Of a stretch of 64,000 nucleotides of DNA, positions 1-64,000 are shown piece after piece (the stretch's first letter is position 1; each line of letters begins with the position of its first letter). Source of the stretch: Bradyrhizobium sp. CB82. GTDB taxonomy: Bacteria; Pseudomonadota; Alphaproteobacteria; Rhizobiales; Xanthobacteraceae. The stretch is taken from the NCBI RefSeq assembly GCF_029714405.1, contig NZ_CP121650.1:806001-870000 (forward strand). The letters are read 5' to 3'. A program made the translations under genes and the position numbers. The notes below the pieces were generated by a model, which saw only the letters and a list, made by a program, of their open reading frames with translations, ran no database searches and was not told the DNA's origin.

Positions 1-436
1 GAATACGACGCCCGGCGGCGCGAACGAAGCTGATGTGATGACGTGGATGCAGGTAATCTTCCGCGAGGATGTTCCGCCAACCGGCGTCGTCATCTCCGCG
101 TTTGCCGCTCAAGATCGGAACGTACCAATTGGTTTCGAGGAAGCGCGCCCGCGCGCGCCAAACGTTGAAATAGCGATAACGGCGCGCCTCGAGTCCGAGA
201 AAGACCGCGAGCAGCATGCCTATCAGAATGAGCGGCAGCGCCGATGCCTCTCGGGACGAGAACGTCGACGACAGGGCGATGCCCAAGGTCACGATCGACC
301 AGTTTGTCGTGTTGTCGAGGCGTGTTCGCCAGATGGTGCTGCGATAGATCTCGCCGCGATAGAGGTGGGCGATCGCCCCCAATTCGGCCGCGTTCAGCTC
401 TTGGATTTCACGTGTGTCTTCTGCAGGCCTGAGCAT
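1..436 (-). CDS. DUF2270 predicted integral membrane protein, 3' end cut by window edge
   Basis: The reverse-strand frame opens at an ATG at 436 and stays open to base 1, so the C-terminus is missing. The reading contains the family signature NAAELGAIAHLYRGE, then STIWRTRLDNTTNW, then a hydrophobic pair (VTLGIALSSTF and LILIGMLLAVFLGLEARR), then RYFNVWRARARFLETN. This matches DUF2270 proteins, small membrane proteins of unknown function common in rhizobia. About 145 codons are visible. It is the first gene on its strand here; the LysR gene upstream on the same strand ends 125 bases away, so a separate promoter is likely. Function unknown. Confidence 0.8.
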   Translation of the reverse strand, partial: MLRPAEDTREIQELNAAELGAIAHLYRGEIYRSTIWRTRLDNTTNWSIVTLGIALSSTFSSREASALPLILIGMLLAVFLGLEARRYRYFNVWRARARFLETNWYVPILSGKRGDDDAGWRNILAEDYLHPRHHISFVRAAGRRI

Positions 437-561
437 GGCGCGAACCACCCAAGACCGGTGAAAATGTTCAGGTCGTGCTTTCAGCAGCGACCCAATGATA
501 CTACCACAATTCCGCTTTGTTTGGACAACTGCTGGGATCGATGGCAGGTGAGGCGTGCGCC

Positions 562-1434
562 CTACGCAGCGCCAGCCGCAGCCACGATCCACCTTCGGAA
601 CGCGCGCATTGCATCCGTCTCCGCTTTCGACTTCAACGACGTCAGCCAGTAGTCGCCCATTGCAACCGTAATGCCGAAGGGCTGCACCAGGCGTCCCGCC
701 GACAATTCTCGCTGGAACATTGCAACCGGCAGCAGCGCGATGCCCGCGCCCTGCGCGGCCGCTTCCGCCATGGTGATCGACGAGTCGAACATCGCCCCCT
801 TGATCGGCGGACAGGCGATGTCGGCGGCGGCGAACCAGCGCGGCCATTCGTCGGCGCGGTAGGAGCGCAGCAGCGCCTGTTCGGCGAGATCACGTGGACC
901 GTTGAGATGCGTGGCGATCTGTGGCGCACACACCGGCGACAGCGGTGCTGCAAGCAGGTGAGTAGCGTCGGTGCTGCGCCACGAGCCGTCGCCATAGCGC
1001 ACCGCGAAGTCGAGACCTTCGCCGGCGAGATCGACGCGGTTGTTGTTGGTCTGGATGCGCACGTCGACGAACGGGTGCAGCGCCGCAAAATCCGGCAGCC
1101 GCGACAGCAGCCAGCCGGTCGCGAACGTGCCGACGATTCCGACGCTGACGATGCCGCGGAAATGGCCGCGCTCGAATTGCTCGAGCGTCATGCGCATGCG
1201 GCCGAACGATTCGGCGATCGAAGGCAGCAGCGCCTGTCCCTCGTCGGTCAGTGCGAGCCCGCGCGGCAGGCGGCGAAACAGCGTGACGCCCAGCCGCTCT
1301 TCGAGCCCCTTCACCTGGTGGCTGACCGCGGCCTGGCTGACGCGCAATTCCATGCCCGCTCTGGTGAAACTGAGATGCCGCGCCGAGGCCTCGAAGGCGC
1401 GCAGCGCGTTGAGCGGCAAATGGGACTTCGGCAT
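562..1434 (-). CDS. LysR-family transcriptional regulator (GcvA/AmpR-like)
   Basis: About 290 residues, normal for LysR. The N-terminal helix-turn-helix reads LNALRAFEASARHLSFTRAG then VSQAAVSHQVKGLEERLG, typical of the GcvA/AmpR branch. A periplasmic-binding-like effector domain follows (FRGIVSVGIVGTFATGWLLS, YGDGSW, SYRADEWPRWF). I chose the ATG at 1434 because GGGGT lies just upstream; a TTG 27 bases further out is possible but breaks the family's usual start. The gene is divergent from a class D beta-lactamase 134 bases away, as ampR is from ampC. Control of that gene by a cell-wall or beta-lactam signal is an inference. Confidence 0.88.
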   Translation of the reverse strand: MPKSHLPLNALRAFEASARHLSFTRAGMELRVSQAAVSHQVKGLEERLGVTLFRRLPRGLALTDEGQALLPSIAESFGRMRMTLEQFERGHFRGIVSVGIVGTFATGWLLSRLPDFAALHPFVDVRIQTNNNRVDLAGEGLDFAVRYGDGSWRSTDATHLLAAPLSPVCAPQIATHLNGPRDLAEQALLRSYRADEWPRWFAAADIACPPIKGAMFDSSITMAEAAAQGAGIALLPVAMFQRELSAGRLVQPFGITVAMGDYWLTSLKSKAETDAMRAFRRWIVAAAGAA

Positions 1435-1466
1435 GTCTGACCCCAATTTTTCTAGGGGCAATCCTT

Positions 1467-1482
1467 ACAAATGATCGTTTGT
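1467..1482. promoter_or_regulatory. Candidate LysR operator between divergent lysR and beta-lactamase
   Basis: ACAAATGATCGTTTGT is a 14-of-16 inverted repeat in the 134-base divergent region. LysR proteins bind dyads with a T-N11-A core in such places. Only symmetry and position support it. Confidence 0.35.
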
Positions 1483-1568
1483 CGTGACCAGACCCCTCTA
1501 ATTATTAGGAGCTCCGGCCTGGTGCGCCGAAACGAGTCGCCTCCCGCCGCAACAAAAGGAGCTCCCCA

Positions 1569-2396
1569 ATGAAGCTTGCAACGCTCTCGCCCCTGACGCG
1601 CCGCGCGGCGATCCGCCTGTCGATCAGCGCCGTGGCCCTGATGGCGTGCGGGCGGCGCCTGAGGGCAGGCACGACCGAACGCAATGACCTCGACGGCGTC
1701 TTCCGGGACAACAATGTCACGGGAACTTTCGTGCTCTACGACGTCGCTGGCGATCACCTGACCCTCGTCAATCCGGCGCGGGCGCAAACGCGTTTCGTTC
1801 CGGCCTCGACCTTCAAGATCGCCAATACCATCATTGCGCTCGAGACCGGCGTCGTGAAGGACGAGAACGAGATCATCCCCTATGGCGGCAAGCCGCAGCC
1901 GTTCAAGCAGTGGGAGAAGGACATGTCGATGCGCGAGGCGATCGCGCTATCCGCCGTCCCGATCTATCAGGAGATTGCCCGCCGCGTGGGTCTTGCGCGT
2001 TATCACGACTGGCTGGCGCGTCTCGACTACGGTAACCGCAAGACCGGCGAGAGCGTCGACACCTTCTGGCTCGATGGTCCCCTGGAAACCAGCGCGGTCG
2101 AGCAGGCCCGCTTCGTTGCCCGCCTCGCACGGCAGAAGCTGGATGCCTCGGTACGCGCGCAATCGATCACCCGCGAAATCATCCGGCTTGAAAGCAAGGA
2201 CGGCAAGTCTCTCTACGGCAAGACCGGCTGGCGCTTCTCCAGCACGCCGAATCTCGGCTGGTGGACCGGCTGGGTCGAACGCGACGGAAAGATTTTGGCG
2301 TTCTCGCTGAACATCGACATGCCAGGGGCGGCTACCGATGCGCCGAAACGCGTTGCGATCGGAAAGGCGATGCTGTCCCAGCTCGGCGTGCTCTGA
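1569..2396 (+). CDS. Class D (OXA-type) beta-lactamase
   Basis: A 275-residue serine beta-lactamase. All class D motifs are in order: nucleophile motif S80-T-F-K83, S128-A-V130, Y154-G-N156 and K218-T-G220, followed by GWWTGWVE. It would hydrolyse penicillins or related beta-lactams in the periplasm. The N-terminus has a twin-arginine-like stretch (TRRAAIRLSISAVALMACG) and a cysteine that could be a lipobox, so Tat export or a lipoprotein are both possible. AAAGGAGCT lies 7-8 bases before the ATG. The divergent LysR gene is the likely regulator. Which substrates it handles, carbapenems included, cannot be read from sequence. Confidence 0.93.
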   Translation: MKLATLSPLTRRAAIRLSISAVALMACGRRLRAGTTERNDLDGVFRDNNVTGTFVLYDVAGDHLTLVNPARAQTRFVPASTFKIANTIIALETGVVKDENEIIPYGGKPQPFKQWEKDMSMREAIALSAVPIYQEIARRVGLARYHDWLARLDYGNRKTGESVDTFWLDGPLETSAVEQARFVARLARQKLDASVRAQSITREIIRLESKDGKSLYGKTGWRFSSTPNLGWWTGWVERDGKILAFSLNIDMPGAATDAPKRVAIGKAMLSQLGVL

Positions 2397-2574
2397 GCCT
2401 TGCGCGATCGTGTGGTGGAGACCAGCGATCGATGCCGGACACCGCTGTCGCCGATTGGCGCGAGCACTTCGCCCGCGCGGACAGGCTTGCCGGCGCTGAT
2501 CTCTCGGGCGAGCGCGCGATGTTCATGCGAAATGGCTCTGGGGTGCGTCGGGACCAGCGACGTGGCTCTACTGT

Positions 2575-2740
2575 GTCACAAGACCTCCACGGTGAGGAGC
2601 GCGAAGCGCGTCTCCGGACGATGCTTCGCATCGCCGGGGAACCATGAAGGCCCGGCTCTCGCCTGCTGCCATCCTTCGAGACGCCCGCTTTCAGCGGGCT
2701 CCTCGGGATGAGGGTCAGAATGCTTGTGACGCAGCTAGGC
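2575..2740. repeat. Dispersed intergenic repeat (GAGACGCCCGC...GCGGGCTCCTCGGGATGAGG type)
   Basis: It holds a hairpin-like core (CGCCCGCTTTCAGCGGGC) flanked by CATCCTTCGAGACG and CTCGGGATGAGGGTCAG. A related unit lies at about 52585-52695, with the words CTGAGGAGC, GTCTCGAAGGATG and CACCATGAGGGTC. Non-coding. Confidence 0.55.
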
Positions 2741-3192
2741 GGGCAAGCCGCCGGTCGTGCGCCGTCGAGCCGGCAGGCGCGTGGCGTCGTGTCGTAACAT
2801 CGCTCCGGAAGGGGCCGACCCATCCCAAGCACCGCGATCATGGCATTATGCCCCTGATTTGCCCGACGTGTCAAACGATTTCGTAAAATCCGTAGCGCAT
2901 TGGGTTGGCGGTCACCGGCTCCTTTGCATGGGGTTGTCTTCGATATTTTTGTCGGAGGCTCGGGAACGCGTCAGGCCGAACCTGATCGCATCTCGCTTTT
3001 GCATCAGGCCTTGGCAGGACAAACTCCCAAAGCCTTTGCGGCTACCAAGACCACCGCGATCCAATCAGCGAATTATTGAACATCGACAGCAATGACGGTG
3101 CGTGGTGCGCGGGCGCGTTACGCGACATGCTATCACACGTTGCTGCTGCTCCAGCGCCGCGCCACGCGCGCCGCGATTTAGAAGGCCTCGAC

Positions 3193-3209
3193 CTTAGAGC
3201 AATTCAAGT
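3193..3209. promoter_or_regulatory. Weak candidate iron-control element (Irr/ICE-like)
   Basis: CTTAGAGCAATTCAAGT is an imperfect dyad that partly matches the rhizobial ICE (TTTAGAA-N3-TTCTAAA), 67 bases before the receptor gene. About 9 of 14 positions match, so the call rests mainly on location. Confidence 0.22.
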
Positions 3210-3275
3210 CGCGCGGAATGTGCGCCCGCTGCTAGAGGCGCGTGCGCGAATGCAATTCTCCGACCTGGAAGTGAC

Positions 3276-5609
3276 TTGAAAGTGCGTGCCCATGCTGATG
3301 GCCAGCGCGTCCGCGGCCATCGAAACCCCGCCGGCGGGAGCCGTGCGCGTAGTCTCATCGGAGCAGCCGTCCTGCTCGCTGATTATTCCTCCGCCACAGG
3401 GACCGCAGGGGCGCAGTCCGCGCTGCCGCCGGTGACGGTGGAGGCGCCGAACACGCGGCCGAAGCAGACGAGTGCGGCTGCGACATCCGCGCGCCGCACG
3501 CAGGCTACCGCGCGGCAACGCGATCGCAATCCAAAGCCGACGGAGGCCTCGCCGTCGGAGCGCGCGGCCGCAGCCGCGGCAGTCCTGAACGAGGCCAAGC
3601 TCGGCTATCGCGCGATGCCGAGCTCAAGCACGCTGCGCACGCCTGCCTCGCCGCTCGATACGTCGCAGTCCGTCAACGTGGTGCCCGAGCAGGTCTTGAA
3701 GGACCAGTTGCCACGCAATCTCGACGACGCGCTCGCCAACGTCTCCGGCATCACGCAAACCAACACGCTCGCCGGCACCCAGGACGCCATCATCCGCCGC
3801 GGCTTTGGCGACAATCGCGACGGCTCAGTCATGCGCAACGGCATGCCGTTGGTGCAGGGCCGCAGCCTCAATGCCGCGGTGGAAAGCGTCGAGGTGCTGA
3901 AGGGGCCGGCCTCGCTGATCTACGGCATCATGGACCCTGGCGGCATCGTCAACACCATCAGCAAGCGGCCCGAGCTCTATCAGCACGGCTCCATCACCCT
4001 GCTCGGCTCAACCTATGGCTGGCGCAGCGGCGGCGATGCACTGTTCGACATCACGGGTCCCATCGGCAAGGATGGACTTGCCTACCGCTTCATCGCCTAC
4101 GGCCTCGGCGAGGATTATTGGCGCAATTTCGGCACGCACAAGGAAACGCTGATCGCACCGTCGCTCGCCTGGTACGGCAAGGACACCACGATTCAGCTCA
4201 ACTACGAGCACCGCGACTTCCTCTATCCCTTCGACCGCGGCACGGCGATCGATTCCCGCACCATGAAGCCGCTGGCGATCCCGGCGACGCGCCGGCTGGA
4301 CGAGCCCTACAACAACATGTGGGGCACGTCCGATCTGGTGCAGGCGTCCGTCGAGCACCGCTTCAATCAGGATTGGAAGCTCTACGCGGGCTACAGCTAC
4401 AACACCGAATCCTACGGCGCCTATCAGCTCCGCATCACCGCGGTGAACCCGGTCACGGGAATCGAGGCGCGCAGCAATGACGGCACGCTGGGCGCGCTCA
4501 GCAACGTCAGCTACGGCACGTCCTATCTGCAGGGTGCGTTCTGGTTAGGGGAGATGCGCAACGAGGTGCTGTTCGGCGGCGACGCGCAATATCGCACGAT
4601 CTACCGCCAGGATCTGCTGCGGAAGACCCTTCCGAACGTGTTCAACGTTTATAACCCCATCTACGGCCTGGTCGGGCCCGGTACCACGGTGTCGCCAACC
4701 GACAGCGACCAGACCGACAAGCTCGGCGAGCGCGCGCTGTTTTTCCAGGACACGCTGCATCTCACCGACCGCTTCGCCTTGGTCGGCGGCGTGCGCTGGA
4801 TGGAATACGAGCAGCTCGCAGGCAAGGCGCGGCCGTTCGTGACCAACACGAATCTTAGTGGCGACAAGGCGCTGCCCCTCGGCGGCGCGATCCTCAAGCT
4901 CACCGATCAGGTCTCGCTCTATGCAAGCTACACGGAGTCGCTGAAGCCGACCTCGACGATTGCGCCGCTCACCGGCGGTGTGGTCGTCGGATCGAACATC
5001 GCACCCGAGCAAGGCACCCAGTATGAGACCGGCGTCAAGTTCGATCTCAACCGGCAACTTTCGGGCACCGTGGCGGTGTACGACATTGACAAGAGGAACG
5101 TGCTCGTCTCGCAGCTCAATAGCACCACGCGCGTCACGGAATATCGCGCCGCCGGAAAGGTCCGCTCGCTCGGCGTCGAGGTCGACGTCACGGGGCGGCT
5201 GACCGACCACTGGAGCATGATCGGAAGCTACGGCTATACCGACGCGCGCGTGACCGACGACCCGACGTACTACGGCAAGCAATTGCAGAACGTCGCGCTC
5301 AACACCGCTTCGCTCTACCTCGTCTACGACTTCGGCGCCACGCTGCCGGGCCGGCTTCGCCTCGGCGGCGGTGCGCGCTATGTCGGCGATCGGCCCGGCG
5401 ATTCCGCGAACACCTTCGTGCTGCCGTCCTACGTCGTCGCGGACGTATTTGCGACCTATGAGACGCGCTACGAAAGGCTGCCGGTGGTCTACCAGCTCAA
5501 CGTCAAGAACCTGTTCGACACTGTCTACTATCCCTCCGCCCAGAACAATCTGGGCGTCGCGATCGGCGATGCGCGGCGCATCTCGTTGTCGGCAACCGTG
5601 AAGTTCTAA
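3276..5609 (+). CDS. TonB-dependent ferric-siderophore receptor
   Basis: About 777 residues: an outer-membrane receptor with an N-terminal plug and a 22-strand barrel. A signal-like stretch (SLIGAAVLL...GTAGAQS) is followed by PPVTVEAP and a long Ala/Arg/Thr-rich linker, then the plug (SQSVNVVPEQVLKDQLPRNL, VSGITQTNTLAG, RRGF, VEVLKGPASLIYG, GGIVNTISKRP). The C-terminus has NVKNLFDTVYY and ends in ISLSATVKF, a terminal aromatic typical of barrel proteins. It resembles hydroxamate (ferrichrome-type) receptors. The start is uncertain: TTG at 3276 or GTG at 3282, neither with a clear ribosome site. The PepSY gene starts 3 bases after its stop, so they form an operon. Confidence 0.92.
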   Translation: MKVRAHADGQRVRGHRNPAGGSRARSLIGAAVLLADYSSATGTAGAQSALPPVTVEAPNTRPKQTSAAATSARRTQATARQRDRNPKPTEASPSERAAAAAAVLNEAKLGYRAMPSSSTLRTPASPLDTSQSVNVVPEQVLKDQLPRNLDDALANVSGITQTNTLAGTQDAIIRRGFGDNRDGSVMRNGMPLVQGRSLNAAVESVEVLKGPASLIYGIMDPGGIVNTISKRPELYQHGSITLLGSTYGWRSGGDALFDITGPIGKDGLAYRFIAYGLGEDYWRNFGTHKETLIAPSLAWYGKDTTIQLNYEHRDFLYPFDRGTAIDSRTMKPLAIPATRRLDEPYNNMWGTSDLVQASVEHRFNQDWKLYAGYSYNTESYGAYQLRITAVNPVTGIEARSNDGTLGALSNVSYGTSYLQGAFWLGEMRNEVLFGGDAQYRTIYRQDLLRKTLPNVFNVYNPIYGLVGPGTTVSPTDSDQTDKLGERALFFQDTLHLTDRFALVGGVRWMEYEQLAGKARPFVTNTNLSGDKALPLGGAILKLTDQVSLYASYTESLKPTSTIAPLTGGVVVGSNIAPEQGTQYETGVKFDLNRQLSGTVAVYDIDKRNVLVSQLNSTTRVTEYRAAGKVRSLGVEVDVTGRLTDHWSMIGSYGYTDARVTDDPTYYGKQLQNVALNTASLYLVYDFGATLPGRLRLGGGARYVGDRPGDSANTFVLPSYVVADVFATYETRYERLPVVYQLNVKNLFDTVYYPSAQNNLGVAIGDARRISLSATVKF

Positions 5610-5612
5610 GCA

Positions 5613-6815
5613 ATGGGCGCGCGGAGGATCAAGGCTCTCCTGCTCGAGGTCCACTCCGTCCTGGGCCTCGTGATCGCGCTCGTGCTGGCGGTGATCGGAA
5701 TCACCGGCGCGATTATGACCTTTGAGGATGAGACTCTCGATCATCTCAACGCTGATATCATGCATGTCGCGCCGCGCGCTTTGCCGATGCTGACGCCGGA
5801 TCAACTCGTCGTGCGGCTGAAAGCCACGCAGGACGTCGGCAAGGTCTCGGGCCTCATGATGACCCGCGATGCGTCCGCGGCCGTTCACGTTCGCTTCGCC
5901 CGCGATGGGCAGAGCGCGCGGCCGTCCTCGCTCTATGTCGATCCCTATGACGCGCGCGTGCTCGGGACGCCCCGGGGCGAGGAGTTCTTCGCAACCGTCC
6001 GAAGGCTGCATCGCTGGCTGCTGTTGCCCGGCGATGGCAACGGCTATGGCCGCCAGATCACCGGCATCGCGGCGCTCGGCCTGATCGCGCTGCTGGTCTC
6101 CGGCCTCGTGCTGCGCTGGCCGCAGCGTGCCGGCAGCGTGAAGATGTGGCTCAAGCCCAATGTGGCGTTGCGCGGCCGCGGTCTGCACCGGTCGCTGCAC
6201 GCGGTCATCGGCACCTGGGTCCTGCCGATCTATCTGGCGATGACGCTGACCGGGCTCTGGTATTCGTTCGACTGGTACAAGGAGTGCGTCGTCTGGTTGT
6301 TGTCGCGCCCATCGACAGCTGCCGCGCGGATGCCACCGAAGTCACCGCACGCTCCAGCGAGCGAGTCCGCAGAGACGCCGGGATTCGACCGCGCGTGGTC
6401 CACATTCCTGCGCGAGCAGAGCAGCCCGTTCGCAAGGGCGCAACTGACGTTGCCAGGCGCCAACGGCACCGTCATGCGCGTCCGATCATGGCCGCAGGAA
6501 TCGACGCTCGAAGGCGCGCGCGACGAATTCCGCATCGATGCCGTCACCGGCCGGCTCGTCTCGGCGGATAGCTCCGCGAACAGGACGCTCGGCGAGCGAG
6601 CCATCGCCGGCGTCCTCGACATTCATCGCGGCGCGATTCTGGGGTGGCCCGGCAAGCTCGCTTTCATGCTGGCTGCCGGCCTGATGCCGCTATTCGCGGT
6701 CACCGGCGTGCTGCTTTATCTGTCGCGGCGCAGGCACCGGCGTGCCGGTGGCGCCGGCGAGAGCATTGCTATGTCACGTTCAATGCCCGCGCGTAGGTCA
6801 GGCCCGAACTGGTGA
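5613..6815 (+). CDS. PepSY-associated TM-helix inner-membrane protein of siderophore uptake
   Basis: A 400-residue protein with about four membrane segments: residues ~13-37 (SVLGLVIALVLAVIGITGAI), ~150-170 (IAALGLIALLVSGLVL), ~200-220 (VIGTWVLPIYLAMTLTGLW) and ~350-370. Conserved histidines sit in EVHSVLG, RRLHRWLL and LHRSLHAVIG, the PepSY_TM/siderophore-reductase layout. Such proteins, including FegB beside the FegA receptor in Bradyrhizobium japonicum, are needed for siderophore iron use, probably by reducing or releasing ferric iron in the periplasm. The C-terminal 47 bases overlap the convergent GntR gene. The receptor pairing makes the role fairly secure; the specific siderophore is unknown. 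Confidence 0.87.
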   Translation: MGARRIKALLLEVHSVLGLVIALVLAVIGITGAIMTFEDETLDHLNADIMHVAPRALPMLTPDQLVVRLKATQDVGKVSGLMMTRDASAAVHVRFARDGQSARPSSLYVDPYDARVLGTPRGEEFFATVRRLHRWLLLPGDGNGYGRQITGIAALGLIALLVSGLVLRWPQRAGSVKMWLKPNVALRGRGLHRSLHAVIGTWVLPIYLAMTLTGLWYSFDWYKECVVWLLSRPSTAAARMPPKSPHAPASESAETPGFDRAWSTFLREQSSPFARAQLTLPGANGTVMRVRSWPQESTLEGARDEFRIDAVTGRLVSADSSANRTLGERAIAGVLDIHRGAILGWPGKLAFMLAAGLMPLFAVTGVLLYLSRRRHRRAGGAGESIAMSRSMPARRSGPNW

Positions 6816-7434
6816 TGTGTTTCGTGAGCAGCTTCTCGAAGACGGCGAGTTCGCCATTCGCAAACAATCGGAGCAGCGCGCGATGTTCGTCGAACGACGC
6901 TGGAGTGATGACGTCGATTGGCGAGCTAAGATTGGTGCGCAGCGCCGCGACGCGGCCTGAGACGAGTTGATAGGATTCGACGAGATAGCGATTGCCGCAG
7001 TTGGCGAACCACGCCTCATGCATCGCAGTATCCCCGCGCCCATAGGCGACGTTATCCTTCGCGGCGACCGCCTGCTCCATCGCCGCAATGGCCTGCTCCA
7101 TTGCCGCAACTGCGCCGGCGCGATCGCATGCGAAGGCAAGCTCGGCGGCCTTCGGTTCGATGACGATGCGGAATGCGCAGAGCGCCTTGATGTCCTCCGC
7201 ACTGGGAGTGAAGACGAAGCTGCCGACCTGCGGCCGGATCACGACGAGGCCCTGCGCCTGCAATTGGCCCATGGCCTCGCGCACCGGGGTGCGGCTGACG
7301 CCGAAGGACTGCGCGACCATCTCCTCGGAAATGGCCGCGCCGAGCGCGAACTCGCCGTCGATGATGCCCTGGCGCAGGCGCAGCATCACGCGCTGCGCCA
7401 GCGATTTCGGCGTATCGAGCTTCAACGATCTCAT
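6769..7434 (-). CDS. GntR-family (FadR/FCD-type) transcriptional regulator
   Basis: 221 residues. The winged helix-turn-helix spans about 10-75 (LRQGIIDGEFALGAAISEE, FGVSRTPVREAMGQLQAQG). The all-helical FCD effector domain follows (FRIVIEPKAAELA, DTAMHEAWFANCGNRYL, DEHRALLRLFANGE). It starts 6 bases after the stop of the FAD-linked oxidase, so the two share a transcript. The neighbouring oxidase and DHDPS-family gene suggest it senses a sugar acid or hydroxyacid. Its last 47 bases overlap the convergent PepSY gene. Confidence 0.9.
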   Translation of the reverse strand: MRSLKLDTPKSLAQRVMLRLRQGIIDGEFALGAAISEEMVAQSFGVSRTPVREAMGQLQAQGLVVIRPQVGSFVFTPSAEDIKALCAFRIVIEPKAAELAFACDRAGAVAAMEQAIAAMEQAVAAKDNVAYGRGDTAMHEAWFANCGNRYLVESYQLVSGRVAALRTNLSSPIDVITPASFDEHRALLRLFANGELAVFEKLLTKHITSSGLTYARALNVT

Positions 7435-7440
7435 CGGTCC

Positions 7441-8847
7441 TCAGATGACCTTGCCGGGATTGAGCAGATGATCGGGATCGAGCGCGGCCTTCAGCGTGCG
7501 CATCAGCGCGATCTCGGCATCGCTGCGGGCATGCCCGAGCCATTGCTTCTTGAGCGTGCCGATGCCGTGCTCGGCGGAGACGCTGCCGCCCATCTCGCGC
7601 ACGAGGCCGTAGATGATCGCGTCCATCGCCTCCTTCGGCTGGCGCTCGATCGGCAACCCCGTCACCCAGGACACCAGGTGCAGATTGCCGTCGCCGATAT
7701 GGCCGTAATAGACGCTTTCGCAGCCCTTGATGCCGTCCGCGAGCGCGGCCTTGCAGCGCGCGGCGAACTCGTCCATCCGTGCGACCGCCAGGCCGATGTC
7801 ATAGGAGATGTGCGGCCCGAGCACCTGGGCGAATTCGGCGCAGATGTCGCGCACTGCCCAGAATTTTTGCGTCTGCGCCAGCGATTGCGCGACGGCAGCG
7901 TCCGCGAGCAGCCCACGCTCCATCAGCTCTTCGAGCCAGGCCTGGAAGCGCGGCGCATCGATGCTTTCGTCCGTGCCCTGCGCCTCCACCAGCACATAGA
8001 GCCCGTGACCGGCAGCGATTGGCGGCTTGACGCCCGCGCGCGCCGTGATCACCTCCCAATAATCCGGCCACATCACCTCGAAGGCCGACAGCAGCGGGCC
8101 GAGGCCGGAGCGCGCGGCATCGAGCAGCGCGACCACGGCGGCATAATCCTTCAGCGCGCACAGTGCGGCCATGGTCGAGCGCGGCTTTGGAAACAGCCGC
8201 AGTACCACGCGCGTGATGATGCCGAGCGTGCCTTCCGAGCCGATGAAGAGATGCTTCAGGTCGTACCCGGCATTGTTCTTCATCAGCTTGTTGAGGTTGG
8301 TGATGACAGTGCCGTCCGGCAGCACCACTTCCAGTCCGAGCACCAGCTCACGCGTCATGCCGTAGCGGATCACGCGGTTGCCGCCGGCATTGGTGGAGAG
8401 ATTGCCGCCGATTGCACAGGAACCGCGCGATCCGAGATCGAGCGGGAAGAAGAAGCCGGCCTCATCGGCCGCCCTCTGGATCGTCTCCAGCGGGGTGCCG
8501 GCCTTCACCGTCATGGTCGCGGAGGCGCGATCGATCTCCTCGATGCCGGTCATGCGCTCCAGCGAGATCGCGACCCAGCCGGGCTCCGGCGCGGCGCCGC
8601 GGCAGAGGCCGGTCAACCCGCCCTGCGGCACGAACGGCAGGCTTGCCTTGCGGCAGGTCGCAATCGCCGCGGCAACGCCGGCCGCATCCAGCGGGCGGAT
8701 CACCGCGAGCGGCGTTTGCGGCAGGCTCGCGCTCCAGTCGTTGCAATTGCGTGCGGGCACTTCGTTCCCGATCAGCACGGCTTGCGGGCCAAGCCGGTCG
8801 CGCAGATCGCGCAGCATGTCCTCGGGGCGTTCGAGCAGCGTCGTCAT
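7441..8847 (-). CDS. FAD-binding oxidase/dehydrogenase, GlcD / D-lactate / D-2-hydroxyacid type
   Basis: A 468-residue two-domain flavoprotein. The N-terminal PCMH FAD domain shows VPQGGLTGLCRGA, GGNLSTNAGGNRVIRYG and GSEGTLGIITRVVLRLFP. The C-terminal FAD-oxidase domain shows YYGHIGDGNLHL and SAEHGIGTLKKQWL, the motifs of D-lactate, glycolate (GlcD) and D-2-hydroxyglutarate dehydrogenases. It probably oxidises a D-2-hydroxyacid to the 2-oxoacid. I chose the ATG at 8847 because GAGG precedes it. It heads an operon with the GntR gene and is divergent from a DHDPS-family gene, which suggests catabolism of a sugar acid or hydroxyacid. The exact substrate is not readable. Confidence 0.9.
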   Translation of the reverse strand: MTTLLERPEDMLRDLRDRLGPQAVLIGNEVPARNCNDWSASLPQTPLAVIRPLDAAGVAAAIATCRKASLPFVPQGGLTGLCRGAAPEPGWVAISLERMTGIEEIDRASATMTVKAGTPLETIQRAADEAGFFFPLDLGSRGSCAIGGNLSTNAGGNRVIRYGMTRELVLGLEVVLPDGTVITNLNKLMKNNAGYDLKHLFIGSEGTLGIITRVVLRLFPKPRSTMAALCALKDYAAVVALLDAARSGLGPLLSAFEVMWPDYWEVITARAGVKPPIAAGHGLYVLVEAQGTDESIDAPRFQAWLEELMERGLLADAAVAQSLAQTQKFWAVRDICAEFAQVLGPHISYDIGLAVARMDEFAARCKAALADGIKGCESVYYGHIGDGNLHLVSWVTGLPIERQPKEAMDAIIYGLVREMGGSVSAEHGIGTLKKQWLGHARSDAEIALMRTLKAALDPDHLLNPGKVI

Positions 8848-8940
8848 GGCGGAGCCTCTGTGACCGGGTGTTGCGGGCCGGGGACCGGCGCCCATGCATT
8901 TTTGGCGGCGCGATCCGCTTCACGATGGAATTGCGGCCTT

Positions 8941-8957
8941 GTTGTATGTAAGGTACA
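8941..8957. promoter_or_regulatory. Candidate GntR operator in divergent promoter
   Basis: TTGTATGTAAGGTACAA holds perfect 5-base arms TTGTA/TACAA around a 7-base centre. It lies between the divergent oxidase-gntR operon and the DHDPS-family gene. FadR-subfamily sites have this kind of GT...AC symmetry. Confidence 0.5.
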
Positions 8958-9053
8958 AGAAGCAAAAGGGAACGCCAAGCAAGTTTCGCACTTTTCCAAA
9001 AGAGCGAGCCCGATCAAAGTCTTAACAACGCGAATTTTCGCAGAGGACATGCC

Positions 9054-9938
9054 ATGACGGACGCAATTCGCGGGTTCTGGGTCGCCACGCCAACACCGTT
9101 GACAGCGGAGGGAGGCGTTGACCCCGCCCGGTTGGCGGACCACGCGCTTCGACTCTTCGAGAAGGGCGTCAACGGCGTCGTGGTGTTCGGCACCACCGGT
9201 GAAGGCACCTCCTTCAATGCTGCAGAGCGGATCGCGACCGTGGAGGCCCTGCTCAAGGCCGGCGTCGCCGCCGACCGCATCGGCATTGGCGGCGGCTTTC
9301 CCGCGATCAGCGACAGCATCGCCTTGACGCGTTCGGTGCTGAACCTCGGCCTCCGCCACGTCCTGGTACTGCCGCCCTATTTCGATCGCAGCATCAGCGC
9401 GGAAGGAATCGAGGACGCCTACGGCGCGATCTTCGATGGCGTCGCCGACGATCGCCTGCGCGCTTATCTCTACCACATCCCGCAAGTCTCCGGCGTCGCC
9501 GTGCCGACGCAGGTCGCGGCGAATTTGCGCAAGCGCTACGGTAAGCTCGTTGCGGGCCTCAAGGACTCCAGCGGCGACTTCAAGCAGTTCCAGGCATTTC
9601 GTGCAGCGGCGCCCGAGCTCGCCATCACCGTCGGCAATGAAGCCGACATCACCCGCGCCATCGCAGCGGGCGGCGCCGGCACCATCTGCGGCATGGCCAA
9701 CATCGTACCCGAGCTCGTCAAGGGCATGGTCGAAGGCAAGGACGTGGGCGCGCGTATGCAGGCGGCGATCGATATCGTCGTCAAGACGCCGTCGCTGGTC
9801 GCGACGTTGAAAGCCATCCTCTCCGCACAGACTGCCGATCCCGGCTGGCTGCGCGTGCGTCCGCCGCTTCGTGGCCTCTCCGACGGCAAGGCGCTGAAGG
9901 CGAAGATCGACGCGCTGGTGAGTCCCGCAATCGCGTGA
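9054..9938 (+). CDS. Dihydrodipicolinate synthase/N-acetylneuraminate lyase family protein
   Basis: 294 residues, a TIM-barrel class I aldolase. Family marks are the GTTGEG carboxylate loop (about residues 46-51), Y140 in LYHIP, and the Schiff-base lysine K170 in GLKDSSGD. It would cleave or dehydrate a 2-oxo acid. It is divergent from the FAD-oxidase/gntR operon and shares its regulatory region, so a catabolic aldolase or dehydratase role is likelier than lysine biosynthesis. AGAGGACATGCC with a start at 9054 gives a fair ribosome site. Confidence 0.87.
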   Translation: MTDAIRGFWVATPTPLTAEGGVDPARLADHALRLFEKGVNGVVVFGTTGEGTSFNAAERIATVEALLKAGVAADRIGIGGGFPAISDSIALTRSVLNLGLRHVLVLPPYFDRSISAEGIEDAYGAIFDGVADDRLRAYLYHIPQVSGVAVPTQVAANLRKRYGKLVAGLKDSSGDFKQFQAFRAAAPELAITVGNEADITRAIAAGGAGTICGMANIVPELVKGMVEGKDVGARMQAAIDIVVKTPSLVATLKAILSAQTADPGWLRVRPPLRGLSDGKALKAKIDALVSPAIA

Positions 9939-9994
9939 CGCCCGCGAACTTTTCTTGCGCTCGTGACGACCGATGACCATTCGCGGAGTCACGA

Positions 9995-10357
9995 ATGGTT
10001 GTGGTCAGGTTCTTGTTTGCTTTCACCGTCTGGGGCGCGGTCGCCTTGACGCCTGCGCTCGCGGAACCGCTCTGCAAAGAGTCGGAACTGGGCGGCAAGG
10101 ACGCACCGGTGCTGTCGCCGCCGACGGTCAACCTCGTGACCGGAGCGGGACGGCTGCAATTCTACTCGGCGCCGAACCCCGCCTGCGCGATGAACCGCAT
10201 TTTCGTCATTCCCGAGGATGAATTGATTGCCTATGGCCAAACCGACGGCGGTTGGGCCTCGGTGATGTACAGCAATCCCAGAACCGGAAATGCCGTCTCC
10301 GGCTGGGTCAGGTCGGCGCGGCTGAAGGAAACGGGTACGGTCGGCCCGAAGCAATGA
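9995..10357 (+). CDS. Small secreted SH3-like protein
   Basis: 120 residues. It has a clean signal peptide (VVVRFLFAFTVWGAVALTPALA, cleavage after ALA) and a mature part of about 97 residues. LVTGAGRLQFYSAPNPACAMN...VIPEDELIAYGQTDGGWASVMY..GWVRSARL follows the pattern of bacterial SH3 domains, in which a short barrel ends with a GWV strand. Two or three cysteines suggest a periplasmic disulphide. It is 56 bases after the DHDPS-family gene but unrelated in obvious function. Role unknown. Confidence 0.75.
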   Translation: MVVVRFLFAFTVWGAVALTPALAEPLCKESELGGKDAPVLSPPTVNLVTGAGRLQFYSAPNPACAMNRIFVIPEDELIAYGQTDGGWASVMYSNPRTGNAVSGWVRSARLKETGTVGPKQ

Positions 10358-10434
10358 GCGCCGCTAGCGGCTAGCCAAGATCGTGACAATGGTCCAAAAG
10401 CGCGAGGCTCATTCTCGCGAAGGCTCGCCGTCCC

Positions 10435-11667
10435 ATGAAGCTCACGACCCTTACACCTGCCGACGTTCGTCGTGCGCTGCTGCTGCGCGAGGAGATCGCG
10501 CTGCTCGATCTCAGGCACGAGGCAGCCTTTGCCACCGGCCATCCCCTGTTTGCCGCCAACATGGCGGAGGCACGCATCGCGATCGAGGCCGAGACGAGGC
10601 TGCCGCGCAAGGACGCAGGCATAGTCCTCTATGATGACGGTGAAGGCCTGGTCGGGCTTGGCGCCGAGCGCCTGCGGGCGCTGGGTTACAGCAACATCCG
10701 CGCATTGGATGGGGGCCTCAAGGCGTGGCGCGCGGCCGGCTACGAAGTGTTCGAGGACGTCAACTCCTACGCCAAGGCCTTTGGCGAGCTGGTCGAGGCG
10801 CGCCGTCACACGCCCTCGCTCAGCGCTGACGAGGTCGCAAGGCTGATTGCCGACAAGGCCAATGTTGCGATCCTCGATGTTCGCCGCTTCGACGAATATG
10901 CGACCATGAATATCCCGGGGTCGGTCAGTGTGCCCGGCGCGGAACTGGTGCTGCGCGCGGGCCGCGCGGCGCCCGATCCCGACACCACCATCATCGTCAA
11001 CTGCGCCGGCCGCACCCGCTCGATCATCGGCACCCAGTCGCTGATCAATGCGGGCGTCCCCAACAAGGTGCGCGCGCTGCGGAACGGCACGATCGGCTGG
11101 ACTCTTGCCAAGTACACGCTCGAGCATGGCGCCGGACGGCGGGGTGCGATCGGGTCGTTCGGGGGGGCCGCCGCCAATGCCCGCGACGTCGCCTATCGCG
11201 CCGGCGTTCGCCACATCGACCTGAGCGACGCGGCGGGGCTCTCCGCCCGGAGGGATCGCACGCTCTATCGCTTCGATGTGCGCGACGCCGAGGAATATGC
11301 CAGTGGCCATCTCGCCGGCTTCCGCCATTACGCGGGCGGCCAACTCGTTCAGGAGATCGACATCGCTGCGCCCGTGCGCGGCGCGCGCATCCTTTTGACC
11401 GACGACAGGGGCGTGCGCGCCGACATGACGGCGTCCTGGCTTGCGCAGATGGGCTGGGAGGTCTACGTGCTCGAAGGCGGTTATGACGGCGCGCTGGACG
11501 TGGGACCGCCGCAGGTCTTCTCCAAGCCCGATCCCGCGCACCGCTACCGGCGCCCCTACGAAGGCACCGATATCGCGGAAAGCGCGATGCAGGCCTATCT
11601 CGACTGGGAATACGGCCTCGTCGAGCAGCTCCGCCGCGACGCGACGCACGGATTTTACGTGATCTGA
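10435..11667 (+). CDS. Three-domain rhodanese-like sulfurtransferase
   Basis: 410 residues with three rhodanese-like modules: about 1-105, 125-235 and 255-365, then a tail containing a YRRPYEGTD motif. Only module 2 has a catalytic cysteine (C190 in VNCAGRTRS, followed by the usual Arg/Ser). Module 1 reads LYDDGEGL and module 3 LLTDDRGVRA at the equivalent loop, so both are probably structural or regulatory. It would move sulfane sulfur in the cytoplasm. No sulfur-metabolism gene is adjacent. The start has GAAGG 15 bases upstream, a weak site. Confidence 0.85.
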   Translation: MKLTTLTPADVRRALLLREEIALLDLRHEAAFATGHPLFAANMAEARIAIEAETRLPRKDAGIVLYDDGEGLVGLGAERLRALGYSNIRALDGGLKAWRAAGYEVFEDVNSYAKAFGELVEARRHTPSLSADEVARLIADKANVAILDVRRFDEYATMNIPGSVSVPGAELVLRAGRAAPDPDTTIIVNCAGRTRSIIGTQSLINAGVPNKVRALRNGTIGWTLAKYTLEHGAGRRGAIGSFGGAAANARDVAYRAGVRHIDLSDAAGLSARRDRTLYRFDVRDAEEYASGHLAGFRHYAGGQLVQEIDIAAPVRGARILLTDDRGVRADMTASWLAQMGWEVYVLEGGYDGALDVGPPQVFSKPDPAHRYRRPYEGTDIAESAMQAYLDWEYGLVEQLRRDATHGFYVI

Positions 11668-11720
11668 GCCGGCGCGTGGGCTGCCAGACAGCGGAATCGC
11701 TGCGACTGAATTCTCCTCTG

Positions 11721-11820
11721 TCATCGTCCGCGAGGGCGGACGATCCAGCATTCCAGAGACGTTGGTCGTATGCCGATGGGCCGCGGCGCACTGGATGCCC
11801 GCCTTCGCGGGCATGACGCT
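11721..11820. repeat. ~100-base dispersed repeat, copy 1
   Basis: The order is hairpin TCGTCCGCGAGGGCGGACGA, CCAGCATTCCAGAG, a spacer, GCACTGGATGCCCGCC, then TTCGCGGGCATGACG. The same plan occurs in inverse orientation at 43931-44030, so this is one repeat family. Non-coding. Confidence 0.75.
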
Positions 11821-11934
11821 GAAAAGGGCCGGAAATATCGGCACGTGCCATCGTGGGTCCACGTGAGATTCATATTGTTTTCCGCCTCGCCGGCGACTAA
11901 GCCGCGCGGCGAAGGCGATATCCACGGAGATTCC

Positions 11935-13179
11935 ATGCCAGCCACAGGCCAGACCCCTGAGAGGACCGCGAAAGCCCTGCTGCTTGAAGGCGTCAATGAC
12001 AGCGCAGTGGACCTGTTCAAGAGCGCCCGCTTCACCAATGTGGAGCGATTGACCAAGGCGCTCGACGGCGAGGCGCTGCGGCAAGCCGTGAAAGGTGTGT
12101 CGCTGCTCGGCATCCGCTCGCGCACCCAGCTCACCGAGAACGTGCTCGCCTCCGCCGACCAGCTTCTTGCGGTCGGCTGCTTCAGCGTCGGCACCAATCA
12201 GGTCGATCTGCTCGCCGCCCGCAAGCGCGGCATTCCGGTCTTCAATGCGCCGTTCTCCAATACCCGCAGCGTCGCCGAGCTCGTCATCGGCGAGATCGTG
12301 ATGCTGCTGCGGCAGATCTTCCCGCGCTCGGTCGCGGCGCATGACGGCGGCTGGGACAAGTCGGCGGCCGGCAGCCGCGAGGTGCGCGGCCGCACGCTCG
12401 GCATCATCGGCTATGGCAATATCGGCTCGCAGCTCTCGACGCTTGCCGAAGCCATGGGAATGCGGGTGATCTTCTTCGACCGGACCGACAAGCTGCGTCA
12501 CGGCAACACCGAACCGGTCGAGAAGCTCGAGGACCTCCTGGCCCAGAGCGACGTGGTCAGCCTGCATGTGCCGGAAACGCCGGAGACCGCGGGCATGATC
12601 GGCGAGCGCGAACTGCGGCTGATGAAGCCGGGCTCGTTCCTCATCAACAACAGCCGCGGCACCGTCGTCGATCTCGACGCGCTGGCGCGCGCCTTGCGCG
12701 ACGAGCACCTCGCTGGCGCGGCCGTCGACGTCTTCCCGGTCGAGCCCTCCTCGAACGCCGATCGCTTCAAGAGTCCGCTGCAGGGCCTGAGCAACGTGAT
12801 CCTCACGCCGCACATCGGCGGCTCCACGGAAGAGGCGCAGGAGCGGATCGGCGGCGAGGTGGCCCGCAAGCTGGTCGACTATTACGTCACGGGCTCGACC
12901 ATGGGCGCCGTCAATTTCCCGGAGGTGCAGCTCCACCTCCGGCCCACCGGCGCCCGCTTCAGCCATGTCCACCGCAATGTGCCGGGCATGCTGCGCCGGC
13001 TGAACGAGGTGTTTTTGCAGCGTGACGTCAACATCGCCGCCCAATATCTGGAGACGCATGGTGAGCTCGGCTACGTCGTGCTCGATGCCGATCTCGGCGG
13101 CCAGGATTCGAACGAGCTGCTCCGGCAGATCCGCGCGCTCGACGGAACGATCGGCGCGCGCCTGGTGTTCGAGCACTGA
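11935..13179 (+). CDS. serA: D-3-phosphoglycerate dehydrogenase (ACT-domain form)
   Basis: 414 residues, close to the length of E. coli SerA. It catalyses 3-phosphoglycerate + NAD to 3-phosphohydroxypyruvate, the first step of serine synthesis. The Rossmann motif GIIGYGNIGSQLS, the catalytic region NNSRGTVVDLDAL, and the histidine in LTPHIGGSTEEAQ are all present. A C-terminal ACT domain (about 335-414: NVPGMLRRLNEVFLQRDVNI) predicts feedback inhibition by serine. CGGAGA precedes the ATG at 11935. It stands alone after a repeat, with no ser gene nearby. The shorter E. coli-like form was recognised by the N-terminal VNDSAVDLF...IRSRTQLTE. Confidence 0.92.
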   Translation: MPATGQTPERTAKALLLEGVNDSAVDLFKSARFTNVERLTKALDGEALRQAVKGVSLLGIRSRTQLTENVLASADQLLAVGCFSVGTNQVDLLAARKRGIPVFNAPFSNTRSVAELVIGEIVMLLRQIFPRSVAAHDGGWDKSAAGSREVRGRTLGIIGYGNIGSQLSTLAEAMGMRVIFFDRTDKLRHGNTEPVEKLEDLLAQSDVVSLHVPETPETAGMIGERELRLMKPGSFLINNSRGTVVDLDALARALRDEHLAGAAVDVFPVEPSSNADRFKSPLQGLSNVILTPHIGGSTEEAQERIGGEVARKLVDYYVTGSTMGAVNFPEVQLHLRPTGARFSHVHRNVPGMLRRLNEVFLQRDVNIAAQYLETHGELGYVVLDADLGGQDSNELLRQIRALDGTIGARLVFEH

Positions 13180-13356
13180 CGCGCGCACTGAAGGCTTTTC
13201 GCATCACGACGCTGTGACCGCATCCGGGCGGGCTGCACGGTTGCGCGGCCCGGCTTCCGCTTTCTACACTACCTGTGGTTACCTGGGCGCTGGAAGGCAA
13301 GTTTCGTCTAGCAAGTCTCATCGAAGTTGAGCTTAACTTGCGTGAGTGCGGACACG

Positions 13357-14373
13357 ATGGCCCGAGACCGCATACCAATCGACCTTGCACTTCAAGGCGG
13401 AGGCTCGCACGGGGCGTTTACCTGGGGCGTGCTCGATCGTCTTCTCGAAGAGACCTGGCTTGACGTGGTCGCCATCTCCGGGACCTCCGCCGGGGCGATG
13501 AACGCCGCGGTGCTGGCCGACGGATGGACGGCAGGCGGGGCCAAAGGCGCGCGCGAGGCGCTGGATCAGTACTGGCTCCGCGTGTCGCGCGCCGCGGCGT
13601 TCAGTCCGTTGCAGCGCTCGCCGCTCGATCGCCTGATGGGGCGCTGGACGCTCGACACCTCGCCGGCCTACGTCTTCACCGACCTGATGTCGCGGCTGTT
13701 CTCGCCCTACGATCTCCCGGTCGATTACAACCCACTGCGCAAGGTGCTCGCCGAGAGCATCGATTTCGAACGCCTTGCGCGTTCCGAGATCAAGCTGTTC
13801 ATCACGGCGACACGGGTACGCACCGGCCGTGGCCGGATCTTTCGCAACGCCGAGATCACCGCCGACGTTCTCCTGGCTTCGGCGTGCTTGCCGACCATGT
13901 TCCGCGCCATCGAGATCGACGGCGAGCCCTATTGGGACGGCGGCTTCGCCGGCAATCCGACGATCACGCCGCTGGTTCGTGAAAGCGACGCCTACGATAC
14001 CATCCTGGTGCAGATCAATCCGACTGAGCGACCGGAAGACCCGCGTACCGCGGCGGAGATCCTCAACCGTCTCAACGAGATTTCGTTCAACTCGCCGCTG
14101 ATGAAGGAGCTGCGCATGATCGCGCTGCTCCGTCAGGCGGCCGACCCCGGAAGCGGCGAGGGCGCGCGCTGGGCGCGGATGCGGACGCACCGGATCAAGA
14201 GCGATATTTTGACGAAGTTCGGCGCCTCCTCCAAGCTGAATGCGGAATGGCAGTTCGTCTCGATGCTCCGTGCCGAGGGCCGGCTGGCCGCGAGCGAATT
14301 TCTCGAACATCACGGCGAGGACATCGGCCGGCGCTCGACGGCCGATCTCGATGTTCTCTTGGCGGAGTGCTGA
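13357..14373 (+). CDS. Patatin-like phospholipase
   Basis: 338 residues. Patatin marks are the oxyanion loop LQGGGSHGAF, the nucleophile S44 in SGTSAG, and the dyad aspartate D194 in DGGFAGN. It would hydrolyse acyl esters of lipids. No signal peptide or type V barrel is present, so it is probably cytoplasmic or peripheral. I chose the ATG at 13357; the frame is open further upstream from a TTG at 13327 and a GTG at 13342. The GntP permease starts 3 bases after its stop, so the two are co-transcribed, although the link in function is unclear. Confidence 0.87.
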   Translation: MARDRIPIDLALQGGGSHGAFTWGVLDRLLEETWLDVVAISGTSAGAMNAAVLADGWTAGGAKGAREALDQYWLRVSRAAAFSPLQRSPLDRLMGRWTLDTSPAYVFTDLMSRLFSPYDLPVDYNPLRKVLAESIDFERLARSEIKLFITATRVRTGRGRIFRNAEITADVLLASACLPTMFRAIEIDGEPYWDGGFAGNPTITPLVRESDAYDTILVQINPTERPEDPRTAAEILNRLNEISFNSPLMKELRMIALLRQAADPGSGEGARWARMRTHRIKSDILTKFGASSKLNAEWQFVSMLRAEGRLAASEFLEHHGEDIGRRSTADLDVLLAEC

Positions 14374-14376
14374 CAC

Positions 14377-15828
14377 GTGGGGCTCCTCGGCATTCTTGTC
14401 GGGCTCGGCCTGCTCGTGCTGCTGGCATTCCGCGGCTGGAGCGTCCTGCTGCTCGCCCCGTTCGCGGCGCTCGTTGCCGCGGCATTCGGCGGCGAGCCGC
14501 TGCTCGCCAATCTGACGCAGGTGTTCATGGCGAGCGCCGCGGGCTTCCTGGCGCAGTTCTTTCCAATCTTCCTGCTCGGTGCCGTCTTCGGCAAGCTGAT
14601 GGACGACAGCGGCGCGGTGACGGCGGTCGCCGCCTTCATGGCGCAGCGGCTCGGCGAGCAGCGCGTGATCCTTGCAGTCGTGCTGGCGGGTGCGCTGGTG
14701 ACCTATGGCGGCGTCAGCCTGTTCGTCGCCTTCTTCGTCATCGCGCCAATGGCACAGTCGCTGTTCCGCGCAGCCTCCATTCCGCGGCGGTTGATCCCGG
14801 CCGCCATCGTGCTGGGGACCTCGACATTTACGATGTCGGCGCTGCCTGGCACACCGTCGATCCAGAACGCGATTCCGATGCCGTTCTTCGGCACGACGCC
14901 GTTCGCGGCGCCCGGGCTCGGCATCATTGCCGCGCTCGTGATGCTCGGCGTCGGATTGTGGTGGCTGCAGCGGGCGGAGGCACAGGCTCGTCGCGCGGGT
15001 GAGGGTTTCGGCGACGTGCAGGGCATCGCCGAGCATGTCGTCGACGATGAATTGTTGCGCGAGCGCGCGACCACCGCGCGCGAGTTCGACCCCGCCGAGA
15101 TCCGGCACGGTCGTCGCAGCGAGGCGCCATCGCCAGTCTTGAGCGCGATTCTGCCGCTGATCGTCGTCGTGGCCGTCAACCTCGTGATGTCGCTTCTGGT
15201 GCTGCCGCGGATGGATTTCTCATACCTTGCCGAGCAACGCTGGGGCGGCACGTCCTTGTCAGCCGTTGCCGGCGTCTGGTCGGTCGTCGTTGCGCTGGCC
15301 GCCGCCATCGTCGTGGCCATCGCCATGAACTGGACGAGGCTGGCCTCGCTCCGGCAGACGATGGATGCCGGCGCGAATGCCTCCGTGCTCCCGGCGCTGA
15401 GCGTTGCAAGCCTGGTCGGGTTCGGTGCCGTCATCGCCGCGCTGCCGGCTTTCGAAACGGTGCGCGACTGGGTGCTCGCGATCGAGGGTGGACCTTTGGT
15501 GTCGCTCGCGGTTGCGACCAACATTTTGGCCGCGCTGACCGGCTCGGCATCCGGCGGCCTCACCATCGCGCTCGATGCGCTCGGTCAGACCTATGTGGAA
15601 GTCGCCGCGCAGACTGGCGTGGACCTCGCGCTGATGCACCGCGTGGCGGTGATCGGTTCGGGCACGCTGGATATCCTCCCGCACAACGGCGCGGTGGTCA
15701 GCCTGCTCGCGATCTGCGGACTGACCCACCGCGACAGCTACCGTGACATCGTGATGGTCGGCATCGTCTCGTCGCTGCTGGCGCTGGTCATCGTCATCGC
15801 GCTCGGTAGCCTCATAGGATCGTTCTGA
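14377..15828 (+). CDS. GntP-family permease
   Basis: 483 residues, with about 11-12 membrane segments starting at residue 2 (LLGILVGLGLLVLLAFRGW). Features shared with GntP/CitMHS transporters are FPIFLLGAVFGKLMDDSG, ALVTYGGVSLFVAFFVIAP and a late TGSASGGL loop. Members import gluconate or other organic acids with protons. The central cytoplasmic loop (about 195-255) is charged and long. The start is GTG with GGAG 9 bases before it, inside the patatin stop region. Substrate unknown. Confidence 0.85.
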   Translation: MGLLGILVGLGLLVLLAFRGWSVLLLAPFAALVAAAFGGEPLLANLTQVFMASAAGFLAQFFPIFLLGAVFGKLMDDSGAVTAVAAFMAQRLGEQRVILAVVLAGALVTYGGVSLFVAFFVIAPMAQSLFRAASIPRRLIPAAIVLGTSTFTMSALPGTPSIQNAIPMPFFGTTPFAAPGLGIIAALVMLGVGLWWLQRAEAQARRAGEGFGDVQGIAEHVVDDELLRERATTAREFDPAEIRHGRRSEAPSPVLSAILPLIVVVAVNLVMSLLVLPRMDFSYLAEQRWGGTSLSAVAGVWSVVVALAAAIVVAIAMNWTRLASLRQTMDAGANASVLPALSVASLVGFGAVIAALPAFETVRDWVLAIEGGPLVSLAVATNILAALTGSASGGLTIALDALGQTYVEVAAQTGVDLALMHRVAVIGSGTLDILPHNGAVVSLLAICGLTHRDSYRDIVMVGIVSSLLALVIVIALGSLIGSF

Positions 15829-15925
15829 CGACGGACAATCCGGCGCACGCGATTGACGGGCGGCCGAACGTTGCGTTGAATGCATCCGCTTGTCGTTGAT
15901 AACAAAAAGAATCCGGGTGGAAACG

Positions 15926-16300
15926 ATGACGCGTTCTCAGATCAACGCAACTGTATGTTTCGCAAGCCTGCTGAATGGTGGTGGCGATTTCACGCTGCGC
16001 TGCGCGAGCGGACAGAGTGGCGACCAATGTCTGACCGACGCGCAGATCAAGGCGATCGACACGCTGCATGATCCTTACAAATTTCCTTTCCCGCTCGCCA
16101 ACGGCCTCGATGATTGTCCGGGCTGGGGCGTGTCGGGCAAGGACACGCCATCCGTCGGCCCGGCGGGCGGATGGATTTCGTGGTGGCTCGGCACTGCGGC
16201 GCCAACGCAACCAGCTCCGAATAACGGCATTGCCTGGATCTACGGCGCCAGCGACAATATGTGTTCGCACGCGATCCCAAGCTCGACGTCACTGCTGTCT
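15926..16300 (+). pseudogene. Tannase/feruloyl-esterase family remnant, frameshifted and truncated
   Basis: The + frame reads FTLRCASGQSGDQCLTDAQ, then IDTLHDPYKFPFPLANGLDD, then WISWWLGTAAPTQPAP, then NNGIAWIYGA. All four match the interior of tannase/feruloyl-esterase proteins. At about 16255 the frame breaks: the homologous continuation YVFARDPKLDV is found in another frame. Similarity ends near 16300. Intact members are roughly 500-600 residues, so only about a quarter survives, without the catalytic serine or the C-terminal triad residues. Decayed gene. Confidence 0.75.
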
Positions 16301-16574
16301 TGTTGATCGGGAGCTCGGTCTCGTTTGCCATGATATCTCTCCTTTAAGAGACTAGAGCTGGTCCAATTGAAAAAACCTTCACCGATGCCCGCAGCCTGAC
16401 GTTAATCCGGCTCAAATTCTCAATGTGCGCATCGAAGGGTGGACCGGCGCGAGTTCCTTGCCCCGACAGGAGCCAATACGGGTGCAGAAAGCGGGCAGCA
16501 GGCCTGCGTTGATCTGGATCAACCCTTTCGCGAGCAAGGGGTTGAATGATTTGTGCAAATCTTGGAGCGTCGAC

Positions 16575-17024
16575 ATGAGTGGCCTGATGATCCCCCACGA
16601 CGCCTTCGTCTTCATCGGGGACGGTCGCAAGGCCTTGTTCCTGCGCAACGAGGGCAACCCGGCCGAGCCGAGCCTGAAAACTGAAGAGGTGTTCGCTGAC
16701 GAGAACCCGCCGACGCGAGAGCAGGGAACCGAACGTCCCGGCCGCGTCAGCAAACCGACCGGACAAAGAGCGGCTGTCGAGCCGACGGACTGGCACGATA
16801 TCGAGGAACACCGCTTTGCGCGTCGCGTCGCGGTCGCGCTGGAACAACTCGTCCGCGAGCGCGACGTGAAGGCGATCATCGTCGTTGCGCCGCCCCGCGC
16901 GCTGGCCGACTTGCGTGACGCCTTTCACGCCGACGTCAAGGCACGTATCGTCGCCGAGCTGCCCAAGGACTTGACACGGCTTCCCGTCGAAGAGATCACC
17001 GAGCATCTGGCGGCCGAGTACTAG
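16575..17024 (+). CDS. Host-attachment family protein (PF10116-type)
   Basis: 149 residues. Family motifs are DAFVFIGDGRKALFLRN, LKTEEVFADENPP, REQGTERPGRV, DWHDIEEHRFARRVA and IIVVAPPRALADLR. The fold belongs to an eRF1-related superfamily. The name comes from an Agrobacterium attachment locus, and the biochemical role is not known. I chose the ATG at 16575 because GGAG sits 7 bases before it; the frame is open further upstream (to 16425) but that part is unlike the family. It is convergent with the ClpS/AAA gene. Confidence 0.87.
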   Translation: MSGLMIPHDAFVFIGDGRKALFLRNEGNPAEPSLKTEEVFADENPPTREQGTERPGRVSKPTGQRAAVEPTDWHDIEEHRFARRVAVALEQLVRERDVKAIIVVAPPRALADLRDAFHADVKARIVAELPKDLTRLPVEEITEHLAAEY

Positions 17025-17048
17025 GTCGGCCGTGGGAATGGCAGTGAC

Positions 17049-17076
17049 GGTGGCAGCCGCTCAGGCCGCTGCCACC
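17049..17076. terminator. Hairpin between convergent genes, possible bidirectional terminator
   Basis: GGTGGCAGC and GCTGCCACC form a perfect 9-base stem around 10 bases. It spans the 3' end of the ClpS/AAA gene and follows the host-attachment gene by 24 bases. There is no U-tract on either side, so the terminator role is tentative. Confidence 0.35.
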
Positions 17077-18782
17077 GCCTGCGCGCCGCCGAGCAGCTGC
17101 GCATTGAGGCGACCGCCGGAGAACAGCATTTCGTCGAGCGCTTCGTCGATGTCGACGGAGATGACGGAATTACCGCCGTCGCGCGCCAGGCTCGCCTGTG
17201 CCAGCCGCCGCATCAATTCCTTGATGAAGGCACAGCTCGTGCCCTCGCTGCGGCGCGCCGCCTCGGTGACGATCACGTCATCGAGCGGTAGTCCCTTGCC
17301 GTAGAGCCGAACCAGCTTGCTGCGGCCGATCTCGTCGGGAAGAGGCACTTCGATGGCCTGATCGATCCGGCCGGGTCGGCCGGCGAGTGCACCTTCGAGG
17401 TCCTCCGGCCGGTTCGTGGTCAGGACGAACAGGATGTCCGCATCCTCCTTCAGCCCGTCCATCTCATTGAGCAGTTTGTTTAGCAGAGTCTCCTCGCACG
17501 GCCCCATGTCGTGGCGATCGCGGGCGATGAGATCGACATCCTCGATCACCACCATCGACGGCTGGAGAAGCCGCGCCAGGCTCATATAGGCGCCGAGAAG
17601 GCCCATTTGCTCGGCGGTGATGATCAGCGTCGTATGCCCGGGCAAATGCGTCGCGAGATAGCGGATCGTATGCGTCTTGCCTGTGCCCGGCGGGCCGTAC
17701 AGCAAGATGCCCTTGCGCGTCGACTGGCTGAGCCGGCGCAAATGATCGCGGGTGCCGACGAATCTCAGGACGTTGCGGTCAAGCAGCCGCAAGGTCTGCT
17801 CCGGCAGGATCACCTCGTCGCGTGCCACCGGCGGCAGGCGGTGTACGGTGATGCCGCGCGAGCGGCCGCGATAGTCGCTATCGGCGTCGAGCGAGAGGAT
17901 CTTGCCACGATAGGTGCGCGCGGCCTGCACGGCCTGCTCCAGCTCGCCGAAGCATCGCTGGACCAGGACCACGCCCGCAGCGCCCGAGGGCACGGCGATT
18001 TCGATCCGGATTCCGGGCTCACGGCTGTATTCGCGATGCGCGCAGAGCAGCACCGCGTAGCGGAGATCGCCCTGCACGCACAGCCACAGCCCGTTGTCGA
18101 GGCACTTGACCGGACTCTTCTCGCCAACGTCGACATCGAAATACTGGAGCGGCGCAATCGCCTGCGCATGGCGACCGTCACGCAGAAGCCGTGCAATCGA
18201 CAGCGTCTCGTAGCGTTGCTCGTCGTTGATGCCGAACAGCCGGAGGGCGGAGGCGAACAGCCGGTCGATGGCCGCCTGGACGTCTGCGCGCATGTGTCCC
18301 GGAAACTGGCGGACCGTGGTCACGAGCTTGCTGCGTGGAACGCCGGCAAAATGCCAATCCAGAACCTCGCAGGCATGCTCGAACTCCTTTTCCGGTTCAT
18401 TGCCGGTGTTGCCCGCCGCGCGCATGCAGTCGCTGCACAGCCAGATCGTACGGCTTCCGAGCCGCACGTCGGTCTGCGCCTCGGGCTTGCCGCAAAGCTC
18501 GCAAATTGTCTTGACCGGCTCGAGCGTGATCCTCAGGCCATGACCTGCAAACTGAATGTGCTGGAGCGCGGATTTCAGCAGTGCATCGGCGACGGATCGC
18601 GGGTAGGGGCCGCAACCGACTCGTTGCTCCCGCTCAATCCGGGTCATCAGCGCGACCGCGTCGCGTTCCGACTTGCCGAAAACCCGGCGTAGCAACTCGA
18701 TCACAAATTCTTCCGGCGTATCTTCGTCGTCGTGGATCACGAGCTGGGCCGGGCCGCTATCGCCGTGCATATCACTCATCAT
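17061..18782 (-). CDS. ClpS-like domain / ClpX-type zinc finger / AAA ATPase fusion
   Basis: 573 residues from the ATG at 18782 (GAGAG 8 bases upstream; ATG at 18779 and GTG at 18797 are alternatives). Residues 12-88 follow ClpS: HDDEDTPEEFVIELLRRVFG, then VGCGPYPRSVAD, then AGHGLRITLE. Residues 94-119 form a C4 zinc site, CELCGK...C116SDC119, spaced like the ClpX zinc domain. About 120-330 is unrecognised. The AAA module follows: Walker A GPPGTGKT at 363, Walker B VVIEDVDLI written ED instead of DE as in Bcs1, and TTNRPEDLE..GRPGRID. No protease domain is present. Probably an unfoldase or remodeller. Relative to E. coli ClpS, the N-degron pocket residues N34, M40 and H66 appear as D, E and E. 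Confidence 0.85.
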   Translation of the reverse strand: MMSDMHGDSGPAQLVIHDDEDTPEEFVIELLRRVFGKSERDAVALMTRIEREQRVGCGPYPRSVADALLKSALQHIQFAGHGLRITLEPVKTICELCGKPEAQTDVRLGSRTIWLCSDCMRAAGNTGNEPEKEFEHACEVLDWHFAGVPRSKLVTTVRQFPGHMRADVQAAIDRLFASALRLFGINDEQRYETLSIARLLRDGRHAQAIAPLQYFDVDVGEKSPVKCLDNGLWLCVQGDLRYAVLLCAHREYSREPGIRIEIAVPSGAAGVVLVQRCFGELEQAVQAARTYRGKILSLDADSDYRGRSRGITVHRLPPVARDEVILPEQTLRLLDRNVLRFVGTRDHLRRLSQSTRKGILLYGPPGTGKTHTIRYLATHLPGHTTLIITAEQMGLLGAYMSLARLLQPSMVVIEDVDLIARDRHDMGPCEETLLNKLLNEMDGLKEDADILFVLTTNRPEDLEGALAGRPGRIDQAIEVPLPDEIGRSKLVRLYGKGLPLDDVIVTEAARRSEGTSCAFIKELMRRLAQASLARDGGNSVISVDIDEALDEMLFSGGRLNAQLLGGAQAVAAA

Positions 18783-18908
18783 GAAAATAACTCTCACTAC
18801 AACCTATACTTGAATGGAACAAAGTAAGAACACAAAAACGAGCGGCCGTCAAGCGTGACGGCCACCAAAAAAATGGATCAACGCCGTTGCCGACCAATTG
18901 GCTGGCGC

Positions 18909-20528
18909 CTAATGCGCCGGCCCGCCCGCTGCCTTCACGCGATGCGTCAGCAGGACTGCGATCGCGGCCAGCACCAGCACCACGCCGATCACGGCAAAAG
19001 TGTCGGAAAAGCCCATCACCAGCGCCTGGCGCTTGACCAGCTTGCCAACCGCGATGACGGCCTGCTCGTGCGCGGCGTTCGGGTCGGGCACCCCGTGGCC
19101 CATGAAATAGTTCGTGAGCTGCGCGATGCGGCCACGAACCTCTTCGCGGCCGAGCGTGACGGATTGGCCGATGATGTTGGAATGAAATTGCTCGCGCTTG
19201 GTGACGATGGTTGCGAGTACCGCGGTGCCGATCGCGCCGCCGAGGTTGCGCATCATGTTGGAGATGCCGGAGGCAGCGGCAGCATCCTGCGGCGCGACGC
19301 TGCCGAGGCTCAGCGCGGAGAGCGGCGCCAGCGTGAGCGCTTGCCCCACCGCACGCACGATATTGGGAAGCATGAGCTGGTCGCCTGAATAGTCGAGCGA
19401 CATCTCGATATTCATGAAGGAGCTCGTCGCGAAGAGGAGCAGGCCGACCACGGCGATATGGCGGGCGTCGAACCGCTGCATCAGTTTCGGCACCAAGGGG
19501 ATCAGGAGAAGCTGTGGCAGGCCGGTCCAGGCCAGCACGTTGCCGATCTGCTCGGCATTGTAGCCCTGGACCTGGCCGAGATAGGCGGGCAACAGGTAGA
19601 CCGAGCCGAACAGGGCGAAGCCGAGGAAGACCGCGGCGATCGTACCGACGCCGAAATTCCATTGCGTGAGCAGCCGCAAGCGCAAGAGCGGTTTCTCCAC
19701 GACCAGCTCGATCCAGATGAATAGTGAAAGACTGATCGCGGCGATAACGGCAAGCCGCACGATGAAGGGCGAGCCGAACCAGTCGTCCTTGTTGCCCTCC
19801 TCGAGCACTGCCTGGAGGGATGCGAGGCCGATCGCCATGGTCACGATGCCGAACCAGTCACCTTCGCGCAGCAGGGTGAGCTGAAGCGGCTGGCGCTCCA
19901 GCGTGAAGAACAGCGTGGTGACCATGACAGCCGTCGGCACGACGTTGACGAAGAAGATGGTCTGCCAGCCGTAGTTCTCGGTGAGATAGCCGCCGATGGT
20001 CGGGCCGATCGCGGGCGCAAATGTCACCGCGAGCGAAAACATCGCCAGCCCAATCGGCTGCTGGCCCTTGGGCAGCCTGGTGAAGACGAGCGTGAAGGCC
20101 ATCGGGATCAGCACGCCGCCGAAGAAGCCCTGCAAGCCGCGCATCGCGATCATCGAGGGCAGGTCGTGGGTGAAGGCGCAGGCGACGGAGAATGCCGCAA
20201 ACAGCGTCGCGAAGCTCAAGATGATGTTACGGAACGAGAACACGCGCGACAAATAGTCGGTGAGCGGGATGACGATGATCTCGCCGATCAGATAGGACGT
20301 CGATATCCACGAGCCGTTGTCGACGCCAGTGCCGATGCCGCCCTCGATGTTGAGCAGCGAGGCGTTGGTGATCTGGATGTTCAGGATCGCCATGAAGGCG
20401 CCGATCATCGCCGCGAAGACGGCGATCCAGATCGTGGCGCTGGCGCGGTTCGGATCGGCGATGACGCGATCAGGCGTCGCGGCCGGAATCGAGCGTGTGG
20501 GCGCGGGGATTGAGAGGCTGTTGGACAT
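18909..20528 (-). CDS. DHA2-family MFS drug efflux transporter (EmrB-like)
   Basis: 539 residues with about 14 membrane helices, the DHA2 layout. Characteristic motifs are AFMAILNIQITNASL in helix 1, DNGSWISTSYLIGEIIVIPL, DYLSRVFSFRN (motif A), RGLQGFFGGVLIPMAF, and FAPAIGPTIGGYLTE (motif C). With the adjacent HlyD-type adaptor it would pump toxic compounds across both membranes by proton antiport. AGGAGG precedes the ATG, which lies inside the last 59 bases of the adaptor gene, so translation is probably coupled. The substrate is unknown. Confidence 0.92.
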   Translation of the reverse strand: MSNSLSIPAPTRSIPAATPDRVIADPNRASATIWIAVFAAMIGAFMAILNIQITNASLLNIEGGIGTGVDNGSWISTSYLIGEIIVIPLTDYLSRVFSFRNIILSFATLFAAFSVACAFTHDLPSMIAMRGLQGFFGGVLIPMAFTLVFTRLPKGQQPIGLAMFSLAVTFAPAIGPTIGGYLTENYGWQTIFFVNVVPTAVMVTTLFFTLERQPLQLTLLREGDWFGIVTMAIGLASLQAVLEEGNKDDWFGSPFIVRLAVIAAISLSLFIWIELVVEKPLLRLRLLTQWNFGVGTIAAVFLGFALFGSVYLLPAYLGQVQGYNAEQIGNVLAWTGLPQLLLIPLVPKLMQRFDARHIAVVGLLLFATSSFMNIEMSLDYSGDQLMLPNIVRAVGQALTLAPLSALSLGSVAPQDAAAASGISNMMRNLGGAIGTAVLATIVTKREQFHSNIIGQSVTLGREEVRGRIAQLTNYFMGHGVPDPNAAHEQAVIAVGKLVKRQALVMGFSDTFAVIGVVLVLAAIAVLLTHRVKAAGGPAH

Positions 20529-21723
20529 GGCGCGACCCTCCTGAGGTCTGCTTTGCCTTGGGTGCAGTCGTAGCTAGCGTGGCCGGCGCGCTGGAGCGCG
20601 TCGCAATCCTGGGAATGACGGACATTCCCGGCCGCAGCGCGATCAACGGCGTGCTCTCGGCATCCAGCGCGATCTTGACCGGGATGCGCTGCACCACCTT
20701 GGTGAAATTGCCGGTGGCGTTGTCGGGCGGCAGCAGCGCGAATTCCTGGCCGCTTGCCGGTGCGATGGAATCGACGTGACCGTGCACGAGCCTGCCCGGG
20801 AAGGTATCGACCTCGATCTCGACCTCTTGGCCCGCATGTACGTTGGTGAGCTGGGTTTCCTTGAAATTCGCAATGACGTAGGCGCCGGATGAAGGCACCA
20901 GCGACATCAGCTGCGTTCCGGCCTGGACAAATTGGCCGGTCCGCAAGGTGCGATTACCGACCACGCCGTCGATCGGAGCCGTGATCGCGGTGTAGCCGAG
21001 ATTGAGCTCGGCCTGTCGTTGCAGCGCGCCTGCGCGCGCCGCGGCGGCCTCGGCCTGCGCGAGCTCGGCCTTGAGCAGGCCGGTTTGCTTGCGCGCGGAG
21101 ATGAGGTTCGCGGTGTCGCGTTGGATCGCTGCATCCGCGCCGGCATCTCGCGCCTGCGCCTGCTGCGCGTTCTGCACGCTGCCAAAGCCGGTCGAGGCAA
21201 GATCCGTGTAGCGCTTGTTCTCCTGGCTCGCGAACGTCTTGGCGGCGTTGTCGACATCCAGTGTCGCCTTCGCCGCCGCGATCACCGCCTCCTGGATCTC
21301 AAGCTGGGCCTGCTTGCTCGCAACCGTCGCGTTCGCGGCGGCGACATCGGCCCTCGCCTGGTCGAGTGCGACCTTGAAGTCGCGGTCATCGATCCGGGCC
21401 AGCACCTGGCCCGCCTTCACGTGCTCGTTATCCTGCGCGAGCACCTCGATGAGGTAGCCGCTGACCTTCGGTGCGATGGTGGTGTTGTCGGCCTTCACAT
21501 AGGCGTCATCGGTAGAGACGAGGAAGCGGCCGACGGTCCAATAGTCGTAACCGTACCAGCTTGCGCCGGCCAGCGCCGCGGCAGCGACACCGGCAAGCAA
21601 CAGCTTGCGAAGGTTGAGCCTTCTGGATCGGACGGGGGTGGCTGCGGCCGGCGGCAGATCGTCCGGCGCGCTCGCGGGAACCATCGTGGATTCCATCTTG
21701 GAGGGATTCGTGTGTACGGTCAT
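20470..21723 (-). CDS. HlyD/EmrA-type membrane fusion adaptor
   Basis: 417 residues. A single membrane anchor at about 36-58 (LRKLLLAGVAAAALAGASWYGY) is followed by the EmrA marks STDDAYVKADNTTIAPKVSG and LAQDNEHVKAGQVLARIDD, a long coiled coil (about 115-215), then YTAITAPIDGVVGNRTLRTGQFV and ANFKETQLTNVHAGQ. It links the inner-membrane pump to an outer-membrane channel, which is not encoded here. About 40 residues past the usual end (after SVIPRIATR) are low-complexity and overlap the start of the pump gene by 59 bases. It is divergent from the TetR gene. Confidence 0.92.
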   Translation of the reverse strand: MTVHTNPSKMESTMVPASAPDDLPPAAATPVRSRRLNLRKLLLAGVAAAALAGASWYGYDYWTVGRFLVSTDDAYVKADNTTIAPKVSGYLIEVLAQDNEHVKAGQVLARIDDRDFKVALDQARADVAAANATVASKQAQLEIQEAVIAAAKATLDVDNAAKTFASQENKRYTDLASTGFGSVQNAQQAQARDAGADAAIQRDTANLISARKQTGLLKAELAQAEAAAARAGALQRQAELNLGYTAITAPIDGVVGNRTLRTGQFVQAGTQLMSLVPSSGAYVIANFKETQLTNVHAGQEVEIEVDTFPGRLVHGHVDSIAPASGQEFALLPPDNATGNFTKVVQRIPVKIALDAESTPLIALRPGMSVIPRIATRSSAPATLATTAPKAKQTSGGSRHVQQPLNPRAHTLDSGRDA

Positions 21724-21780
21724 GGCCGGCTCCCTTAATTAGGAAACTTGACGATTTCCAAAATAGGGCTAACTTCAGAA

Positions 21781-21798
21781 CTGTCAATAGAATGACAG
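21781..21798. promoter_or_regulatory. Candidate TetR operator between emrA-like and tetR genes
   Basis: CTGTCA-ATAGAA-TGACAG: perfect 6-base arms, 6-base centre, in the 90-base divergent gap and 15 bases before the TetR start. Placement fits a repressor that controls itself and the efflux operon. Confidence 0.58.
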
Positions 21799-21813
21799 GC
21801 ATCATGTAAAAAC

Positions 21814-22473
21814 ATGGCTCCAGCAAAATCTTCCAACGAATGGCGCCCCCGTGGACGGCCGCCACTGCGCGACGACGGCGAGACGCGTCAGATCATCTTC
21901 GACGCCGCCCGGCACGCTTTCGCCGAGAACGGCTACGCGGCGACGAGCACCGAGGAGTTGGCGCGCCGAGCCGGCATTTCCACGAAGACGCTCTATCGGC
22001 TGTTTCCGGCCAAGGCGGCGCTGTTCGAAGCCATGGTCGCCGACCGGCTCGACCGGCAGCTCTCCGATGTCCAGCTCAAGGGCATCGATCACGCCGACAT
22101 TGCCGAGGCTCTTTCCACGGCATTGCTGGCCTGCGCCGACCTCGCGCTCGATCCGGAGGTCGTCGCTTTGCAACGTATCGTGCTCCAGGAATCTGCCGCG
22201 TTCCCGGATCTTGCCGTCGCCTTCTATCGCAACGGCATCGCGCGCACGGCGGCCGCGCTCGCGCGCTGGCTGCGCGTTCAGGTGAAGGCTGAGCGCCTCG
22301 CGCTCGACAATGTCGAGGAGGCCGCGGGCATGCTGATCGGCATGGCCGTCTCGGCCCCTCAGCGCGCCGCCATCTATGGCGGTGTGCCGTTGCCATCGCG
22401 CAAGGAGATCGAGCGCCGCGTACGCACCGCCGCTGCTCTTTTCCTGGACGGCTGTCGCGCCACAACGGCGTGA
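21814..22473 (+). CDS. TetR/AcrR-family repressor of the divergent efflux operon
   Basis: 219 residues. The N-terminal helix-turn-helix shows RQIIFDAARHAFAENGYAAT, STEELARRAGISTKTLYRLF and PAKAALFEAM. The C-terminal ligand domain has the AefR/AcrR-like LQRIVLQESAAFPDLAVAFY. It is divergent from the EmrAB-type genes with a perfect palindrome between, so it most likely represses them until a substrate binds. The MarR gene follows 46 bases later on the same strand. Confidence 0.9.
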   Translation: MAPAKSSNEWRPRGRPPLRDDGETRQIIFDAARHAFAENGYAATSTEELARRAGISTKTLYRLFPAKAALFEAMVADRLDRQLSDVQLKGIDHADIAEALSTALLACADLALDPEVVALQRIVLQESAAFPDLAVAFYRNGIARTAAALARWLRVQVKAERLALDNVEEAAGMLIGMAVSAPQRAAIYGGVPLPSRKEIERRVRTAAALFLDGCRATTA

Positions 22474-22511
22474 CGCCCGTGCCGCTTTACAGGTCGGCCT
22501 TGCCGGCTATA

Positions 22512-22529
22512 TATTTCGCATGCGAAATA
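22512..22529. promoter_or_regulatory. Perfect 18-base palindrome at the MarR gene start
   Basis: TATTTCGCATGCGAAATA is a perfect palindrome overlapping the first ATG of the MarR gene (22520). MarR proteins bind such dyads at their own promoters. Because an operator is unusual on top of a start codon, translation may begin at the GTG at 22544. Confidence 0.68.
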
Positions 22530-22981
22530 AGTTGCGAGCGCGCGTGACAACGGCAAGGCACCATCGGCTGATCTACCTCCTCAACGTCGCGCAGCGCCGG
22601 CTACAGCGTTTCATGGCGGTTCAGCCGGAGAGCGAGGTGACGCCATCCCAGGCGGGACTGCTGTTCATCCTCGGCAGACAGGACGGCGTCCTGATGGGCG
22701 AGGCGGGGGCTGCGCTCGATCTTGGGCCGGCGGGCATCTCCGGCCTCGTCGACCGGATGGCCGCGGCAAGGCTGGTCGAGCGGCGGGCCGACCGCGAAGA
22801 CGGCCGCGCCTGGCGCGTCTGGCTCACGCCGAAGGGCCGTGCGGTCGAGGTGCGGGCGAAAGCGGCTGCGGCGGAGATCAACGCCGCGCTGACGGAAGGA
22901 TTTTCCAGCGCCGAGATCGACATCGTCGCGCGCTGGCTGACGAGCATTCAAACCAAATTTCCGCGTGCAGCAGACGAATGA
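22520..22981 (+). CDS. MarR-family transcriptional regulator
   Basis: 153 residues from the ATG at 22520, or 145 from a GTG at 22544. The winged helix reads EVTPSQAGLLFILGRQDGVLM, GEAGAALDLGPAGISGLVDR and RADREDGRAWRVWLTPKGR, with the wing motif (DREDGR) typical of MarR. It starts on a perfect palindrome, so autoregulation is likely. The enoyl-CoA hydratase begins 13 bases after its stop, so the two are an operon. MarR proteins controlling acyl-CoA or aromatic-CoA catabolism often use a similar arrangement; an acyl- or aryl-CoA ligand is an inference. Confidence 0.87.
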   Translation: MRNKLRARVTTARHHRLIYLLNVAQRRLQRFMAVQPESEVTPSQAGLLFILGRQDGVLMGEAGAALDLGPAGISGLVDRMAAARLVERRADREDGRAWRVWLTPKGRAVEVRAKAAAAEINAALTEGFSSAEIDIVARWLTSIQTKFPRAADE

Positions 22982-22994
22982 GAGGAGCCGTTCC

Positions 22995-23765
22995 ATGACC
23001 GAGCATGTCCAGACCGAGATGACCAATGGCGTGCTGACGCTGACCATGGCGCGCCCCGACAAGAAGAACGCGCTGACCGATGCGATGTACGGCAAGCTCG
23101 CCGATACCATCGAGGGGGCCGAGACCGATCCGTCGGTCCGCGTGCTCTTGATCCGCGGTGAAGGCGACATGTTCACGGCCGGCAACGACGTCGGCGAATT
23201 CGCAGCGGTCGCCACCGGCAAATCCGGGGGCAGCCGCAACGTCATCAGGTTCATCCAGTCGCTGGCGCGCTGCACGCGCCCGCTGGTCGCGGCCGTCCAG
23301 GGCCGCGCGGTCGGCGTCGGCACCACGATGCTCCTGCATTGCGATCTCGTCGTGCTCGCCGACAACGCGCTGCTGTCGACGCCCTTCGTCAGCCTTGCGC
23401 TGGTGCCCGAGGCGGCCTCGAGCCTGTTGATGCCGCTGCGCATCGGTCACGTGCGCGCCTACGAGATGTTCGCGCTCGGCGAGGCCGTGCCGGCGAAGAC
23501 CGCGCTCGAATGGGGCCTCGCCAACCGCGTCGTGACGCTCGACAAGCTCGACGCCGAGGCGGCCGCGCTCGCGCAGCGCCTCGCAAAGCAGCCTGCCGGC
23601 GCGCTGATCGCCACCAAACGGTTGATGCGGAATGGCGAGGCGCTGGTCGCGCAGATGACGGCCGAGGGCGAGCAGTTTGCACGACGCCTGCGCACCGCCG
23701 AAGCCCGCGAGGCCTTTTTGGCCTTCGCCGAGCGCCGGCCGCCGGATTTCACCAAGGTCGCGTGA
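22995..23765 (+). CDS. Enoyl-CoA hydratase/isomerase family protein
   Basis: 256 residues from the ATG at 22995, chosen for AGAGGAG upstream. Crotonase-fold marks: LTMARPDKKNALTDAMY, FTAGNDVGEFA (oxyanion hole), GRAVGVGTTMLLHCDLV, TPFVSLALVPEAASS. The usual second glutamate region reads VPEAASS, so at least one catalytic glutamate is kept. The C-terminal half has the trimerisation helices (LAKQPAGALIATKRLMR). It would hydrate or isomerise an enoyl-CoA in fatty-acid or aromatic degradation. Coupled to the MarR gene upstream. Substrate not readable. Confidence 0.88.
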   Translation: MTEHVQTEMTNGVLTLTMARPDKKNALTDAMYGKLADTIEGAETDPSVRVLLIRGEGDMFTAGNDVGEFAAVATGKSGGSRNVIRFIQSLARCTRPLVAAVQGRAVGVGTTMLLHCDLVVLADNALLSTPFVSLALVPEAASSLLMPLRIGHVRAYEMFALGEAVPAKTALEWGLANRVVTLDKLDAEAAALAQRLAKQPAGALIATKRLMRNGEALVAQMTAEGEQFARRLRTAEAREAFLAFAERRPPDFTKVA

Positions 23766-23883
23766 TGTCCCTGGGCCGACCAGCCGTTGCGGCAAAATTA
23801 CATTGCAGCCAGTTCGATTAAAGCCTTAACGGAACGTTGGCAGGTCGTCCGGCACATTGCCCGCACGAAATTGGATGCTGGCA

Positions 23884-25965
23884 ATGGCGATGATTAAGAA
23901 ATCGGTAAGCACGCTTCTCCTGGTGCTCATGGCTCTTCTGGCCGTTGGTGCTCTGACAAGTACCGCGATCCAGATGGCCGGCGCCTTCGGCCGCTATCGC
24001 GACAGCCTCGAGACCGGGCGGCTCGCCGCCGCCGACAAGGCGATCTTCCATGGCGTGCTTGCGCTACGGACCAATCGCGGCGAAGCCCAGAGCGCGCTGC
24101 TTGGGGAAGACGACCCTCACGCACGCTTGAGCGAGACCGAGAAGAACGAGCAGGCGGGCTTTGAAACCATCACGGCGGCCATGGCAATGATCGAGTTCCC
24201 GCGCCGCGACGAGCTTGCCACCTCGCTGAAGCAGCACTGGGCGGAAGCCGCGCCGCAATTCCGCCTGTTCTTCGATGAAGCTGCGCGTCCGCGCGCCGAA
24301 CGCAAGATCGACCGGACCAGTTCCTGGTACGATGCCGTCACCAGGACGATCGACGCGGTGAATCTCGCCTCGACCGCGGTCTCGAACCGCGCCTGGATGA
24401 ACGATCCTTTCATCGCCCGCATGATCCAGGTTCGCCGTCTCGCCTGGCAGGTGCGCGACCGCTATGGCATGCAGTGCTCGGAGCTGCGCCCCAACGTCAA
24501 CAGCAGCAAGCCGCTCGACGAGACCCAGAAGCTGAACGTGGCGCAGTACAACGGGATCGTCAACGCGGGTTGGACCGGCATGGAGGAGCTCCTCGCCGCG
24601 CCCGATGTAGCCGCGGACCTCGTCTCTGCGGCCAAGGAGGCACGCACCAAGACCGATTCGGTCGTTCAGCAGATCTCGCAGATGACGAAGAATTTTGACG
24701 GCAGCGGCCGTCCCGCCGTCTCCGCCCAGGAGTGGAATACGCTCTGCCAGTCGCCGTTCGGGCCGATCGTGGCCGTCGCGACCAAGGCGCTGGACCAGTC
24801 GATCGCGCGCGCGGAAGCGGTGCAAGAGACTGCGCTCACCAAGCTTGTGGTGCAGTCGCTGGCCTTCCTGGCGGCACTGACCGTGACCGTGGCTGGCGTG
24901 TTCGTTGTGCGCAATCGCCTGGTGCGGCCGGTTCAATCGCTGATGGGCGCGATCGCGCGGATCAGCGCGCGCGACTATGCGACGCCGGTGCCGCAGTCGC
25001 AATATCCCGACGAGTTCGGCACGATGGCGTCAGCGCTGGAGAGCCTGCGCGAGAGCGCGGCGACTGCGGAGCGGCTCGGCCAGGAGCGCGAGGCGCAACA
25101 GGCCCAGCAACTCGCGCGCTCCGGCACGGTCGACGCCGCCTGCCGCCGCTTCGACGACACCGTACAGGCCGTAATCCACAGTGTTGCCGAATCGACCCGG
25201 GAGCTGGACGCCACTGCGACCGGCGTGCATTCGCTGGTGTCGGAATCCAGCAACCAGACCGCCGCGGTGTCGTCCGCGGCCGAACAGGCCACCAACAATC
25301 TCGAGACGATTGCAGCCGCGACCGAAGAGCTATCGGCATCGGTCGGCGAGATCTCGGCGCAGGTGCAGGCCAGCGCGCGCGATGCACGCGAGGCGGTCGC
25401 GCAGGCCGAGCGGACCAATGCCACCGTCGAGATCCTGGACCAGACGGCTGCTCGCATCGGCGAGGTCGTGAAGATGATCAGCGCCATTGCCGGGCAGACC
25501 AACCTGTTGGCGCTGAACGCCACCATCGAGGCGGCGCGTGCCGGCGAGGCGGGCCGGGGCTTTGCGGTCGTTGCCGGCGAGGTCAAGAACCTCGCGTCGC
25601 AGACGGCGACTGCGACCGAGGAGATCTCGCGCCAGGTCGCGGAGATCCAGTCCGCCACCGGGCAGGCGGTGGCCGCGATCCGGTCGATCGGCGGGGCGAT
25701 CGGCGGTATCGACGAGAAGATGACGGCGATTGCTGCGGCGGTCGAGGAGCAGCGCGCGGCGACCACCGAGATCTCGCGCAACTTCCAGCAGGCCGCGCTC
25801 GGCACCAGGGAGGTGACCGACACCATCGGCAGCGTCGCCAGCCTCAATCGCGAGACCGGCAATGCCGGCACCGTGCTGACGGAGTCGGTCAAGAAGATGT
25901 CGGCCGATGCCGACCGCCTGCGCGTGGCGGTCGAAGGCTTTTTGGGCGCGGTACGTACGGCCTGA
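23884..25965 (+). CDS. Methyl-accepting chemotaxis protein
   Basis: About 693 residues. TM1 is at about 5-25 ([21 protein letters not shown]). A roughly 300-residue periplasmic sensor follows, then TM2 near 320-340 ([18 protein letters not shown]), a HAMP domain ([21 protein letters not shown]) and a signalling domain with the conserved hairpin tip ([37 protein letters not shown]). The sensor is mostly helical and not a recognised Cache or 4HB by eye; the ligand is unknown. I chose the ATG at 23884; ATGs at 23875 and 23890 are alternatives. No che genes are near, so it works with chemotaxis proteins encoded elsewhere. Confidence 0.92.
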
Positions 25966-26095
25966 GCTTTCCTCAATCGGCGGTTCCGGGGCGGTGCGAA
26001 CGGCATTGCCGCGAGGGTGCGCGCCTAGTAGATGGTAGGGCGGCGCCACGCCGCCACGCGGCGCAGGCACAAGAAGATCAGGGAGATAGAGTTCG

Positions 26096-27037
26096 ATGCC
26101 GTCAACGCCCCCCAGCAAAGCCCAGCGTCCGTACCGGGGCGTCTTCCCCGTCGCCCCCACGATCTTCAACGAGCGCGGGGAGCTTGACCTCGAAGGCCAA
26201 CACCGCTGCATAGACTTCATGATCGATGCCGGCTCGAACGGCATCTGCATCCTGGCCAATTTTTCCGAGCAGTTCGTGCTGACCGACGCCGAGCGAGAGA
26301 CGGTGATGCATGCCGTGCTGGAGCATGTCGCGGGCCGCGTCCCCGTCATCGTCACCACCACCCATTTCTCCTCGGCCGTATGCGCAGCGCGCAGCAAGCA
26401 GGCGGAGGCCGCCGGCGCCGCCATGGTGATGGTGATGCCGCCCTATCACGGCGCGACCTTCCGCGTACCTGAGAAGGGCATCGTCGAGTTCTTCAAGGTG
26501 CTGTCGGCGGCGATCGAGATTCCGATCATGATCCAGGACGCGCCGGTCGCGGGCACGCCACTGTCGGTGGAATTGCTGGTGCGGCTGTCGCGGGAGTTTT
26601 CAAACATCCGCTATTTCAAGATCGAGGTGCCCGGCGCCGCGGCGAAGCTGCGCAGCCTGATCGAGGCGGGCGGCAGCGCCATCGAAGGTCCCTGGGACGG
26701 CGAGGAAGCAATCACGTTGATGGCCGATCTCGACGCCGGCGCCACCGGCGCGATGACTGGTGGCGGCTATCCCGACGGCATTCGCCAGATCATCGATCCC
26801 TATTTTGCCGGCAAGCGCGAGGAGGCCAAAGCCGCCTATGAGCGCTGGCTGCCGCTGATCAACTACGAGAACCGCCAATGCGGCCTGATCGCCTGCAAGG
26901 CGATGATGCAGGCCGGCGGCATAATCAAGTCCGACGCCGTGCGCCATCCTCTGCAACCACTGCACCCGGCCACGCGCGCAGGCCTGATCGAACTCGCCAA
27001 GGAACGCGACGCGCTGGCGCTGCGCTGGGGCAAGTAG
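26096..27037 (+). CDS. L-2-keto-3-deoxyarabonate dehydratase-like DHDPS-family protein
   Basis: 313 residues. It closely follows the Azospirillum AraD dehydratase pattern: RYRGVFPVAPT-like start, LDLEGQHRCIDFMIDAGS, ICILANFSEQF, VTTTHFSSAVCAARS, MPPYHGATFRVPE, IEGPWDGEEAITL and GATGAMTGGGYPDGI. The Schiff-base lysine is K175 in YFKIEVPG. AraD converts L-2-keto-3-deoxyarabonate to 2-oxoglutarate semialdehyde in non-phosphorylative pentose catabolism. The canonical GTTGE of DHDPS is replaced by ANFSE, as in AraD. No other arabinose gene is near, so the physiological substrate could differ. Confidence 0.82.
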   Translation: MPSTPPSKAQRPYRGVFPVAPTIFNERGELDLEGQHRCIDFMIDAGSNGICILANFSEQFVLTDAERETVMHAVLEHVAGRVPVIVTTTHFSSAVCAARSKQAEAAGAAMVMVMPPYHGATFRVPEKGIVEFFKVLSAAIEIPIMIQDAPVAGTPLSVELLVRLSREFSNIRYFKIEVPGAAAKLRSLIEAGGSAIEGPWDGEEAITLMADLDAGATGAMTGGGYPDGIRQIIDPYFAGKREEAKAAYERWLPLINYENRQCGLIACKAMMQAGGIIKSDAVRHPLQPLHPATRAGLIELAKERDALALRWGK

Positions 27038-27045
27038 CGCCATCT

Positions 27046-27181
27046 ACCCCGAAGTCGTCCCGGGGCGCGCGAAGCGCGAGCCCGGGACCCACACCCCAGG
27101 ATTTGGGAATTGACACGCCGGCGGAGCCTGCGTGCTTCACCAACTTAGGTTGTATGTGTCCCCGCGTTCGCGGGGACGACG
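27046..27181. repeat. Intergenic hairpin repeats downstream of the araD-like gene
   Basis: Two palindromic units: GTCCCGGGGCGCGCGAAGCG with GAGCCCGGGAC, and GTCCCCGCGTTCGCGGGGAC (27159-27178). These are typical dispersed intergenic hairpins; the second could also end transcription. Confidence 0.55.
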
Positions 27182-27406
27182 ACACCGAGCGTAAGGGACG
27201 AGATCTAGTCTGTCTCCCCGCCCCGTTTGGGACTAAGCGTCGAATTGGCGCGCTTCGTCCCGGTTTCGCGCGGCGGCGCGATGACGTAATCTTCCCGGGC
27301 CAACCAAGCCTAACGGAGCGCCTCGAGACATCACGCGTCAGCACTTCATTATGCCGTTATCCCGGGCCAGGTTGGTGCAAGCCGACGCAAACAGGGAGGC
27401 AGTGCC
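27182..27406. other. Leader region of the methanethiol oxidase gene, no gene seen
   Basis: No frame here looks coding. It contains an imperfect repeat pair CCCGGGCCAACCAAG / CCCGGGCCAGGTTGG (27295-27375) and GGAGGC before the ATG at 27407. It probably carries the promoter. Confidence 0.4.
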
Positions 27407-28807
27407 ATGACAATGCGGCCAGATCCGACCTTCCACGCATCGCCAAAACTTGCGATGGAAGCGCCGCCCGAAAACTTTGCCTATACGTTGCTGCTCAGCC
27501 CGGATTTCTCAAAGCCCGACGCACTTGCGGTCATCGACGCCAAGCCGGGATCGCCCACCTACAGCCAGATCGTCCATACCGTCACGATGCCGAACAAGGG
27601 CGACGAGTTTCATCATTTCGGCTGGAATGCCTGCTCCTCGGCATTGTCTCCGCTCGCCGGGCACGCCTTCATCGAGCGGCGCTATCTCATCATTCCCGGA
27701 CTGCGTTCATCGCGCATCTACATCATCGATACCAGGCCCGATCCGACCAAAGCGAAAATTCACAAGGTCATCGAGCCGGAGGAGGTGTTCAAGAGAACCG
27801 GCTATTCGCGGCCGCACACCATCCATTGCGGGCCGGACGGCATTTACGTCAGCACGCTCGGCGGCGGCGGCAAGGATGGCACGAATGGGCCTCCCGGCGT
27901 CTTCATCATGGATTGCGAGACGTTCGAGGTGCTCGGTCGCTGGGAGATCGATCGCGGTCCACAGACACTGCACTATGACTTCTGGTGGAATCTGCCGCGC
28001 GACTACATGGTGACGAGCGAATGGGCGCTGCCGCCGCAATTCGAGAACGGGATCGTTCCCGAAGATCTCCTGTCGAACAAATATGGCCACCGGCTCCATT
28101 TCTGGGATCTCCGGGCCCGGCGCAATGTTCAAACCATCGACCTCGGCGCCAACCATCAGATGGCGCTGGAGGTGCGGCCCGCCCATGATCCGGTTCGTGA
28201 ATACGGTTTCGTCGGCGTGGTGGTGGACACCACCAATTTGGAAGCCTCGATCTGGACCTGGTGGCGCGAGGGCGGAAAATTCCACGCCGAAAAGACGGCG
28301 ACGATCCCGCCGGAGCCCGCAGCCAAAGAAAAGCTTCCACCCCTTCTGCAGGGCTTTGGTGCCGTCCCGCCACTGGTCACCGACATCGATCTGTCGATGG
28401 ACGACAGGTTCCTCTATGTTTCCTGCTGGGGCACCGGCGAGATGCGCCAGTACGATGTCAGCGATCCCCGGAAGCCCAAGCTTGCGGGCTCGGTGTACAC
28501 CGGAGGCATTGTCCGACGCGCGCCGCATCCGAACGGCAAGGCATATGCAGGTGGTCCGCAGATGGTCGAGATCAGCCGCGACGGCAAGCGCGTGTACTGG
28601 ACCAACTCGCTCTACTCGACGTGGGACGACCAGTTCTATCCCGATGGAGTTCCTGGCGTCGAAGTGATGGCCAATGTCGGTCGCAATGGCGGCCTCGAAC
28701 TCGCCAGTGACTATTTTGTCAGCTTCCCGGAAGGATACCGAGCCCATCAGGTCAGGCTTGAGGGCGGCGACTGTTCGACGGATTCCTTTTGCTATCCGTC
28801 GGCATAG
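27407..28807 (+). CDS. Methanethiol oxidase / selenium-binding protein (SBP56 family)
   Basis: 466 residues, the usual length of the family. Signature stretches are EFHHFGWNACSSAL (conserved C76), RYLIIPGLRSSRIYIIDT, RPHTIHCGPDGIYVSTLG, LHYDFWWNLPRDYMVTSEWA, GHRLHFWDLRARR, VTDIDLSMDDRFLYVSCWGTG and WTNSLYSTWDDQFYPDGV. The His-rich positions are the metal ligands of methanethiol oxidase, which converts methanethiol to formaldehyde, sulfide and peroxide. GGAGGC lies 7 bases before the ATG. No MauG/SCO1 maturation genes are adjacent; the small membrane gene overlaps its last 19 bases, so they are coupled. Confidence 0.92.
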   Translation: MTMRPDPTFHASPKLAMEAPPENFAYTLLLSPDFSKPDALAVIDAKPGSPTYSQIVHTVTMPNKGDEFHHFGWNACSSALSPLAGHAFIERRYLIIPGLRSSRIYIIDTRPDPTKAKIHKVIEPEEVFKRTGYSRPHTIHCGPDGIYVSTLGGGGKDGTNGPPGVFIMDCETFEVLGRWEIDRGPQTLHYDFWWNLPRDYMVTSEWALPPQFENGIVPEDLLSNKYGHRLHFWDLRARRNVQTIDLGANHQMALEVRPAHDPVREYGFVGVVVDTTNLEASIWTWWREGGKFHAEKTATIPPEPAAKEKLPPLLQGFGAVPPLVTDIDLSMDDRFLYVSCWGTGEMRQYDVSDPRKPKLAGSVYTGGIVRRAPHPNGKAYAGGPQMVEISRDGKRVYWTNSLYSTWDDQFYPDGVPGVEVMANVGRNGGLELASDYFVSFPEGYRAHQVRLEGGDCSTDSFCYPSA

Positions 28808-29484
28808 ATTGGGGAGAGGCGAGCCGGACACTTGCCTGGCTCTGGCTCGCTCTCGTTGCGAGCGGCATCTATCACGGTGTCAATCCGGGAATGGGATGGC
28901 CGCTGGCGGTTTCGGCAGGGCTCATGGAACGAAGTCCCGGCGCGCTGTTTGGCGCACTGGGCGCTTTGTCGGCTGGACATCTGCTGGCAACGTTGCTGGT
29001 GCTGCTGCCATTCGCGCTGTTGCTGGCGCTCGCCGAATGGCAGCGTCCGATCCAGCTCGCAGCCAGCCTTCTCGTGATCGGCTTCGGGGCCTACCGTCTC
29101 GTCGATCGGCGCCATCCGCGGGCGTTGGCGCGGATACCGCCGACGCAGTTGGCGCTATGGTCATTCGCCGTCGCCATGGCCCACGGCGCCGCGTTGATGT
29201 TGCTGCCGATCTATCTCGGGCTGTGCCAGGCCGCCGACCTCGACGCCAGTCACCAAGCGGCCGGCGCCCTGGTCACGGCGAATCTCGCAATGGCGGTGCT
29301 GGTTTCGCTTGTGCACGTCGTTGCGATGGTCATCGCGGGCGGTTGCCTTGCGTGGCTGGTTTACCGCTATCTCGGTCTTAAGTTCGTGTCGCGAAGCTGG
29401 TTGAATCTGGATGCGGTCTGGGCCGTGAGCCTCGTCCTGGTCGGCGCCGCTGCTCTTGTGTTCAATCTAACGGGTTGGCGTTGA
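28789..29484 (+). CDS. Small integral membrane protein coupled to the methanethiol oxidase
   Basis: 231 residues with about six membrane helices. The N-terminal region has the motif GIYHGVNPGMGWPL, with later conserved-looking HGAALMLLPI and LVHVVAMVIAGGCLAW. The start is TTG at 28789 with GGA about 7 bases upstream; it overlaps the SBP56 stop region by 19 bases. The HGxNPGMGW segment and repeated membrane histidines recall metal-handling or redox membrane proteins such as the nickel/cobalt or urease-accessory transporter group, but no family is certain. The overlap implies a job with the oxidase, perhaps metal supply or electron transfer. Confidence 0.65.
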   Translation: MLSVGIDWGEASRTLAWLWLALVASGIYHGVNPGMGWPLAVSAGLMERSPGALFGALGALSAGHLLATLLVLLPFALLLALAEWQRPIQLAASLLVIGFGAYRLVDRRHPRALARIPPTQLALWSFAVAMAHGAALMLLPIYLGLCQAADLDASHQAAGALVTANLAMAVLVSLVHVVAMVIAGGCLAWLVYRYLGLKFVSRSWLNLDAVWAVSLVLVGAAALVFNLTGWR

Positions 29485-29504
29485 TACGAGCATGCGCCAC
29501 TAGC

Positions 29505-29588
29505 GTCATTGCGAGGAGCGAAGCGACGAAGCAATCCAGACTTTTCCCGCGAAAGGATTCTGGATTGCTTCGCTTCGCTCGCAATGAC
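29505..29588. repeat. Long imperfect inverted repeat (GTCATTGCGAG...CTCGCAATGAC)
   Basis: The left arm GTCATTGCGAG-GAGCGAAGCG and AAGCAATCCAGA mirror the right arm TCTGGATTGCTT, CGCTTCGCTC, GCAATGAC. It lies between convergent genes and would form a long hairpin, a very common intergenic element in Bradyrhizobium. Confidence 0.7.
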
Positions 29589-29602
29589 GGAATATGCGGC
29601 GA

Positions 29603-30301
29603 CTACCGTGTTAACGGCCACTCGCCGATGATGTGGAAGCGTGCCGCTGGGACTTCCTGGCGAAAAAGGGCGATGCGGTCGATCGTGAGCGTCTCGAGAT
29701 CGAGCGCAGCGAACAGCCTCCGCAACATCTTGATGATCGGCCCGCGCCGCTGCGCATCGAGCCGGCCCGTGAGCGTCATGTGGAAGCGGAATTCCTCCAT
29801 CACATAGGGGTAGCCCCAGCGATCGAGATGGTCGCGCTGCCGCTCGGTCAGCTTTTCCGGGTTGCGCCTTGCACGATCCTCAGCCGTCAGCGGGGCACGA
29901 AATGCATTGAACTCGCGGACGCAATCGGCGGCTAGCTGTGTCAGTTCGCTGACAGCCTCGGCCGGGATCACCGCAATGAAGCCGCTGATGGAATCCACGA
30001 CCGGGCGAATCACAGGGATCGGCCGCGGCTTGCTGGCAAACGCTGCGCACGCAGCAGCCAGTTCTGCCTCGGTCTTGCTGCCCGCGAGCGCCATCGGCGC
30101 CTTTAGCGTGCCGTGAAAGCCGTATTTGCGGGGATCGGCCGTGATGTCGTGCCAATCGGATGCAAGGTGCAACGCCTCTGCGGGGAAGGGTAACTCACGG
30201 TCGCTAGAGGCATCGTAGCCAAGCAGTTCGGCGCCGAAGCGCGACAGCGCGCTGTCGGCATCGGCGGCATAGTAGATCGCGTAGCGGGGAAAACCTGTCA
30301 T
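29603..30301 (-). CDS. DUF1045 / phosphonate-operon protein, 2H phosphoesterase-like
   Basis: 232 residues, matching the putative phosphonate metabolism protein family TIGR03223. Two HxT-type motifs, KYGFHGTLKAP (about 60) and FRFHMTLTGRL (about 172), are the hallmark of the 2H phosphoesterase fold, whose known members open cyclic phosphodiesters or cleave RNA ends. It is the third gene of the leftward operon with PhnM-like and acetyltransferase genes. The main phn cluster has no phnP, so this protein is a candidate for the 1,2-cyclic ribose phosphate-opening step (inference). Confidence 0.82.
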   Translation of the reverse strand: MTGFPRYAIYYAADADSALSRFGAELLGYDASSDRELPFPAEALHLASDWHDITADPRKYGFHGTLKAPMALAGSKTEAELAAACAAFASKPRPIPVIRPVVDSISGFIAVIPAEAVSELTQLAADCVREFNAFRAPLTAEDRARRNPEKLTERQRDHLDRWGYPYVMEEFRFHMTLTGRLDAQRRGPIIKMLRRLFAALDLETLTIDRIALFRQEVPAARFHIIGEWPLTR

Positions 30302-30320
30302 CGGAACTCATATAGCCGGT

Positions 30321-31514
30321 TCAAACGACGACGACAGCCTCGCGGGATGCCGGGGCTGAGCCGAGCAGGCGTGTTGCATCGGTGAAATGCACCAGCCTGC
30401 CCGCGGCGATCACCGCGACCACCCGCGGCCGCAGCGGCACGCTGTCGTCGACCAGCAGGATGTCGGCGCGCCGTCCCTCCTTGATCATGCCGCGATCGGA
30501 CAGGCCTGCGGCCTCTGCCGGTGCTTCCGAGATCAGCTTCCAGGCCTGCGCCAGCGGAAGCACGCTATCAGCCACGAGCCTGAAGGCGGCGAGCAGCTGC
30601 GCCGGATAGTAATAGTCCGACGCCAGCACCGAGCAGAGCCCTTTGGCGATCATGTCGGACGCCCTGGTCCAGCCTGTATGGCTGCCGCCACGCACCACGT
30701 TGGGCGCGCCATAGATGATGGCGTCGCCGGCCGCCGCGGCCGCGCGCGCCGTCTCTTCGTTGACCGGAAACTCGGCGATCGTGGCACCCATGTCCCGATA
30801 CGCCTTGCGCATCGCCGGCGTGGCGTCGTCATGCGAGAGCATCCTCACCTCGGCCGCGCGCGCCGCCGCAGCAAGCCGCGCAGTCGACGCTGGGACATCC
30901 GCCGCGCGGGCGGCGACACGACCGACCAGCTCTTCAAAGGCCGCGTCGGATAGTCCGGTCCGTTCAACCAGGCGGCCGCGCTTGTTCGGCTTCGTCAGGT
31001 CGCGGATGGTCGCAGCCATATGATCGTTGAAGGCGAACAGATCGACTCGTCCTTCAGCAAGCCATTGGCCGATCTCGTCCTCTGCATCGAGATTATAGGT
31101 CTCGTGCCGCAGATGCAATCGGGTGTCTGCGGCAAATTGCGGCCGCAGCCGTTCGATCGCCTCCAGCAGGCGCCGGGCATTGTCGCCGGATCGCAGGCCC
31201 GGCTCCCACGACCAGGTCGCGCCATGGAAGATGGTGGTGATGCCGTTGCCCACGGCTTGCCGGTCACTGTCGGCGAGCGCCACGTCGACCGGGAAGTCGA
31301 CACCCGGGCGCGGCATCATCTGCCGTTCGAACGCGTCGCCATGCAGGTCGACGATACCCGGCAGAACCAAGAGATTACGAGCATCGATCGCGAGCGGCGC
31401 GCGTGCGCGGCCGCGATCGATCGCTGCGATATCCTGCCCGGAAATAACGAGTGAGGTTTCGACGATCTCCGGGCCGATCAGGGCTCGGCCGCCTTCAAGG
31501 AAGATTTCGGTCAC
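30321..31514 (-). CDS. PhnM-family amidohydrolase, second copy
   Basis: 397 residues, an amidohydrolase of the PhnM type: [55 protein letters not shown] and [16 protein letters not shown]. PhnM removes diphosphate from alpha-D-ribose 1-methylphosphonate 5-triphosphate. A second, more E. coli-like phnM is at 41459-42616. The metal-site region HGDAFERQ differs from HTDHLEAH in that copy. The stop/start pair overlaps the acetyltransferase gene by 4 bases (ATGA) and is 19 bases before DUF1045. Whether it is a true PhnM or a specialised paralogue is open. Confidence 0.87.
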
Positions 31515-32179
31515 GCGGGGATGCTTCGCTCGCTGGGAGAGGACTGGTTGGCAACGATCCGTGCCTCGTACTTTGCAAGGAAATCTTCAATCCCAAGCTT
31601 GCGGAAATCAGGCAAGGCTTCGCGCAAGCTTTCGTGATCCCAGTCCCACCAGGCGAGTTTTGCGAGGCGGCCGGCGATCTCGTCGGAGAACCGCCGCCGG
31701 ATCGGGCGGGCCGGATTGCCTGCGACGATGGTGTAAGTTGGCACGTCCTTGGTGACGACGGCGCCTGCGGCCACCACCGCGCCGGTGCCTATATTGCGGC
31801 CCGGCAATACGATCGCGCCATGGCCGATCCAGACGTCATGGCCGATATGAACGTGATGCTGGCGCCGCCAATCGAAGAACTCGGCCTCATCGCTCTCGCC
31901 CGGAAAATAGGCGCTCGCACGATATGTGAAATGCGCCTGGCTGGCGCGCTGCATCGGGTGATTGCCGGGATTGACGCGCGTCATCGCCGCGATCGAGCAG
32001 AATTTTCCGATCGTCGTGTAAGTGATCTGGGTATCGTTCACGACGTAGGAATAATCGCCCATCGTCACCTCGTGCAGGATCGTGCGCGCGCCGACCTCGC
32101 AATAGGCGCCGAGCTTGATCTCGTGCAGCTTGGCGGTGGGATCGATGGTCGGTTGGACCGAAAGCGATTTGGCGACCAT
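31511..32179 (-). CDS. Left-handed beta-helix acetyltransferase of phosphonate metabolism
   Basis: 222 residues from the ATG at 32179. Hexapeptide repeats cover most of the protein ([78 protein letters not shown]) followed by [14 protein letters not shown]. This is the phn-linked chloramphenicol/virginiamycin acetyltransferase-like group (phn_lbetaH). It acetylates an unknown substrate, perhaps an aminoalkylphosphonate, taking the place of PhnO, which is absent. The frame is open further upstream to 32359 but those residues are unlike the family. It heads the leftward three-gene operon with a Pho-box candidate 62 bases before the start. Confidence 0.85.
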
Positions 32180-32240
32180 GATGGTGCGTCCGTCAAAAAG
32201 GGGAGGGATGTTCGTCTTCGAGCGCCTCGATGACGATGTC

Positions 32241-32258
32241 ATGACGCCGAGATGACAG
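32241..32258 (-). promoter_or_regulatory. Pho box candidate for the leftward phn operon
   Basis: On the - strand CTGTCATCTCGGCGTCAT: the first 7-mer is a perfect CTGTCAT and the second GCGTCAT matches 5 of 7, with the 4-base spacer normal for PhoB sites. It is 62 bases before the acetyltransferase start. Confidence 0.62.
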
Positions 32259-32295
32259 GGGACGGCGTGTGTAGCATCGCCGCACGGCAGCGGCT

Positions 32296-32313
32296 CTGTC
32301 ACACGAATGTAAA
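32296..32313 (+). promoter_or_regulatory. Pho box candidate for phnC
   Basis: CTGTCACACGAATGTAAA: CTGTCAC matches 6 of 7, ATGTAAA 4 of 7, spacer 4. It is 44 bases before phnC. Weaker than the opposite-strand box. Confidence 0.45.
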
Positions 32314-32357
32314 GCTGGGGCGTTAGCGGTGGGGCCCAGCTAGTTGGGAGCCCCTGC

Positions 32358-33167
32358 ATGCTGGTGATTGAAGGTCTGACGTGCCGCTTCGGTTCAAAAG
32401 CCGCGGTGGACGACGCTTCGTTTCAAATCGCCCCCGGTGGCTTTGTCGGCGTGATCGGCCGTTCCGGCGCCGGCAAGTCGACCCTGCTGCGGACCATCAA
32501 TCGTCTTGTCACGCCAACGGAAGGGCGCATCCTGTTCGACGGCGTCGACGTCACCGCCCTGCGCGGCAAGGAACTGCGGCAATGGCGCGCCCGCGCCGCG
32601 ATGATCTTCCAGCAGTTCAATCTCGTCGGCCGGCTCGACGTGCTTACCAACGTGCTGATGGGCCGCCTTGCCGCGATGCCGGCCTGGCGCTCGCTGACGC
32701 AGGCCTGGCTCGAGGAAGACAAGGCGCTGGCGATGTCCGCGCTGGAGCAGTTCGACATGGCATCGCTCGCGGCACAACGTACCGACCAGCTTTCCGGCGG
32801 CCAGCAGCAGCGCGTTGCGATCGCCCGCGCGCTGGTGCAGCAGCCCGATCTGATCCTCGCCGACGAGCCGATCGCCTCGCTCGACCCGCGCAACACGAAA
32901 GTCGTGATGGATGCGCTGCTCCGCATCAACAAGCATTTCGGCATCACCGTGATCTGCAACCTGCATTCGCTCGATCTGGCGCGCAGCTATTGCGATCGCC
33001 TGATCGGCATGGCAGCGGGTCGCGTGGTGTTCGACGGCGCGCCGTCAGCGCTCACCGAGCACGTCGCGCGCGAGCTCTACGATCTCGAAGCCAGTGAAGT
33101 CATGGGTGGCATGCCGCTGCCCGTGCCCGGCGGCGTTCCCGTCCTCGGCACCGCCGCTGCCGCCTGA
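32358..33167 (+). CDS. phnC: Phosphonate ABC transporter ATP-binding protein
   Basis: 269 residues, an ABC ATPase for phosphonate uptake at the inner face of the membrane. Walker A is [11 protein letters not shown], the Q loop is [10 protein letters not shown], the signature LSGGQQQR, Walker [13 protein letters not shown]. The PhnC hallmark is [17 protein letters not shown]. It leads the operon phnCDE1E2, starting 44 bases past a Pho-box candidate, so phosphate-starvation control is expected. Substrates are 2-aminoethylphosphonate, methylphosphonate and similar. Confidence 0.95.
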
Positions 33168-33216
33168 GCCGCTACCAGTTTTGCGTTCATCGCTTCCAAC
33201 CGATCAAGAGGGTATC

Positions 33217-34146
33217 ATGATCACTCGTCGCATCGTCCTTGCCGGCGCCGCCGCGCTGGTCTTCTCCGCCTCCGCCTCCGCAGAGGACTGGAAAGCGAAA
33301 TATCCGGAGATCACCTTTGCGGTGATTCCGGCCGAGAACGGCTCGGGTGTTACCGAGCGCTATGCGCCCTTCGTCAGCTATCTGTCCAAGGAGCTCGGCA
33401 TCAAGGTCACGCTGCGTGTCGCCAATGACTACGCGGCCGTCATCGAGGGCCAGCGCGCCGGCAACATCCATATCGGCTACTACGGTCCGGCGTCCTTCGC
33501 GCGTGCCCGCCTCACCGGCGTAAAGACCGATGCTTTCGTCATCGACGTCAACTCCGACGGCTCGAAGGGCTACTACTCCGTGTTCTACGTGCTGGCGAAG
33601 TCGCCGTATCAGAAGATCGAGGACCTCAAGGGCAGGAACCTCGGCCTGGTCGATCCGAACTCGACCTCCGGCAACAACATGCCCCGCTTCAAGCTCAACC
33701 AGATGAGCATCGATCCCGATGCCTATTTCTCCAAGGTGATCTTCACCGGCAGCCACGAGAACGCCGTTCTCGCGCTCGCCCAGGGCACCGTCGATGTCAC
33801 CGCCAACTGGTGGAATGCCGATGACGATTCCAACCTGACGCGCATGCTCAACAAGGGCATGGTGAAGTCGGCCGACGGCACACCGATGAAGAAGGAAGAT
33901 TTCCGCATCATCGTGAAGTCCGACCTCATCATCAATTCGCCCTATGCCTATCTCAGTGATCTGCCCGAGGACATGAAGGCGGCGATCAAGAAGGCCTTCC
34001 TGGAGGCGGCGGACAAGGATCCCGAGGCGTTCAAGAAGCTCTCCGACGGCAAGAACAAGCCCTGGGTACCGATCGCCACCGACGACTACAACAAGACGAT
34101 CGAGCTGATCAGATTCGTCGACAACCTGCGTAAGAAGGCGTCCTGA
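33217..34146 (+). CDS. phnD: Phosphonate ABC transporter substrate-binding protein
   Basis: 309 residues. The Tat/Sec-like signal ITRRIVLAGAAALVFSASASAE starts at the ATG at 33217 (AAGAGG upstream). The mature protein shows FAVIPAENGSGVTERYAPFVS, YLSKELGIKVTLRVANDYAAV, IHIGYYGPASFARA and NSTSGNNMPRF, the PhnD phosphonate-binding fold. It captures phosphonates in the periplasm and hands them to PhnE. It lies 49 bases after phnC, and a strong hairpin follows its stop, consistent with higher expression of this gene than of phnE. Confidence 0.95.
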   Translation: MITRRIVLAGAAALVFSASASAEDWKAKYPEITFAVIPAENGSGVTERYAPFVSYLSKELGIKVTLRVANDYAAVIEGQRAGNIHIGYYGPASFARARLTGVKTDAFVIDVNSDGSKGYYSVFYVLAKSPYQKIEDLKGRNLGLVDPNSTSGNNMPRFKLNQMSIDPDAYFSKVIFTGSHENAVLALAQGTVDVTANWWNADDDSNLTRMLNKGMVKSADGTPMKKEDFRIIVKSDLIINSPYAYLSDLPEDMKAAIKKAFLEAADKDPEAFKKLSDGKNKPWVPIATDDYNKTIELIRFVDNLRKKAS

Positions 34147-34166
34147 TCGAACGGGACGACGCACCT

Positions 34167-34192
34167 GGAGCCGGGTCAACTGACCCGGCTCC
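34167..34192. terminator. Strong hairpin between phnD and phnE (attenuator or mRNA stabiliser)
   Basis: GGAGCCGGGTCA and TGACCCGGCTCC are perfect 12-base arms around AC, followed by TTTCT. The usable stem is about 11 bases. It could partly terminate or protect the phnCD transcript, raising PhnD over PhnE. Confidence 0.6.
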
Positions 34193-34222
34193 TTTCTATG
34201 TCGAGCCTTGTCCGCTGACCCC

Positions 34223-35107
34223 ATGACCATTGCGGTTTCGATCCTACCCGAGCAGCGACTGGCGGCGCTGAACGCGGCCTATCGCCAGGCGGTGGCGCGC
34301 AAGCGCCTGCGGCTGTTCGCCGGCGCTATGCTGTCCATCGCCGCGCTGATCCTTGCCGCGATCGGGGCTGAAGTGAATTTGCGGACGCTGTTCACATATT
34401 TCGGCAATTTCGTCAGCTATTTCGACCGCATCCTCACCCTCGACAGCGGTCAGCGTGTCTGGACTGATCCCGGCGAGTGGCTGTGGGGCTGGTACAAATG
34501 GCTGAAGTTGCTCGGCGAGACGCTGCTGATCAGCTATGTCGGAACGCTGATCGGCGCGGTCTGCGCCTTCGGCCTGAATTTTTTCGCGGCTGAGAACACG
34601 TCGCCGGCACCCTGGCTGCGCTTTCTCGTGCGCCGCCTGCTCGAATTCGCCCGCACGGTTCCGGGCATCGTGTTCGCCCTGATCTTCGTCATGGCCTTCG
34701 GGCTCGGGCCGATGGCAGGCGTGCTGGCGATCGCTATTCACTCGACCGGCGCGCTCGGCAAGCTGTTTGCCGAGATCGTCGAGAATGCCGACATGAAGCC
34801 GGTCGAAGGTGTGCGCTCGACCGGCGCGAGCTGGTTGTCCTGCATGCGCTTTGCCGTGCTGCCGCAGGTCTCGGCCGGCTATGTCAGCTACGCGCTGCTG
34901 CGCTTCGAGATCAATGTCCGCGAATCCTCGGTGATGGGTTTCGTCGGCGCCGGCGGTATCGGCCAGGAACTCGTGGTCGCGATCCGGAAATTCTACTACT
35001 CCGACGTCAGCGCAATTCTGCTCATGATCGTCGTCACCATCTTCATCATCGATATCACCACGGGCTGGCTGCGCGCGCGGCTGTTCGGCAGGGATGCGCG
35101 GTCATGA
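34223..35107 (+). CDS. phnE1: Phosphonate ABC transporter permease, first subunit
   Basis: 294 residues from the ATG at 34223; a TTG at 34208 is also possible. About six membrane helices, with the permease EAA-type loop ALGKLFAEIVENADMKPVEGVR and the PhnE motif SSVMGFVGAGGIGQELVVAI. It pairs with the second PhnE to make the membrane channel for phosphonates. The stop overlaps the next start by 4 bases (ATGA), so the two are coupled. It follows the phnD hairpin. Confidence 0.92.
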   Translation: MTIAVSILPEQRLAALNAAYRQAVARKRLRLFAGAMLSIAALILAAIGAEVNLRTLFTYFGNFVSYFDRILTLDSGQRVWTDPGEWLWGWYKWLKLLGETLLISYVGTLIGAVCAFGLNFFAAENTSPAPWLRFLVRRLLEFARTVPGIVFALIFVMAFGLGPMAGVLAIAIHSTGALGKLFAEIVENADMKPVEGVRSTGASWLSCMRFAVLPQVSAGYVSYALLRFEINVRESSVMGFVGAGGIGQELVVAIRKFYYSDVSAILLMIVVTIFIIDITTGWLRARLFGRDARS

Positions 35108-35952
35108 AGGAGCTGGAACGGCCGGACACCGCAGCGCTGCGGACGAAGTATCCCGATGCGTTCGAACGGCCGGCGGCGGCGCGCCTGGCGACGCCTGCGA
35201 TGATCGCGGCGGCGCTCGCCGTCCTCATTTTTGGCCTGCACGATCTCGGCTTCGAGCCGGCAAAGTTCATCGCCGGCCTTCACCAGCTCGGCTGGATCAC
35301 GTTGATGATGATCCCGCCCGATCCCGGAACGTCGCTCCCGCTCTATCTCCGGGCGCTCGGTGAGACGCTGTCGATCGCGCTGCTCGGCACCACGCTCGCC
35401 GCAACGCTGGCGCTGCCGGTCTCCCTGCTCGCAGCGCGGAACATCGTGCCGCCGAACATCATCCGCTTTCCGGTGCGACGTTTCCTCGATTCGATCCGCG
35501 GCGTCGATACGCTGATCTGGGCGTTGGTCTGGATCAATGTCGTCGGCCTCGGCCCGTTCGCCGGCGTGCTCGCGATCATGGTCTCTGACTTCGGCGCGCT
35601 CGGAAAACTGTTTTCGGAGGCGATCGAGGCGGCCGACAAGAAGCAGGTCGAGGGCATCAGGGCGTCAGGCGGCAATGCGTTGCATGAGATTCGATTCGGC
35701 CTGATGCCGCAGGTGCTGCCGGTCATTGCCGGGCAGGTGCTCTACTTCATCGAATCGAACACGCGATCGGCCAGCATCATCGGCATCGTCGGTGCCGGTG
35801 GTATCGGGCTTCAGCTCGCCGAGCAGATCCGCGTGCTCGAATGGCAGAAAGTGTCATTCCTCGTTCTGATGATCCTGGTCGCGGTCGCCGCGATCGACTT
35901 CATCTCCGGAAAGCTCCGCTTCGCCATCATCGGGCGGCGAGCAGTGGCATGA
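35104..35952 (+). CDS. phnE2: Phosphonate ABC transporter permease, second subunit
   Basis: 282 residues with about six membrane helices. The coupling loop ALGKLFSEAIEAADKKQVEGIR and SASIIGIVGAGGIGLQLAEQI are PhnE features. It partners the first PhnE in a heterodimer. The N-terminus is cytoplasmic (MKELERPDTAALRTKYPD...). About 95 bases separate it from the opposite-strand phnF. Confidence 0.92.
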   Translation: MKELERPDTAALRTKYPDAFERPAAARLATPAMIAAALAVLIFGLHDLGFEPAKFIAGLHQLGWITLMMIPPDPGTSLPLYLRALGETLSIALLGTTLAATLALPVSLLAARNIVPPNIIRFPVRRFLDSIRGVDTLIWALVWINVVGLGPFAGVLAIMVSDFGALGKLFSEAIEAADKKQVEGIRASGGNALHEIRFGLMPQVLPVIAGQVLYFIESNTRSASIIGIVGAGGIGLQLAEQIRVLEWQKVSFLVLMILVAVAAIDFISGKLRFAIIGRRAVA

Positions 35953-36048
35953 GGCCCCTGTAGGGCAGGCAAAGCGGAGCGTGCCCACCGCTTCTGTCGA
36001 AATTCCGGAAAGGTGGTGGGCGCGGCGCGCGAAGAGCGCGCCTTTGCC

Positions 36049-36777
36049 CTATGATTCCACCAGGAACTCCACGCGCTCCGCCGCGAACCGCGAGCGTTTG
36101 GTCACCAGCGGCCTGCCGTCGGGATCGACGTCGGTCGAATCGACCACCAGGATCGGACGCCCCAGCGCAAGATCGAGCCGCGCGGCGTCGGTTGCATCGA
36201 CGATCCCGGCCGTGATTCGGGTCGAGCCACGGCGGTAGTCGCGGACGCCGTAATGGGCGAGCAGTTTTGTCATCGAGCGCGCGGCGGCGAACACCGCACC
36301 CGCATCAGGGAAGAGTTCGGCTGACAGCCAGGACGTCGAGACACAGATCGGCGTCCGGTCGGCAAAGCGCACGGATTCGATCCGGACCAGCCGCGCGCCG
36401 GTCTTCACGCCGAGCTGTCGTGCGAGCTCCCGGCTCGCCACGTCCTCCGACGCCTCGATCAACTGTCCGCGCGGCTCACGGCCGCCGGCGCCGACGATCT
36501 CCGAGAAGCGCGTACGCGAGCGCAGCGGATAGGCGAGCTTCTGCGCCTCGACATAGGTGCCGCTGCCGCGTGCGGCGCGCACCAGGCCGCGCTCGGCGAG
36601 CGCCGCCAGCGCGCGCCGCACGGTGTGGCGGTTCACGCGATAGATCTCGGCGATCTCGGTCTCGCCCGGCAGTTTTTCGCCGGCGGCAAAGCGGCCATCG
36701 GCGATGCCGCGCTCGATGCCGTCGGCGACCAGGCGCCACAGCGCGACGCCGGAAGAGGCGGTGTCCTGAAGGCTCAT
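36049..36777 (-). CDS. phnF: GntR/HutC-family regulator of phosphonate genes
   Basis: 242 residues. The winged helix (VADGIERGIADGRFAAGEKLP, YRVNRHTVRRALAALAERG) is followed by a UTRA ligand domain (SRTRFSEIVG, LVRIESVRFADRTPICVSTSW, GRPILVVDSTDVDPDGRPLVTKRSRFAAERVEF), the PhnF/HutC layout. PhnF proteins repress phn genes until a phosphonate or phosphate-related ligand binds. It is divergent from phnG, with a 24-base palindrome between them. Confidence 0.93.
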   Translation of the reverse strand: MSLQDTASSGVALWRLVADGIERGIADGRFAAGEKLPGETEIAEIYRVNRHTVRRALAALAERGLVRAARGSGTYVEAQKLAYPLRSRTRFSEIVGAGGREPRGQLIEASEDVASRELARQLGVKTGARLVRIESVRFADRTPICVSTSWLSAELFPDAGAVFAAARSMTKLLAHYGVRDYRRGSTRITAGIVDATDAARLDLALGRPILVVDSTDVDPDGRPLVTKRSRFAAERVEFLVES

Positions 36778-36810
36778 ATCGAAGACAGGCCCATCTCCAA
36801 AATCACACGA

Positions 36811-36828
36811 TTGTCACGAAACAGTCAT
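36811..36828 (+). promoter_or_regulatory. Pho box candidate before phnG
   Basis: TTGTCACGAAACAGTCAT matches CTGTCAT-N4-CTGTCAT at 5 of 7 and 6 of 7 with the normal spacer. CATTAT (36836-36841) 7 bases downstream is a plausible -10 element. Confidence 0.65.
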
Positions 36829-36843
36829 GGCGCTTCATTATCG

Positions 36844-36867
36844 AGTTGTCTATTATCATAGACAACT
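36844..36867. promoter_or_regulatory. PhnF operator candidate: perfect 10-base arms
   Basis: Arms AGTTGTCTAT and ATAGACAACT are exact inverse complements around a 4-base centre (TATC). The site sits 18 bases before the chosen phnG start, over the expected transcription start, in the phnF-phnG divergent gap. The ATAGAC core resembles known PhnF sites. Confidence 0.72.
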
Positions 36868-36884
36868 TGAATTCGGCAAGGCTT

Positions 36885-37349
36885 GTGAACGACGTGACCC
36901 AGCAAAACAGTCTCAAGATCCGGCGCAAGGCGGCGATGGCGGTGCTGGCGCATGCGGACGCAAGCACCATCGCCGGCCGCCTCCGGGCCATTACGCTGCC
37001 GCGCTACGACGATCTGCGTGCGCCCGAAAACGGGCTAGTGATGCTGCGCGGCCGAATCGGCGGCGACGGTGTGCCATTCAACCTGGGCGAGGCAACCGTG
37101 TCGCGCGCCGCAGTGCGGCTTGCGAGCGGCGAGGTCGGCTTCGGCTATACGCTTGGTCGCGACGGAGAGAAGGCGCGACTGATCGCGCTCTGCGACGCGC
37201 TGGTGCAGTCGGAAGAGTTTGCGAGCGCAATCGAGCAAGATGTCGTCGCGCCGCTGCGGGCGGACTTGCATGCGCGGCAGGCGCAGCGCGCCGCGCGAGC
37301 CGCGGCAACGAAGGTTGATTTCTACACCATGGTGCGCGGTGAGGGGTGA
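36885..37349 (+). CDS. phnG: C-P lyase core subunit PhnG
   Basis: 154 residues from a GTG at 36885 (GTG at 36894 is an alternative). Family marks are AAMAVLAHADASTIAGRL, ENGLVMLRGRIGGDGVPFNLG, EATVSRAAVRLASGEVGFGY and TKVDFYTMVRG, which align along E. coli PhnG (about 150 residues). PhnG joins PhnH, PhnI and PhnJ in the C-P lyase core that makes ribose 1-phosphonate from ATP and then splits the C-P bond. The frame stays open upstream to 36267 but that part has no similarity. Head of phnGHIJKLMN. Confidence 0.93.
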   Translation: MNDVTQQNSLKIRRKAAMAVLAHADASTIAGRLRAITLPRYDDLRAPENGLVMLRGRIGGDGVPFNLGEATVSRAAVRLASGEVGFGYTLGRDGEKARLIALCDALVQSEEFASAIEQDVVAPLRADLHARQAQRAARAAATKVDFYTMVRGEG

Positions 37350-37353
37350 GGCC

Positions 37354-37962
37354 ATGACGACGATCGCAGAACTGCCGCCCGGTTTTGCCGACAAGGTGTT
37401 GTCGGCGCAATCGACCTTTCGTTCGGTCATGGACGCGATGGCGCGACCGGGCTCGGTGCAGCGCATCGCGCCGGTCCTGGCGGCGCCGGGCCTGATGATG
37501 CGCGGCACTGCCGCGATCGCGCTAACGCTGTTCGACCATGATACGCCACTCTGGCTCGATGCGCTGATGTCGGGGAGCCCAGACGTCCTGAAATGGCTGA
37601 AATTCCATACCGGTGCGTCGGTGATCCAGGATCCTTCCGTCGCGAGCTTTGCGCTGATCGCCGATGGTGCCACGCTTCCTTCGCTCGAGCGCTTTGCGCT
37701 CGGCAGCAATGAATACCCTGATCGTTCGACCACGTTGATCCTGCAAGCCGATAGTCTCGACGCAGGGGCCGCCTTCGAGCTCCGTGGCCCGGGCATCGAC
37801 GGCGCGACGATCCTACAGGCGATGATCAGGCCAGCCGACCTGTTCGAGCGCCTGCGCCTCAACGAGGCGCTGTTTCCGCGCGGCATCGACGTGGTGCTGG
37901 TCGCCGATGACGCCGTGGTTGCGATCCCGCGCACCACGCGTATCGCGAACAAGGGAAGTTGA
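37354..37962 (+). CDS. phnH: C-P lyase core subunit PhnH
   Basis: 202 residues from the ATG at 37354, 4 bases after phnG. PhnH features are FRSVMDAMARPGSVQRI, ALTLFDHDTPLWLDALM, WLKFHTGASV, FELRGPGI and NEALFPRGIDVVLVADD. It is a structural part of the PhnGHIJ core, with a fold related to PLP-dependent enzymes but no cofactor lysine. The frame is open upstream to 37219 in a non-homologous stretch, so the later ATG is right. Confidence 0.94.
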   Translation: MTTIAELPPGFADKVLSAQSTFRSVMDAMARPGSVQRIAPVLAAPGLMMRGTAAIALTLFDHDTPLWLDALMSGSPDVLKWLKFHTGASVIQDPSVASFALIADGATLPSLERFALGSNEYPDRSTTLILQADSLDAGAAFELRGPGIDGATILQAMIRPADLFERLRLNEALFPRGIDVVLVADDAVVAIPRTTRIANKGS

Positions 37963-37965
37963 AGC

Positions 37966-39069
37966 ATGTATGTCGCAGTCAAGGGCGGCGAACGCGCCAT
38001 CGAGAACGCCCATCGCCTGCTCGCCCATGCGCGTCGCGGCGAACGGAGCTTGCCCGACATCACGCTCGGCCAGATTTCCGAGCAGCTTGGCCTTGCCGTC
38101 GATCGCGTCATGAGCGAAGGCTCGCTCTATGATCGCGAGCTCGCGGCGCTCGCGATCAAGCAGGCCCGGGGAGATCTCATCGAGGCGATCTTCCTGGTGC
38201 GCGCCTTCCGAGCCACCTTGCCGCGCTTCGGCGCAAGCGAGCCGGTCGATACCGGCGCCATGCGGGTGCAGCGGCGGGTGTCCTCGACCTTCAAGGACAT
38301 TCCGGGCGGACAGATCCTCGGGCCGACCTTCGACTACACCCATCGCCTGCTCGATCCGGGTCTGGCCGAAGGCTATGTGCCCGAGGAGCCGGCCACAGCC
38401 GAAGCCTCACCCGCCGCCACGCCGCGCGTGACCGATATTCTGGGTCGCGACGGCTTGATCGAGCCGTCACCGCAAGCCGGGCCGGACGCCCCGGTCGGCG
38501 ATCTCACGCGCGAACCCCTCAACTTCCCTGCCGATCGCGACCTGCGCCTGCAAAATCTCGCGCGCGGCGACGAAGGCTTCTTGCTGGCGATGGGCTACTC
38601 GACGCAGCGCGGCTATGGGCGCAACCATCCCTTCGCCGGCGAGATCCGCTTCGGCGAGGTCGAGGTCGAGCTCTTCGCCGAGGACGTCGGCTTCGCCGTG
38701 CCGCTGGGTGCGATCGAGCTGACCGAGTGCCAGATGGTGAACCAGTTCAAGGGCTCGGCAACGGAAGCGCCGTGCTTCACCCGCGGCTATGGCCTGGCCT
38801 TCGGCCAGAGCGAGCGCAAGGCCATGTCGATGGCGCTGGTCGATCGCGCGCTTCGCGCCCGCGAACTCGGCGAGGAGGTGCTCGCACCGGCGCAGGACGA
38901 GGAATTCGTGATGTCGCATTCCGACAACGTCCAGGCGACCGGCTTCGTCGAGCATCTGAAGCTGCCGCATTATGTCGACTTCCAGTCCGAGCTTGGCCTG
39001 CTGCGCAAGCTGCGTCAGGAATTTGCCGAGGCCAATGACGCCGAGCCGATGAAGGAGGCCGCGGAATGA
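37966..39069 (+). CDS. phnI: C-P lyase core subunit PhnI
   Basis: 367 residues, the usual length. It opens MYVAVKGGERAIENAHRLL, with ALAIKQARGDLIEAIFLVRAF, TFDYTHRLLDPGL, GYGRNHPFAGEIRFGEVEVE, and CFTRGYGLAFGQSERKAMSMA. PhnI is the nucleosidase-type catalytic subunit that, with PhnGHL, swaps phosphonate for adenine on ATP. The stop overlaps phnJ by 4 bases (ATGA), which implies coupled translation. Confidence 0.95.
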   Translation: MYVAVKGGERAIENAHRLLAHARRGERSLPDITLGQISEQLGLAVDRVMSEGSLYDRELAALAIKQARGDLIEAIFLVRAFRATLPRFGASEPVDTGAMRVQRRVSSTFKDIPGGQILGPTFDYTHRLLDPGLAEGYVPEEPATAEASPAATPRVTDILGRDGLIEPSPQAGPDAPVGDLTREPLNFPADRDLRLQNLARGDEGFLLAMGYSTQRGYGRNHPFAGEIRFGEVEVELFAEDVGFAVPLGAIELTECQMVNQFKGSATEAPCFTRGYGLAFGQSERKAMSMALVDRALRARELGEEVLAPAQDEEFVMSHSDNVQATGFVEHLKLPHYVDFQSELGLLRKLRQEFAEANDAEPMKEAAE

Positions 39070-39950
39070 ACGCGCCCACCTACAACTTTGCTTATCTCGA
39101 CGAGCAGACCAAGCGGATGATCCGCCGCGCGATTCTGAAGGCGATTGCGATTCCCGGCTACCAGGTCCCGTTCGCTAGCCGCGAAATGCCGATGCCCTAT
39201 GGGTGGGGCACCGGTGGCGTGCAGGTCACGGCCGCGATCCTCGGACCCGATGACGTGCTGAAGGTGATCGACCAGGGCTCCGACGACACCACCAATGCGA
39301 TCTCGATCCGGAAGTTCTTTGCCAAGACCGCTGGTGTCGCTACGACCACCGCGACGATTGATGCGACCGTGATCCAGACCCGTCACCGCATCCCGGAGAC
39401 GGCGCTTGGCGAAAACCAGGTGCTGGTCTATCAGGTGCCGATTCCTGAACCCTTACGCTTCCTCGAGCCGCGCGAGACCGAGACGCGCCGCATGCATGCG
39501 CTCGCCGAATACGGCCTGATGCACGTCAAGCTCTACGAGGACATCGCGCGGTTCGGACATATCGCGACGGCCTACGCCTATCCGGTGAAGGTGAACGCGC
39601 GCTACGTGATGGACCCGTCGCCGACGCCGAAATTCGACAATCCAAAGATGGACAATTGCCCTGCGCTCCAGCTTTTCGGCGCCGGCCGCGAGAAGCGCAT
39701 CTATGCGATCCCGCCCTACACGCAGGTGGTGTCGCTCGATTTCGAGGATCACCCGTTTGAGCCCTACCGGTTCAACGCTCCCTGCGCGCTGTGCGGCGCC
39801 GAGAATTCGTACCTCGACGAGATCGTCACCGACGACAAGGGCGGCCGCATGTTCGTGTGCTCCGACACCGATTTCTGCGAGGAGCGTCAGACGGCTGGCC
39901 ACCATGGCAGCCTGAGCGCCGCGCCGTACAAGGAGAGGGCGCATGGCTGA
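39066..39950 (+). CDS. phnJ: C-P lyase radical-SAM subunit PhnJ
   Basis: 294 residues. It cleaves the C-P bond by a glycyl/thiyl-radical mechanism, releasing the alkane and a ribose 1,2-cyclic phosphate. The cysteines needed are all present: C240-x2-C243 and C265 (metal-cluster ligands) and C271, one residue before the positions reported for E. coli PhnJ. Other marks are FDNPKMDNCPALQLFGAGREK and YTQVVSLDFEDHPFEPYRF. It overlaps phnI and phnK by a few bases, and lies in the core operon. Confidence 0.96.
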   Translation: MNAPTYNFAYLDEQTKRMIRRAILKAIAIPGYQVPFASREMPMPYGWGTGGVQVTAAILGPDDVLKVIDQGSDDTTNAISIRKFFAKTAGVATTTATIDATVIQTRHRIPETALGENQVLVYQVPIPEPLRFLEPRETETRRMHALAEYGLMHVKLYEDIARFGHIATAYAYPVKVNARYVMDPSPTPKFDNPKMDNCPALQLFGAGREKRIYAIPPYTQVVSLDFEDHPFEPYRFNAPCALCGAENSYLDEIVTDDKGGRMFVCSDTDFCEERQTAGHHGSLSAAPYKERAHG

Positions 39951-40737
39951 GCCCGTGCTGGAGAACGATCAGCCGCTGCTGGTCGCGGAAGCCCTGAGCA
40001 AATCCTACGGCAGGATCGCCGCCTGTCGCGACGTCTCCTTCGCGCTCTATCCGGGCGAGGTGCTGGCGATCGTCGGTGAATCCGGCTCGGGCAAGTCGAC
40101 GCTGCTTCAGCTCCTGTCGGGACAGCATGCCGCAAGTGGCGGCCGCGTCGCCTACCAGATGCGCGATGGCATGACACGCGATCTCGCAACGCTCGGCGAG
40201 GCCGAGCGGCGCTTCCTGTTCCGCACCGATTGGGGCTATGTGCACCAGGATCCCGCGCAGGGCCTGCGCATGGCGGTCTCGGCCGGCGCCAACGTCGGCG
40301 AACGCCTGATGGCCGTGGGATGGAATCACTACGGTCGCATCCGCGACACCGCCTCGAACTGGCTCGAGCGCGTCGAGATCGACGTCGCGCGCATCGACGA
40401 TGCGCCGCGGTCCTATTCCGGCGGCATGCGCCAGCGTCTCCAGATCGCCCGCAACCTCGTCACCGAGCCGCGCCTCGTCTTCATGGACGAGCCGACCGGC
40501 GGCCTCGATGTCTCCGTGCAGGCCCGCCTGCTCGATCTCTTGCGCAACCTGGTTGCCGAACTGCATCTCGCCGTCATCATCGTCACCCACGATCTCGCGG
40601 TGGCGCGGCTGCTGTCGCATCGCGTGATGGTGATGAAGGGAGGCCGCGTCATCGAGACCGGCCTGACCGATCAGGTGCTCGACGACCCGCGCGAGCCCTA
40701 TACTCAGCTTCTCGTCTCCTCGATTCTGCCGCCATGA
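39943..40737 (+). CDS. phnK: C-P lyase ABC-type subunit PhnK
   Basis: 264 residues. An ABC ATPase fold: Walker A GESGSGKSTLLQL, signature YSGGMRQRLQIARN, Walker B LVFMDEPTGGLD, H loop IIVTHDLAVARLL. The PhnK-specific insertion RTDWGYVHQDPAQGLRMAVS and the C-terminal EPYTQLLVSSIL are present. PhnK docks on the PhnGHIJ core rather than on a transporter. It overlaps phnJ by 8 bases and phnL by 4. Confidence 0.94.
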   Translation: MAEPVLENDQPLLVAEALSKSYGRIAACRDVSFALYPGEVLAIVGESGSGKSTLLQLLSGQHAASGGRVAYQMRDGMTRDLATLGEAERRFLFRTDWGYVHQDPAQGLRMAVSAGANVGERLMAVGWNHYGRIRDTASNWLERVEIDVARIDDAPRSYSGGMRQRLQIARNLVTEPRLVFMDEPTGGLDVSVQARLLDLLRNLVAELHLAVIIVTHDLAVARLLSHRVMVMKGGRVIETGLTDQVLDDPREPYTQLLVSSILPP

Positions 40738-41447
40738 GCCGCCCGATGACCGCCATGATGATCGACATCGCCGATGCACAAAAGACCTTTACGATGCACC
40801 TTCAGGGCGGCGTCGAGCTGCCTGTCGTGCGAGGCGTGACGTTCCACGTCGATCCCGGCGAATGCGTCGTGCTGTCCGGGCCGTCGGGAGCGGGCAAATC
40901 GTCGATCCTGAAAATGATCTTCGGTAACTACCGCTGCGACGGCGGCCGCATCGGCGTCCGCCATCGCGGCGCGCTGATCGATCTCGCCACCGCCGAGCCG
41001 CGGCAGATCCTCAACATCCGGCGCGACACGATCGGCTATGTCAGCCAGTTCCTGCGCGCGGTGCCGCGCGTTGCGGCCATCGACGTCGTTGCCGAGCCAC
41101 TGATCGCGAGCGGCGTGGCACGACCCGAGGCACAGCAGCGCGCAGGCGCGCTTCTGCATCGGCTGAACATCCCCGAGCGTCTCTGGCAGCTCCCGCCGGC
41201 GACTTTCTCCGGCGGCGAGCAGCAGCGCGTCAACATCGCGCGCGGCTTCATTCCGGAGCTGCCGATCCTGCTGCTTGACGAGCCGACCGCTTCGCTCGAC
41301 GCGGCGAACCGCGCCGTCGTCGTCGAACTGATTGCCGAGAAGAAGCGCCACGGCGTCGCCATGGTTGCGATCGTCCATGACGACGAGATCCGCCATCTGA
41401 TCGCCAACCGCATCGTCGACGTCACCAGTTTTGCCGCCGCGGCCTGA
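40734..41447 (+). CDS. phnL: C-P lyase ABC-type subunit PhnL
   Basis: 237 residues from the ATG at 40734, overlapping phnK by 4 bases. Walker A GPSGAGKSSILKMIFG, NYRCDGGRIGVRHRG, VSQFLRAVPRVAAIDVVAEP, signature FSGGEQQRVNIARGF and Walker B LLLDEPTASLD are as in PhnL. It works with PhnGHI in making ribose 1-phosphonate triphosphate. An upstream open frame (to 40230) is a shadow of phnK. Confidence 0.94.
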   Translation: MSRPMTAMMIDIADAQKTFTMHLQGGVELPVVRGVTFHVDPGECVVLSGPSGAGKSSILKMIFGNYRCDGGRIGVRHRGALIDLATAEPRQILNIRRDTIGYVSQFLRAVPRVAAIDVVAEPLIASGVARPEAQQRAGALLHRLNIPERLWQLPPATFSGGEQQRVNIARGFIPELPILLLDEPTASLDAANRAVVVELIAEKKRHGVAMVAIVHDDEIRHLIANRIVDVTSFAAAA

Positions 41448-41458
41448 AGGACCTGGAA

Positions 41459-42616
41459 ATGAACGCCAAGCCGAATGAAACCGTGATCGCCCACGCCAGG
41501 ATCGTGCTGGCCGACAGCGTGATCGAGCAGGGTTGGATCGCTCTTGCAGAAGGGCGAGTCGCCGAGATCGGCGAGGGCAGGGCGCCCGCAGGCGCCGAGG
41601 ATGCCGGCGGCGACCTGATCATGCCCGGCCTGATCGAGCTACATACCGATCATCTCGAAGCGCACTACGTGCCACGCCCGAAGGTGTTCTGGGATCCGGT
41701 CGCCGCGGTCATCTCTTATGACGGGCAGCTCGCGACGTCTGGCATCACCACGGTGCTGGATTCGCTGCGGGTCTGGCGCGAGGACGGCGCGGAGGAGGTC
41801 GATGGCCGCGCCGGCACGCTGGCGGCTGCGATCTCTGCGGCGCGCCTGAACAATCTCCTGCGCGCAGATCACTTTCTGCATCTGCGTTGCGAAATCCCGA
41901 TGCCTAGCGTGGTCGAGGAGGCCAAGGAGTTGATCGGCCGCCCCGACGTGCGGTTGATGTCGCTGATGGACCACACCCCCGGCCAGCGCCAGTTTCGCGA
42001 CGAAGTCAAGCTGCGCGACTACTACCGCGGCAAGGGTGGCGGCATGAGCGACGCCCAGCTCGATGAGCTCTTTGCTAGACGCTTCACGTACCAGCAGACC
42101 TATGCCGCCAGCAATATGCGCGAGATCGTCGCATTGGCGCAGGAATATAGGGTTCCACTGGCGAGCCATGACGACACCACCGAGGAGAACGTCACCGATG
42201 CGATCCGTGACGGCGTCGCGGTCGCGGAATTTCCGACCACGGTGGAAGCCGCGCGCGGCCTGCACGCAGCCGGCATCGACATTTTGATGGGCGCGCCGAA
42301 TGTGGTGCGCGGCGGCTCGCATTCGGGCAACATCGCCGCCGTCGATCTCGCGCGCGAGGGACTCTTGGACATCCTGTCGTCCGACTACATTCCGTCGAGC
42401 CTTCTGATGGCCGCGCTGCAACTGCCACAGCATGTGCCGGCGATCAGCCTTCCGGCGGCGATCCGCACCGTGACGAAGGCCCCGGCCGAGGCGGTCGGGC
42501 TCTGCGACCGAGGCGAGATCGCGGTTGGCAAGCGCGCCGATTTGATCCGCGTGCATGTTGCGGGCAGCGTTCCCGTTGTCCGCAGCGTCTGGCGGGAAGG
42601 AGAGCGCGTCGCATGA
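41459..42616 (+). CDS. phnM: Alpha-D-ribose 1-methylphosphonate 5-triphosphate diphosphatase
   Basis: 385 residues. Canonical PhnM motifs are [90 protein letters not shown] and ILSSDYIPSSLL. It removes diphosphate from the 5'-triphosphate to give the 5-phosphate used by PhnJ. It starts 11 bases after phnL and overlaps phnN by 4. The window also holds a more divergent PhnM paralogue. Confidence 0.95.
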   Translation: MNAKPNETVIAHARIVLADSVIEQGWIALAEGRVAEIGEGRAPAGAEDAGGDLIMPGLIELHTDHLEAHYVPRPKVFWDPVAAVISYDGQLATSGITTVLDSLRVWREDGAEEVDGRAGTLAAAISAARLNNLLRADHFLHLRCEIPMPSVVEEAKELIGRPDVRLMSLMDHTPGQRQFRDEVKLRDYYRGKGGGMSDAQLDELFARRFTYQQTYAASNMREIVALAQEYRVPLASHDDTTEENVTDAIRDGVAVAEFPTTVEAARGLHAAGIDILMGAPNVVRGGSHSGNIAAVDLAREGLLDILSSDYIPSSLLMAALQLPQHVPAISLPAAIRTVTKAPAEAVGLCDRGEIAVGKRADLIRVHVAGSVPVVRSVWREGERVA

Positions 42617-43209
42617 GCGAGAGCCCGTCGATTGCGCCACAGGAGACCCCGACGATCGGCCCCGGACGCCTGGTTCTGGTCGTCGGCCCAAGCGGTGCGG
42701 GCAAGGATACGCTGCTCGGTCTTGCCAAAGCCGCCCTCACTGAAGATCACGATGCGGTCTTTCCGCGCCGGATCGTGACGCGTGAGGCGTCCGCCGCCGA
42801 GGACAACGTGTCCGTCACTCCAGACGAATTCCGCCGCGGACTCGATCACGGCGATTTCGCCGCGCATTGGGACGCACATGGTCTCTCATACGCGCTGCCG
42901 ATCGAGATCAACGACGACATCCGTGCCGGCCGCACGGTCATCGTCAACGTCTCGCGCAAGGTGATCGGCGTGCTGCGCCGGGCCTATGCCAACGTCGTGG
43001 TGGTCGCGATCACGGCGCCGCCTGATGTCCTCGCCCAGCGTCTCGCCGCGCGCGCGCGCCGCAGTGATGGCAATATCCAGGAGCGGCTCGAGCGACACGT
43101 CGATGACGCTGAAGCCCATGCCGAGGTCACGATCGTCAATGCCGGCAGCGCCGATTATCACAGCCGCCAGCTCGTCCGCGTGATCCGCAACGAGTGCTGT
43201 CGCGAGTAG
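42613..43209 (+). CDS. phnN: Ribose 1,5-bisphosphokinase PhnN
   Basis: 198 residues. The P-loop reads VVGPSGAGKDTLLGLAKAAL, with the guanylate-kinase-like PRRIVTREAS, HWDAHGLSYALP and VIVNVSRKVI. PhnN makes phosphoribosyl pyrophosphate from ribose 1,5-bisphosphate, the last step of the PhnP route. A PhnN without a PhnP nearby is notable. It overlaps phnM by 4 bases; the PPOX gene starts 16 bases later. Confidence 0.94.
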   Translation: MSESPSIAPQETPTIGPGRLVLVVGPSGAGKDTLLGLAKAALTEDHDAVFPRRIVTREASAAEDNVSVTPDEFRRGLDHGDFAAHWDAHGLSYALPIEINDDIRAGRTVIVNVSRKVIGVLRRAYANVVVVAITAPPDVLAQRLAARARRSDGNIQERLERHVDDAEAHAEVTIVNAGSADYHSRQLVRVIRNECCRE

Positions 43210-43225
43210 CAAAGGAGCAGGTGGA

Positions 43226-43837
43226 ATGACGGTGATTGCGACGGTCGAGGAGCTCGAAGCCATCTATGGCGTCACCAATGACGCCTCGACTGTGAAGGTC
43301 GCCGATCACGTCACGCCGCTCTACCGCGTCTTCATCGAGAGGTCGCCCTTTGCCGCGCTGGCCACCATTGGCCCGGAGGGCATCGACTGCTCGCCGCGCG
43401 GCGATCTGCCCGGCTTCGTGCGCATTCATGACCCGAAGACGCTGATGCTGCCGGACCGCCGCGGCAACAACCGAATTGATTCCTTGCGCAACATCGTTCG
43501 CGATCCGCGCGTCTCCCTGATGTTCCTGATCCCCGGTTCCGGCAACGCGATCCGTGTCAACGGCCGGGCGCACATCTCGGTCGCTCCGGAGCTGCTCGCC
43601 TCCTTCGCGGTTCAAGGCAAGGCGCCGCGCAGCGTCATGGTCATGGCCATCGATGAGCTGTATTTCCAGTGTGCCCGCGCCATCGTCCGCTCCGACCTCT
43701 GGAATCCCGACAAGCGCGTCGATCCCAAGAGCTTGCCGACGCCCGGCCAGATCCTCGCCGAGATCAGCAACAACAAGGTCGGCGGCGAAGAGTACGATCG
43801 TGCCTGGCCCGCCCGCGCGGCCGCCACGATGTGGTGA
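43226..43837 (+). CDS. Pyridoxamine 5'-phosphate oxidase-like FMN protein
   Basis: 203 residues, an FMN-binding split barrel. It shows SPFAALATIGPEGIDCSPRGDLPGF, LMLPDRRGNNRIDSLRNIVRDP, LMFLIPGSGNAIRVNGRAHIS and FQCARAIVRSDLWNP, the layout of the PPOX DR_2398-like group. Reduced flavin or F420-type activity is possible; substrate unknown. It is on the same strand just 16 bases after phnN, so it may ride on the phn transcript, but nothing in the pathway requires it. AGGAGC precedes the ATG. Confidence 0.83.
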   Translation: MTVIATVEELEAIYGVTNDASTVKVADHVTPLYRVFIERSPFAALATIGPEGIDCSPRGDLPGFVRIHDPKTLMLPDRRGNNRIDSLRNIVRDPRVSLMFLIPGSGNAIRVNGRAHISVAPELLASFAVQGKAPRSVMVMAIDELYFQCARAIVRSDLWNPDKRVDPKSLPTPGQILAEISNNKVGGEEYDRAWPARAAATMW

Positions 43838-44372
43838 CCCCTTCTCCTCCACGGTACGCTTTCGCTAAGTTCCGACGTGCAAGAGCGAGGGCGACGCCAA
43901 GCGAGCTCGTGGCTGCCACAATCACGCTGTCATGCCCCGCGTAGGCGTGGCATCCAGTACGCCGCAACCTCTCGATCGATCACTGCTGCCTCTGGAATAC
44001 TGGATCGCCCGCTCAAGTCGGGCGATGACGCCTGAGGGCGTGGTGATGAACATCGCGAGATGATTCCATTTGCTGGGGCTTGCACGCGGAGAAGCCCGCA
44101 TACGCCGCCGCGCGAAATATGGATGCCCATTTCATTGACCGATCGGCTCGATCGCCCGATATTCGGCGTATCGAAACTGCTCCCGCGATGCCGAAGGCCG
44201 CAGCATGAGAGAGAATGACCAGCGAGTTCAAAGCGACATGCGCAAGCGCATGACGCGTCGCTATTTCTCTGCGGCGACCGGCCCCTGTTGTTGCTGACCG
44301 TCACCTCAGCCACACCCGTAAAATCGCAAATTCCGGAGACAGGGACGCCGAACTTCCGGCGAACGAGCAGCC
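43838..44372. other. 535-base gap with dispersed repeat, no supported gene
   Basis: No frame here looks coding. A dispersed repeat occupies 43931-44030. The last ~200 bases may carry the promoter of the small-protein/SsuA operon. Confidence 0.45.
43931..44030. repeat. ~100-base dispersed repeat, copy 2 (inverse orientation)
   Basis: Read on the reverse strand it gives the same blocks as 11721-11820: GCCCGACTTGAGCGGGC, GATCCAGTATTCCAGAG, GCGTACTGGATGCC and GCGGGGCATGAC. The conserved stem bases show compensatory change (CGGACG/CGTCCG in copy 1, GCGGGC/GCCCG in copy 2). Confidence 0.72.
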
Positions 44373-44582
44373 ATGACCAAAGCCTACATCATCGAAGTCA
44401 ACGACCGCACCGCCGGCATCATCGCGCGCGATGCGCGCGGCTTCCGCTTCTTCTCCTCCGAGCGCCTGTTCGACAGCCTCGAAGGCCGCCAGTTCCGCTC
44501 AGTGCGCGATGCCGAACGCGCCGCGCGCGCGGTGTTCTCCGAACGGCGCCATCTTCTCAATCAATCACTCTTCGCCATCTAA
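44373..44582 (+). CDS. Small conserved-looking hypothetical protein before ssuA
   Basis: 69 residues. MTKAYIIEVNDRTAGIIARD, then GFRFFSSERLFDSLEGRQF and DAERAARAVFSERR form a compact, soluble, mixed alpha/beta sequence with GC-rich third positions and no signal or membrane segment. It ends 26 bases before the SsuA gene, so it is likely in the same operon. Family not recognised. Confidence 0.68.
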   Translation: MTKAYIIEVNDRTAGIIARDARGFRFFSSERLFDSLEGRQFRSVRDAERAARAVFSERRHLLNQSLFAI

Positions 44583-44608
44583 GCGGCGACCGAAAGGAAT
44601 CATCTGCC

Positions 44609-45562
44609 ATGATCACACGACGATCCATCCTGACCACAGCGCTGCTGCTCGCAACCATGCTGGCTGCTCCCGCGCGCGCCGAAGACAGGCCGACCAAAAT
44701 CCGCATCGGCACGCAGAAGGGCGGCTTCTTCCCGGCGGTCCGCCAGCGTCACACGATCGAGGACGCCTTCAGGCCGCTCGGCATCGAGATCAAATGGGTC
44801 GACTTCCAGTTCGGCCCGCCGCTCCTGGAAGCCATCAATGTCGGCAGCGTCGATTTCGGCTTTGTCGGCGATACGCCGCCGATCTTTGCCCAAGCAGGTA
44901 ACGCGAAGATCCGCTATGTCGCGGCGGTGAAATCGGACGGCACGTCGCAAGCGATTATCGTGCCGAAGGATTCAGCTATCCATTCGCTCGCCGACCTCAG
45001 GGGCAAGCGCGTCGCGTTCGGCAAAGGTTCGAGCGCGCATAATCTGCTGGTCGCGGCGCTGGAGAAGGCCGGCTTGACGTGGAACGATATCACCCCGGCG
45101 CCGCTTGCGCCGGCAGATGCGACGGCCGCCTTCGTGAAAGGCTCGGTCGATGCCTGGTCGATCTGGGACCCCTATTTCGCACTTGCCGAGTTGAGGGAGA
45201 ACGCACGCGTGCTCGTCCTCGACAACGAGATCGGCAAGCCGAACTCTTTCTACATCGCAGGCTCCGAGTTCGTCGAAAAATATCCGTCGCTGGTCGCCAA
45301 GCTCAACGCAGCTTTCGCGGCTGAAGGCGTCTGGGCAGAGAGCCATCACGAGGAGGTCGCCAAGGCGCAGGCCGAGGCAACCGGCGTCGATATCGAAGCG
45401 ATCAGGCGCTTCGTCGATCGTTCCAATAATCGCGTCGTGCCGCTCGATGCGGAGGTGATCCGGAGTCAGCAGGCGATCGCCGATCGCTTTGCAAAGCTCG
45501 GTCTGATCCCGAAGTCGATCGACGTCTCCAGCATCGTCTGGAGGTGGAATTCGGGCTCCTGA
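44609..45562 (+). CDS. Aliphatic sulfonate/taurine ABC substrate-binding protein (SsuA-type)
   Basis: 317 residues. A signal peptide (ITRRSILTTALLLATMLAAPARA) precedes TKIRIGTQKGGFFPAVRQRHT, IEIKWVDFQFGPPLLEAIN, VGSVDFGFVGDTPPIFAQAG, AFGKGSSAHNLLVAALEKAGL and VDAWSIWDPYFALAEL, the SsuA/NrtA-like pattern. It would bind alkanesulfonates in the periplasm. AAAGGAATC lies upstream. No permease or ATPase follows here, so it must use a transporter encoded elsewhere or be an orphan duplicate. Confidence 0.88.
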   Translation: MITRRSILTTALLLATMLAAPARAEDRPTKIRIGTQKGGFFPAVRQRHTIEDAFRPLGIEIKWVDFQFGPPLLEAINVGSVDFGFVGDTPPIFAQAGNAKIRYVAAVKSDGTSQAIIVPKDSAIHSLADLRGKRVAFGKGSSAHNLLVAALEKAGLTWNDITPAPLAPADATAAFVKGSVDAWSIWDPYFALAELRENARVLVLDNEIGKPNSFYIAGSEFVEKYPSLVAKLNAAFAAEGVWAESHHEEVAKAQAEATGVDIEAIRRFVDRSNNRVVPLDAEVIRSQQAIADRFAKLGLIPKSIDVSSIVWRWNSGS

Positions 45563-45575
45563 GCGTCCACTTCCA

Positions 45576-46079
45576 TCAGCTCCGGCGGCGCGTCCTGGTG
45601 CGCGCCGCCTTCTTGGCGGCGGCGGAACGAGCCTTCGCGCCCTTGGTGCGGCTCGCCTTTCGCGCGGCTGCCGAGCGCGCCGCCGCGCTGCGCCGGCTCG
45701 CGGCGCGCTTGGCCTGCTTCGACAGCGAGCGGCGTGAGGCGGTCGAGCGCGGCTCCTTCTTCAGCACATTCTCCACTGCCCGAGAGACGCGTGGCCGACG
45801 CTTCGGATGCCGTTTGCCCTGGCCGACCTCATAGGCATATTTGGCGCTGCGGCGCGTCGCCTTCTTGGTGCGCCCTTTGCGTGGCGGGGGCAGGTCGACG
45901 CCGGCGCGGCGTGCTTCGGAAAGACCGATGGCAATGGCCTGGCGCGTCGAGCGCGCGCCATGCTTGCCCTTGCGGATCTTGTCGATCTCGTCCTTCACGA
46001 ATTCGCCGGCCTGCGTGCTCGGCGATTTGCCTTCGCGCTTGTCCTGCCTGGCTTTGCGAATGATCTCTTGTCTCGGCAT
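45576..46079 (-). CDS. DUF6496 protein with histone-like Ala/Arg/Lys tail
   Basis: 167 residues from the ATG at 46079 (AAGGGAA upstream). The N-terminal part (about 1-65) is DUF6496: KARQDKREGKSPSTQAGEF, VKDEIDKIRKGKHGARSTRQ, AIAIGLSEARRAGVDLPPP. The last ~100 residues are strongly basic and repetitive, with motifs such as RRSAAARSAAARKA and AAAKKAARTRTRR, like H1-type nucleoid tails. Probable DNA or RNA binding protein. Confidence 0.75.
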   Translation of the reverse strand: MPRQEIIRKARQDKREGKSPSTQAGEFVKDEIDKIRKGKHGARSTRQAIAIGLSEARRAGVDLPPPRKGRTKKATRRSAKYAYEVGQGKRHPKRRPRVSRAVENVLKKEPRSTASRRSLSKQAKRAASRRSAAARSAAARKASRTKGAKARSAAAKKAARTRTRRRS

Positions 46080-46151
46080 GATCAGGTTCCCTTCGATGGA
46101 TTGGCGAGGGAGTTCCTGACCGCAACGCATGAGACGGCGGATTGATCCGTT

Positions 46152-46934
46152 TCAACCCTTCAGCGCCGCCAGCAATTCATCGGGACGTTCGGCCATGATC
46201 ATGTGGCCTGCGCCCTGCACCACAATGGTCCGCGCATGCGGGATCGCAGCGGCGACTGCCCTGCCGGCTTTCGCCGGCGTCATCATGTCCCGTTCGCCGA
46301 GGATCAGCGTGGTCGGCACCTTCACGGTCGCGGCCGCGGCGAGCGCATTCGTGTATGAATTGCAGGCCGTAAGATCCCTGAACAGCACGCCCGGCTCGCA
46401 ATGTTTCAGGACAGCCTGGGCGCCGCCATGCATCCACAGGCCCGGTGCGAGGCTGCCGCCGAGCTCGGCCTTGAAGCCGAGGCCCCAGATCGAGACCATG
46501 TCGATCGCGTCCTGGTCGTTGGCCTCTGCGGCCTTCACTAGATCAGGCCCGACCGTCATGGTTGCGGCCGTGCCGATCAGGCTCAGCGCGGAGACCTTGT
46601 CGGGGTGGCGCGCCGCGGTCTCCAGCGAGATCAGCGATCCCATCGAATGGCCGATCAGGTGCGCTTTCGTAATGCCGGCCGCGACGACCAGGGCGGCGGT
46701 CCAGTCGGCCATCTCCGCGATGCTGGACACGGACGGTCCGGTCGAGCGGCCATGGCCGGGCAGGTCGGGGGCCAGCACGGCGTAGCCGTGGTGGGCGAAC
46801 CAGCGCGTATGCAACGCCCAGGTCGAGTGATCGAAACCCGCGCCGTGGATGAACATGACGGCCGGCAGGGACTTGTCGAATTCGCGGCCGCCGGTTGCGA
46901 CAAACACCTCGGCGCCGTTGACGGAAAGCTTCAT
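46152..46934 (-). CDS. Alpha/beta hydrolase
   Basis: 260 residues from the ATG at 46934. The fold is typical: FIHGAGFDHSTWALHTRWFA (oxyanion), the nucleophile elbow LIGHSMGSLI, VPTTLILGERDMMTP (acid) and VVQGAGHMIMAERPDE (His). It resembles enol-lactone hydrolases and esterases of aromatic catabolism, but the substrate is open. It starts 4 bases after the MetY gene on the same strand, so they are an operon. The frame is open upstream to 47063 within metY, which is a shadow. Confidence 0.85.
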   Translation of the reverse strand: MKLSVNGAEVFVATGGREFDKSLPAVMFIHGAGFDHSTWALHTRWFAHHGYAVLAPDLPGHGRSTGPSVSSIAEMADWTAALVVAAGITKAHLIGHSMGSLISLETAARHPDKVSALSLIGTAATMTVGPDLVKAAEANDQDAIDMVSIWGLGFKAELGGSLAPGLWMHGGAQAVLKHCEPGVLFRDLTACNSYTNALAAAATVKVPTTLILGERDMMTPAKAGRAVAAAIPHARTIVVQGAGHMIMAERPDELLAALKG

Positions 46935-46938
46935 GGCT

Positions 46939-48234
46939 TCAGACCTTTTGCGAGATGCGCAGCGCTTGGGCGAGATCGTCGATGATGTCGGAGGCCGTTT
47001 CGATACCGACCGACAGGCGCACCAGCTCTTCGCCGATGCCGGCTGTCTTGAGCTGCTCGGCATCCATCTGCTGATGCGTGGTGCTCGCGGGATGGATCAC
47101 CAGCGTCTTGGCGTCGCCGACATTGGCGAGATGGCTGATCATGCGGAGCTGCTCGATGAACTTGCGCCCCGCAGCGCGGCCGCCCTTGATGCCGAAGGAG
47201 ACGATCGAGCCGGCCCCGCGCGGCAGCAGCTGCTTTGCGAGCTGATGGTCCGGATGGGTCTCCAGCGAGGGATGCAGCACCCAGTCGACGGCCTTGTTGG
47301 CTTTCAGTGCTTCCAGCACCGATAGCGTATTCTGCATGTGGCGATCCATGCGCACGGGCAGCGTCTCGACGCCTTGCAGGAGCTGGAACGCATTGGTCGG
47401 CGACATGCAGGCGCCGAAATCGCGCAATCCTTCTGTGCGCGCGCGCATGATGAAGGCGGCCGTGCCGAACTGCTCGTCGAAGACCATGCCGTGATAGCCA
47501 GCATAGGGCTCGGTGAGCACGGCGAACTTGCCCGACCCGCGCCAGTCGAAGCGGCCGCCATCGACGACCGCGCCGCCGATCGCGATGCCATGGCCGCCGA
47601 TCCACTTGGTCGCCGAATGCATGACGATGTCGGCCCCTAGCTCGATCGGCCGGCTGAGATAGGGCGTGGCAAAGGTGTTGTCGATCAGCAGCGGAATTTT
47701 CGCCTCATGCGCGATGCCCGCGACCTTCGGGATGTCCAGCACCTCCAGCCCGGGATTGCCGATGGTCTCGCCGATCACGAGCTTGGTGTTCGGCCTGATC
47801 GAGGCACGGAACGCGTCGAGCTCGCGCGGCTTCACGAATGTCGTGGTGATGCCGAAGCGCGGCAGCGTGTGTGCGAGCAGATTGATTGTGCCGCCATAGA
47901 GCGAGCTCGACGCCACGATGTGGTCCCCGGCATTGAGCAGGGTGGCGATGGCCAGATGCATCGCCGCCTGGCCGCTGGCGGTGCAGATCGCGCCGACGCC
48001 GCCCTCCAGCGCCGCGAGCCGCTCCTCCAGCACGCCCGTGGTCGGATTGGAGATCCGCGTATAGATGTGCCCGGCGCGCTCCAGATTGAACAGCGCCGCA
48101 GCGTGGTCCGTGTCCTGGAACACGTAGGACGTGGTCTGATAGATCGGCACCGCACGGGCACCGGTCGCGGGATCCGGATGCTGGCCCGCATGCAGGCTCA
48201 GGGTTTCGAAGGCAGGCGGCTTGGGGGCGGGCAT
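46939..48234 (-). CDS. metY: O-acetylhomoserine sulfhydrylase-type PLP enzyme
   Basis: 431 residues, the length of MetY rather than MetB (about 390). Marks are FETLSLHAGQHPDPATGARA, QTTSYVFQDTDHAAALF, YTRISNPTTGVLEERLAALE, ASSSLYGGTINLL, PLLIDNTFATPYL and the PLP lysine K210 in MHSATKWIGGHG. It makes homocysteine from O-acetylhomoserine and sulfide. Followed 4 bases later by an alpha/beta hydrolase gene. The LuxR-type gene is 78 bases upstream, same strand. Confidence 0.92.
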   Translation of the reverse strand: MPAPKPPAFETLSLHAGQHPDPATGARAVPIYQTTSYVFQDTDHAAALFNLERAGHIYTRISNPTTGVLEERLAALEGGVGAICTASGQAAMHLAIATLLNAGDHIVASSSLYGGTINLLAHTLPRFGITTTFVKPRELDAFRASIRPNTKLVIGETIGNPGLEVLDIPKVAGIAHEAKIPLLIDNTFATPYLSRPIELGADIVMHSATKWIGGHGIAIGGAVVDGGRFDWRGSGKFAVLTEPYAGYHGMVFDEQFGTAAFIMRARTEGLRDFGACMSPTNAFQLLQGVETLPVRMDRHMQNTLSVLEALKANKAVDWVLHPSLETHPDHQLAKQLLPRGAGSIVSFGIKGGRAAGRKFIEQLRMISHLANVGDAKTLVIHPASTTHQQMDAEQLKTAGIGEELVRLSVGIETASDIIDDLAQALRISQKV

Positions 48235-48312
48235 GCTTGGTCTCGTTGGTGGAGCGGCGGGGATGGCCGTTGTGCCACAAAACGGAGGGCCGCGTCAGCC
48301 CGCCCGCGGGCC

Positions 48313-49041
48313 TCACGGCGAGATGAGGCGGTCGCGCATGGCAATCATCACGGCCTGCGTGCGGGTCGTTGCGCCGAGTTTTTCGCAGCAGCTCTTGATG
48401 TGGGCCTTCACCGTGCGCCCCGTGATGTTGAGGTCATCGGCGATCTCGTCGGTGGATCGGCCGAGCGCCGCCTGTGTCAGCACCTCGCGCTCACGCAGTG
48501 ACAGGACGAGGCGCGGCGCATCAGCCAGACCGCGCAGCTTCAGTGCCCGGTCGAACGCATAGAGGGCCATGAGGTGAAGCGCGGGCAGTTCGCGTTCCCG
48601 CAGATCGATCGCGGCGCCGCCGAAATAGACCTGCCCCATGCGGCCCGTGGGCGAGGCAACCGGAATCATGAAGCCATCCACCATGCCGAAATCGCGGGCG
48701 CGCTGCACCAGCTCGGCGGCGCGCGGCTCCCGCTCCGGATCATAAGGCGCTTCCCTGAACCAGCGGAACGGACGGATCGTCATCCTGCAATAACGCAGCG
48801 CCGGATCGTCCCACACATATTGCCCCTCCGAATACATATCCAGGAAGCCGGCCGGCAGCCGTTCGGCGAGCACTGCGTCGCGCGCAGGCTCGGTCGAGAG
48901 AGGGGCGACATAGGCGCAGCAGAAATAGTCGAATCCATGCTGGCCGAGCACGCGGCCCATTGCGTCGACGATGCCCGCCGCGTCGGAAAGCTTTTGCACC
49001 CTCTCGACGAATTCGAATGCACGACTGCGGATCACGTCCAT
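48313..49041 (-). CDS. LuxR-family regulator with autoinducer-binding domain (solo)
   Basis: 242 residues. The N-terminal AHL-binding domain covers about 10-160; Y70, D79, P80 and W94 occupy the positions of TraR Y61, D70, P71 and W85, while TraR W57 is F66. The C-terminal LuxR helix-turn-helix reads LSLREREVLTQAALGRSTDEIADDL...TGRTVKAHIKSCCEKLGATTRTQAV. No luxI-type synthase is seen in the window, so it is a solo, perhaps answering a plant or foreign signal. Upstream of metY on the same strand. Confidence 0.9.
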   Translation of the reverse strand: MDVIRSRAFEFVERVQKLSDAAGIVDAMGRVLGQHGFDYFCCAYVAPLSTEPARDAVLAERLPAGFLDMYSEGQYVWDDPALRYCRMTIRPFRWFREAPYDPEREPRAAELVQRARDFGMVDGFMIPVASPTGRMGQVYFGGAAIDLRERELPALHLMALYAFDRALKLRGLADAPRLVLSLREREVLTQAALGRSTDEIADDLNITGRTVKAHIKSCCEKLGATTRTQAVMIAMRDRLISP

Positions 49042-49101
49042 CGACGATCCTTCGATGAGGCAGTAGGATCGGCGCCATGCGATCCCTTCCGGGCATCGAG
49101 T

Positions 49102-49437
49102 TTAGGACGGCAGTGCCGAGCCCGCAATCTGCGCAACGATTGCCTTGGCGAAGCTCCGGCGGTCCACGGGGCGATGGAGATTTTTGGCCTCCACGAATAC
49201 ATCAAGGACGTGACGCGCCGCCGAGCCGAGCTCGGCGCCTTTGCGATCGCGCCCACGCAAGGACGCTGCGGAGAGGATGCAGGCCTGGTTCAAAAAATAT
49301 GACGTGCTGAGCTGAGCCACCGTCGTTCCGCAGGGCCGGGCGGCGTCATGCGCCTCGCCTCCGATGCTATTTGCGGTAATGCCATTGTCGGTGTTGCTGT
49401 TTTTGTTGCTGGAAATTAACGAGGCTTCAGCGCTCAC
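49102..49437 (-). CDS. Small hypothetical protein upstream of the LuxR-type gene
   Basis: 111 residues from a GTG. The second half (NQACILSAASLRGRDRKG, SAARHVLDVFVEAKNLHRP, SFAKAIVAQIAGSALPS) has protein-like composition and GC-rich third positions; the first half is less convincing. 60 bases upstream of luxR on the same strand. Family not recognised, could be spurious. Confidence 0.35.
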   Translation of the reverse strand: MSAEASLISSNKNSNTDNGITANSIGGEAHDAARPCGTTVAQLSTSYFLNQACILSAASLRGRDRKGAELGSAARHVLDVFVEAKNLHRPVDRRSFAKAIVAQIAGSALPS

Positions 49438-49487
49438 TTCGGATAGAAGGGCGAGCGGCGGGCGTCCTTAAAACCAAGACGACACTT

Positions 49488-49700
49488 GTGAAGTTTGACG
49501 AACAGGAGCGCGGTGCGCTGAAGCGAGCCTGGTTTTCCGTCGCGGACGATTACGAAGCGGCCTACCTCGAAGCCCTCGTCGCGATCGGTGCGCACGACCA
49601 TGAGACCTTGTGGCTGACGATCACTCTGCAGAACTCCACGCGGGTCGTGTGCGCCTTGCCGCGAGATGAGACTATCGTCGCCATCGATGAGAATGGTTGA
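49488..49700 (+). CDS. Small acidic hypothetical protein
   Basis: 70 residues from a GTG at 49488. MKFDEQERGALKRAWFSVA, then DDYEAAYLEALVAIGAHDHE, then LWLTITLQNSTRVVCALPRD look like a small folded protein with an N-terminal helix and a beta-sheet. No signal or membrane segment. Family not recognised. Confidence 0.5.
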   Translation: MKFDEQERGALKRAWFSVADDYEAAYLEALVAIGAHDHETLWLTITLQNSTRVVCALPRDETIVAIDENG

Positions 49701-49797
49701 CGCCTGGCCCAGATGCAGGTCTGAAAGTGGAGTGAGACTGGGGCGGGTCTCGCGGCTGCCTGAGATGATCGTGGGATGGGCTCGCCGGCCGGAAGGA

Positions 49798-50148
49798 CTA
49801 GCGGCGGGCGGCGATCGCCGTAAGTTCCAGCTTGACGCCCGGGCCGAGATCCGCGACGCCGACGGCGGCACGCGCCGGCAGGTGTTCTGCGGTGAAATGG
49901 CGCTTCCATACCTGGTTGAGCGCCGCCTTGTCGGCGAGATTGGTCACGTAGATCGTGACCTGCAGGACGCAGGAGAGATCGGAGCCGGCCCCTTCGAGCA
50001 GAGTTTTCAACTGGCGAAACACATCGTCGGCCTGGCCGGCCATGTCGAGCCCGGTATTCTCGGGAACGACGCCGCCGAGATACAGCACGCCATTATGCTC
50101 GACGATCTCGTGGAGCAGTCCTTCATAGGGCAGGGAACGTTCGATCAA
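49798..50148 (-). CDS. RidA (YjgF/YER057c) family protein with TTG start
   Basis: 116 residues. Family pattern: VEHNGVLYLGGVVPENTG, DVFRQLKTLLEGAGSDLSCVLQVTIYVTNLAD, VWKRHFTAEHLPARAAVGVADLG, KLELTAIAA. RidA deaminates reactive enamine/imine intermediates from PLP enzymes; the arginine of PARAAV is at the usual place. The only good start is a TTG at 50148 with GGA 8 bases upstream: no ATG is in frame, and the frame further out runs into tRNA-Thr. Standalone gene. Confidence 0.82.
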   Translation of the reverse strand: MIERSLPYEGLLHEIVEHNGVLYLGGVVPENTGLDMAGQADDVFRQLKTLLEGAGSDLSCVLQVTIYVTNLADKAALNQVWKRHFTAEHLPARAAVGVADLGPGVKLELTAIAARR

Positions 50149-50199
50149 GATGGCATCCGTGAGGGGCAGGAGGAGACATCGTCGGCGAATCGGGAAAGC

Positions 50200-50274
<75 letters not shown>

Positions 50275-50591
50275 AGATGCTGGCAAAGAATCGGCCGCGA
50301 CATGGGCCCGCCAAGCGGGGCGATGTCTGCCACAAGCCCCCCTTCTGCGCAAGCGCGCTTGCCCTGCGAAATGGATAATCGGTCCGGTTACGCGCCTAAT
50401 CGGGGCAATTTGACCCGAAATGACCCGCTTTGGGGCGGTTTGGTTCCCCAAAAATCCCCAGCCAACTGGCCAGTTGGCCGTAACCCTGAATTCGACCAAT
50501 TGTGGCGGCTTCGTTGCTTCGGCTGGCCATCCCCCCTTGAGCTGTCCCTGATCGGTGTCATCCTGTCGTCGATCATGATGATGGACCCTTG

Positions 50592-50789
50592 ATGACCCGA
50601 GAAAACGACAAGACAGACAACGACAAGACGCGATCGGGGGTGTCCCGGCAGGATCGGCTGAAATCGGCGTTGCGCGAGAACCTGAAGCGGCGCAAGGCGC
50701 AGGCGCGCCAGCGCGCCGGAGCGGCCGGCCCCTCGCGGGAGGATGAACCAACCCCGGATAAGGGGATCGGCGGAAAGGCCGGCGGCTAG
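50592..50789 (+). CDS. Small basic conserved protein (DRLKxALRENLKRRK type)
   Basis: 65 residues from the ATG at 50592. The core is SRQDRLKSALRENLKRRKAQ, a helical, strongly basic stretch seen in many small rhizobial proteins of unknown role, with disordered charged ends. A TTG one codon earlier is possible. It lies 25 bases before the cNMP/flavoprotein gene on the same strand. Confidence 0.68.
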   Translation: MTRENDKTDNDKTRSGVSRQDRLKSALRENLKRRKAQARQRAGAAGPSREDEPTPDKGIGGKAGG

Positions 50790-50814
50790 ATTTTTGAAAT
50801 GAGCGGGAGCGGTG

Positions 50815-52521
50815 ATGGCGCAGGATGGACCGGAACGAGCCGACAGGGACGCGCTGATCTCGCGCTTCTCACGCCCCGAGCAGACGTTTCCGACGCTCAC
50901 GCCGGCCGAGATCGAGCGCCTGCGCCAATTCGGCGAGATCAGACATTATAAGAACGGCGAGCTGCTGTTCGAGACCGGCAAGCGCGGCCCGGGCATGTTC
51001 GTGGTGCTCTCCGGCCATGTCGCCATCACCCAGCGCGACGGTCTCGGTCACGTCACGCCGGTGATCGATCAGGGACCCGGCCAGTTCCTCGCCGAGCTCG
51101 GCCAGCTCTCGGGTAGGCCTGCATTGGTCGACGGCCATGCCGATGGCGATATCGAGACGCTCCTGATCCCGCCGGACCGGCTCCGGGCGCTGCTGGTCGC
51201 CGAAGCCGATCTCGGCGAACGCATCATGCGCGCGCTGATCCTCCGCCGGGTCAGCCTGATCCAGGGCGGCGTCGGCGGACCCGTGCTGATCGGCCCGTCG
51301 CATTCGGCCGGCGTGGTTCGCCTCCAGGGCTTTCTCACCCGCAATGGCCAGCCGCATCATCTGCTCGACCCCGATACCGAGCATGACGCAGCCGAACTGA
51401 TCGAACGCTATTCCCCCAAGCCGGAGGACTGGCCGCTCGTCGTCACCGCTGACGGCACCGTGCTGCGCAATCCCGGCGAGAGCGAGCTTGCGCGCGCCAT
51501 CGGCATGATCGGTGGACCGCGCGGCGAGAAGATCTACGATGTCGCGATCGTCGGCTGCGGGCCGGCGGGGCTTGCGACCGCGGTCTATGCGGCCTCCGAA
51601 GGCCTCTCGGTCGCCGTGCTCGATACGCGCGCCTTCGGCGGCCAGGCCGGCGCCAGCGCGCGCATCGAGAATTATCTCGGCTTTCCGACCGGCATTTCCG
51701 GCCAGGCGCTCGCGGGCCGCGCTTTCACGCAGGCGCAGAAGTTCGGCGCCGACATCATGATCCCGATGTCGGTAAAGTCACTGGATTGCTCGCGCCCCAA
51801 TGGCACGTTCTCGCTGGCGCTTGACTGCGGCGACACCTTGCTCTCGCGCGCGGTGGTGGTCGCGAGCGGCGCGCGCTATCGCCGGCCGGGAATCGAGAAT
51901 CTGGAAAAATTCGAGGGCCGCGGCGTTTGGTATTGGGCTTCGCCGGTCGAGGCACGGCTTTGTTCCGGTGAGGAGGTGGCCCTCGTCGGTGCCGGCAATT
52001 CGGCGGGCCAGGCCGCCGTTTTCCTGTCGGGCCACGCGAAGAAGGTGCTGATGATCATCCGCGGCGGCGGCTTAGGGGCCAGCATGTCGCGCTATCTCAT
52101 CGAGCGCATCGAGGCGACGCCGAACATCGAGCTCTTGTTCAACACCGAGATCACAGCGCTCGAGGGCGACGAAGCCTCGCTGCTCCGCCGGATCCGCTGG
52201 AAAAGCAGGCTGTCGACGGATGAGGACGCCGCCGATGTCCGCAACCTCTTCCTGTTCGTCGGCGCTGATCCCGCGACCAACTGGCTCGATGGCTGCGGCG
52301 TGACGCTCGATCGCGGCGGCTTCGTCGTCACCGGCGCGCAGTCCGAGCAGAACCAGGGCCGGCTCGTGGCGCCCCTCGAAACCTCAGTGCCCGGCGTTTA
52401 CGCCGTCGGCGACGTGCGCTCCGGCTCGGTCAAGCGTGTTGGCGGCGCCATCGGCGAGGGCGCGCAGGTCGTGGCTTCCCTGCACGGTTTCCTCGGCGAT
52501 GGCGCGAAACCGGCGCTTTAG
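50815..52521 (+). CDS. cNMP-binding domain fused to thioredoxin-reductase-like flavoprotein
   Basis: 568 residues from the ATG at 50815 (GGGAG upstream). About 20-140 is a cyclic-nucleotide-binding barrel (FGEIRHYKNGELLFETGKRG, GMFVVLSGHVAITQRDG, FLAELGQLSGRPALVDGHA). About 150-235 resembles a glutaredoxin-like linker. From about 240 comes a TrxB-type flavoprotein: FAD motif VAIVGCGPAGLATAVYAASEG, GGQAGASARIENYLGFP, NADPH motif VALVGAGNSAGQAAVFL, and the end motif TSVPGVYAVGDVRSGSVKR. The redox CxxC of thioredoxin reductase is missing (WYWASPVEARLC there), so it probably passes electrons to another acceptor. Confidence 0.88.
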   Translation: MAQDGPERADRDALISRFSRPEQTFPTLTPAEIERLRQFGEIRHYKNGELLFETGKRGPGMFVVLSGHVAITQRDGLGHVTPVIDQGPGQFLAELGQLSGRPALVDGHADGDIETLLIPPDRLRALLVAEADLGERIMRALILRRVSLIQGGVGGPVLIGPSHSAGVVRLQGFLTRNGQPHHLLDPDTEHDAAELIERYSPKPEDWPLVVTADGTVLRNPGESELARAIGMIGGPRGEKIYDVAIVGCGPAGLATAVYAASEGLSVAVLDTRAFGGQAGASARIENYLGFPTGISGQALAGRAFTQAQKFGADIMIPMSVKSLDCSRPNGTFSLALDCGDTLLSRAVVVASGARYRRPGIENLEKFEGRGVWYWASPVEARLCSGEEVALVGAGNSAGQAAVFLSGHAKKVLMIIRGGGLGASMSRYLIERIEATPNIELLFNTEITALEGDEASLLRRIRWKSRLSTDEDAADVRNLFLFVGADPATNWLDGCGVTLDRGGFVVTGAQSEQNQGRLVAPLETSVPGVYAVGDVRSGSVKRVGGAIGEGAQVVASLHGFLGDGAKPAL

Positions 52522-52584
52522 ACAAGTCAAGTTGATGCCAAGGCGAATGTGATTTGCCATCGCGTCGCATCACGCAGACTATCC

Positions 52585-52695
52585 CCAGATCCTGAGGAGC
52601 TTGCGTGAGCAAACGTCTCGAAGGATGAAGGCCGAACTGCGCGAGCAGAGCCTGCATGGTCCGAGATGGCGCTTGTGCGCCTTCTCACCATGAGG
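52585..52695. repeat. Dispersed intergenic repeat related to 2575-2740
   Basis: Words GATCCTGAGGAGC, CGTCTCGAAGGATGAAGGCC and CTCACCATGAGGGTC recur in the other copy with opposite order. Non-coding. Confidence 0.45.
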
Positions 52696-52729
52696 GTCCA
52701 TACACAACAAGGTTCAAGGGAAGACCGAA

Positions 52730-53041
52730 ATGCCTGCTGATATTGTCGTGCTCTACAAGACCCCCACGGATGCTGCGGCCTTCGACAAGTATTACTTCGA
52801 GACGCACGTACCCCTCGCAAAGAAACTTCCCGGACTGAAGAAATACACGGTCAGCAAAGGCGCAGTTGGGACACCTTCCGGTCCTGCGCCCTATCACCTC
52901 ATTGCCACCTTGACCTTCGATAGCCCCGCTGACATCCAGGCGGCCTTCAAGAGCGCGGAAGGAAAAGCCACCGCTGCTGACGTGCCAAAATTCGCAAGCG
53001 GCGGCGTCGAGATGCTGATCCACGAGTTCAAGGAAGTGTGA
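52730..53041 (+). CDS. EthD-family protein
   Basis: 103 residues, a small dimeric alpha/beta barrel. It has VVLYKTPTDAAAFDKYYFETH, VPLAKKLPGLKKYTVSKGAVG and YHLIATLTFDSPADIQAAFKS, typical of EthD, first seen beside an ether-degrading P450. The reaction is unknown. No P450 or ferredoxin is near. The start has GGGAAGACCGAA upstream. Confidence 0.88.
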   Translation: MPADIVVLYKTPTDAAAFDKYYFETHVPLAKKLPGLKKYTVSKGAVGTPSGPAPYHLIATLTFDSPADIQAAFKSAEGKATAADVPKFASGGVEMLIHEFKEV

Positions 53042-53272
53042 GGCCGCACGTCGGCCGGCGCCGCTGATCGATGCTTCTCATTTGATGCAAGACTGCGGGT
53101 CGCGTGCTCAGGTCGCGCGCGGTGACGTGTGACGGCCGAGCAAAATCAAGGCATGCGTTCGTCGTATTGAGCGGCGAACGCATGGCTCAACACCTGCGTG
53201 TGGCAACATCGCATGGTGCGGTCCGATGAGGGTCGTAATACCATCGGCGTCTTCTCAATGCGGAGAGCTGCC

Positions 53273-53782
53273 ATGGTCCTTGGGTTGAGCCTGCCTGCCT
53301 TCACGATGCTCCATGTCATCATCAGCCTGATCGCGATCGTCACCGGTCTCACAGTGATGTTCGGATTGCTCGGCTCGAAGCCGATGCGTGGCCTCACCGC
53401 GATCTTCCTGCTGTTCACGATCCTGACCAGCGTCACCGGCTTCCTGTTTCCATTCAAGGAGCTGCTGCCGTCGCACATGGTCGGCATCCTCTCGCTGGTG
53501 CTGCTCGCGATCGCCTGCATCGCGCTCTACGGCGTGAAGCTCTCCGGCGCCTGGCGCCCGATCTACGTCGTGACGGCGATGACGTCGCTCTATCTCAATG
53601 TCTTCGTGCTGATCATCCAGTCGTTCCTGAAGGTGCCCGCTTTGGCAGCATTGGCGCCGGCTGTGCCACCCGCTCCGCCGTCCGGCCCGGTGTTCGCGGT
53701 GGTGCAGGGCATCGTACTGGTGTTTTTCGTGCTGGTGATCATCGGCGCCTGGCGCCGCTTCAGGCCGATGGCAATCGCCTGA
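53273..53782 (+). CDS. Small four-helix integral membrane protein
   Basis: 169 residues from the ATG at 53273 (GGAGAG upstream). Four hydrophobic segments: [60 protein letters not shown] and [19 protein letters not shown], with a Pro/Ala-rich loop (about 128-143). Resembles small DUF membrane proteins common in rhizobia; role unknown. ATG at 53258 is an alternative. Confidence 0.72.
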
Positions 53783-53907
53783 GCTTCACTCATTCGTCGT
53801 CTTTCCGGGGTGATGCCGAGCATCACCCCGTAATCCCGCGCAACAACATCCAGATTCGGTACGTCGCGCTTCGCGTGCCCCATAATGAAGAACGAAGGAG
53901 CCTTCCA

Positions 53908-54732
53908 ATGCCCACCATCACCACCAAAGACGGCGTTGAGATCTTCTACAAGGACTGGGGCAACGGCCAGCCGATCGTGTTCAGCCACGGCTGGCCGCTG
54001 TCGTCGGACGACTGGGATGCCCAGATGCTGTTCTTCCTCAACCGCGGCTATCGCGTCATCGCCCATGACCGCCGCGGCCACGGCCGTTCCAGCCAGGTCG
54101 CCGACGGCCACGACATGGATCACTATGCCGACGATCTCGCGGCAGTGACGGCGCATCTCGACCTGAAGAGCGCGATTCATGTCGGTCATTCCACCGGTGG
54201 CGGCGAGGTCGTGCATTACATCGCCCGTCATGGCGAAAGTCGGGTGGCGAAGGCCGCGATCCTCTCCGCGGTGCCGCCCTTGATGGTGCAGACGCCGAGT
54301 AATCCCGGCGGCCTGCCGAAGAAAGTCTTCGACGATCTGCAGGCACAACTCGCGGCCGGTCGCTCGCAATTCTATCGCGATCTCGCGAGCGGCCCGTTCT
54401 ACGGCTTCAATCGTCCGGGCGCGAAATCGTCGGAAGCCGTGATCCAGAACTGGTGGCGCCAAGGCATGATGGGCGGCGCCAAAGCGCATTACGACGGCAT
54501 CGTCGCCTTCTCGCAGACCGACTTCACCGAAGATCTGCAGAAGATCAACGTGCCCGTCCTCGTCATGCACGGCGATGACGACCAGATCGTGCCTTACGCC
54601 GATTCCGCGCCGCTCTCGGCCAAACTTCTGAAGAACGGCACGCTGAAAACCTACAAGGGTTTTCCGCACGGCATGCCGACCACGGAAGCCGAGACGATCA
54701 ACGCCGATCTGCTGGCTTTTTTCAAGGCATGA
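53908..54732 (+). CDS. Alpha/beta hydrolase of the non-heme haloperoxidase group
   Basis: 274 residues from the ATG at 53908 (GGAG upstream). Family pattern: [36 protein letters not shown], nucleophile in [18 protein letters not shown], acid in [13 protein letters not shown], histidine in [14 protein letters not shown]. Such enzymes act as perhydrolases or esterases and show cofactor-free bromoperoxidase activity in vitro; the natural substrate is usually unknown. Cytoplasmic, no signal peptide. Confidence 0.9.
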
Positions 54733-55082
54733 GGCGGGCGGTACATCAACAGGGTCGCTTGGTCGGCGAGCGCTCTTCTCCGCTTGTTGTGGGAGAAGGG
54801 GCACGTATCACTTAACCGTTTCAGGTTGCAAAATCATTGGCTTGCTCGGGTTCCGATGCGGCGTGCTCACAGCAGTATGCCCCTCTGCCAGTGTGAAGCG
54901 CTTCATACCACAACCTCTGGATGCCCCGCTAGAAAGATCAAACGGAGAGGCCACGGCACAATGGTACGAGGCACCCGACAACCCCTGCGAACGCACCGAA
55001 GGCAACTTCAATCTGTTATCGCTCAAATGGTGCACAGTTCGTTTGTCGCTCGGGGCCTCTTGCGGAAAACGGAGGAAGTCAA
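54733..55082. other. 350-base gap before the protease gene, no supported gene
   Basis: It holds a dispersed hairpin (CTTCTCCGCTTGTTGTGGGAGAAG, near 54773-54797). The remainder is less GC-rich than the surroundings, like the protease gene beyond it. A forward frame (54842-55348) overlaps the protease gene and lacks family features. Confidence 0.45.
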
Positions 55083-56231
55083 ATGAGCAAGTACACAAAA
55101 CTGGAAAGCGACCGAGCGCAGTATTCCAGGCCGCTCGGCGCGGACGAAATGTTGGCTCGCGAGACGGAGCGTTTGCGGCGCTTGCTTCCGGCCGAACTTG
55201 GGGCTCTCAAGTCTACCAACAGTTTTTCCCTGATCGGCGATCAACTCTCGGATCGCCAGCCGGAACTGAGCCGACTGAACGTGGCCAATCACTCGGCCTG
55301 GAGCGTGCATACGGGCGGGACCATCGTACGAGGGCTGCTGGGTGCTGACGGCAGCAGGCTCAGCCGAGAGGAGATTGCTGGCGCCGGTCGCGGCGCGTCC
55401 CGGGCGGCGCCCTTTCGTCCGGCTTGGGCGGAAGCTCGGCCGACGCCCCTGCTCTCGGTGGCACCACAGGAACAAAATCTCCGTCGCATAAACGGCAAAC
55501 GTTTGCGGCCTCACGGATATGTATTCGGCGCGGATGATAGGCAGCCGTTCTATCCCTCGGGCTATCCGTGGCAATGCGTCGGAAAGCTGCTGGTATGGTC
55601 GGATCCGAGTTCGCCGTCACCTCAAATGACGGGAACCGGGACACTGGTCGGCCCCAATCTCGTGCTTACGGCCGGGCACATGGCGCCTTGGGGGAGTGAT
55701 CCGTGGATGATGCAGTTCATCCCGGCCTACTACAATGGTGGATCGATCCTCGGCGCAGGGGTCTATTCCTACGTCCAGTCCTATCGTGGCAACAGCGGTG
55801 CCGACAGCAAGGCTTGGGACCATCTCTTATTGAAGCTCTATGATCCGATCGGGAGCTGGATCGGCTGGATGGGCACTCGAACGTACAATGACGATTGGGA
55901 AGACGACAATGTGTGGACGCTGGTGGGATACCCCGGCGCGGTCGCCGGTGCGCAACAGCCGTCCTGGCAAGGTGGGATCAGTTTCCACGACGATGACGAA
56001 GACGGGGATGCCATGGAGCTAGAAACTGACAATGGCGATTCCTCGCCGGGCGACTCAGGGGGGCCGTACTTCGCGCAGTGGGACGATGGCCCCCACATTG
56101 TCGGCGTCGATTCAGGCGGCGAAGAAGAGTACCAGTTTCCCTTCTCCACTCAGCAAAACAATATAGCCGCTGGTGGCAAGGCGGTCGTCGATTTGGTGCT
56201 GTGGGGCCAGGCGAATTGGCCGAGCGGGTAG
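55083..56231 (+). CDS. Trypsin-like (V8/glutamyl-endopeptidase-type) serine protease
   Basis: 382 residues. A catalytic triad is visible: H199 in LVLTAGHMAP, D246 in KAWDHLLLKL and S325 in GDSSPGDSGGPYF. GTGTLVGPNLVLTAGH opens the first barrel. About 160 residues precede it, polar and Arg-rich with no clear signal peptide, so they may be a propeptide or a substrate-targeting part. The family is usually secreted; how this one would leave the cell is unclear. Base use is visibly less GC-rich than in neighbouring genes, which suggests horizontal transfer. Standalone, with long gaps on both sides. Confidence 0.87.
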   Translation: MSKYTKLESDRAQYSRPLGADEMLARETERLRRLLPAELGALKSTNSFSLIGDQLSDRQPELSRLNVANHSAWSVHTGGTIVRGLLGADGSRLSREEIAGAGRGASRAAPFRPAWAEARPTPLLSVAPQEQNLRRINGKRLRPHGYVFGADDRQPFYPSGYPWQCVGKLLVWSDPSSPSPQMTGTGTLVGPNLVLTAGHMAPWGSDPWMMQFIPAYYNGGSILGAGVYSYVQSYRGNSGADSKAWDHLLLKLYDPIGSWIGWMGTRTYNDDWEDDNVWTLVGYPGAVAGAQQPSWQGGISFHDDDEDGDAMELETDNGDSSPGDSGGPYFAQWDDGPHIVGVDSGGEEEYQFPFSTQQNNIAAGGKAVVDLVLWGQANWPSG

Positions 56232-56484
56232 ATTCGTCCGGCGAGGTCGCAAGAGCCGCGCTCAAAACGCCACCTCGCCGCTCGACATGACTGGTGGTCA
56301 GCACAACTCCCCGCCGACGAAAGCGGAGTTACCGTTGACGCACAACGCGCGGGACCAGCGTTTTGCGTTGCTGCCGCCGTCTGGAGGATGGCCTCCGGGC
56401 GCTCGGGCCTGTAGCCTCTACGGAAACAGCCGCGATCTGGCGCGTTAAGGCGCAGTCCCGCGACTCCATGAGAGGTGCAGGCCG

Positions 56485-56919
56485 ATGCCGCCCCAGCTCA
56501 AACTGATTGCGCTCGATGCCGACGACCTCGCGGTCATCTCCACCCATGTGCAGGACGCGCGGGTGCAGACCTCCGACATCATCTGGCGGCAAGGCGAGAA
56601 GCGCTTCGTGGTCGGCATGAACCGGCTGGACTGGGAGCAGACGTTGGACGGCGAGACCGAGCCGCGCCGGCTGGTCTCCGCACTCCGATTCGACCGCGTG
56701 CTTGCCTGCAAATCGCGCAATATCGACCTTGCCACGCCCGAGCGGGTTTTGGACCTGGTCGGCATCGAGTTTCACGGCCAAAGCGCCCCCGGCGGCAGCG
56801 CGCTGCTCCTGTTCGCCCATGGCGGCGCGATCCGGCTCGACGTCGAATGCCTGGAATGCGAGCTGACCGACCTGGGCACTGATGAGCTCGGGACGGGGGC
56901 GGGCGGGGACGAGGGTTGA
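56485..56919 (+). CDS. DUF2948 family protein
   Basis: 144 residues. Family pattern: LKLIALDADDLAVISTHVQD, VQTSDIIWRQGEKRFVVGMN, RRLVSALRFDRVLACKSRNI, IEFHGQSAPGGSALLLFAHG, IRLDVECLECELTDLG. DUF2948 has no known activity but is regularly found just upstream of hisD in the Rhizobiales, as here. Start with GAGAGG upstream. Confidence 0.9.
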   Translation: MPPQLKLIALDADDLAVISTHVQDARVQTSDIIWRQGEKRFVVGMNRLDWEQTLDGETEPRRLVSALRFDRVLACKSRNIDLATPERVLDLVGIEFHGQSAPGGSALLLFAHGGAIRLDVECLECELTDLGTDELGTGAGGDEG

Positions 56920-57002
56920 CGGCGGTGGCCCGCCGCGCCATTGAGCAGGGGAACTGATGACGCCGATCCACCCCCAACGACCAGCCAAAAGACCGCCGCA
57001 AC

Positions 57003-58298
57003 ATGCCCATTCGCCTCGACCGCAGCAGCGCCGATTTCGACCAGCGATTTGCGGCCTTCCTCGCCGCCAAGCGCGAGGTCTCGGCCGACGTCGAGGCTGC
57101 CGCGCGCGCCATCGTCGACGATGTGGCGAGGCGCGGCGACGCCGCGCTGATCGAGGCGACGCGCAAGTTCGACCGGCTAGAGCTCGATGCGGCCTCCTTG
57201 CGTGTCTCGGCCGCCGAGATCGAGGCCGCGGCGAAGGCCTGCGATGCCGCAACGCTGGATGCGCTCAAGCTCGCCCGCGACCGCATCGAGACCTATCACG
57301 CCCGCCAGCTGCCGAAGGACGAGCGCTTCACCGATCCGCTCGGCGTCGAACTCGGCTGGCGTTACAGCGCAATCGAATCGGCCGGCCTCTACGTGCCCGG
57401 CGGCACCGCGGCCTATCCGTCCTCGGTGCTGATGAATGCTGTGCCGGCCAAGGTCGCAGGCGTTGCGCGCCTCGTCATGGTGGTGCCGGCGCCCGACGGC
57501 AAGCTCAATCCGCTGGTGCTGGCCGCCGCCCATATCGGCGGCGTCAGCGAGATCTATCGCGTCGGCGGCGCGCAGGCGGTGGCCGCGCTCGCCTATGGCA
57601 CCGCGACGATCGCGCCGGTGGCAAAAATCGTCGGCCCCGGCAACGCCTATGTCGCCGCCGCAAAACGGCTGGTGTTCGGCAAGGTCGGCATCGACATGAT
57701 CGCCGGTCCCTCCGAGGTGCTGGTCATCGCCGACGATACCGGCAACGCCGACTGGATCGCCGCCGACCTGTTGGCGCAGGCCGAGCACGATGCGAGCGCG
57801 CAGTCGATCCTGATCACCGACTCCGCGCGGCTCGCCGCCGATGTCGAAAAGGCCGTCAATGCGCAATTGAAGACGTTGCCGCGCGCCGCGATCGCCGGCG
57901 CTTCGTGGGCCGATTTCGGCGCCATCATCACGGTGAAGAACCTGAGCGACGCCATCCCGCTTGCGGACGCCATCGCCGCCGAGCATCTCGAGATCATGAC
58001 GACGGACCCGGACGCGCTCGCAGGCCAGATCCGCAATGCCGGCGCTGTGTTCCTCGGCGCGCACACGCCCGAAGCGATCGGCGACTACGTCGGCGGCTCC
58101 AATCACGTGCTGCCGACCGCGCGTTCGGCGCGGTTCTCTTCGGGGCTTTCGGTGCACGACTTCATGAAGCGTACCTCGATTTTGAAATGCGGCCCCGATC
58201 AGCTCCGCGCGCTCGGTCCCGCTGCGATCACGCTCGGCAAGGCGGAAGGGCTGGACGCCCATGCCCGCTCGGTGGGATTGCGCCTCAATCTGTCATGA
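57003..58298 (+). CDS. hisD: Histidinol dehydrogenase
   Basis: 431 residues. It oxidises L-histidinol to histidine in two NAD-dependent steps. Marks are [94 protein letters not shown] and [20 protein letters not shown] (zinc-site region), then [20 protein letters not shown]. The stop overlaps the UPF0262 start by 4 bases (ATGA). Confidence 0.96.
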
Positions 58299-58789
58299 AC
58301 AAGCCCGCGCAGGACGACACGCAGAATCGCATCGTCGGCGTCACGCTCGACGAGGAATCGATCGGCCGCTCGGGGCCGGACATCGAGCATGAGCGCGCGA
58401 TCGCGATCTACGATCTGATCGAGCAGAACCTGTTCGCGCCGGAAGGCGCCGATGGGGAGGGCCCTTTCACGCTGCACATCGGCATCACCGGCAACCGCTT
58501 GATGTTCGACATCCGCCGCGAGGACGGCACGCCGGTCGTGGCGCATCTGTTGTCGCTGACGCCGTTCCGGCGGATCGTGAAGGACTATTTCATGATCTGC
58601 GACAGCTACTATCAGGCGATCCGGACAGCGACGCCGGACAAGATCGAGGCCATCGACATGGGCCGCCGCGGCATCCATGACGAGGGATCGCGCACGCTCC
58701 AGGAACGGCTGAAGGGCAAGGTGCGGGTCGATTTCGAGACCTCGCGCCGGCTGTTCACCCTCATCACCGTCCTGCATTGGAAGGGCTAG
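58295..58789 (+). CDS. UPF0262 family protein
   Basis: 164 residues. [77 protein letters not shown] and [17 protein letters not shown] follow UPF0262, an alphaproteobacterial family of unknown function that always travels with hisD. It overlaps hisD by 4 bases and is probably co-translated. Confidence 0.93.
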
Positions 58790-58861
58790 GGCATGGCCCG
58801 GAAAAGTGTGCAGCGATTTTCCGACAAGGCCATGCCCTCTATCAAAAGAGGCTAAACGCGG

Positions 58862-59329
58862 ATGGCTGCGCCCCCACGCGCACGCGATCCGCAATCGGTG
58901 CTGTTTGCCTGCGCGCTCAACAGTGTGCGCTCGCCGATGGCCGAAAGCCTGTTGCAGCACATGTTTCCGCACGGGCTCTACGTCAAATCCGCCGGCGCCA
59001 GGAAGGGCGAGCTCGATCCCTTCGCGGTTGCCGTGATGGCCGAGCTCGGGCAGGACATTTCCACCCACAAGCCGCAGACCTTCGAGGAACTGGAGGACTG
59101 GGAGGGACTGAATTTCGACCTCATCATCACGCTCTCGCCCGAGGCCCATCACAAGGCGCTGGAGCTGACGCGCACGCTCGCCGCCGATGTCGAATATTGG
59201 CCGACGCACGATCCGACCGGCACCGAAGGCAGCCGCGACCAGAAGCTGGCTGCCTATCGCGAGGTCTGCGACCAGCTCCTCCTGCGCATCCGCAAGCGGT
59301 TCGCGAAGGTCGGTGCGGCGAGTGGGTAA
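58862..59329 (+). CDS. Low-molecular-weight phosphotyrosine phosphatase family protein
   Basis: 155 residues. The P-loop is C17-A-L-N-S-V-R23-S, the CxxNxxRS form found in the family's arsenate-reductase-like branch. MAESLLQHMFPHGLYVKSAG and NFDLIITLSPEAHH follow, and the acid loop YWPTHDPTG supplies the aspartate. It would dephosphorylate a phosphotyrosine or arsenate-like substrate. The ATG at 58862 is 72 bases after UPF0262. Confidence 0.88.
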   Translation: MAAPPRARDPQSVLFACALNSVRSPMAESLLQHMFPHGLYVKSAGARKGELDPFAVAVMAELGQDISTHKPQTFEELEDWEGLNFDLIITLSPEAHHKALELTRTLAADVEYWPTHDPTGTEGSRDQKLAAYREVCDQLLLRIRKRFAKVGAASG

Positions 59330-59645
59330 ACACTCGTGCCCCGGACGCAACGCAGCGCGCTTCTCGCGATGCGCTGCAGAGCCGGGGCCCATCTGACCGC
59401 GAGCGCAAGCCCCTGGGTCCCGGCTCTGCGTCGCGTCATACGGGACGATGCTTCGCATCGCCCGGAATTGCCGCGCCGCGTCCGGGACACGAAGCTATCG
59501 TAACACCCGCGTCACAGACCGCAGGCACACGCATCTGAAGTCTTCTTCGAATCGCTTAAGTCCGGGTTCCCGGGTTGTGAAACCGGCCCCCTTCCGATAG
59601 GTTCCGCGCGCAATTCACCCCCTGCTTCGTCCCCCAAATCACCCG
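59330..59645. repeat. 316-base gap with inverted repeat of dispersed type
   Basis: CAGAGCCGGG (59380-59389) and CCCGGCTCTG (59421-59430) are inverse complements, with GGGCCC and CCTGGG between. GATGCTTCGCATC is a second palindrome (59450-59462). Nothing coding is seen; in particular no infA-like gene. Confidence 0.55.
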
Positions 59646-60275
59646 ATGCTCGGCCGCCCAAAATTCGTTCTTGCCTCCGGTTCGCCACGGCGCCTGGCGC
59701 TGCTCAATCAGGCCGGCATCGAGCCCGATGCCTTGCGGCCGGCCGATGTCGACGAGACGCCGAGGCGGGGCGAGCTGCCACGCGCCTGCGCCAATCGCCT
59801 CGCCCGGGTCAAAGCCGATGCGGCACTCAAATCAGTGCAGCTCGACGACGAGCTGCGCGGCGCCTTCATCCTCTCGGCCGACACGGTGGTGGCTATCGGG
59901 CGCCGCATCCTGCCCAAGGCCAATCTCGTGGATGAGGCTGCACAATGCCTGCGGCTCTTGTCGGGCCGCAACCACCGCGTCTACACCGCGATTTGCCTGG
60001 TCACGCCGCGTGAGGCCTTCCGCCAGCGCCTGGTCGAGACCCGCGTTCGCTTCAAGCGCCTCTCCGAGGACGACATCCAGGCCTATATCGGCTCCGGCGA
60101 ATGGCGCGGCAAAGCCGGCGGCTACGCTGTGCAGGGCATTGCCGGCTCCTTCGTGGTCAAGATGGTCGGCTCCTACTCCAACGTCGTCGGCCTACCGCTC
60201 TACGAAACCACCACGCTCTTGGGCGGCGAAGGCTTCCCCATCCGCTTCGGCTGGCTCAACGCCATCGGCGTCTGA
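59646..60275 (+). CDS. maf: Maf-family nucleoside triphosphate pyrophosphatase
   Basis: 209 residues. [50 protein letters not shown] and [20 protein letters not shown] are typical. Maf proteins hydrolyse nucleotides such as dTTP, UTP or m7GTP to keep the pools clean; the SGSPRR and KAGGYAVQG motifs match the family, but which subfamily is not certain. Next gene is yacG, 273 bases on. Confidence 0.92.
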
Positions 60276-60548
60276 GCCCCCTCCCACAAAAATCTCGAAA
60301 ACAACCCCATGCAAAGGAGGGGGCCCGGCCTGACGGCCCCTTTGCGAAGCTCGAATTGAGGTCGAGCCACATCCCCCGGTACGCTCCATCCCCCCTTGCG
60401 GGGAGGCATCGGCGGCCTGCGGCGGCGGTCGCCAAGAGAGCGCCGATGCGGAGCATCGGCTATGGAGGCGTGCCGCGAGGCCCGCTGGCCGCCATCCTAG
60501 AACCACCTGCTGCGGTGCCCTTTACCTCGTATTAGACTGCCCCCCATC

Positions 60549-60731
60549 ATGGACGACCAAGTCAAAAAGCCCGCCGGCCCGCTCAAGTCCTGCCCGATCT
60601 GCGGCAAGCCCCAGTCGCAGGCCACCCGCCCGTTCTGCTCCTCGCGCTGTCGCGACGTCGACCTCAACCGCTGGCTCAAAGGCGCCTACGTCATTCCCGG
60701 CCGCGACGATGAAGTCGATGACGTCGAATAG
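60549..60731 (+). CDS. yacG: DNA gyrase inhibitor YacG, zinc protein
   Basis: 60 residues. The zinc site C15-P-I-C18 with C30-x3-C34 ([31 protein letters not shown]) is that of YacG, a small protein that binds GyrB. The acidic C-terminus is usual. It follows maf as in many alphaproteobacteria. Confidence 0.92.
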
Positions 60732-60917
60732 TTTAGTAATATCAAATGTTTAACTGAAATGAACGGAGCGTCTGGCGGAGCCCTCCCAACCCCGCCCCCA
60801 GCTTGTGCACAGCCGGGCCGCCCCGGCGAAGCCTTCAGGCGAAGCCGGGTGGACAGGCCGCCCCGAGCCCACTATAAACCGCCCGCTCGATGGGCCTTGG
60901 CCCCTCTCTTGGAGCAC

Positions 60918-60993
60918 GCCCAGGTAGCTCAGTTGGTAGAGCATGCGACTGAAAATCGCAGTGTCGGTGGTTCGATTCCGCCCCTGGGCACCA
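60918..60993 (+). tRNA. tRNA-Phe (anticodon GAA)
   Basis: Acceptor GCCCAGG/CCTGGGC, D-arm AGCTCAGTTGGTAGAGCA, anticodon arm TGCGA-CTGAAAA-TCGCA with GAA, T-arm with GGTTCGATTCC, discriminator A and encoded CCA. Complete cloverleaf, 76 bases. Confidence 0.96.
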
Positions 60994-61369
60994 GCCTTCG
61001 CTGCCAGCTACGGCTCGGCAGGCCCATCTCCGCTCTCGTAGCGAAGCGGCAAAGGCTGTCGCGCTGGAGCCTTGGCGGAGGCGGGATTAGCTCAGCAGGC
61101 TATCTCCACCCCAGCAACTTCCACGTGCGGCGAGATTCCTCGTCTCCGCGTCATCAAGTCTCGCTTCGTTCAACCCATCGTGTTGTACCCGTCAGTCCGC
61201 GGCTGATATGCTTCCTTGATCAGGACAGTAATTGCAGTCCGCAAGCAGACTTCGTGGCGATGTCGGCCTTCTGATCGGATATCGATCCCGCTCGCGCTTT
61301 TTTTGATGCTCAACGAATTTTAAAGAAATTCATTCGCGGCTGCCTCGTCCTCACAATGGGAGATGTGCC
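60994..61369. other. 376-base gap after tRNA-Phe with a tRNA-like 5' fragment
   Basis: GCGGGATTAGCTCAG (61081-61095) looks like the first 15 bases of a tRNA (acceptor strand and D-arm start) but the rest is missing. CAGCCTTCGCTGCC and CGGCAAAGGCTGTCGC (60991-61055) form an imperfect hairpin. No gene seen. Confidence 0.5.
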
Positions 61370-62002
61370 ATGGCTGCATCGGACTGGCGTCTCGAAGGCG
61401 AGTGGATCAAGAATTGTACGTGCGCATTTGGCTGCCCCTGCGACTTCAACGCCCCGCCGACCCAGGGCTATTGCAAGGGCATGGTCGGCATGAGGATCAG
61501 CAAGGGACATTTCGACGGGACCAGGCTCGATGGCCTGTGTTTCGCAGCCACGGTCCATTTCCCCGGAGCGCTGCATGAAGGCAATGGCAAAATGCAGCCG
61601 ATCATCGATGAGCGTGCAACGCCGGAACAGCGCCAGGCGCTGTTTGACATCTTCTCCGGCAAGCATTCCGCCGAGGGGACGCTGTTCCACATCCTCAGCC
61701 TGATCGTGACCACCATTCACGATCCCGTCTTTGCGCCGTTCGAATTTTCCTTCGACAAGGAGGGGCGCGTCGCCAAGCTCGTCGTCAAGGGCGTGCTGGA
61801 GACGGACGTCGAACCGATCAAGAACCCGGTAACCGGTGCGCCGCATCGCATTCAGGTGGTCGTGCCCGAGGGCTTCGAGCACCGGGCCGCCGAGGTCGCA
61901 TCGGCCGACATCCGCTCGACAGGTGCGATCAAGTTCGAAACGAAGGGCACGCACAGCTCTCTCGCCAACGTCGTGCAGACGCCGGATGGCGTTGCCGCCT
62001 GA
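61370..62002 (+). CDS. DUF1326 family protein
   Basis: 210 residues. The N-terminal cysteine cluster WIKNCTCAFGCPCDFNAPP is the DUF1326 mark, with later GYCKGMVGMRISKGHFDG and FSGKHSAEGTLFHILSLIV. The family is soluble and suspected of metal binding through these cysteines. It stands 47 bases before the DUF2182 gene on the same strand, a common pairing. AATGGGAGATGTGCC precedes the ATG. Confidence 0.92.
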   Translation: MAASDWRLEGEWIKNCTCAFGCPCDFNAPPTQGYCKGMVGMRISKGHFDGTRLDGLCFAATVHFPGALHEGNGKMQPIIDERATPEQRQALFDIFSGKHSAEGTLFHILSLIVTTIHDPVFAPFEFSFDKEGRVAKLVVKGVLETDVEPIKNPVTGAPHRIQVVVPEGFEHRAAEVASADIRSTGAIKFETKGTHSSLANVVQTPDGVAA

Positions 62003-62049
62003 TGGCCTGATTCGCCGTTCCGACTTGCCGCGCCGTCAGTGAGGGGCTC

Positions 62050-62844
62050 ATGAACGGGCCAGGTGTGCTCGAATATAGCGTGCTCGAACAGGTGTTACGT
62101 CGCGATCGCCTGATCGTTGCGGTCGGGCTTGTCGCGGTGGTGGCGCTCGCCTGGGCCTATCTGGCTGTCGGCGCCGGCATGGATACCGAGATGATGGCCG
62201 ACATGCCGGACATGGCGCCGATGCCATGGACGCCGGTCTATGCCGCGCTGCTGTTCGTCATGTGGTGGGTGATGATGATCGCAATGATGGTGCCGAGCGC
62301 GGCGCCCACCGTGCTGCTCTACGCGGCCATCAGGCGCAAGCGCGCGACAGCGCCGGGCACCGCGGCGGAAGCCTGGGTCTTTCTCGCGGGCTATCTCGCG
62401 ATATGGGCCGGGTTCAGCCTCGTTGCGGTCATGGCACAATGGTCGCTCGAACATTTGGGGCTGTTGTCCATGGCAATGACAAGTACCAGCGCGGTGTTGG
62501 GCGGCGCCATTCTGATCGCCGCGGGGCTCTACCAGTTCACGCCGCTCAAGCGTGCCTGCCTTCGCTACTGTCAGAGCCCGCTGCTGTTCCTCAGCCAGAA
62601 CTGGCGGCCAGGCACGATTGGGGCACTCGGCATGGGACTTCGCCACGGCGGCTATTGCGTCGGCTGCTGCTGGTTTCTGATGGCGTTACTGTTCGTCAGC
62701 GGCGTGATGAATCTTGTCTGGATCATCGGCATAGCCGTCTACGTCGCCTGCGAGAAACTGTTGCCGTTTGGTGGAAGGCTCAGCCATGCGGCCGGAGCGG
62801 CCCTCATCATATCAGGCGCGATTCTGCTCGCGCGCGCGACGTGA
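62050..62844 (+). CDS. DUF2182 predicted metal-binding membrane protein
   Basis: 264 residues with about six membrane helices. MPWTPVYAALLFVMWWVMMI, AMMVPSAAPTVLLYAAIRR, YQFTPLKRACLRYCQSPLLF and LRHGGYCVGCCWFLMALLF are DUF2182 marks; the Cys/His/Met-rich segments suggest metal binding. A Met/Asp-rich periplasmic loop (about 41-62) lies between helices 1 and 2. Operon partner of DUF1326. GAGGGGCTC before the ATG. Confidence 0.92.
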   Translation: MNGPGVLEYSVLEQVLRRDRLIVAVGLVAVVALAWAYLAVGAGMDTEMMADMPDMAPMPWTPVYAALLFVMWWVMMIAMMVPSAAPTVLLYAAIRRKRATAPGTAAEAWVFLAGYLAIWAGFSLVAVMAQWSLEHLGLLSMAMTSTSAVLGGAILIAAGLYQFTPLKRACLRYCQSPLLFLSQNWRPGTIGALGMGLRHGGYCVGCCWFLMALLFVSGVMNLVWIIGIAVYVACEKLLPFGGRLSHAAGAALIISGAILLARAT

Positions 62845-62987
62845 TCTGCGTGACACGCATTGTTGTGCCGGTTACGGCGGTTGTTTTCGATGCCGAGGGG
62901 AGGGAGGTGATTGCACGAATTTGCGAGCGCGGATTTCCTTTCGAATTTCATCACGCGAAATCCACCTTTGTTGCAAGGAGTAGGTCA

Positions 62988-63386
62988 ATGGCATCCAATC
63001 TCGAGATCGCAAAGAAGGGCTACGAGCTTTTTCAGCAGGGCGACATTGCAACGCTCGTCAACGACATGATGGCGGACGATTGTACCTGGATATCGCCCGG
63101 CCCGAGGGATAAATTGCCCTGGGCTGGCCAAGTCAGGGGAAAACAGGAGATTGCCGGCTTCTTCGCGAAGATCGCCGAGAACATCGAGTTCTCCGAGTTC
63201 GCGCCGCGCGAGATGATCGAGCAGGGCGACACCGTCGTTGTCCTGGGCTCGGCCTCCGGTCGGATGAAGAAGACGGGCAAGATCAGCAAGAATGAATGGG
63301 CTCACGTGCTGAAATACCGCCAGGGAAAGCTGGTGTTCTTTCAGGAGTATTACGACACGGCCACGGAAATCGCCGCGATGTCGTGA
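62988..63386 (+). CDS. SnoaL-like (NTF2-fold) protein
   Basis: 132 residues from the ATG at 62988 (AAGGAG upstream). NLEIAKKGYELFQQGDIATL, NDMMADDCTWISPGP, VRGKQEIAGFFAKIAENIEF, MIEQGDTVVVLGSASGRMK and FFQEYYDTATEIAAM are typical of the SnoaL-like group. Function unknown; members may bind small ligands. The frame is open upstream across DUF2182, which is a shadow. It is 143 bases after DUF2182. Confidence 0.85.
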   Translation: MASNLEIAKKGYELFQQGDIATLVNDMMADDCTWISPGPRDKLPWAGQVRGKQEIAGFFAKIAENIEFSEFAPREMIEQGDTVVVLGSASGRMKKTGKISKNEWAHVLKYRQGKLVFFQEYYDTATEIAAMS

Positions 63387-63706
63387 CGACAGGCGTGAGG
63401 GTCGCGAAGGGCGGCGTCGCTTGCGTCCTTCATGCGACGCGCATTGTTGAGCCCTCTCCCCTTGCGGGAGAGGGCTGCTCCGCCATCAGCCACATTCTCG
63501 CCCGTCTCGCCAGTTACGCGGCCAGAGACACCCTCCCACAACAAGAAGAGCGGGGAGGAAGCGTGCCTCCATTCACATGATCGTCATGCGCGCGCTTGGC
63601 CACGCATCTATCCCCCTCCAAACGCGCATGCGCGTCGACCAATGGATTGCGCTACAGTGGGGCCCATCACGATACTGCCGAGATCGCCGGTCCCCGCGAG
63701 GCCCCC
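63387..63706. other. 320-base gap with a perfect hairpin, no gene seen
   Basis: AGCCCTCTCCC (63450-63460) and GGGAGAGGGCT (63466-63476) form an 11-base perfect stem with a 5-base loop, a dispersed hairpin common in Bradyrhizobium and a possible terminator for the SnoaL-like gene. The rest probably holds the promoter of the next gene. Confidence 0.5.
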
Positions 63707-64000
63707 ATGCTCCCCATTCCCGCCGACATCTTCACCGAGCCTGACGACGTCTCCCCCGACGGTCTCGCCAATCTCGGCCCGCTGCGCCCTCTCGCCGGGG
63801 TCTGGCAGGCGGACAAGGGCATCGACATCAACCCGAAGGCCGCTGGGCCGGAGCGGCGGACGTTCATCGAGCATATCCGGATGGACCCGATCGATCCGCA
63901 GGCCAACGGGCCGCAGCTGTTCTATGGGCTGCGCTATCACATCCACATCAACACGCCCGAGGAAGACATCACCTTCCACGACCAGGTCGGCTACTGGCTG
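63707..64000 (+). CDS. Nitrobindin/FABP-like heme-binding beta-barrel protein, 3' end cut
   Basis: The first 98 codons are in the window. LGPLRPLAGVWQADKGIDIN, KAAGPERRTFIEHIRMDPID, PQANGPQLFYGLRYHIHINT and ITFHDQVGYWL match the FABP/THAP4-like barrel family, in which GVW starts the first strand and FHDQVGYW precedes a conserved histidine region. Members bind heme or other ligands. The frame is still open at the window end. Confidence 0.88.
   Translation, partial: MLPIPADIFTEPDDVSPDGLANLGPLRPLAGVWQADKGIDINPKAAGPERRTFIEHIRMDPIDPQANGPQLFYGLRYHIHINTPEEDITFHDQVGYWL

Follow-up and report, generated by a model that had tools for sequence, protein, structure and literature searches.

A ClpS domain and a zinc site fused to an AAA ATPase in Bradyrhizobium, under predicted SOS control

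The window considered here, a 64,000-nt stretch of the genome of Bradyrhizobium sp. CB82, contains on its minus strand a gene for a 573-aa protein that joins a ClpS domain, a four-cysteine (Cys4) site, a conserved middle region, and an AAA ATPase domain. The start codon is probably that of Met1 or Met2 (18782 or 18779), the equivalent methionine being the start in homologues. The features discussed below are as follows (positions in the window).

17061..18782, minus strand: gene for the ClpS-Cys4-middle-AAA protein, 573 aa (reading frame, Pfam, and homologue starts)
18525..18746, minus strand: ClpS domain, residues 13-86 (Pfam and alignment to solved ClpS)
18729..18731, minus strand: D18, aligned with N34 of Escherichia coli ClpS
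18711..18713, minus strand: E24, aligned with M40 of E. coli ClpS
18633..18635, minus strand: E50, aligned with H66 of E. coli ClpS; 113 of 129 fusion domains have an acidic residue here
18426..18503, minus strand: CX2CX18CX2C site, C94, C97, C116, and C119 (sequence and homologue comparison)
17751..18395, minus strand: middle region, residues 130-344, conserved with a wider core family, with no known domain
17340..17708, minus strand: AAA ATPase domain, residues 359-481 (Pfam and solved relatives)
17673..17696, minus strand: Walker A, GPPGTGKT, residues 363-370 (sequence and homologues)
17538..17552, minus strand: Walker B, VVIED, residues 411-415, in the order ED (sequence and homologues)
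17367..17378, minus strand: RPGR, residues 469-472, candidate arginine fingers (homologues)
18817..18831, minus strand: predicted LexA/SOS box, GTTCTTACTTTGTTC (pattern match; in all 93 main-lineage copies that have a 5' end)
18848..18852, minus strand: TTGAC, candidate -35 element, 21 nt ahead of the box start (putative promoter role)
18841..18866, minus strand: terminator-like hairpin separating the fusion gene from the MFS gene upstream of it, overlapping TTGAC (consensus match only)

The Pfam ClpS model matches residues 13-86 with 50.1 bits against a cutoff of 23 (E 2.4e-13), which places this part in the ClpS family, and the Pfam AAA model matches residues 359-481 with 73.8 bits (E 2.3e-20); both models matched all 13 family members that were scanned (Pfam, E up to 1). 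The initial annotation, which gave no strand, had recognized a ClpS domain at residues 12-88, a zinc site, and an AAA module with a GPPGTGKT Walker A and an ED-type Walker B (VVIED) in a single chain, separated by an unrecognized middle part and without a protease domain within that chain, a description borne out by the profile matches and the cysteine spacing. A match in 98 of 195 sampled Bradyrhizobium genomes, together with median dN/dS values of 0.23 for ClpS, 0.31 for Cys4, 0.17 for the middle region, and 0.16 for AAA (30 copies, 73-75 pairs), excludes a chance fusion, and these ratios point to purifying selection across all of its domains. Neither the fusion nor SOS control of it appears to be described in the open-access literature searched, including the available portions of PMC1779556, PMC4506424, PMC7824862, and PMC13384398, and we regard it as a novel variant assembled from known parts.

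Ordinarily, ClpS is a stand-alone protein that serves ClpA as an adaptor. Over 75 residues, the ClpS domain of the fusion aligns without a gap with solved ClpS chains (best 7e-8; E. coli chain yljA 5.9e-5), and E. coli N34, M40, and H66 hence correspond to D18, E24, and E50, precisely the D, E, and E that had been aligned with them at the outset. From 169 supplied sequences we counted 129 distinct aligned ClpS domains of the fusion, the remainder being duplicates or unaligned, alongside 32 ordinary ClpS proteins, whose conservation may be overstated as 30 of them were chosen as the top-scoring loci of the order sample, the other two being those of the CB82 genome. The ordinary set has N34 in 32, D35 in 32, M40 in 31, H66 in 32, E79 in 31, and K84 in 32. 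In the fusion domains position 34 is Asn in 72 and Asp in 42 of the 129, by which a change of N34 to Asp is rejected as a family trait; Met occupies position 40 in a single domain, and position 66 is Glu in 88, Asp in 25, and His in none. Hence, the N34/M40/H66 pocket entrance of the ClpAP adaptor is not retained. D35 (kept in 124 of 129), T38, P39, V43, G74, and L99 are mostly conserved. Glu persists at position 79 in just 3 of 129 and Lys at position 84 in none, Leu being found there in 116. We take E79 and K84 to be the ClpA contacts of E. coli ClpS (our search of the open-access literature found no paper giving them), and on this assumption the sequences indicate that the ClpA-binding positions are lost in the fusion.

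According to one review, N34 and H66 of ClpS touch the ligand at its amino group; in a homology model described there, the N-domain of human UBR1, a binder of bulky hydrophobic N-degrons, conserves all of the pocket residues well except for D263, at the H66 position (PMC8346999). According to a second source, Arabidopsis ClpS1 has Arg instead of Met as its gatekeeper and retains N-degron binding (PMC7966870); the pocket residues do not occur in the accessible part of PMC9663308. Given the Asp of UBR1 and the Arg of Arabidopsis ClpS1, the acidic position 66 and altered position 40 are as compatible with a retuned pocket as with a dead one. The initial proposal that this domain no longer reads hydrophobic N-degrons is therefore unsupported. 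It is possible that the ClpS part of the fusion still binds an N-terminal signal, though we hold this with more doubt than confidence.

The CX2CX18CX2C spacing is found in 111 of the 116 homologues of at least 540 aa among the best 120 of 7,066 matches (the four shorter proteins of the 120 are left out of this count); two others have 19 or 20 residues between the cysteine pairs and three are without the site. This spacing is that of ClpX, and to that extent the earlier label of a ClpX-type zinc finger holds, but the Pfam ClpX zinc-finger model scores 18.4 bits on the isolated piece, below its cutoff of 27, and its match to the full-length protein has E 0.21. A profile comparison with solved zinc sites ranks those of ClpK/ClpC and ClpX first, at E 0.07-0.43, so that the label rests on spacing and a weak similarity. 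The middle region (residues 130-344), which is conserved with the wider core family, gave no Pfam match in this protein and no match of the family profile against the PDB. A weak match to the Bcs1 N-terminal domain (E 0.15) was seen in the middle region of one actinobacterial relative, and Pfam did not find that domain in the present protein.

By its profile, its Walker A and B motifs, and its candidate arginine fingers, the ATPase is a classical AAA domain of the CDC48/Afg2/FtsH clade, with Afg2 and CDC48 as its nearest solved relatives. Walker A, the ED Walker B, a TTN motif, and RPGR are all conserved in the family. We consider it quite probable that the ATPase of the fusion is active. Opposite the KYLG, KYVG, or WFG residues of Afg2 and CDC48, a stretch that we take to be pore loop 1 in those proteins, the family has an alignment gap, and the distance from Walker A to Walker B is 51 residues in 115 of 120 (one at 49, four not found) and in 100 of 107 (seven not found), eight residues shorter than the 59 of three reference domains. 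By gap and spacing, the aromatic pore loop 1 of the classical threading AAA unfoldases is thus missing, and plain threading is doubtful because the stretch that holds it in CDC48 is absent. Of the selector plus unfoldase in one chain that was initially proposed, the selector and the ATPase are indeed together, but "unfoldase" is doubtful. Bcs1, which translocates folded protein, likewise combines an ED Walker B with the lack of a usual pore loop 1.

ClpS and ClpX-type zinc sites otherwise serve proteolytic machines, and the two ordinary ClpS proteins also encoded in the CB82 genome make a Clp pathway likely there. One possibility, then, is that the fusion is the ATPase of a two-component protease and feeds a partner peptidase in trans. 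Besides the missing pore-loop-1 stretch, several observations render this quite unlikely. An HbYX C terminus is absent from all 115 proteins checked, and wherever a [LIVM]G[FL] tripeptide follows Walker A, it is placed 30 or 37 residues after the start of that motif, presumably not at the position of the ClpP loop of ClpX; hence, neither the tail nor a correctly placed IGF-type loop expected of a proteasome or ClpP partner was found. Further, frames overlapping the gene itself excepted, even the commonest neighbor family recurs in no more than 15 of the 49 loci compared, and none of the ten window neighbors scanned matches a peptidase family. The neighbors in the window include a 2-hydroxyacid dehydrogenase, a patatin-like protein, a GntP-type permease, and a short tannase-like frame, the remainder being a Host_attach/baeRF protein, an MFS pump with its HlyD partner, TetR and MarR regulators, and an enoyl-CoA hydratase. 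With neighbor families in at most 15 of 49 loci an operon partner is rejected, and the gene looks like a single unit. The convergent downstream gene (16425-17024) belongs to Host_attach/baeRF family 12, which was not seen among the neighbor families of at least six loci.

The PADLOC model of IetA, the ATPase of the IetAS system, matches residues 316-535 with 61.5 bits (E 2.2e-17), and the patchy distribution in Bradyrhizobium would also suit an anti-phage ATPase of this kind, triggered by DNA damage. We consider such a role highly improbable: the match spans little beyond the AAA domain, the score of 59.6 bits is far from the NCBIfam IteA cutoff of 510, and a subtilase, the expected neighbor of IetA, is encoded by none of the ten window neighbors scanned.

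Among the sampled Bradyrhizobium genomes, the 98 with a match include some with broken or fragmentary copies, and the other 97 have none. In the order, 14 of 397 genomes match, eight of them Bradyrhizobium; among the six others only the match in genome G316 aligns from residue 2, i.e., with ClpS. A metagenome-assembled genome (MAG) labeled uncultured Alphaproteobacteria encodes a version with ClpS and without the cysteines. The named proteins among the best 120 of the 7,066 homologues are all from Bradyrhizobium except one labeled Frankia sp. RB7; the name "ATP-dependent Clp protease adaptor ClpS" is given to many of them, and a few are annotated as AAA ATPase or FtsH. The ClpS-free core, comprising the middle region and AAA, extends to a Planctomycete (53%), Abditibacterium (49%), and Actinobacteria (35-38%, longer matches) and to 46 plasmid records (Rhizobium 25, Sinorhizobium 18, Mesorhizobium 2, and Paraburkholderia 1), none of which covers 80% of the query; three phage records match, at E up to 1e-15, in the AAA part only. 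The Planctomycete core homologue (L052:9854-11323) has, by eye, an apparent N-terminal transmembrane helix, and for this reason may be membrane tethered. Three of the five plasmid regions viewed (L214-L218, of the 46 records) adjoin nif or fix genes, and in one of these the core homologue consists of two overlapping frames flanked by nifK and nifE; a scan of the five copies for NifA and sigma-54 motifs returned one NifA-type motif and two sigma-54-like matches. Within Bradyrhizobium we distinguish four forms: (i) ClpS with Cys4; (ii) a second paralogue with ClpS and without Cys4; (iii) short forms with neither; and (iv) truncated, frameshifted, or stop-bearing copies. In the second paralogue (L034-L037, L133, and L272-L281), the five proteins read have ClpS without the cysteines and Leu or Trp at position 66.

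The strongest clue, which the initial annotation had overlooked, lies upstream of the gene. A perfect GTTC-N7-GTTC, the pattern to be expected in promoter regions of the alphaproteobacterial LexA/SOS regulon, is placed 35-49 nt upstream of the start at 18782; two papers give this pattern as the SOS box of Caulobacter (PMC9578287 and PMC12700426). It is present in all 42 main-lineage copies of the first set that have a 5' end (either strand, short and broken forms included) and in all 51 held-out main-lineage copies, which were not used for motif discovery. For the held-out scan, in which the queries began at the family start, main copies and second paralogues had been sorted beforehand by core identity; the count leaves out two of 53 main copies (L251 and L265, which match loci already used) and the fragmentary copies of G474 and G529. 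A base-shuffled control gives an expectation of about 0.5 boxes in 63 regions. None of the 15 second paralogues carries the box (five in the first set, of which G057b has only 195 nt of upstream sequence, and ten held out), nor do the two ClpS-bearing relatives outside Bradyrhizobium (G316 and the MAG) or the fragments G061 and G011, whose 5' part is missing. From 400 nt before the frame start (in one case only 96 nt), none of 17 distant core relatives has GTTC-N7-GTTC on either strand or GAAC-N4-GTTC; as the alphaproteobacterial box is also absent from the five rhizobial plasmid copies, SOS control of the whole core family is rejected.

In 39 box-aligned upstream regions at most 90% alike, the seven-base spacer holds 1.1 bits/base as against 0.35 and 0.21 in the flanks, the eight fixed bases being invariant by construction. 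In 31 of 42 copies, a TTGAC precedes the box by 8-29 nt, in 29 of these by 21 or 24 nt, and the box would then overlap a promoter, as would suit a repressor; a consensus scan reported no sigma-70 promoter on the minus strand at the gene. Taking these findings together, we consider SOS (LexA) control of the fusion gene very probable from the sequence evidence. One might object that the box was identified by consensus, that the plain eight-base pattern occurs four times in the window where 1.66 are expected (8 of 100 shuffles reach 4), and that the copies, being related, are not independent trials, and hence regard it as the site of another regulator or as inherited by chance. That reading is extremely unlikely given the presence of the box in all main-lineage copies with a 5' end, the little-conserved flanks, the second paralogues without it, and the same box at recA and lexA of CB82.

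The CB82 genome has one lexA and one recA above the cutoff, and upstream of both stands GAAC-N7-GAAC, which is the same box on the other strand. A narrower pattern, GTTCYNNNTTTGTTC, has nine matches in 10.1 Mb compared with two for the reversed control. These precede the fusion gene, a radical SAM gene, and, on the opposite strand, ssb and an SRAP gene; three more are near small frames without a Pfam match (L200, L205, and L207), which may be novel SOS genes or chance matches, one is near a nucleotide-sugar enzyme frame (read by eye), and one is near no clear gene. Since their neighbors include the small Pfam-less frames, the sugar enzyme, and no clear gene, some of these matches need not be SOS sites. 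We found no paper on a Bradyrhizobium SOS regulon in the open-access literature.

The history of the N-terminal modules bears on whether they still act as a receptor. In a tree of the core, built from 61 of 66 names with five broken or fragmentary copies left out, the five short forms nest inside the ClpS-bearing group (support 1.0 for the group and 0.82 for the node beside the short forms, with several inner nodes weak), which suggests that ClpS was lost secondarily; no ClpS remnant was found in the four short forms searched. Thus, of the 39 main-lineage copies that the tree contains, five have lost ClpS and the zinc site and kept the box, and the receptor is dispensable in that branch. This leads to the main rival explanation, namely, that the ClpS and zinc modules have ceased to work as N-terminal receptors, serving in assembly, localization, or regulation or being in decay, and that the SOS-controlled middle-plus-AAA core works alone. 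The near or complete loss of M40, H66, E79, and K84, the absence of the zinc site from the second paralogues read and from the MAG copy, the faster evolution of ClpS and Cys4 than of the core by dN/dS, and the ClpS-free cores in the Planctomycete, Abditibacterium, Actinobacteria, and rhizobial plasmids all accord with it. Against it, the median dN/dS of ClpS is not neutral, D35 is kept and position 66 is specifically acidic in the proportions given above, and the four cysteines, allowing for the two variant spacings, are kept in 113 of the 116 proteins counted. On balance, we think it rather unlikely that the core acts alone.

We therefore slightly favor a LexA-repressed, DNA-damage-inducible AAA remodeler that chooses its substrates in cis through a captured and retuned ClpS. 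As we envisage it, LexA would bind the box and repress the gene, which DNA damage would induce. The N-terminal ClpS and zinc site would form a substrate receptor that was taken over from the ClpAP pathway, having lost the ClpA-binding face of ClpS and having had its pocket entrance retuned to an acidic residue as in UBR1. The receptor might recognize free N termini and pass substrates on to the ring into which the attached ATPase presumably assembles, and this ring would remodel or dismantle protein complexes rather than fully unfold its substrates; no protease would be part of the system. Remodeling without a protease we find reasonably likely. A counterpoint is that truncated, frameshifted, and stop-bearing copies exist and that 97 of the 195 Bradyrhizobium genomes are without a match. 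A more specific version, which we offer as speculative and unlikely, is an SOS-induced N-recognin with its own motor, in which the UBR1-like pocket reads N termini generated upon DNA damage (e.g., by self-cleavage of SOS proteins) and the CDC48-like ring extracts the fragments from complexes or DNA, independently of ClpAP and without degrading them.

In the fusion, ClpS has been rewired onto an unrelated ATPase and, judging by sequence, brought under the repressor of the DNA-damage response in roughly half of a large genus of symbionts, which would link N-terminal recognition with the SOS response. The predicted SOS regulon of Bradyrhizobium gains an uncharacterized ATPase, and many annotations as "ATP-dependent Clp protease adaptor ClpS" in this genus denote something else. 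Because copies having both ClpS and the zinc site, ClpS alone, or neither module occur side by side in a single genus, the family also provides a natural test of the capture of adaptors by motors.

Several parallels with known systems can be drawn. With the ClpS adaptor and the N-domains of UBR1 and UBR2 (PF02617) the fusion shares the ClpS profile and the 75-residue ungapped alignment, and with UBR1 an acidic residue at position 66 (D263; PMC8346999). It departs from the adaptor in being fused to an AAA ATPase, in the loss of the presumed ClpA contacts, and in the absence of His66 and near absence of Met40. CDC48/p97 and Afg2 (Drg1), its nearest ATPase relatives, have in common with it Walker A, TTN, and the two arginines of RPGR, but the fusion has one AAA domain, a different N-terminal part, an ED rather than DE Walker B, and a Walker A-to-B distance shortened where pore loop 1 lies. 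Bcs1 resembles the fusion in its ED Walker B and the lack of the usual pore loop 1 and differs in its N-terminal domain, which was not found in the fusion. The zinc site shares the spacing of ClpX and a weak profile similarity with the sites of ClpX and ClpK, yet it does not precede a ClpX-type ATPase and scores below the Pfam cutoff. An M50 protease-ClpS fusion in genome G157 (contig C5; L165:5669-7165, minus strand) is a 499-aa open frame whose M50 part (Pfam 6.5e-11) is followed by a ClpS domain at the C terminus (1.7e-22); here too ClpS would serve as a fused receptor, attached in this case to a membrane peptidase and with ordinary pocket residues. The nearest precedent that we found is that of the MoxR/vWA systems of Bacteroidetes, in which L12/ClpS-like domains are reported to be inserted in the vWA partners of MoxR ATPases (PMC7159879): these too place a ClpS-like domain in an AAA-linked system, but in the partner protein, whereas in Bradyrhizobium it is fused to the ATPase itself.
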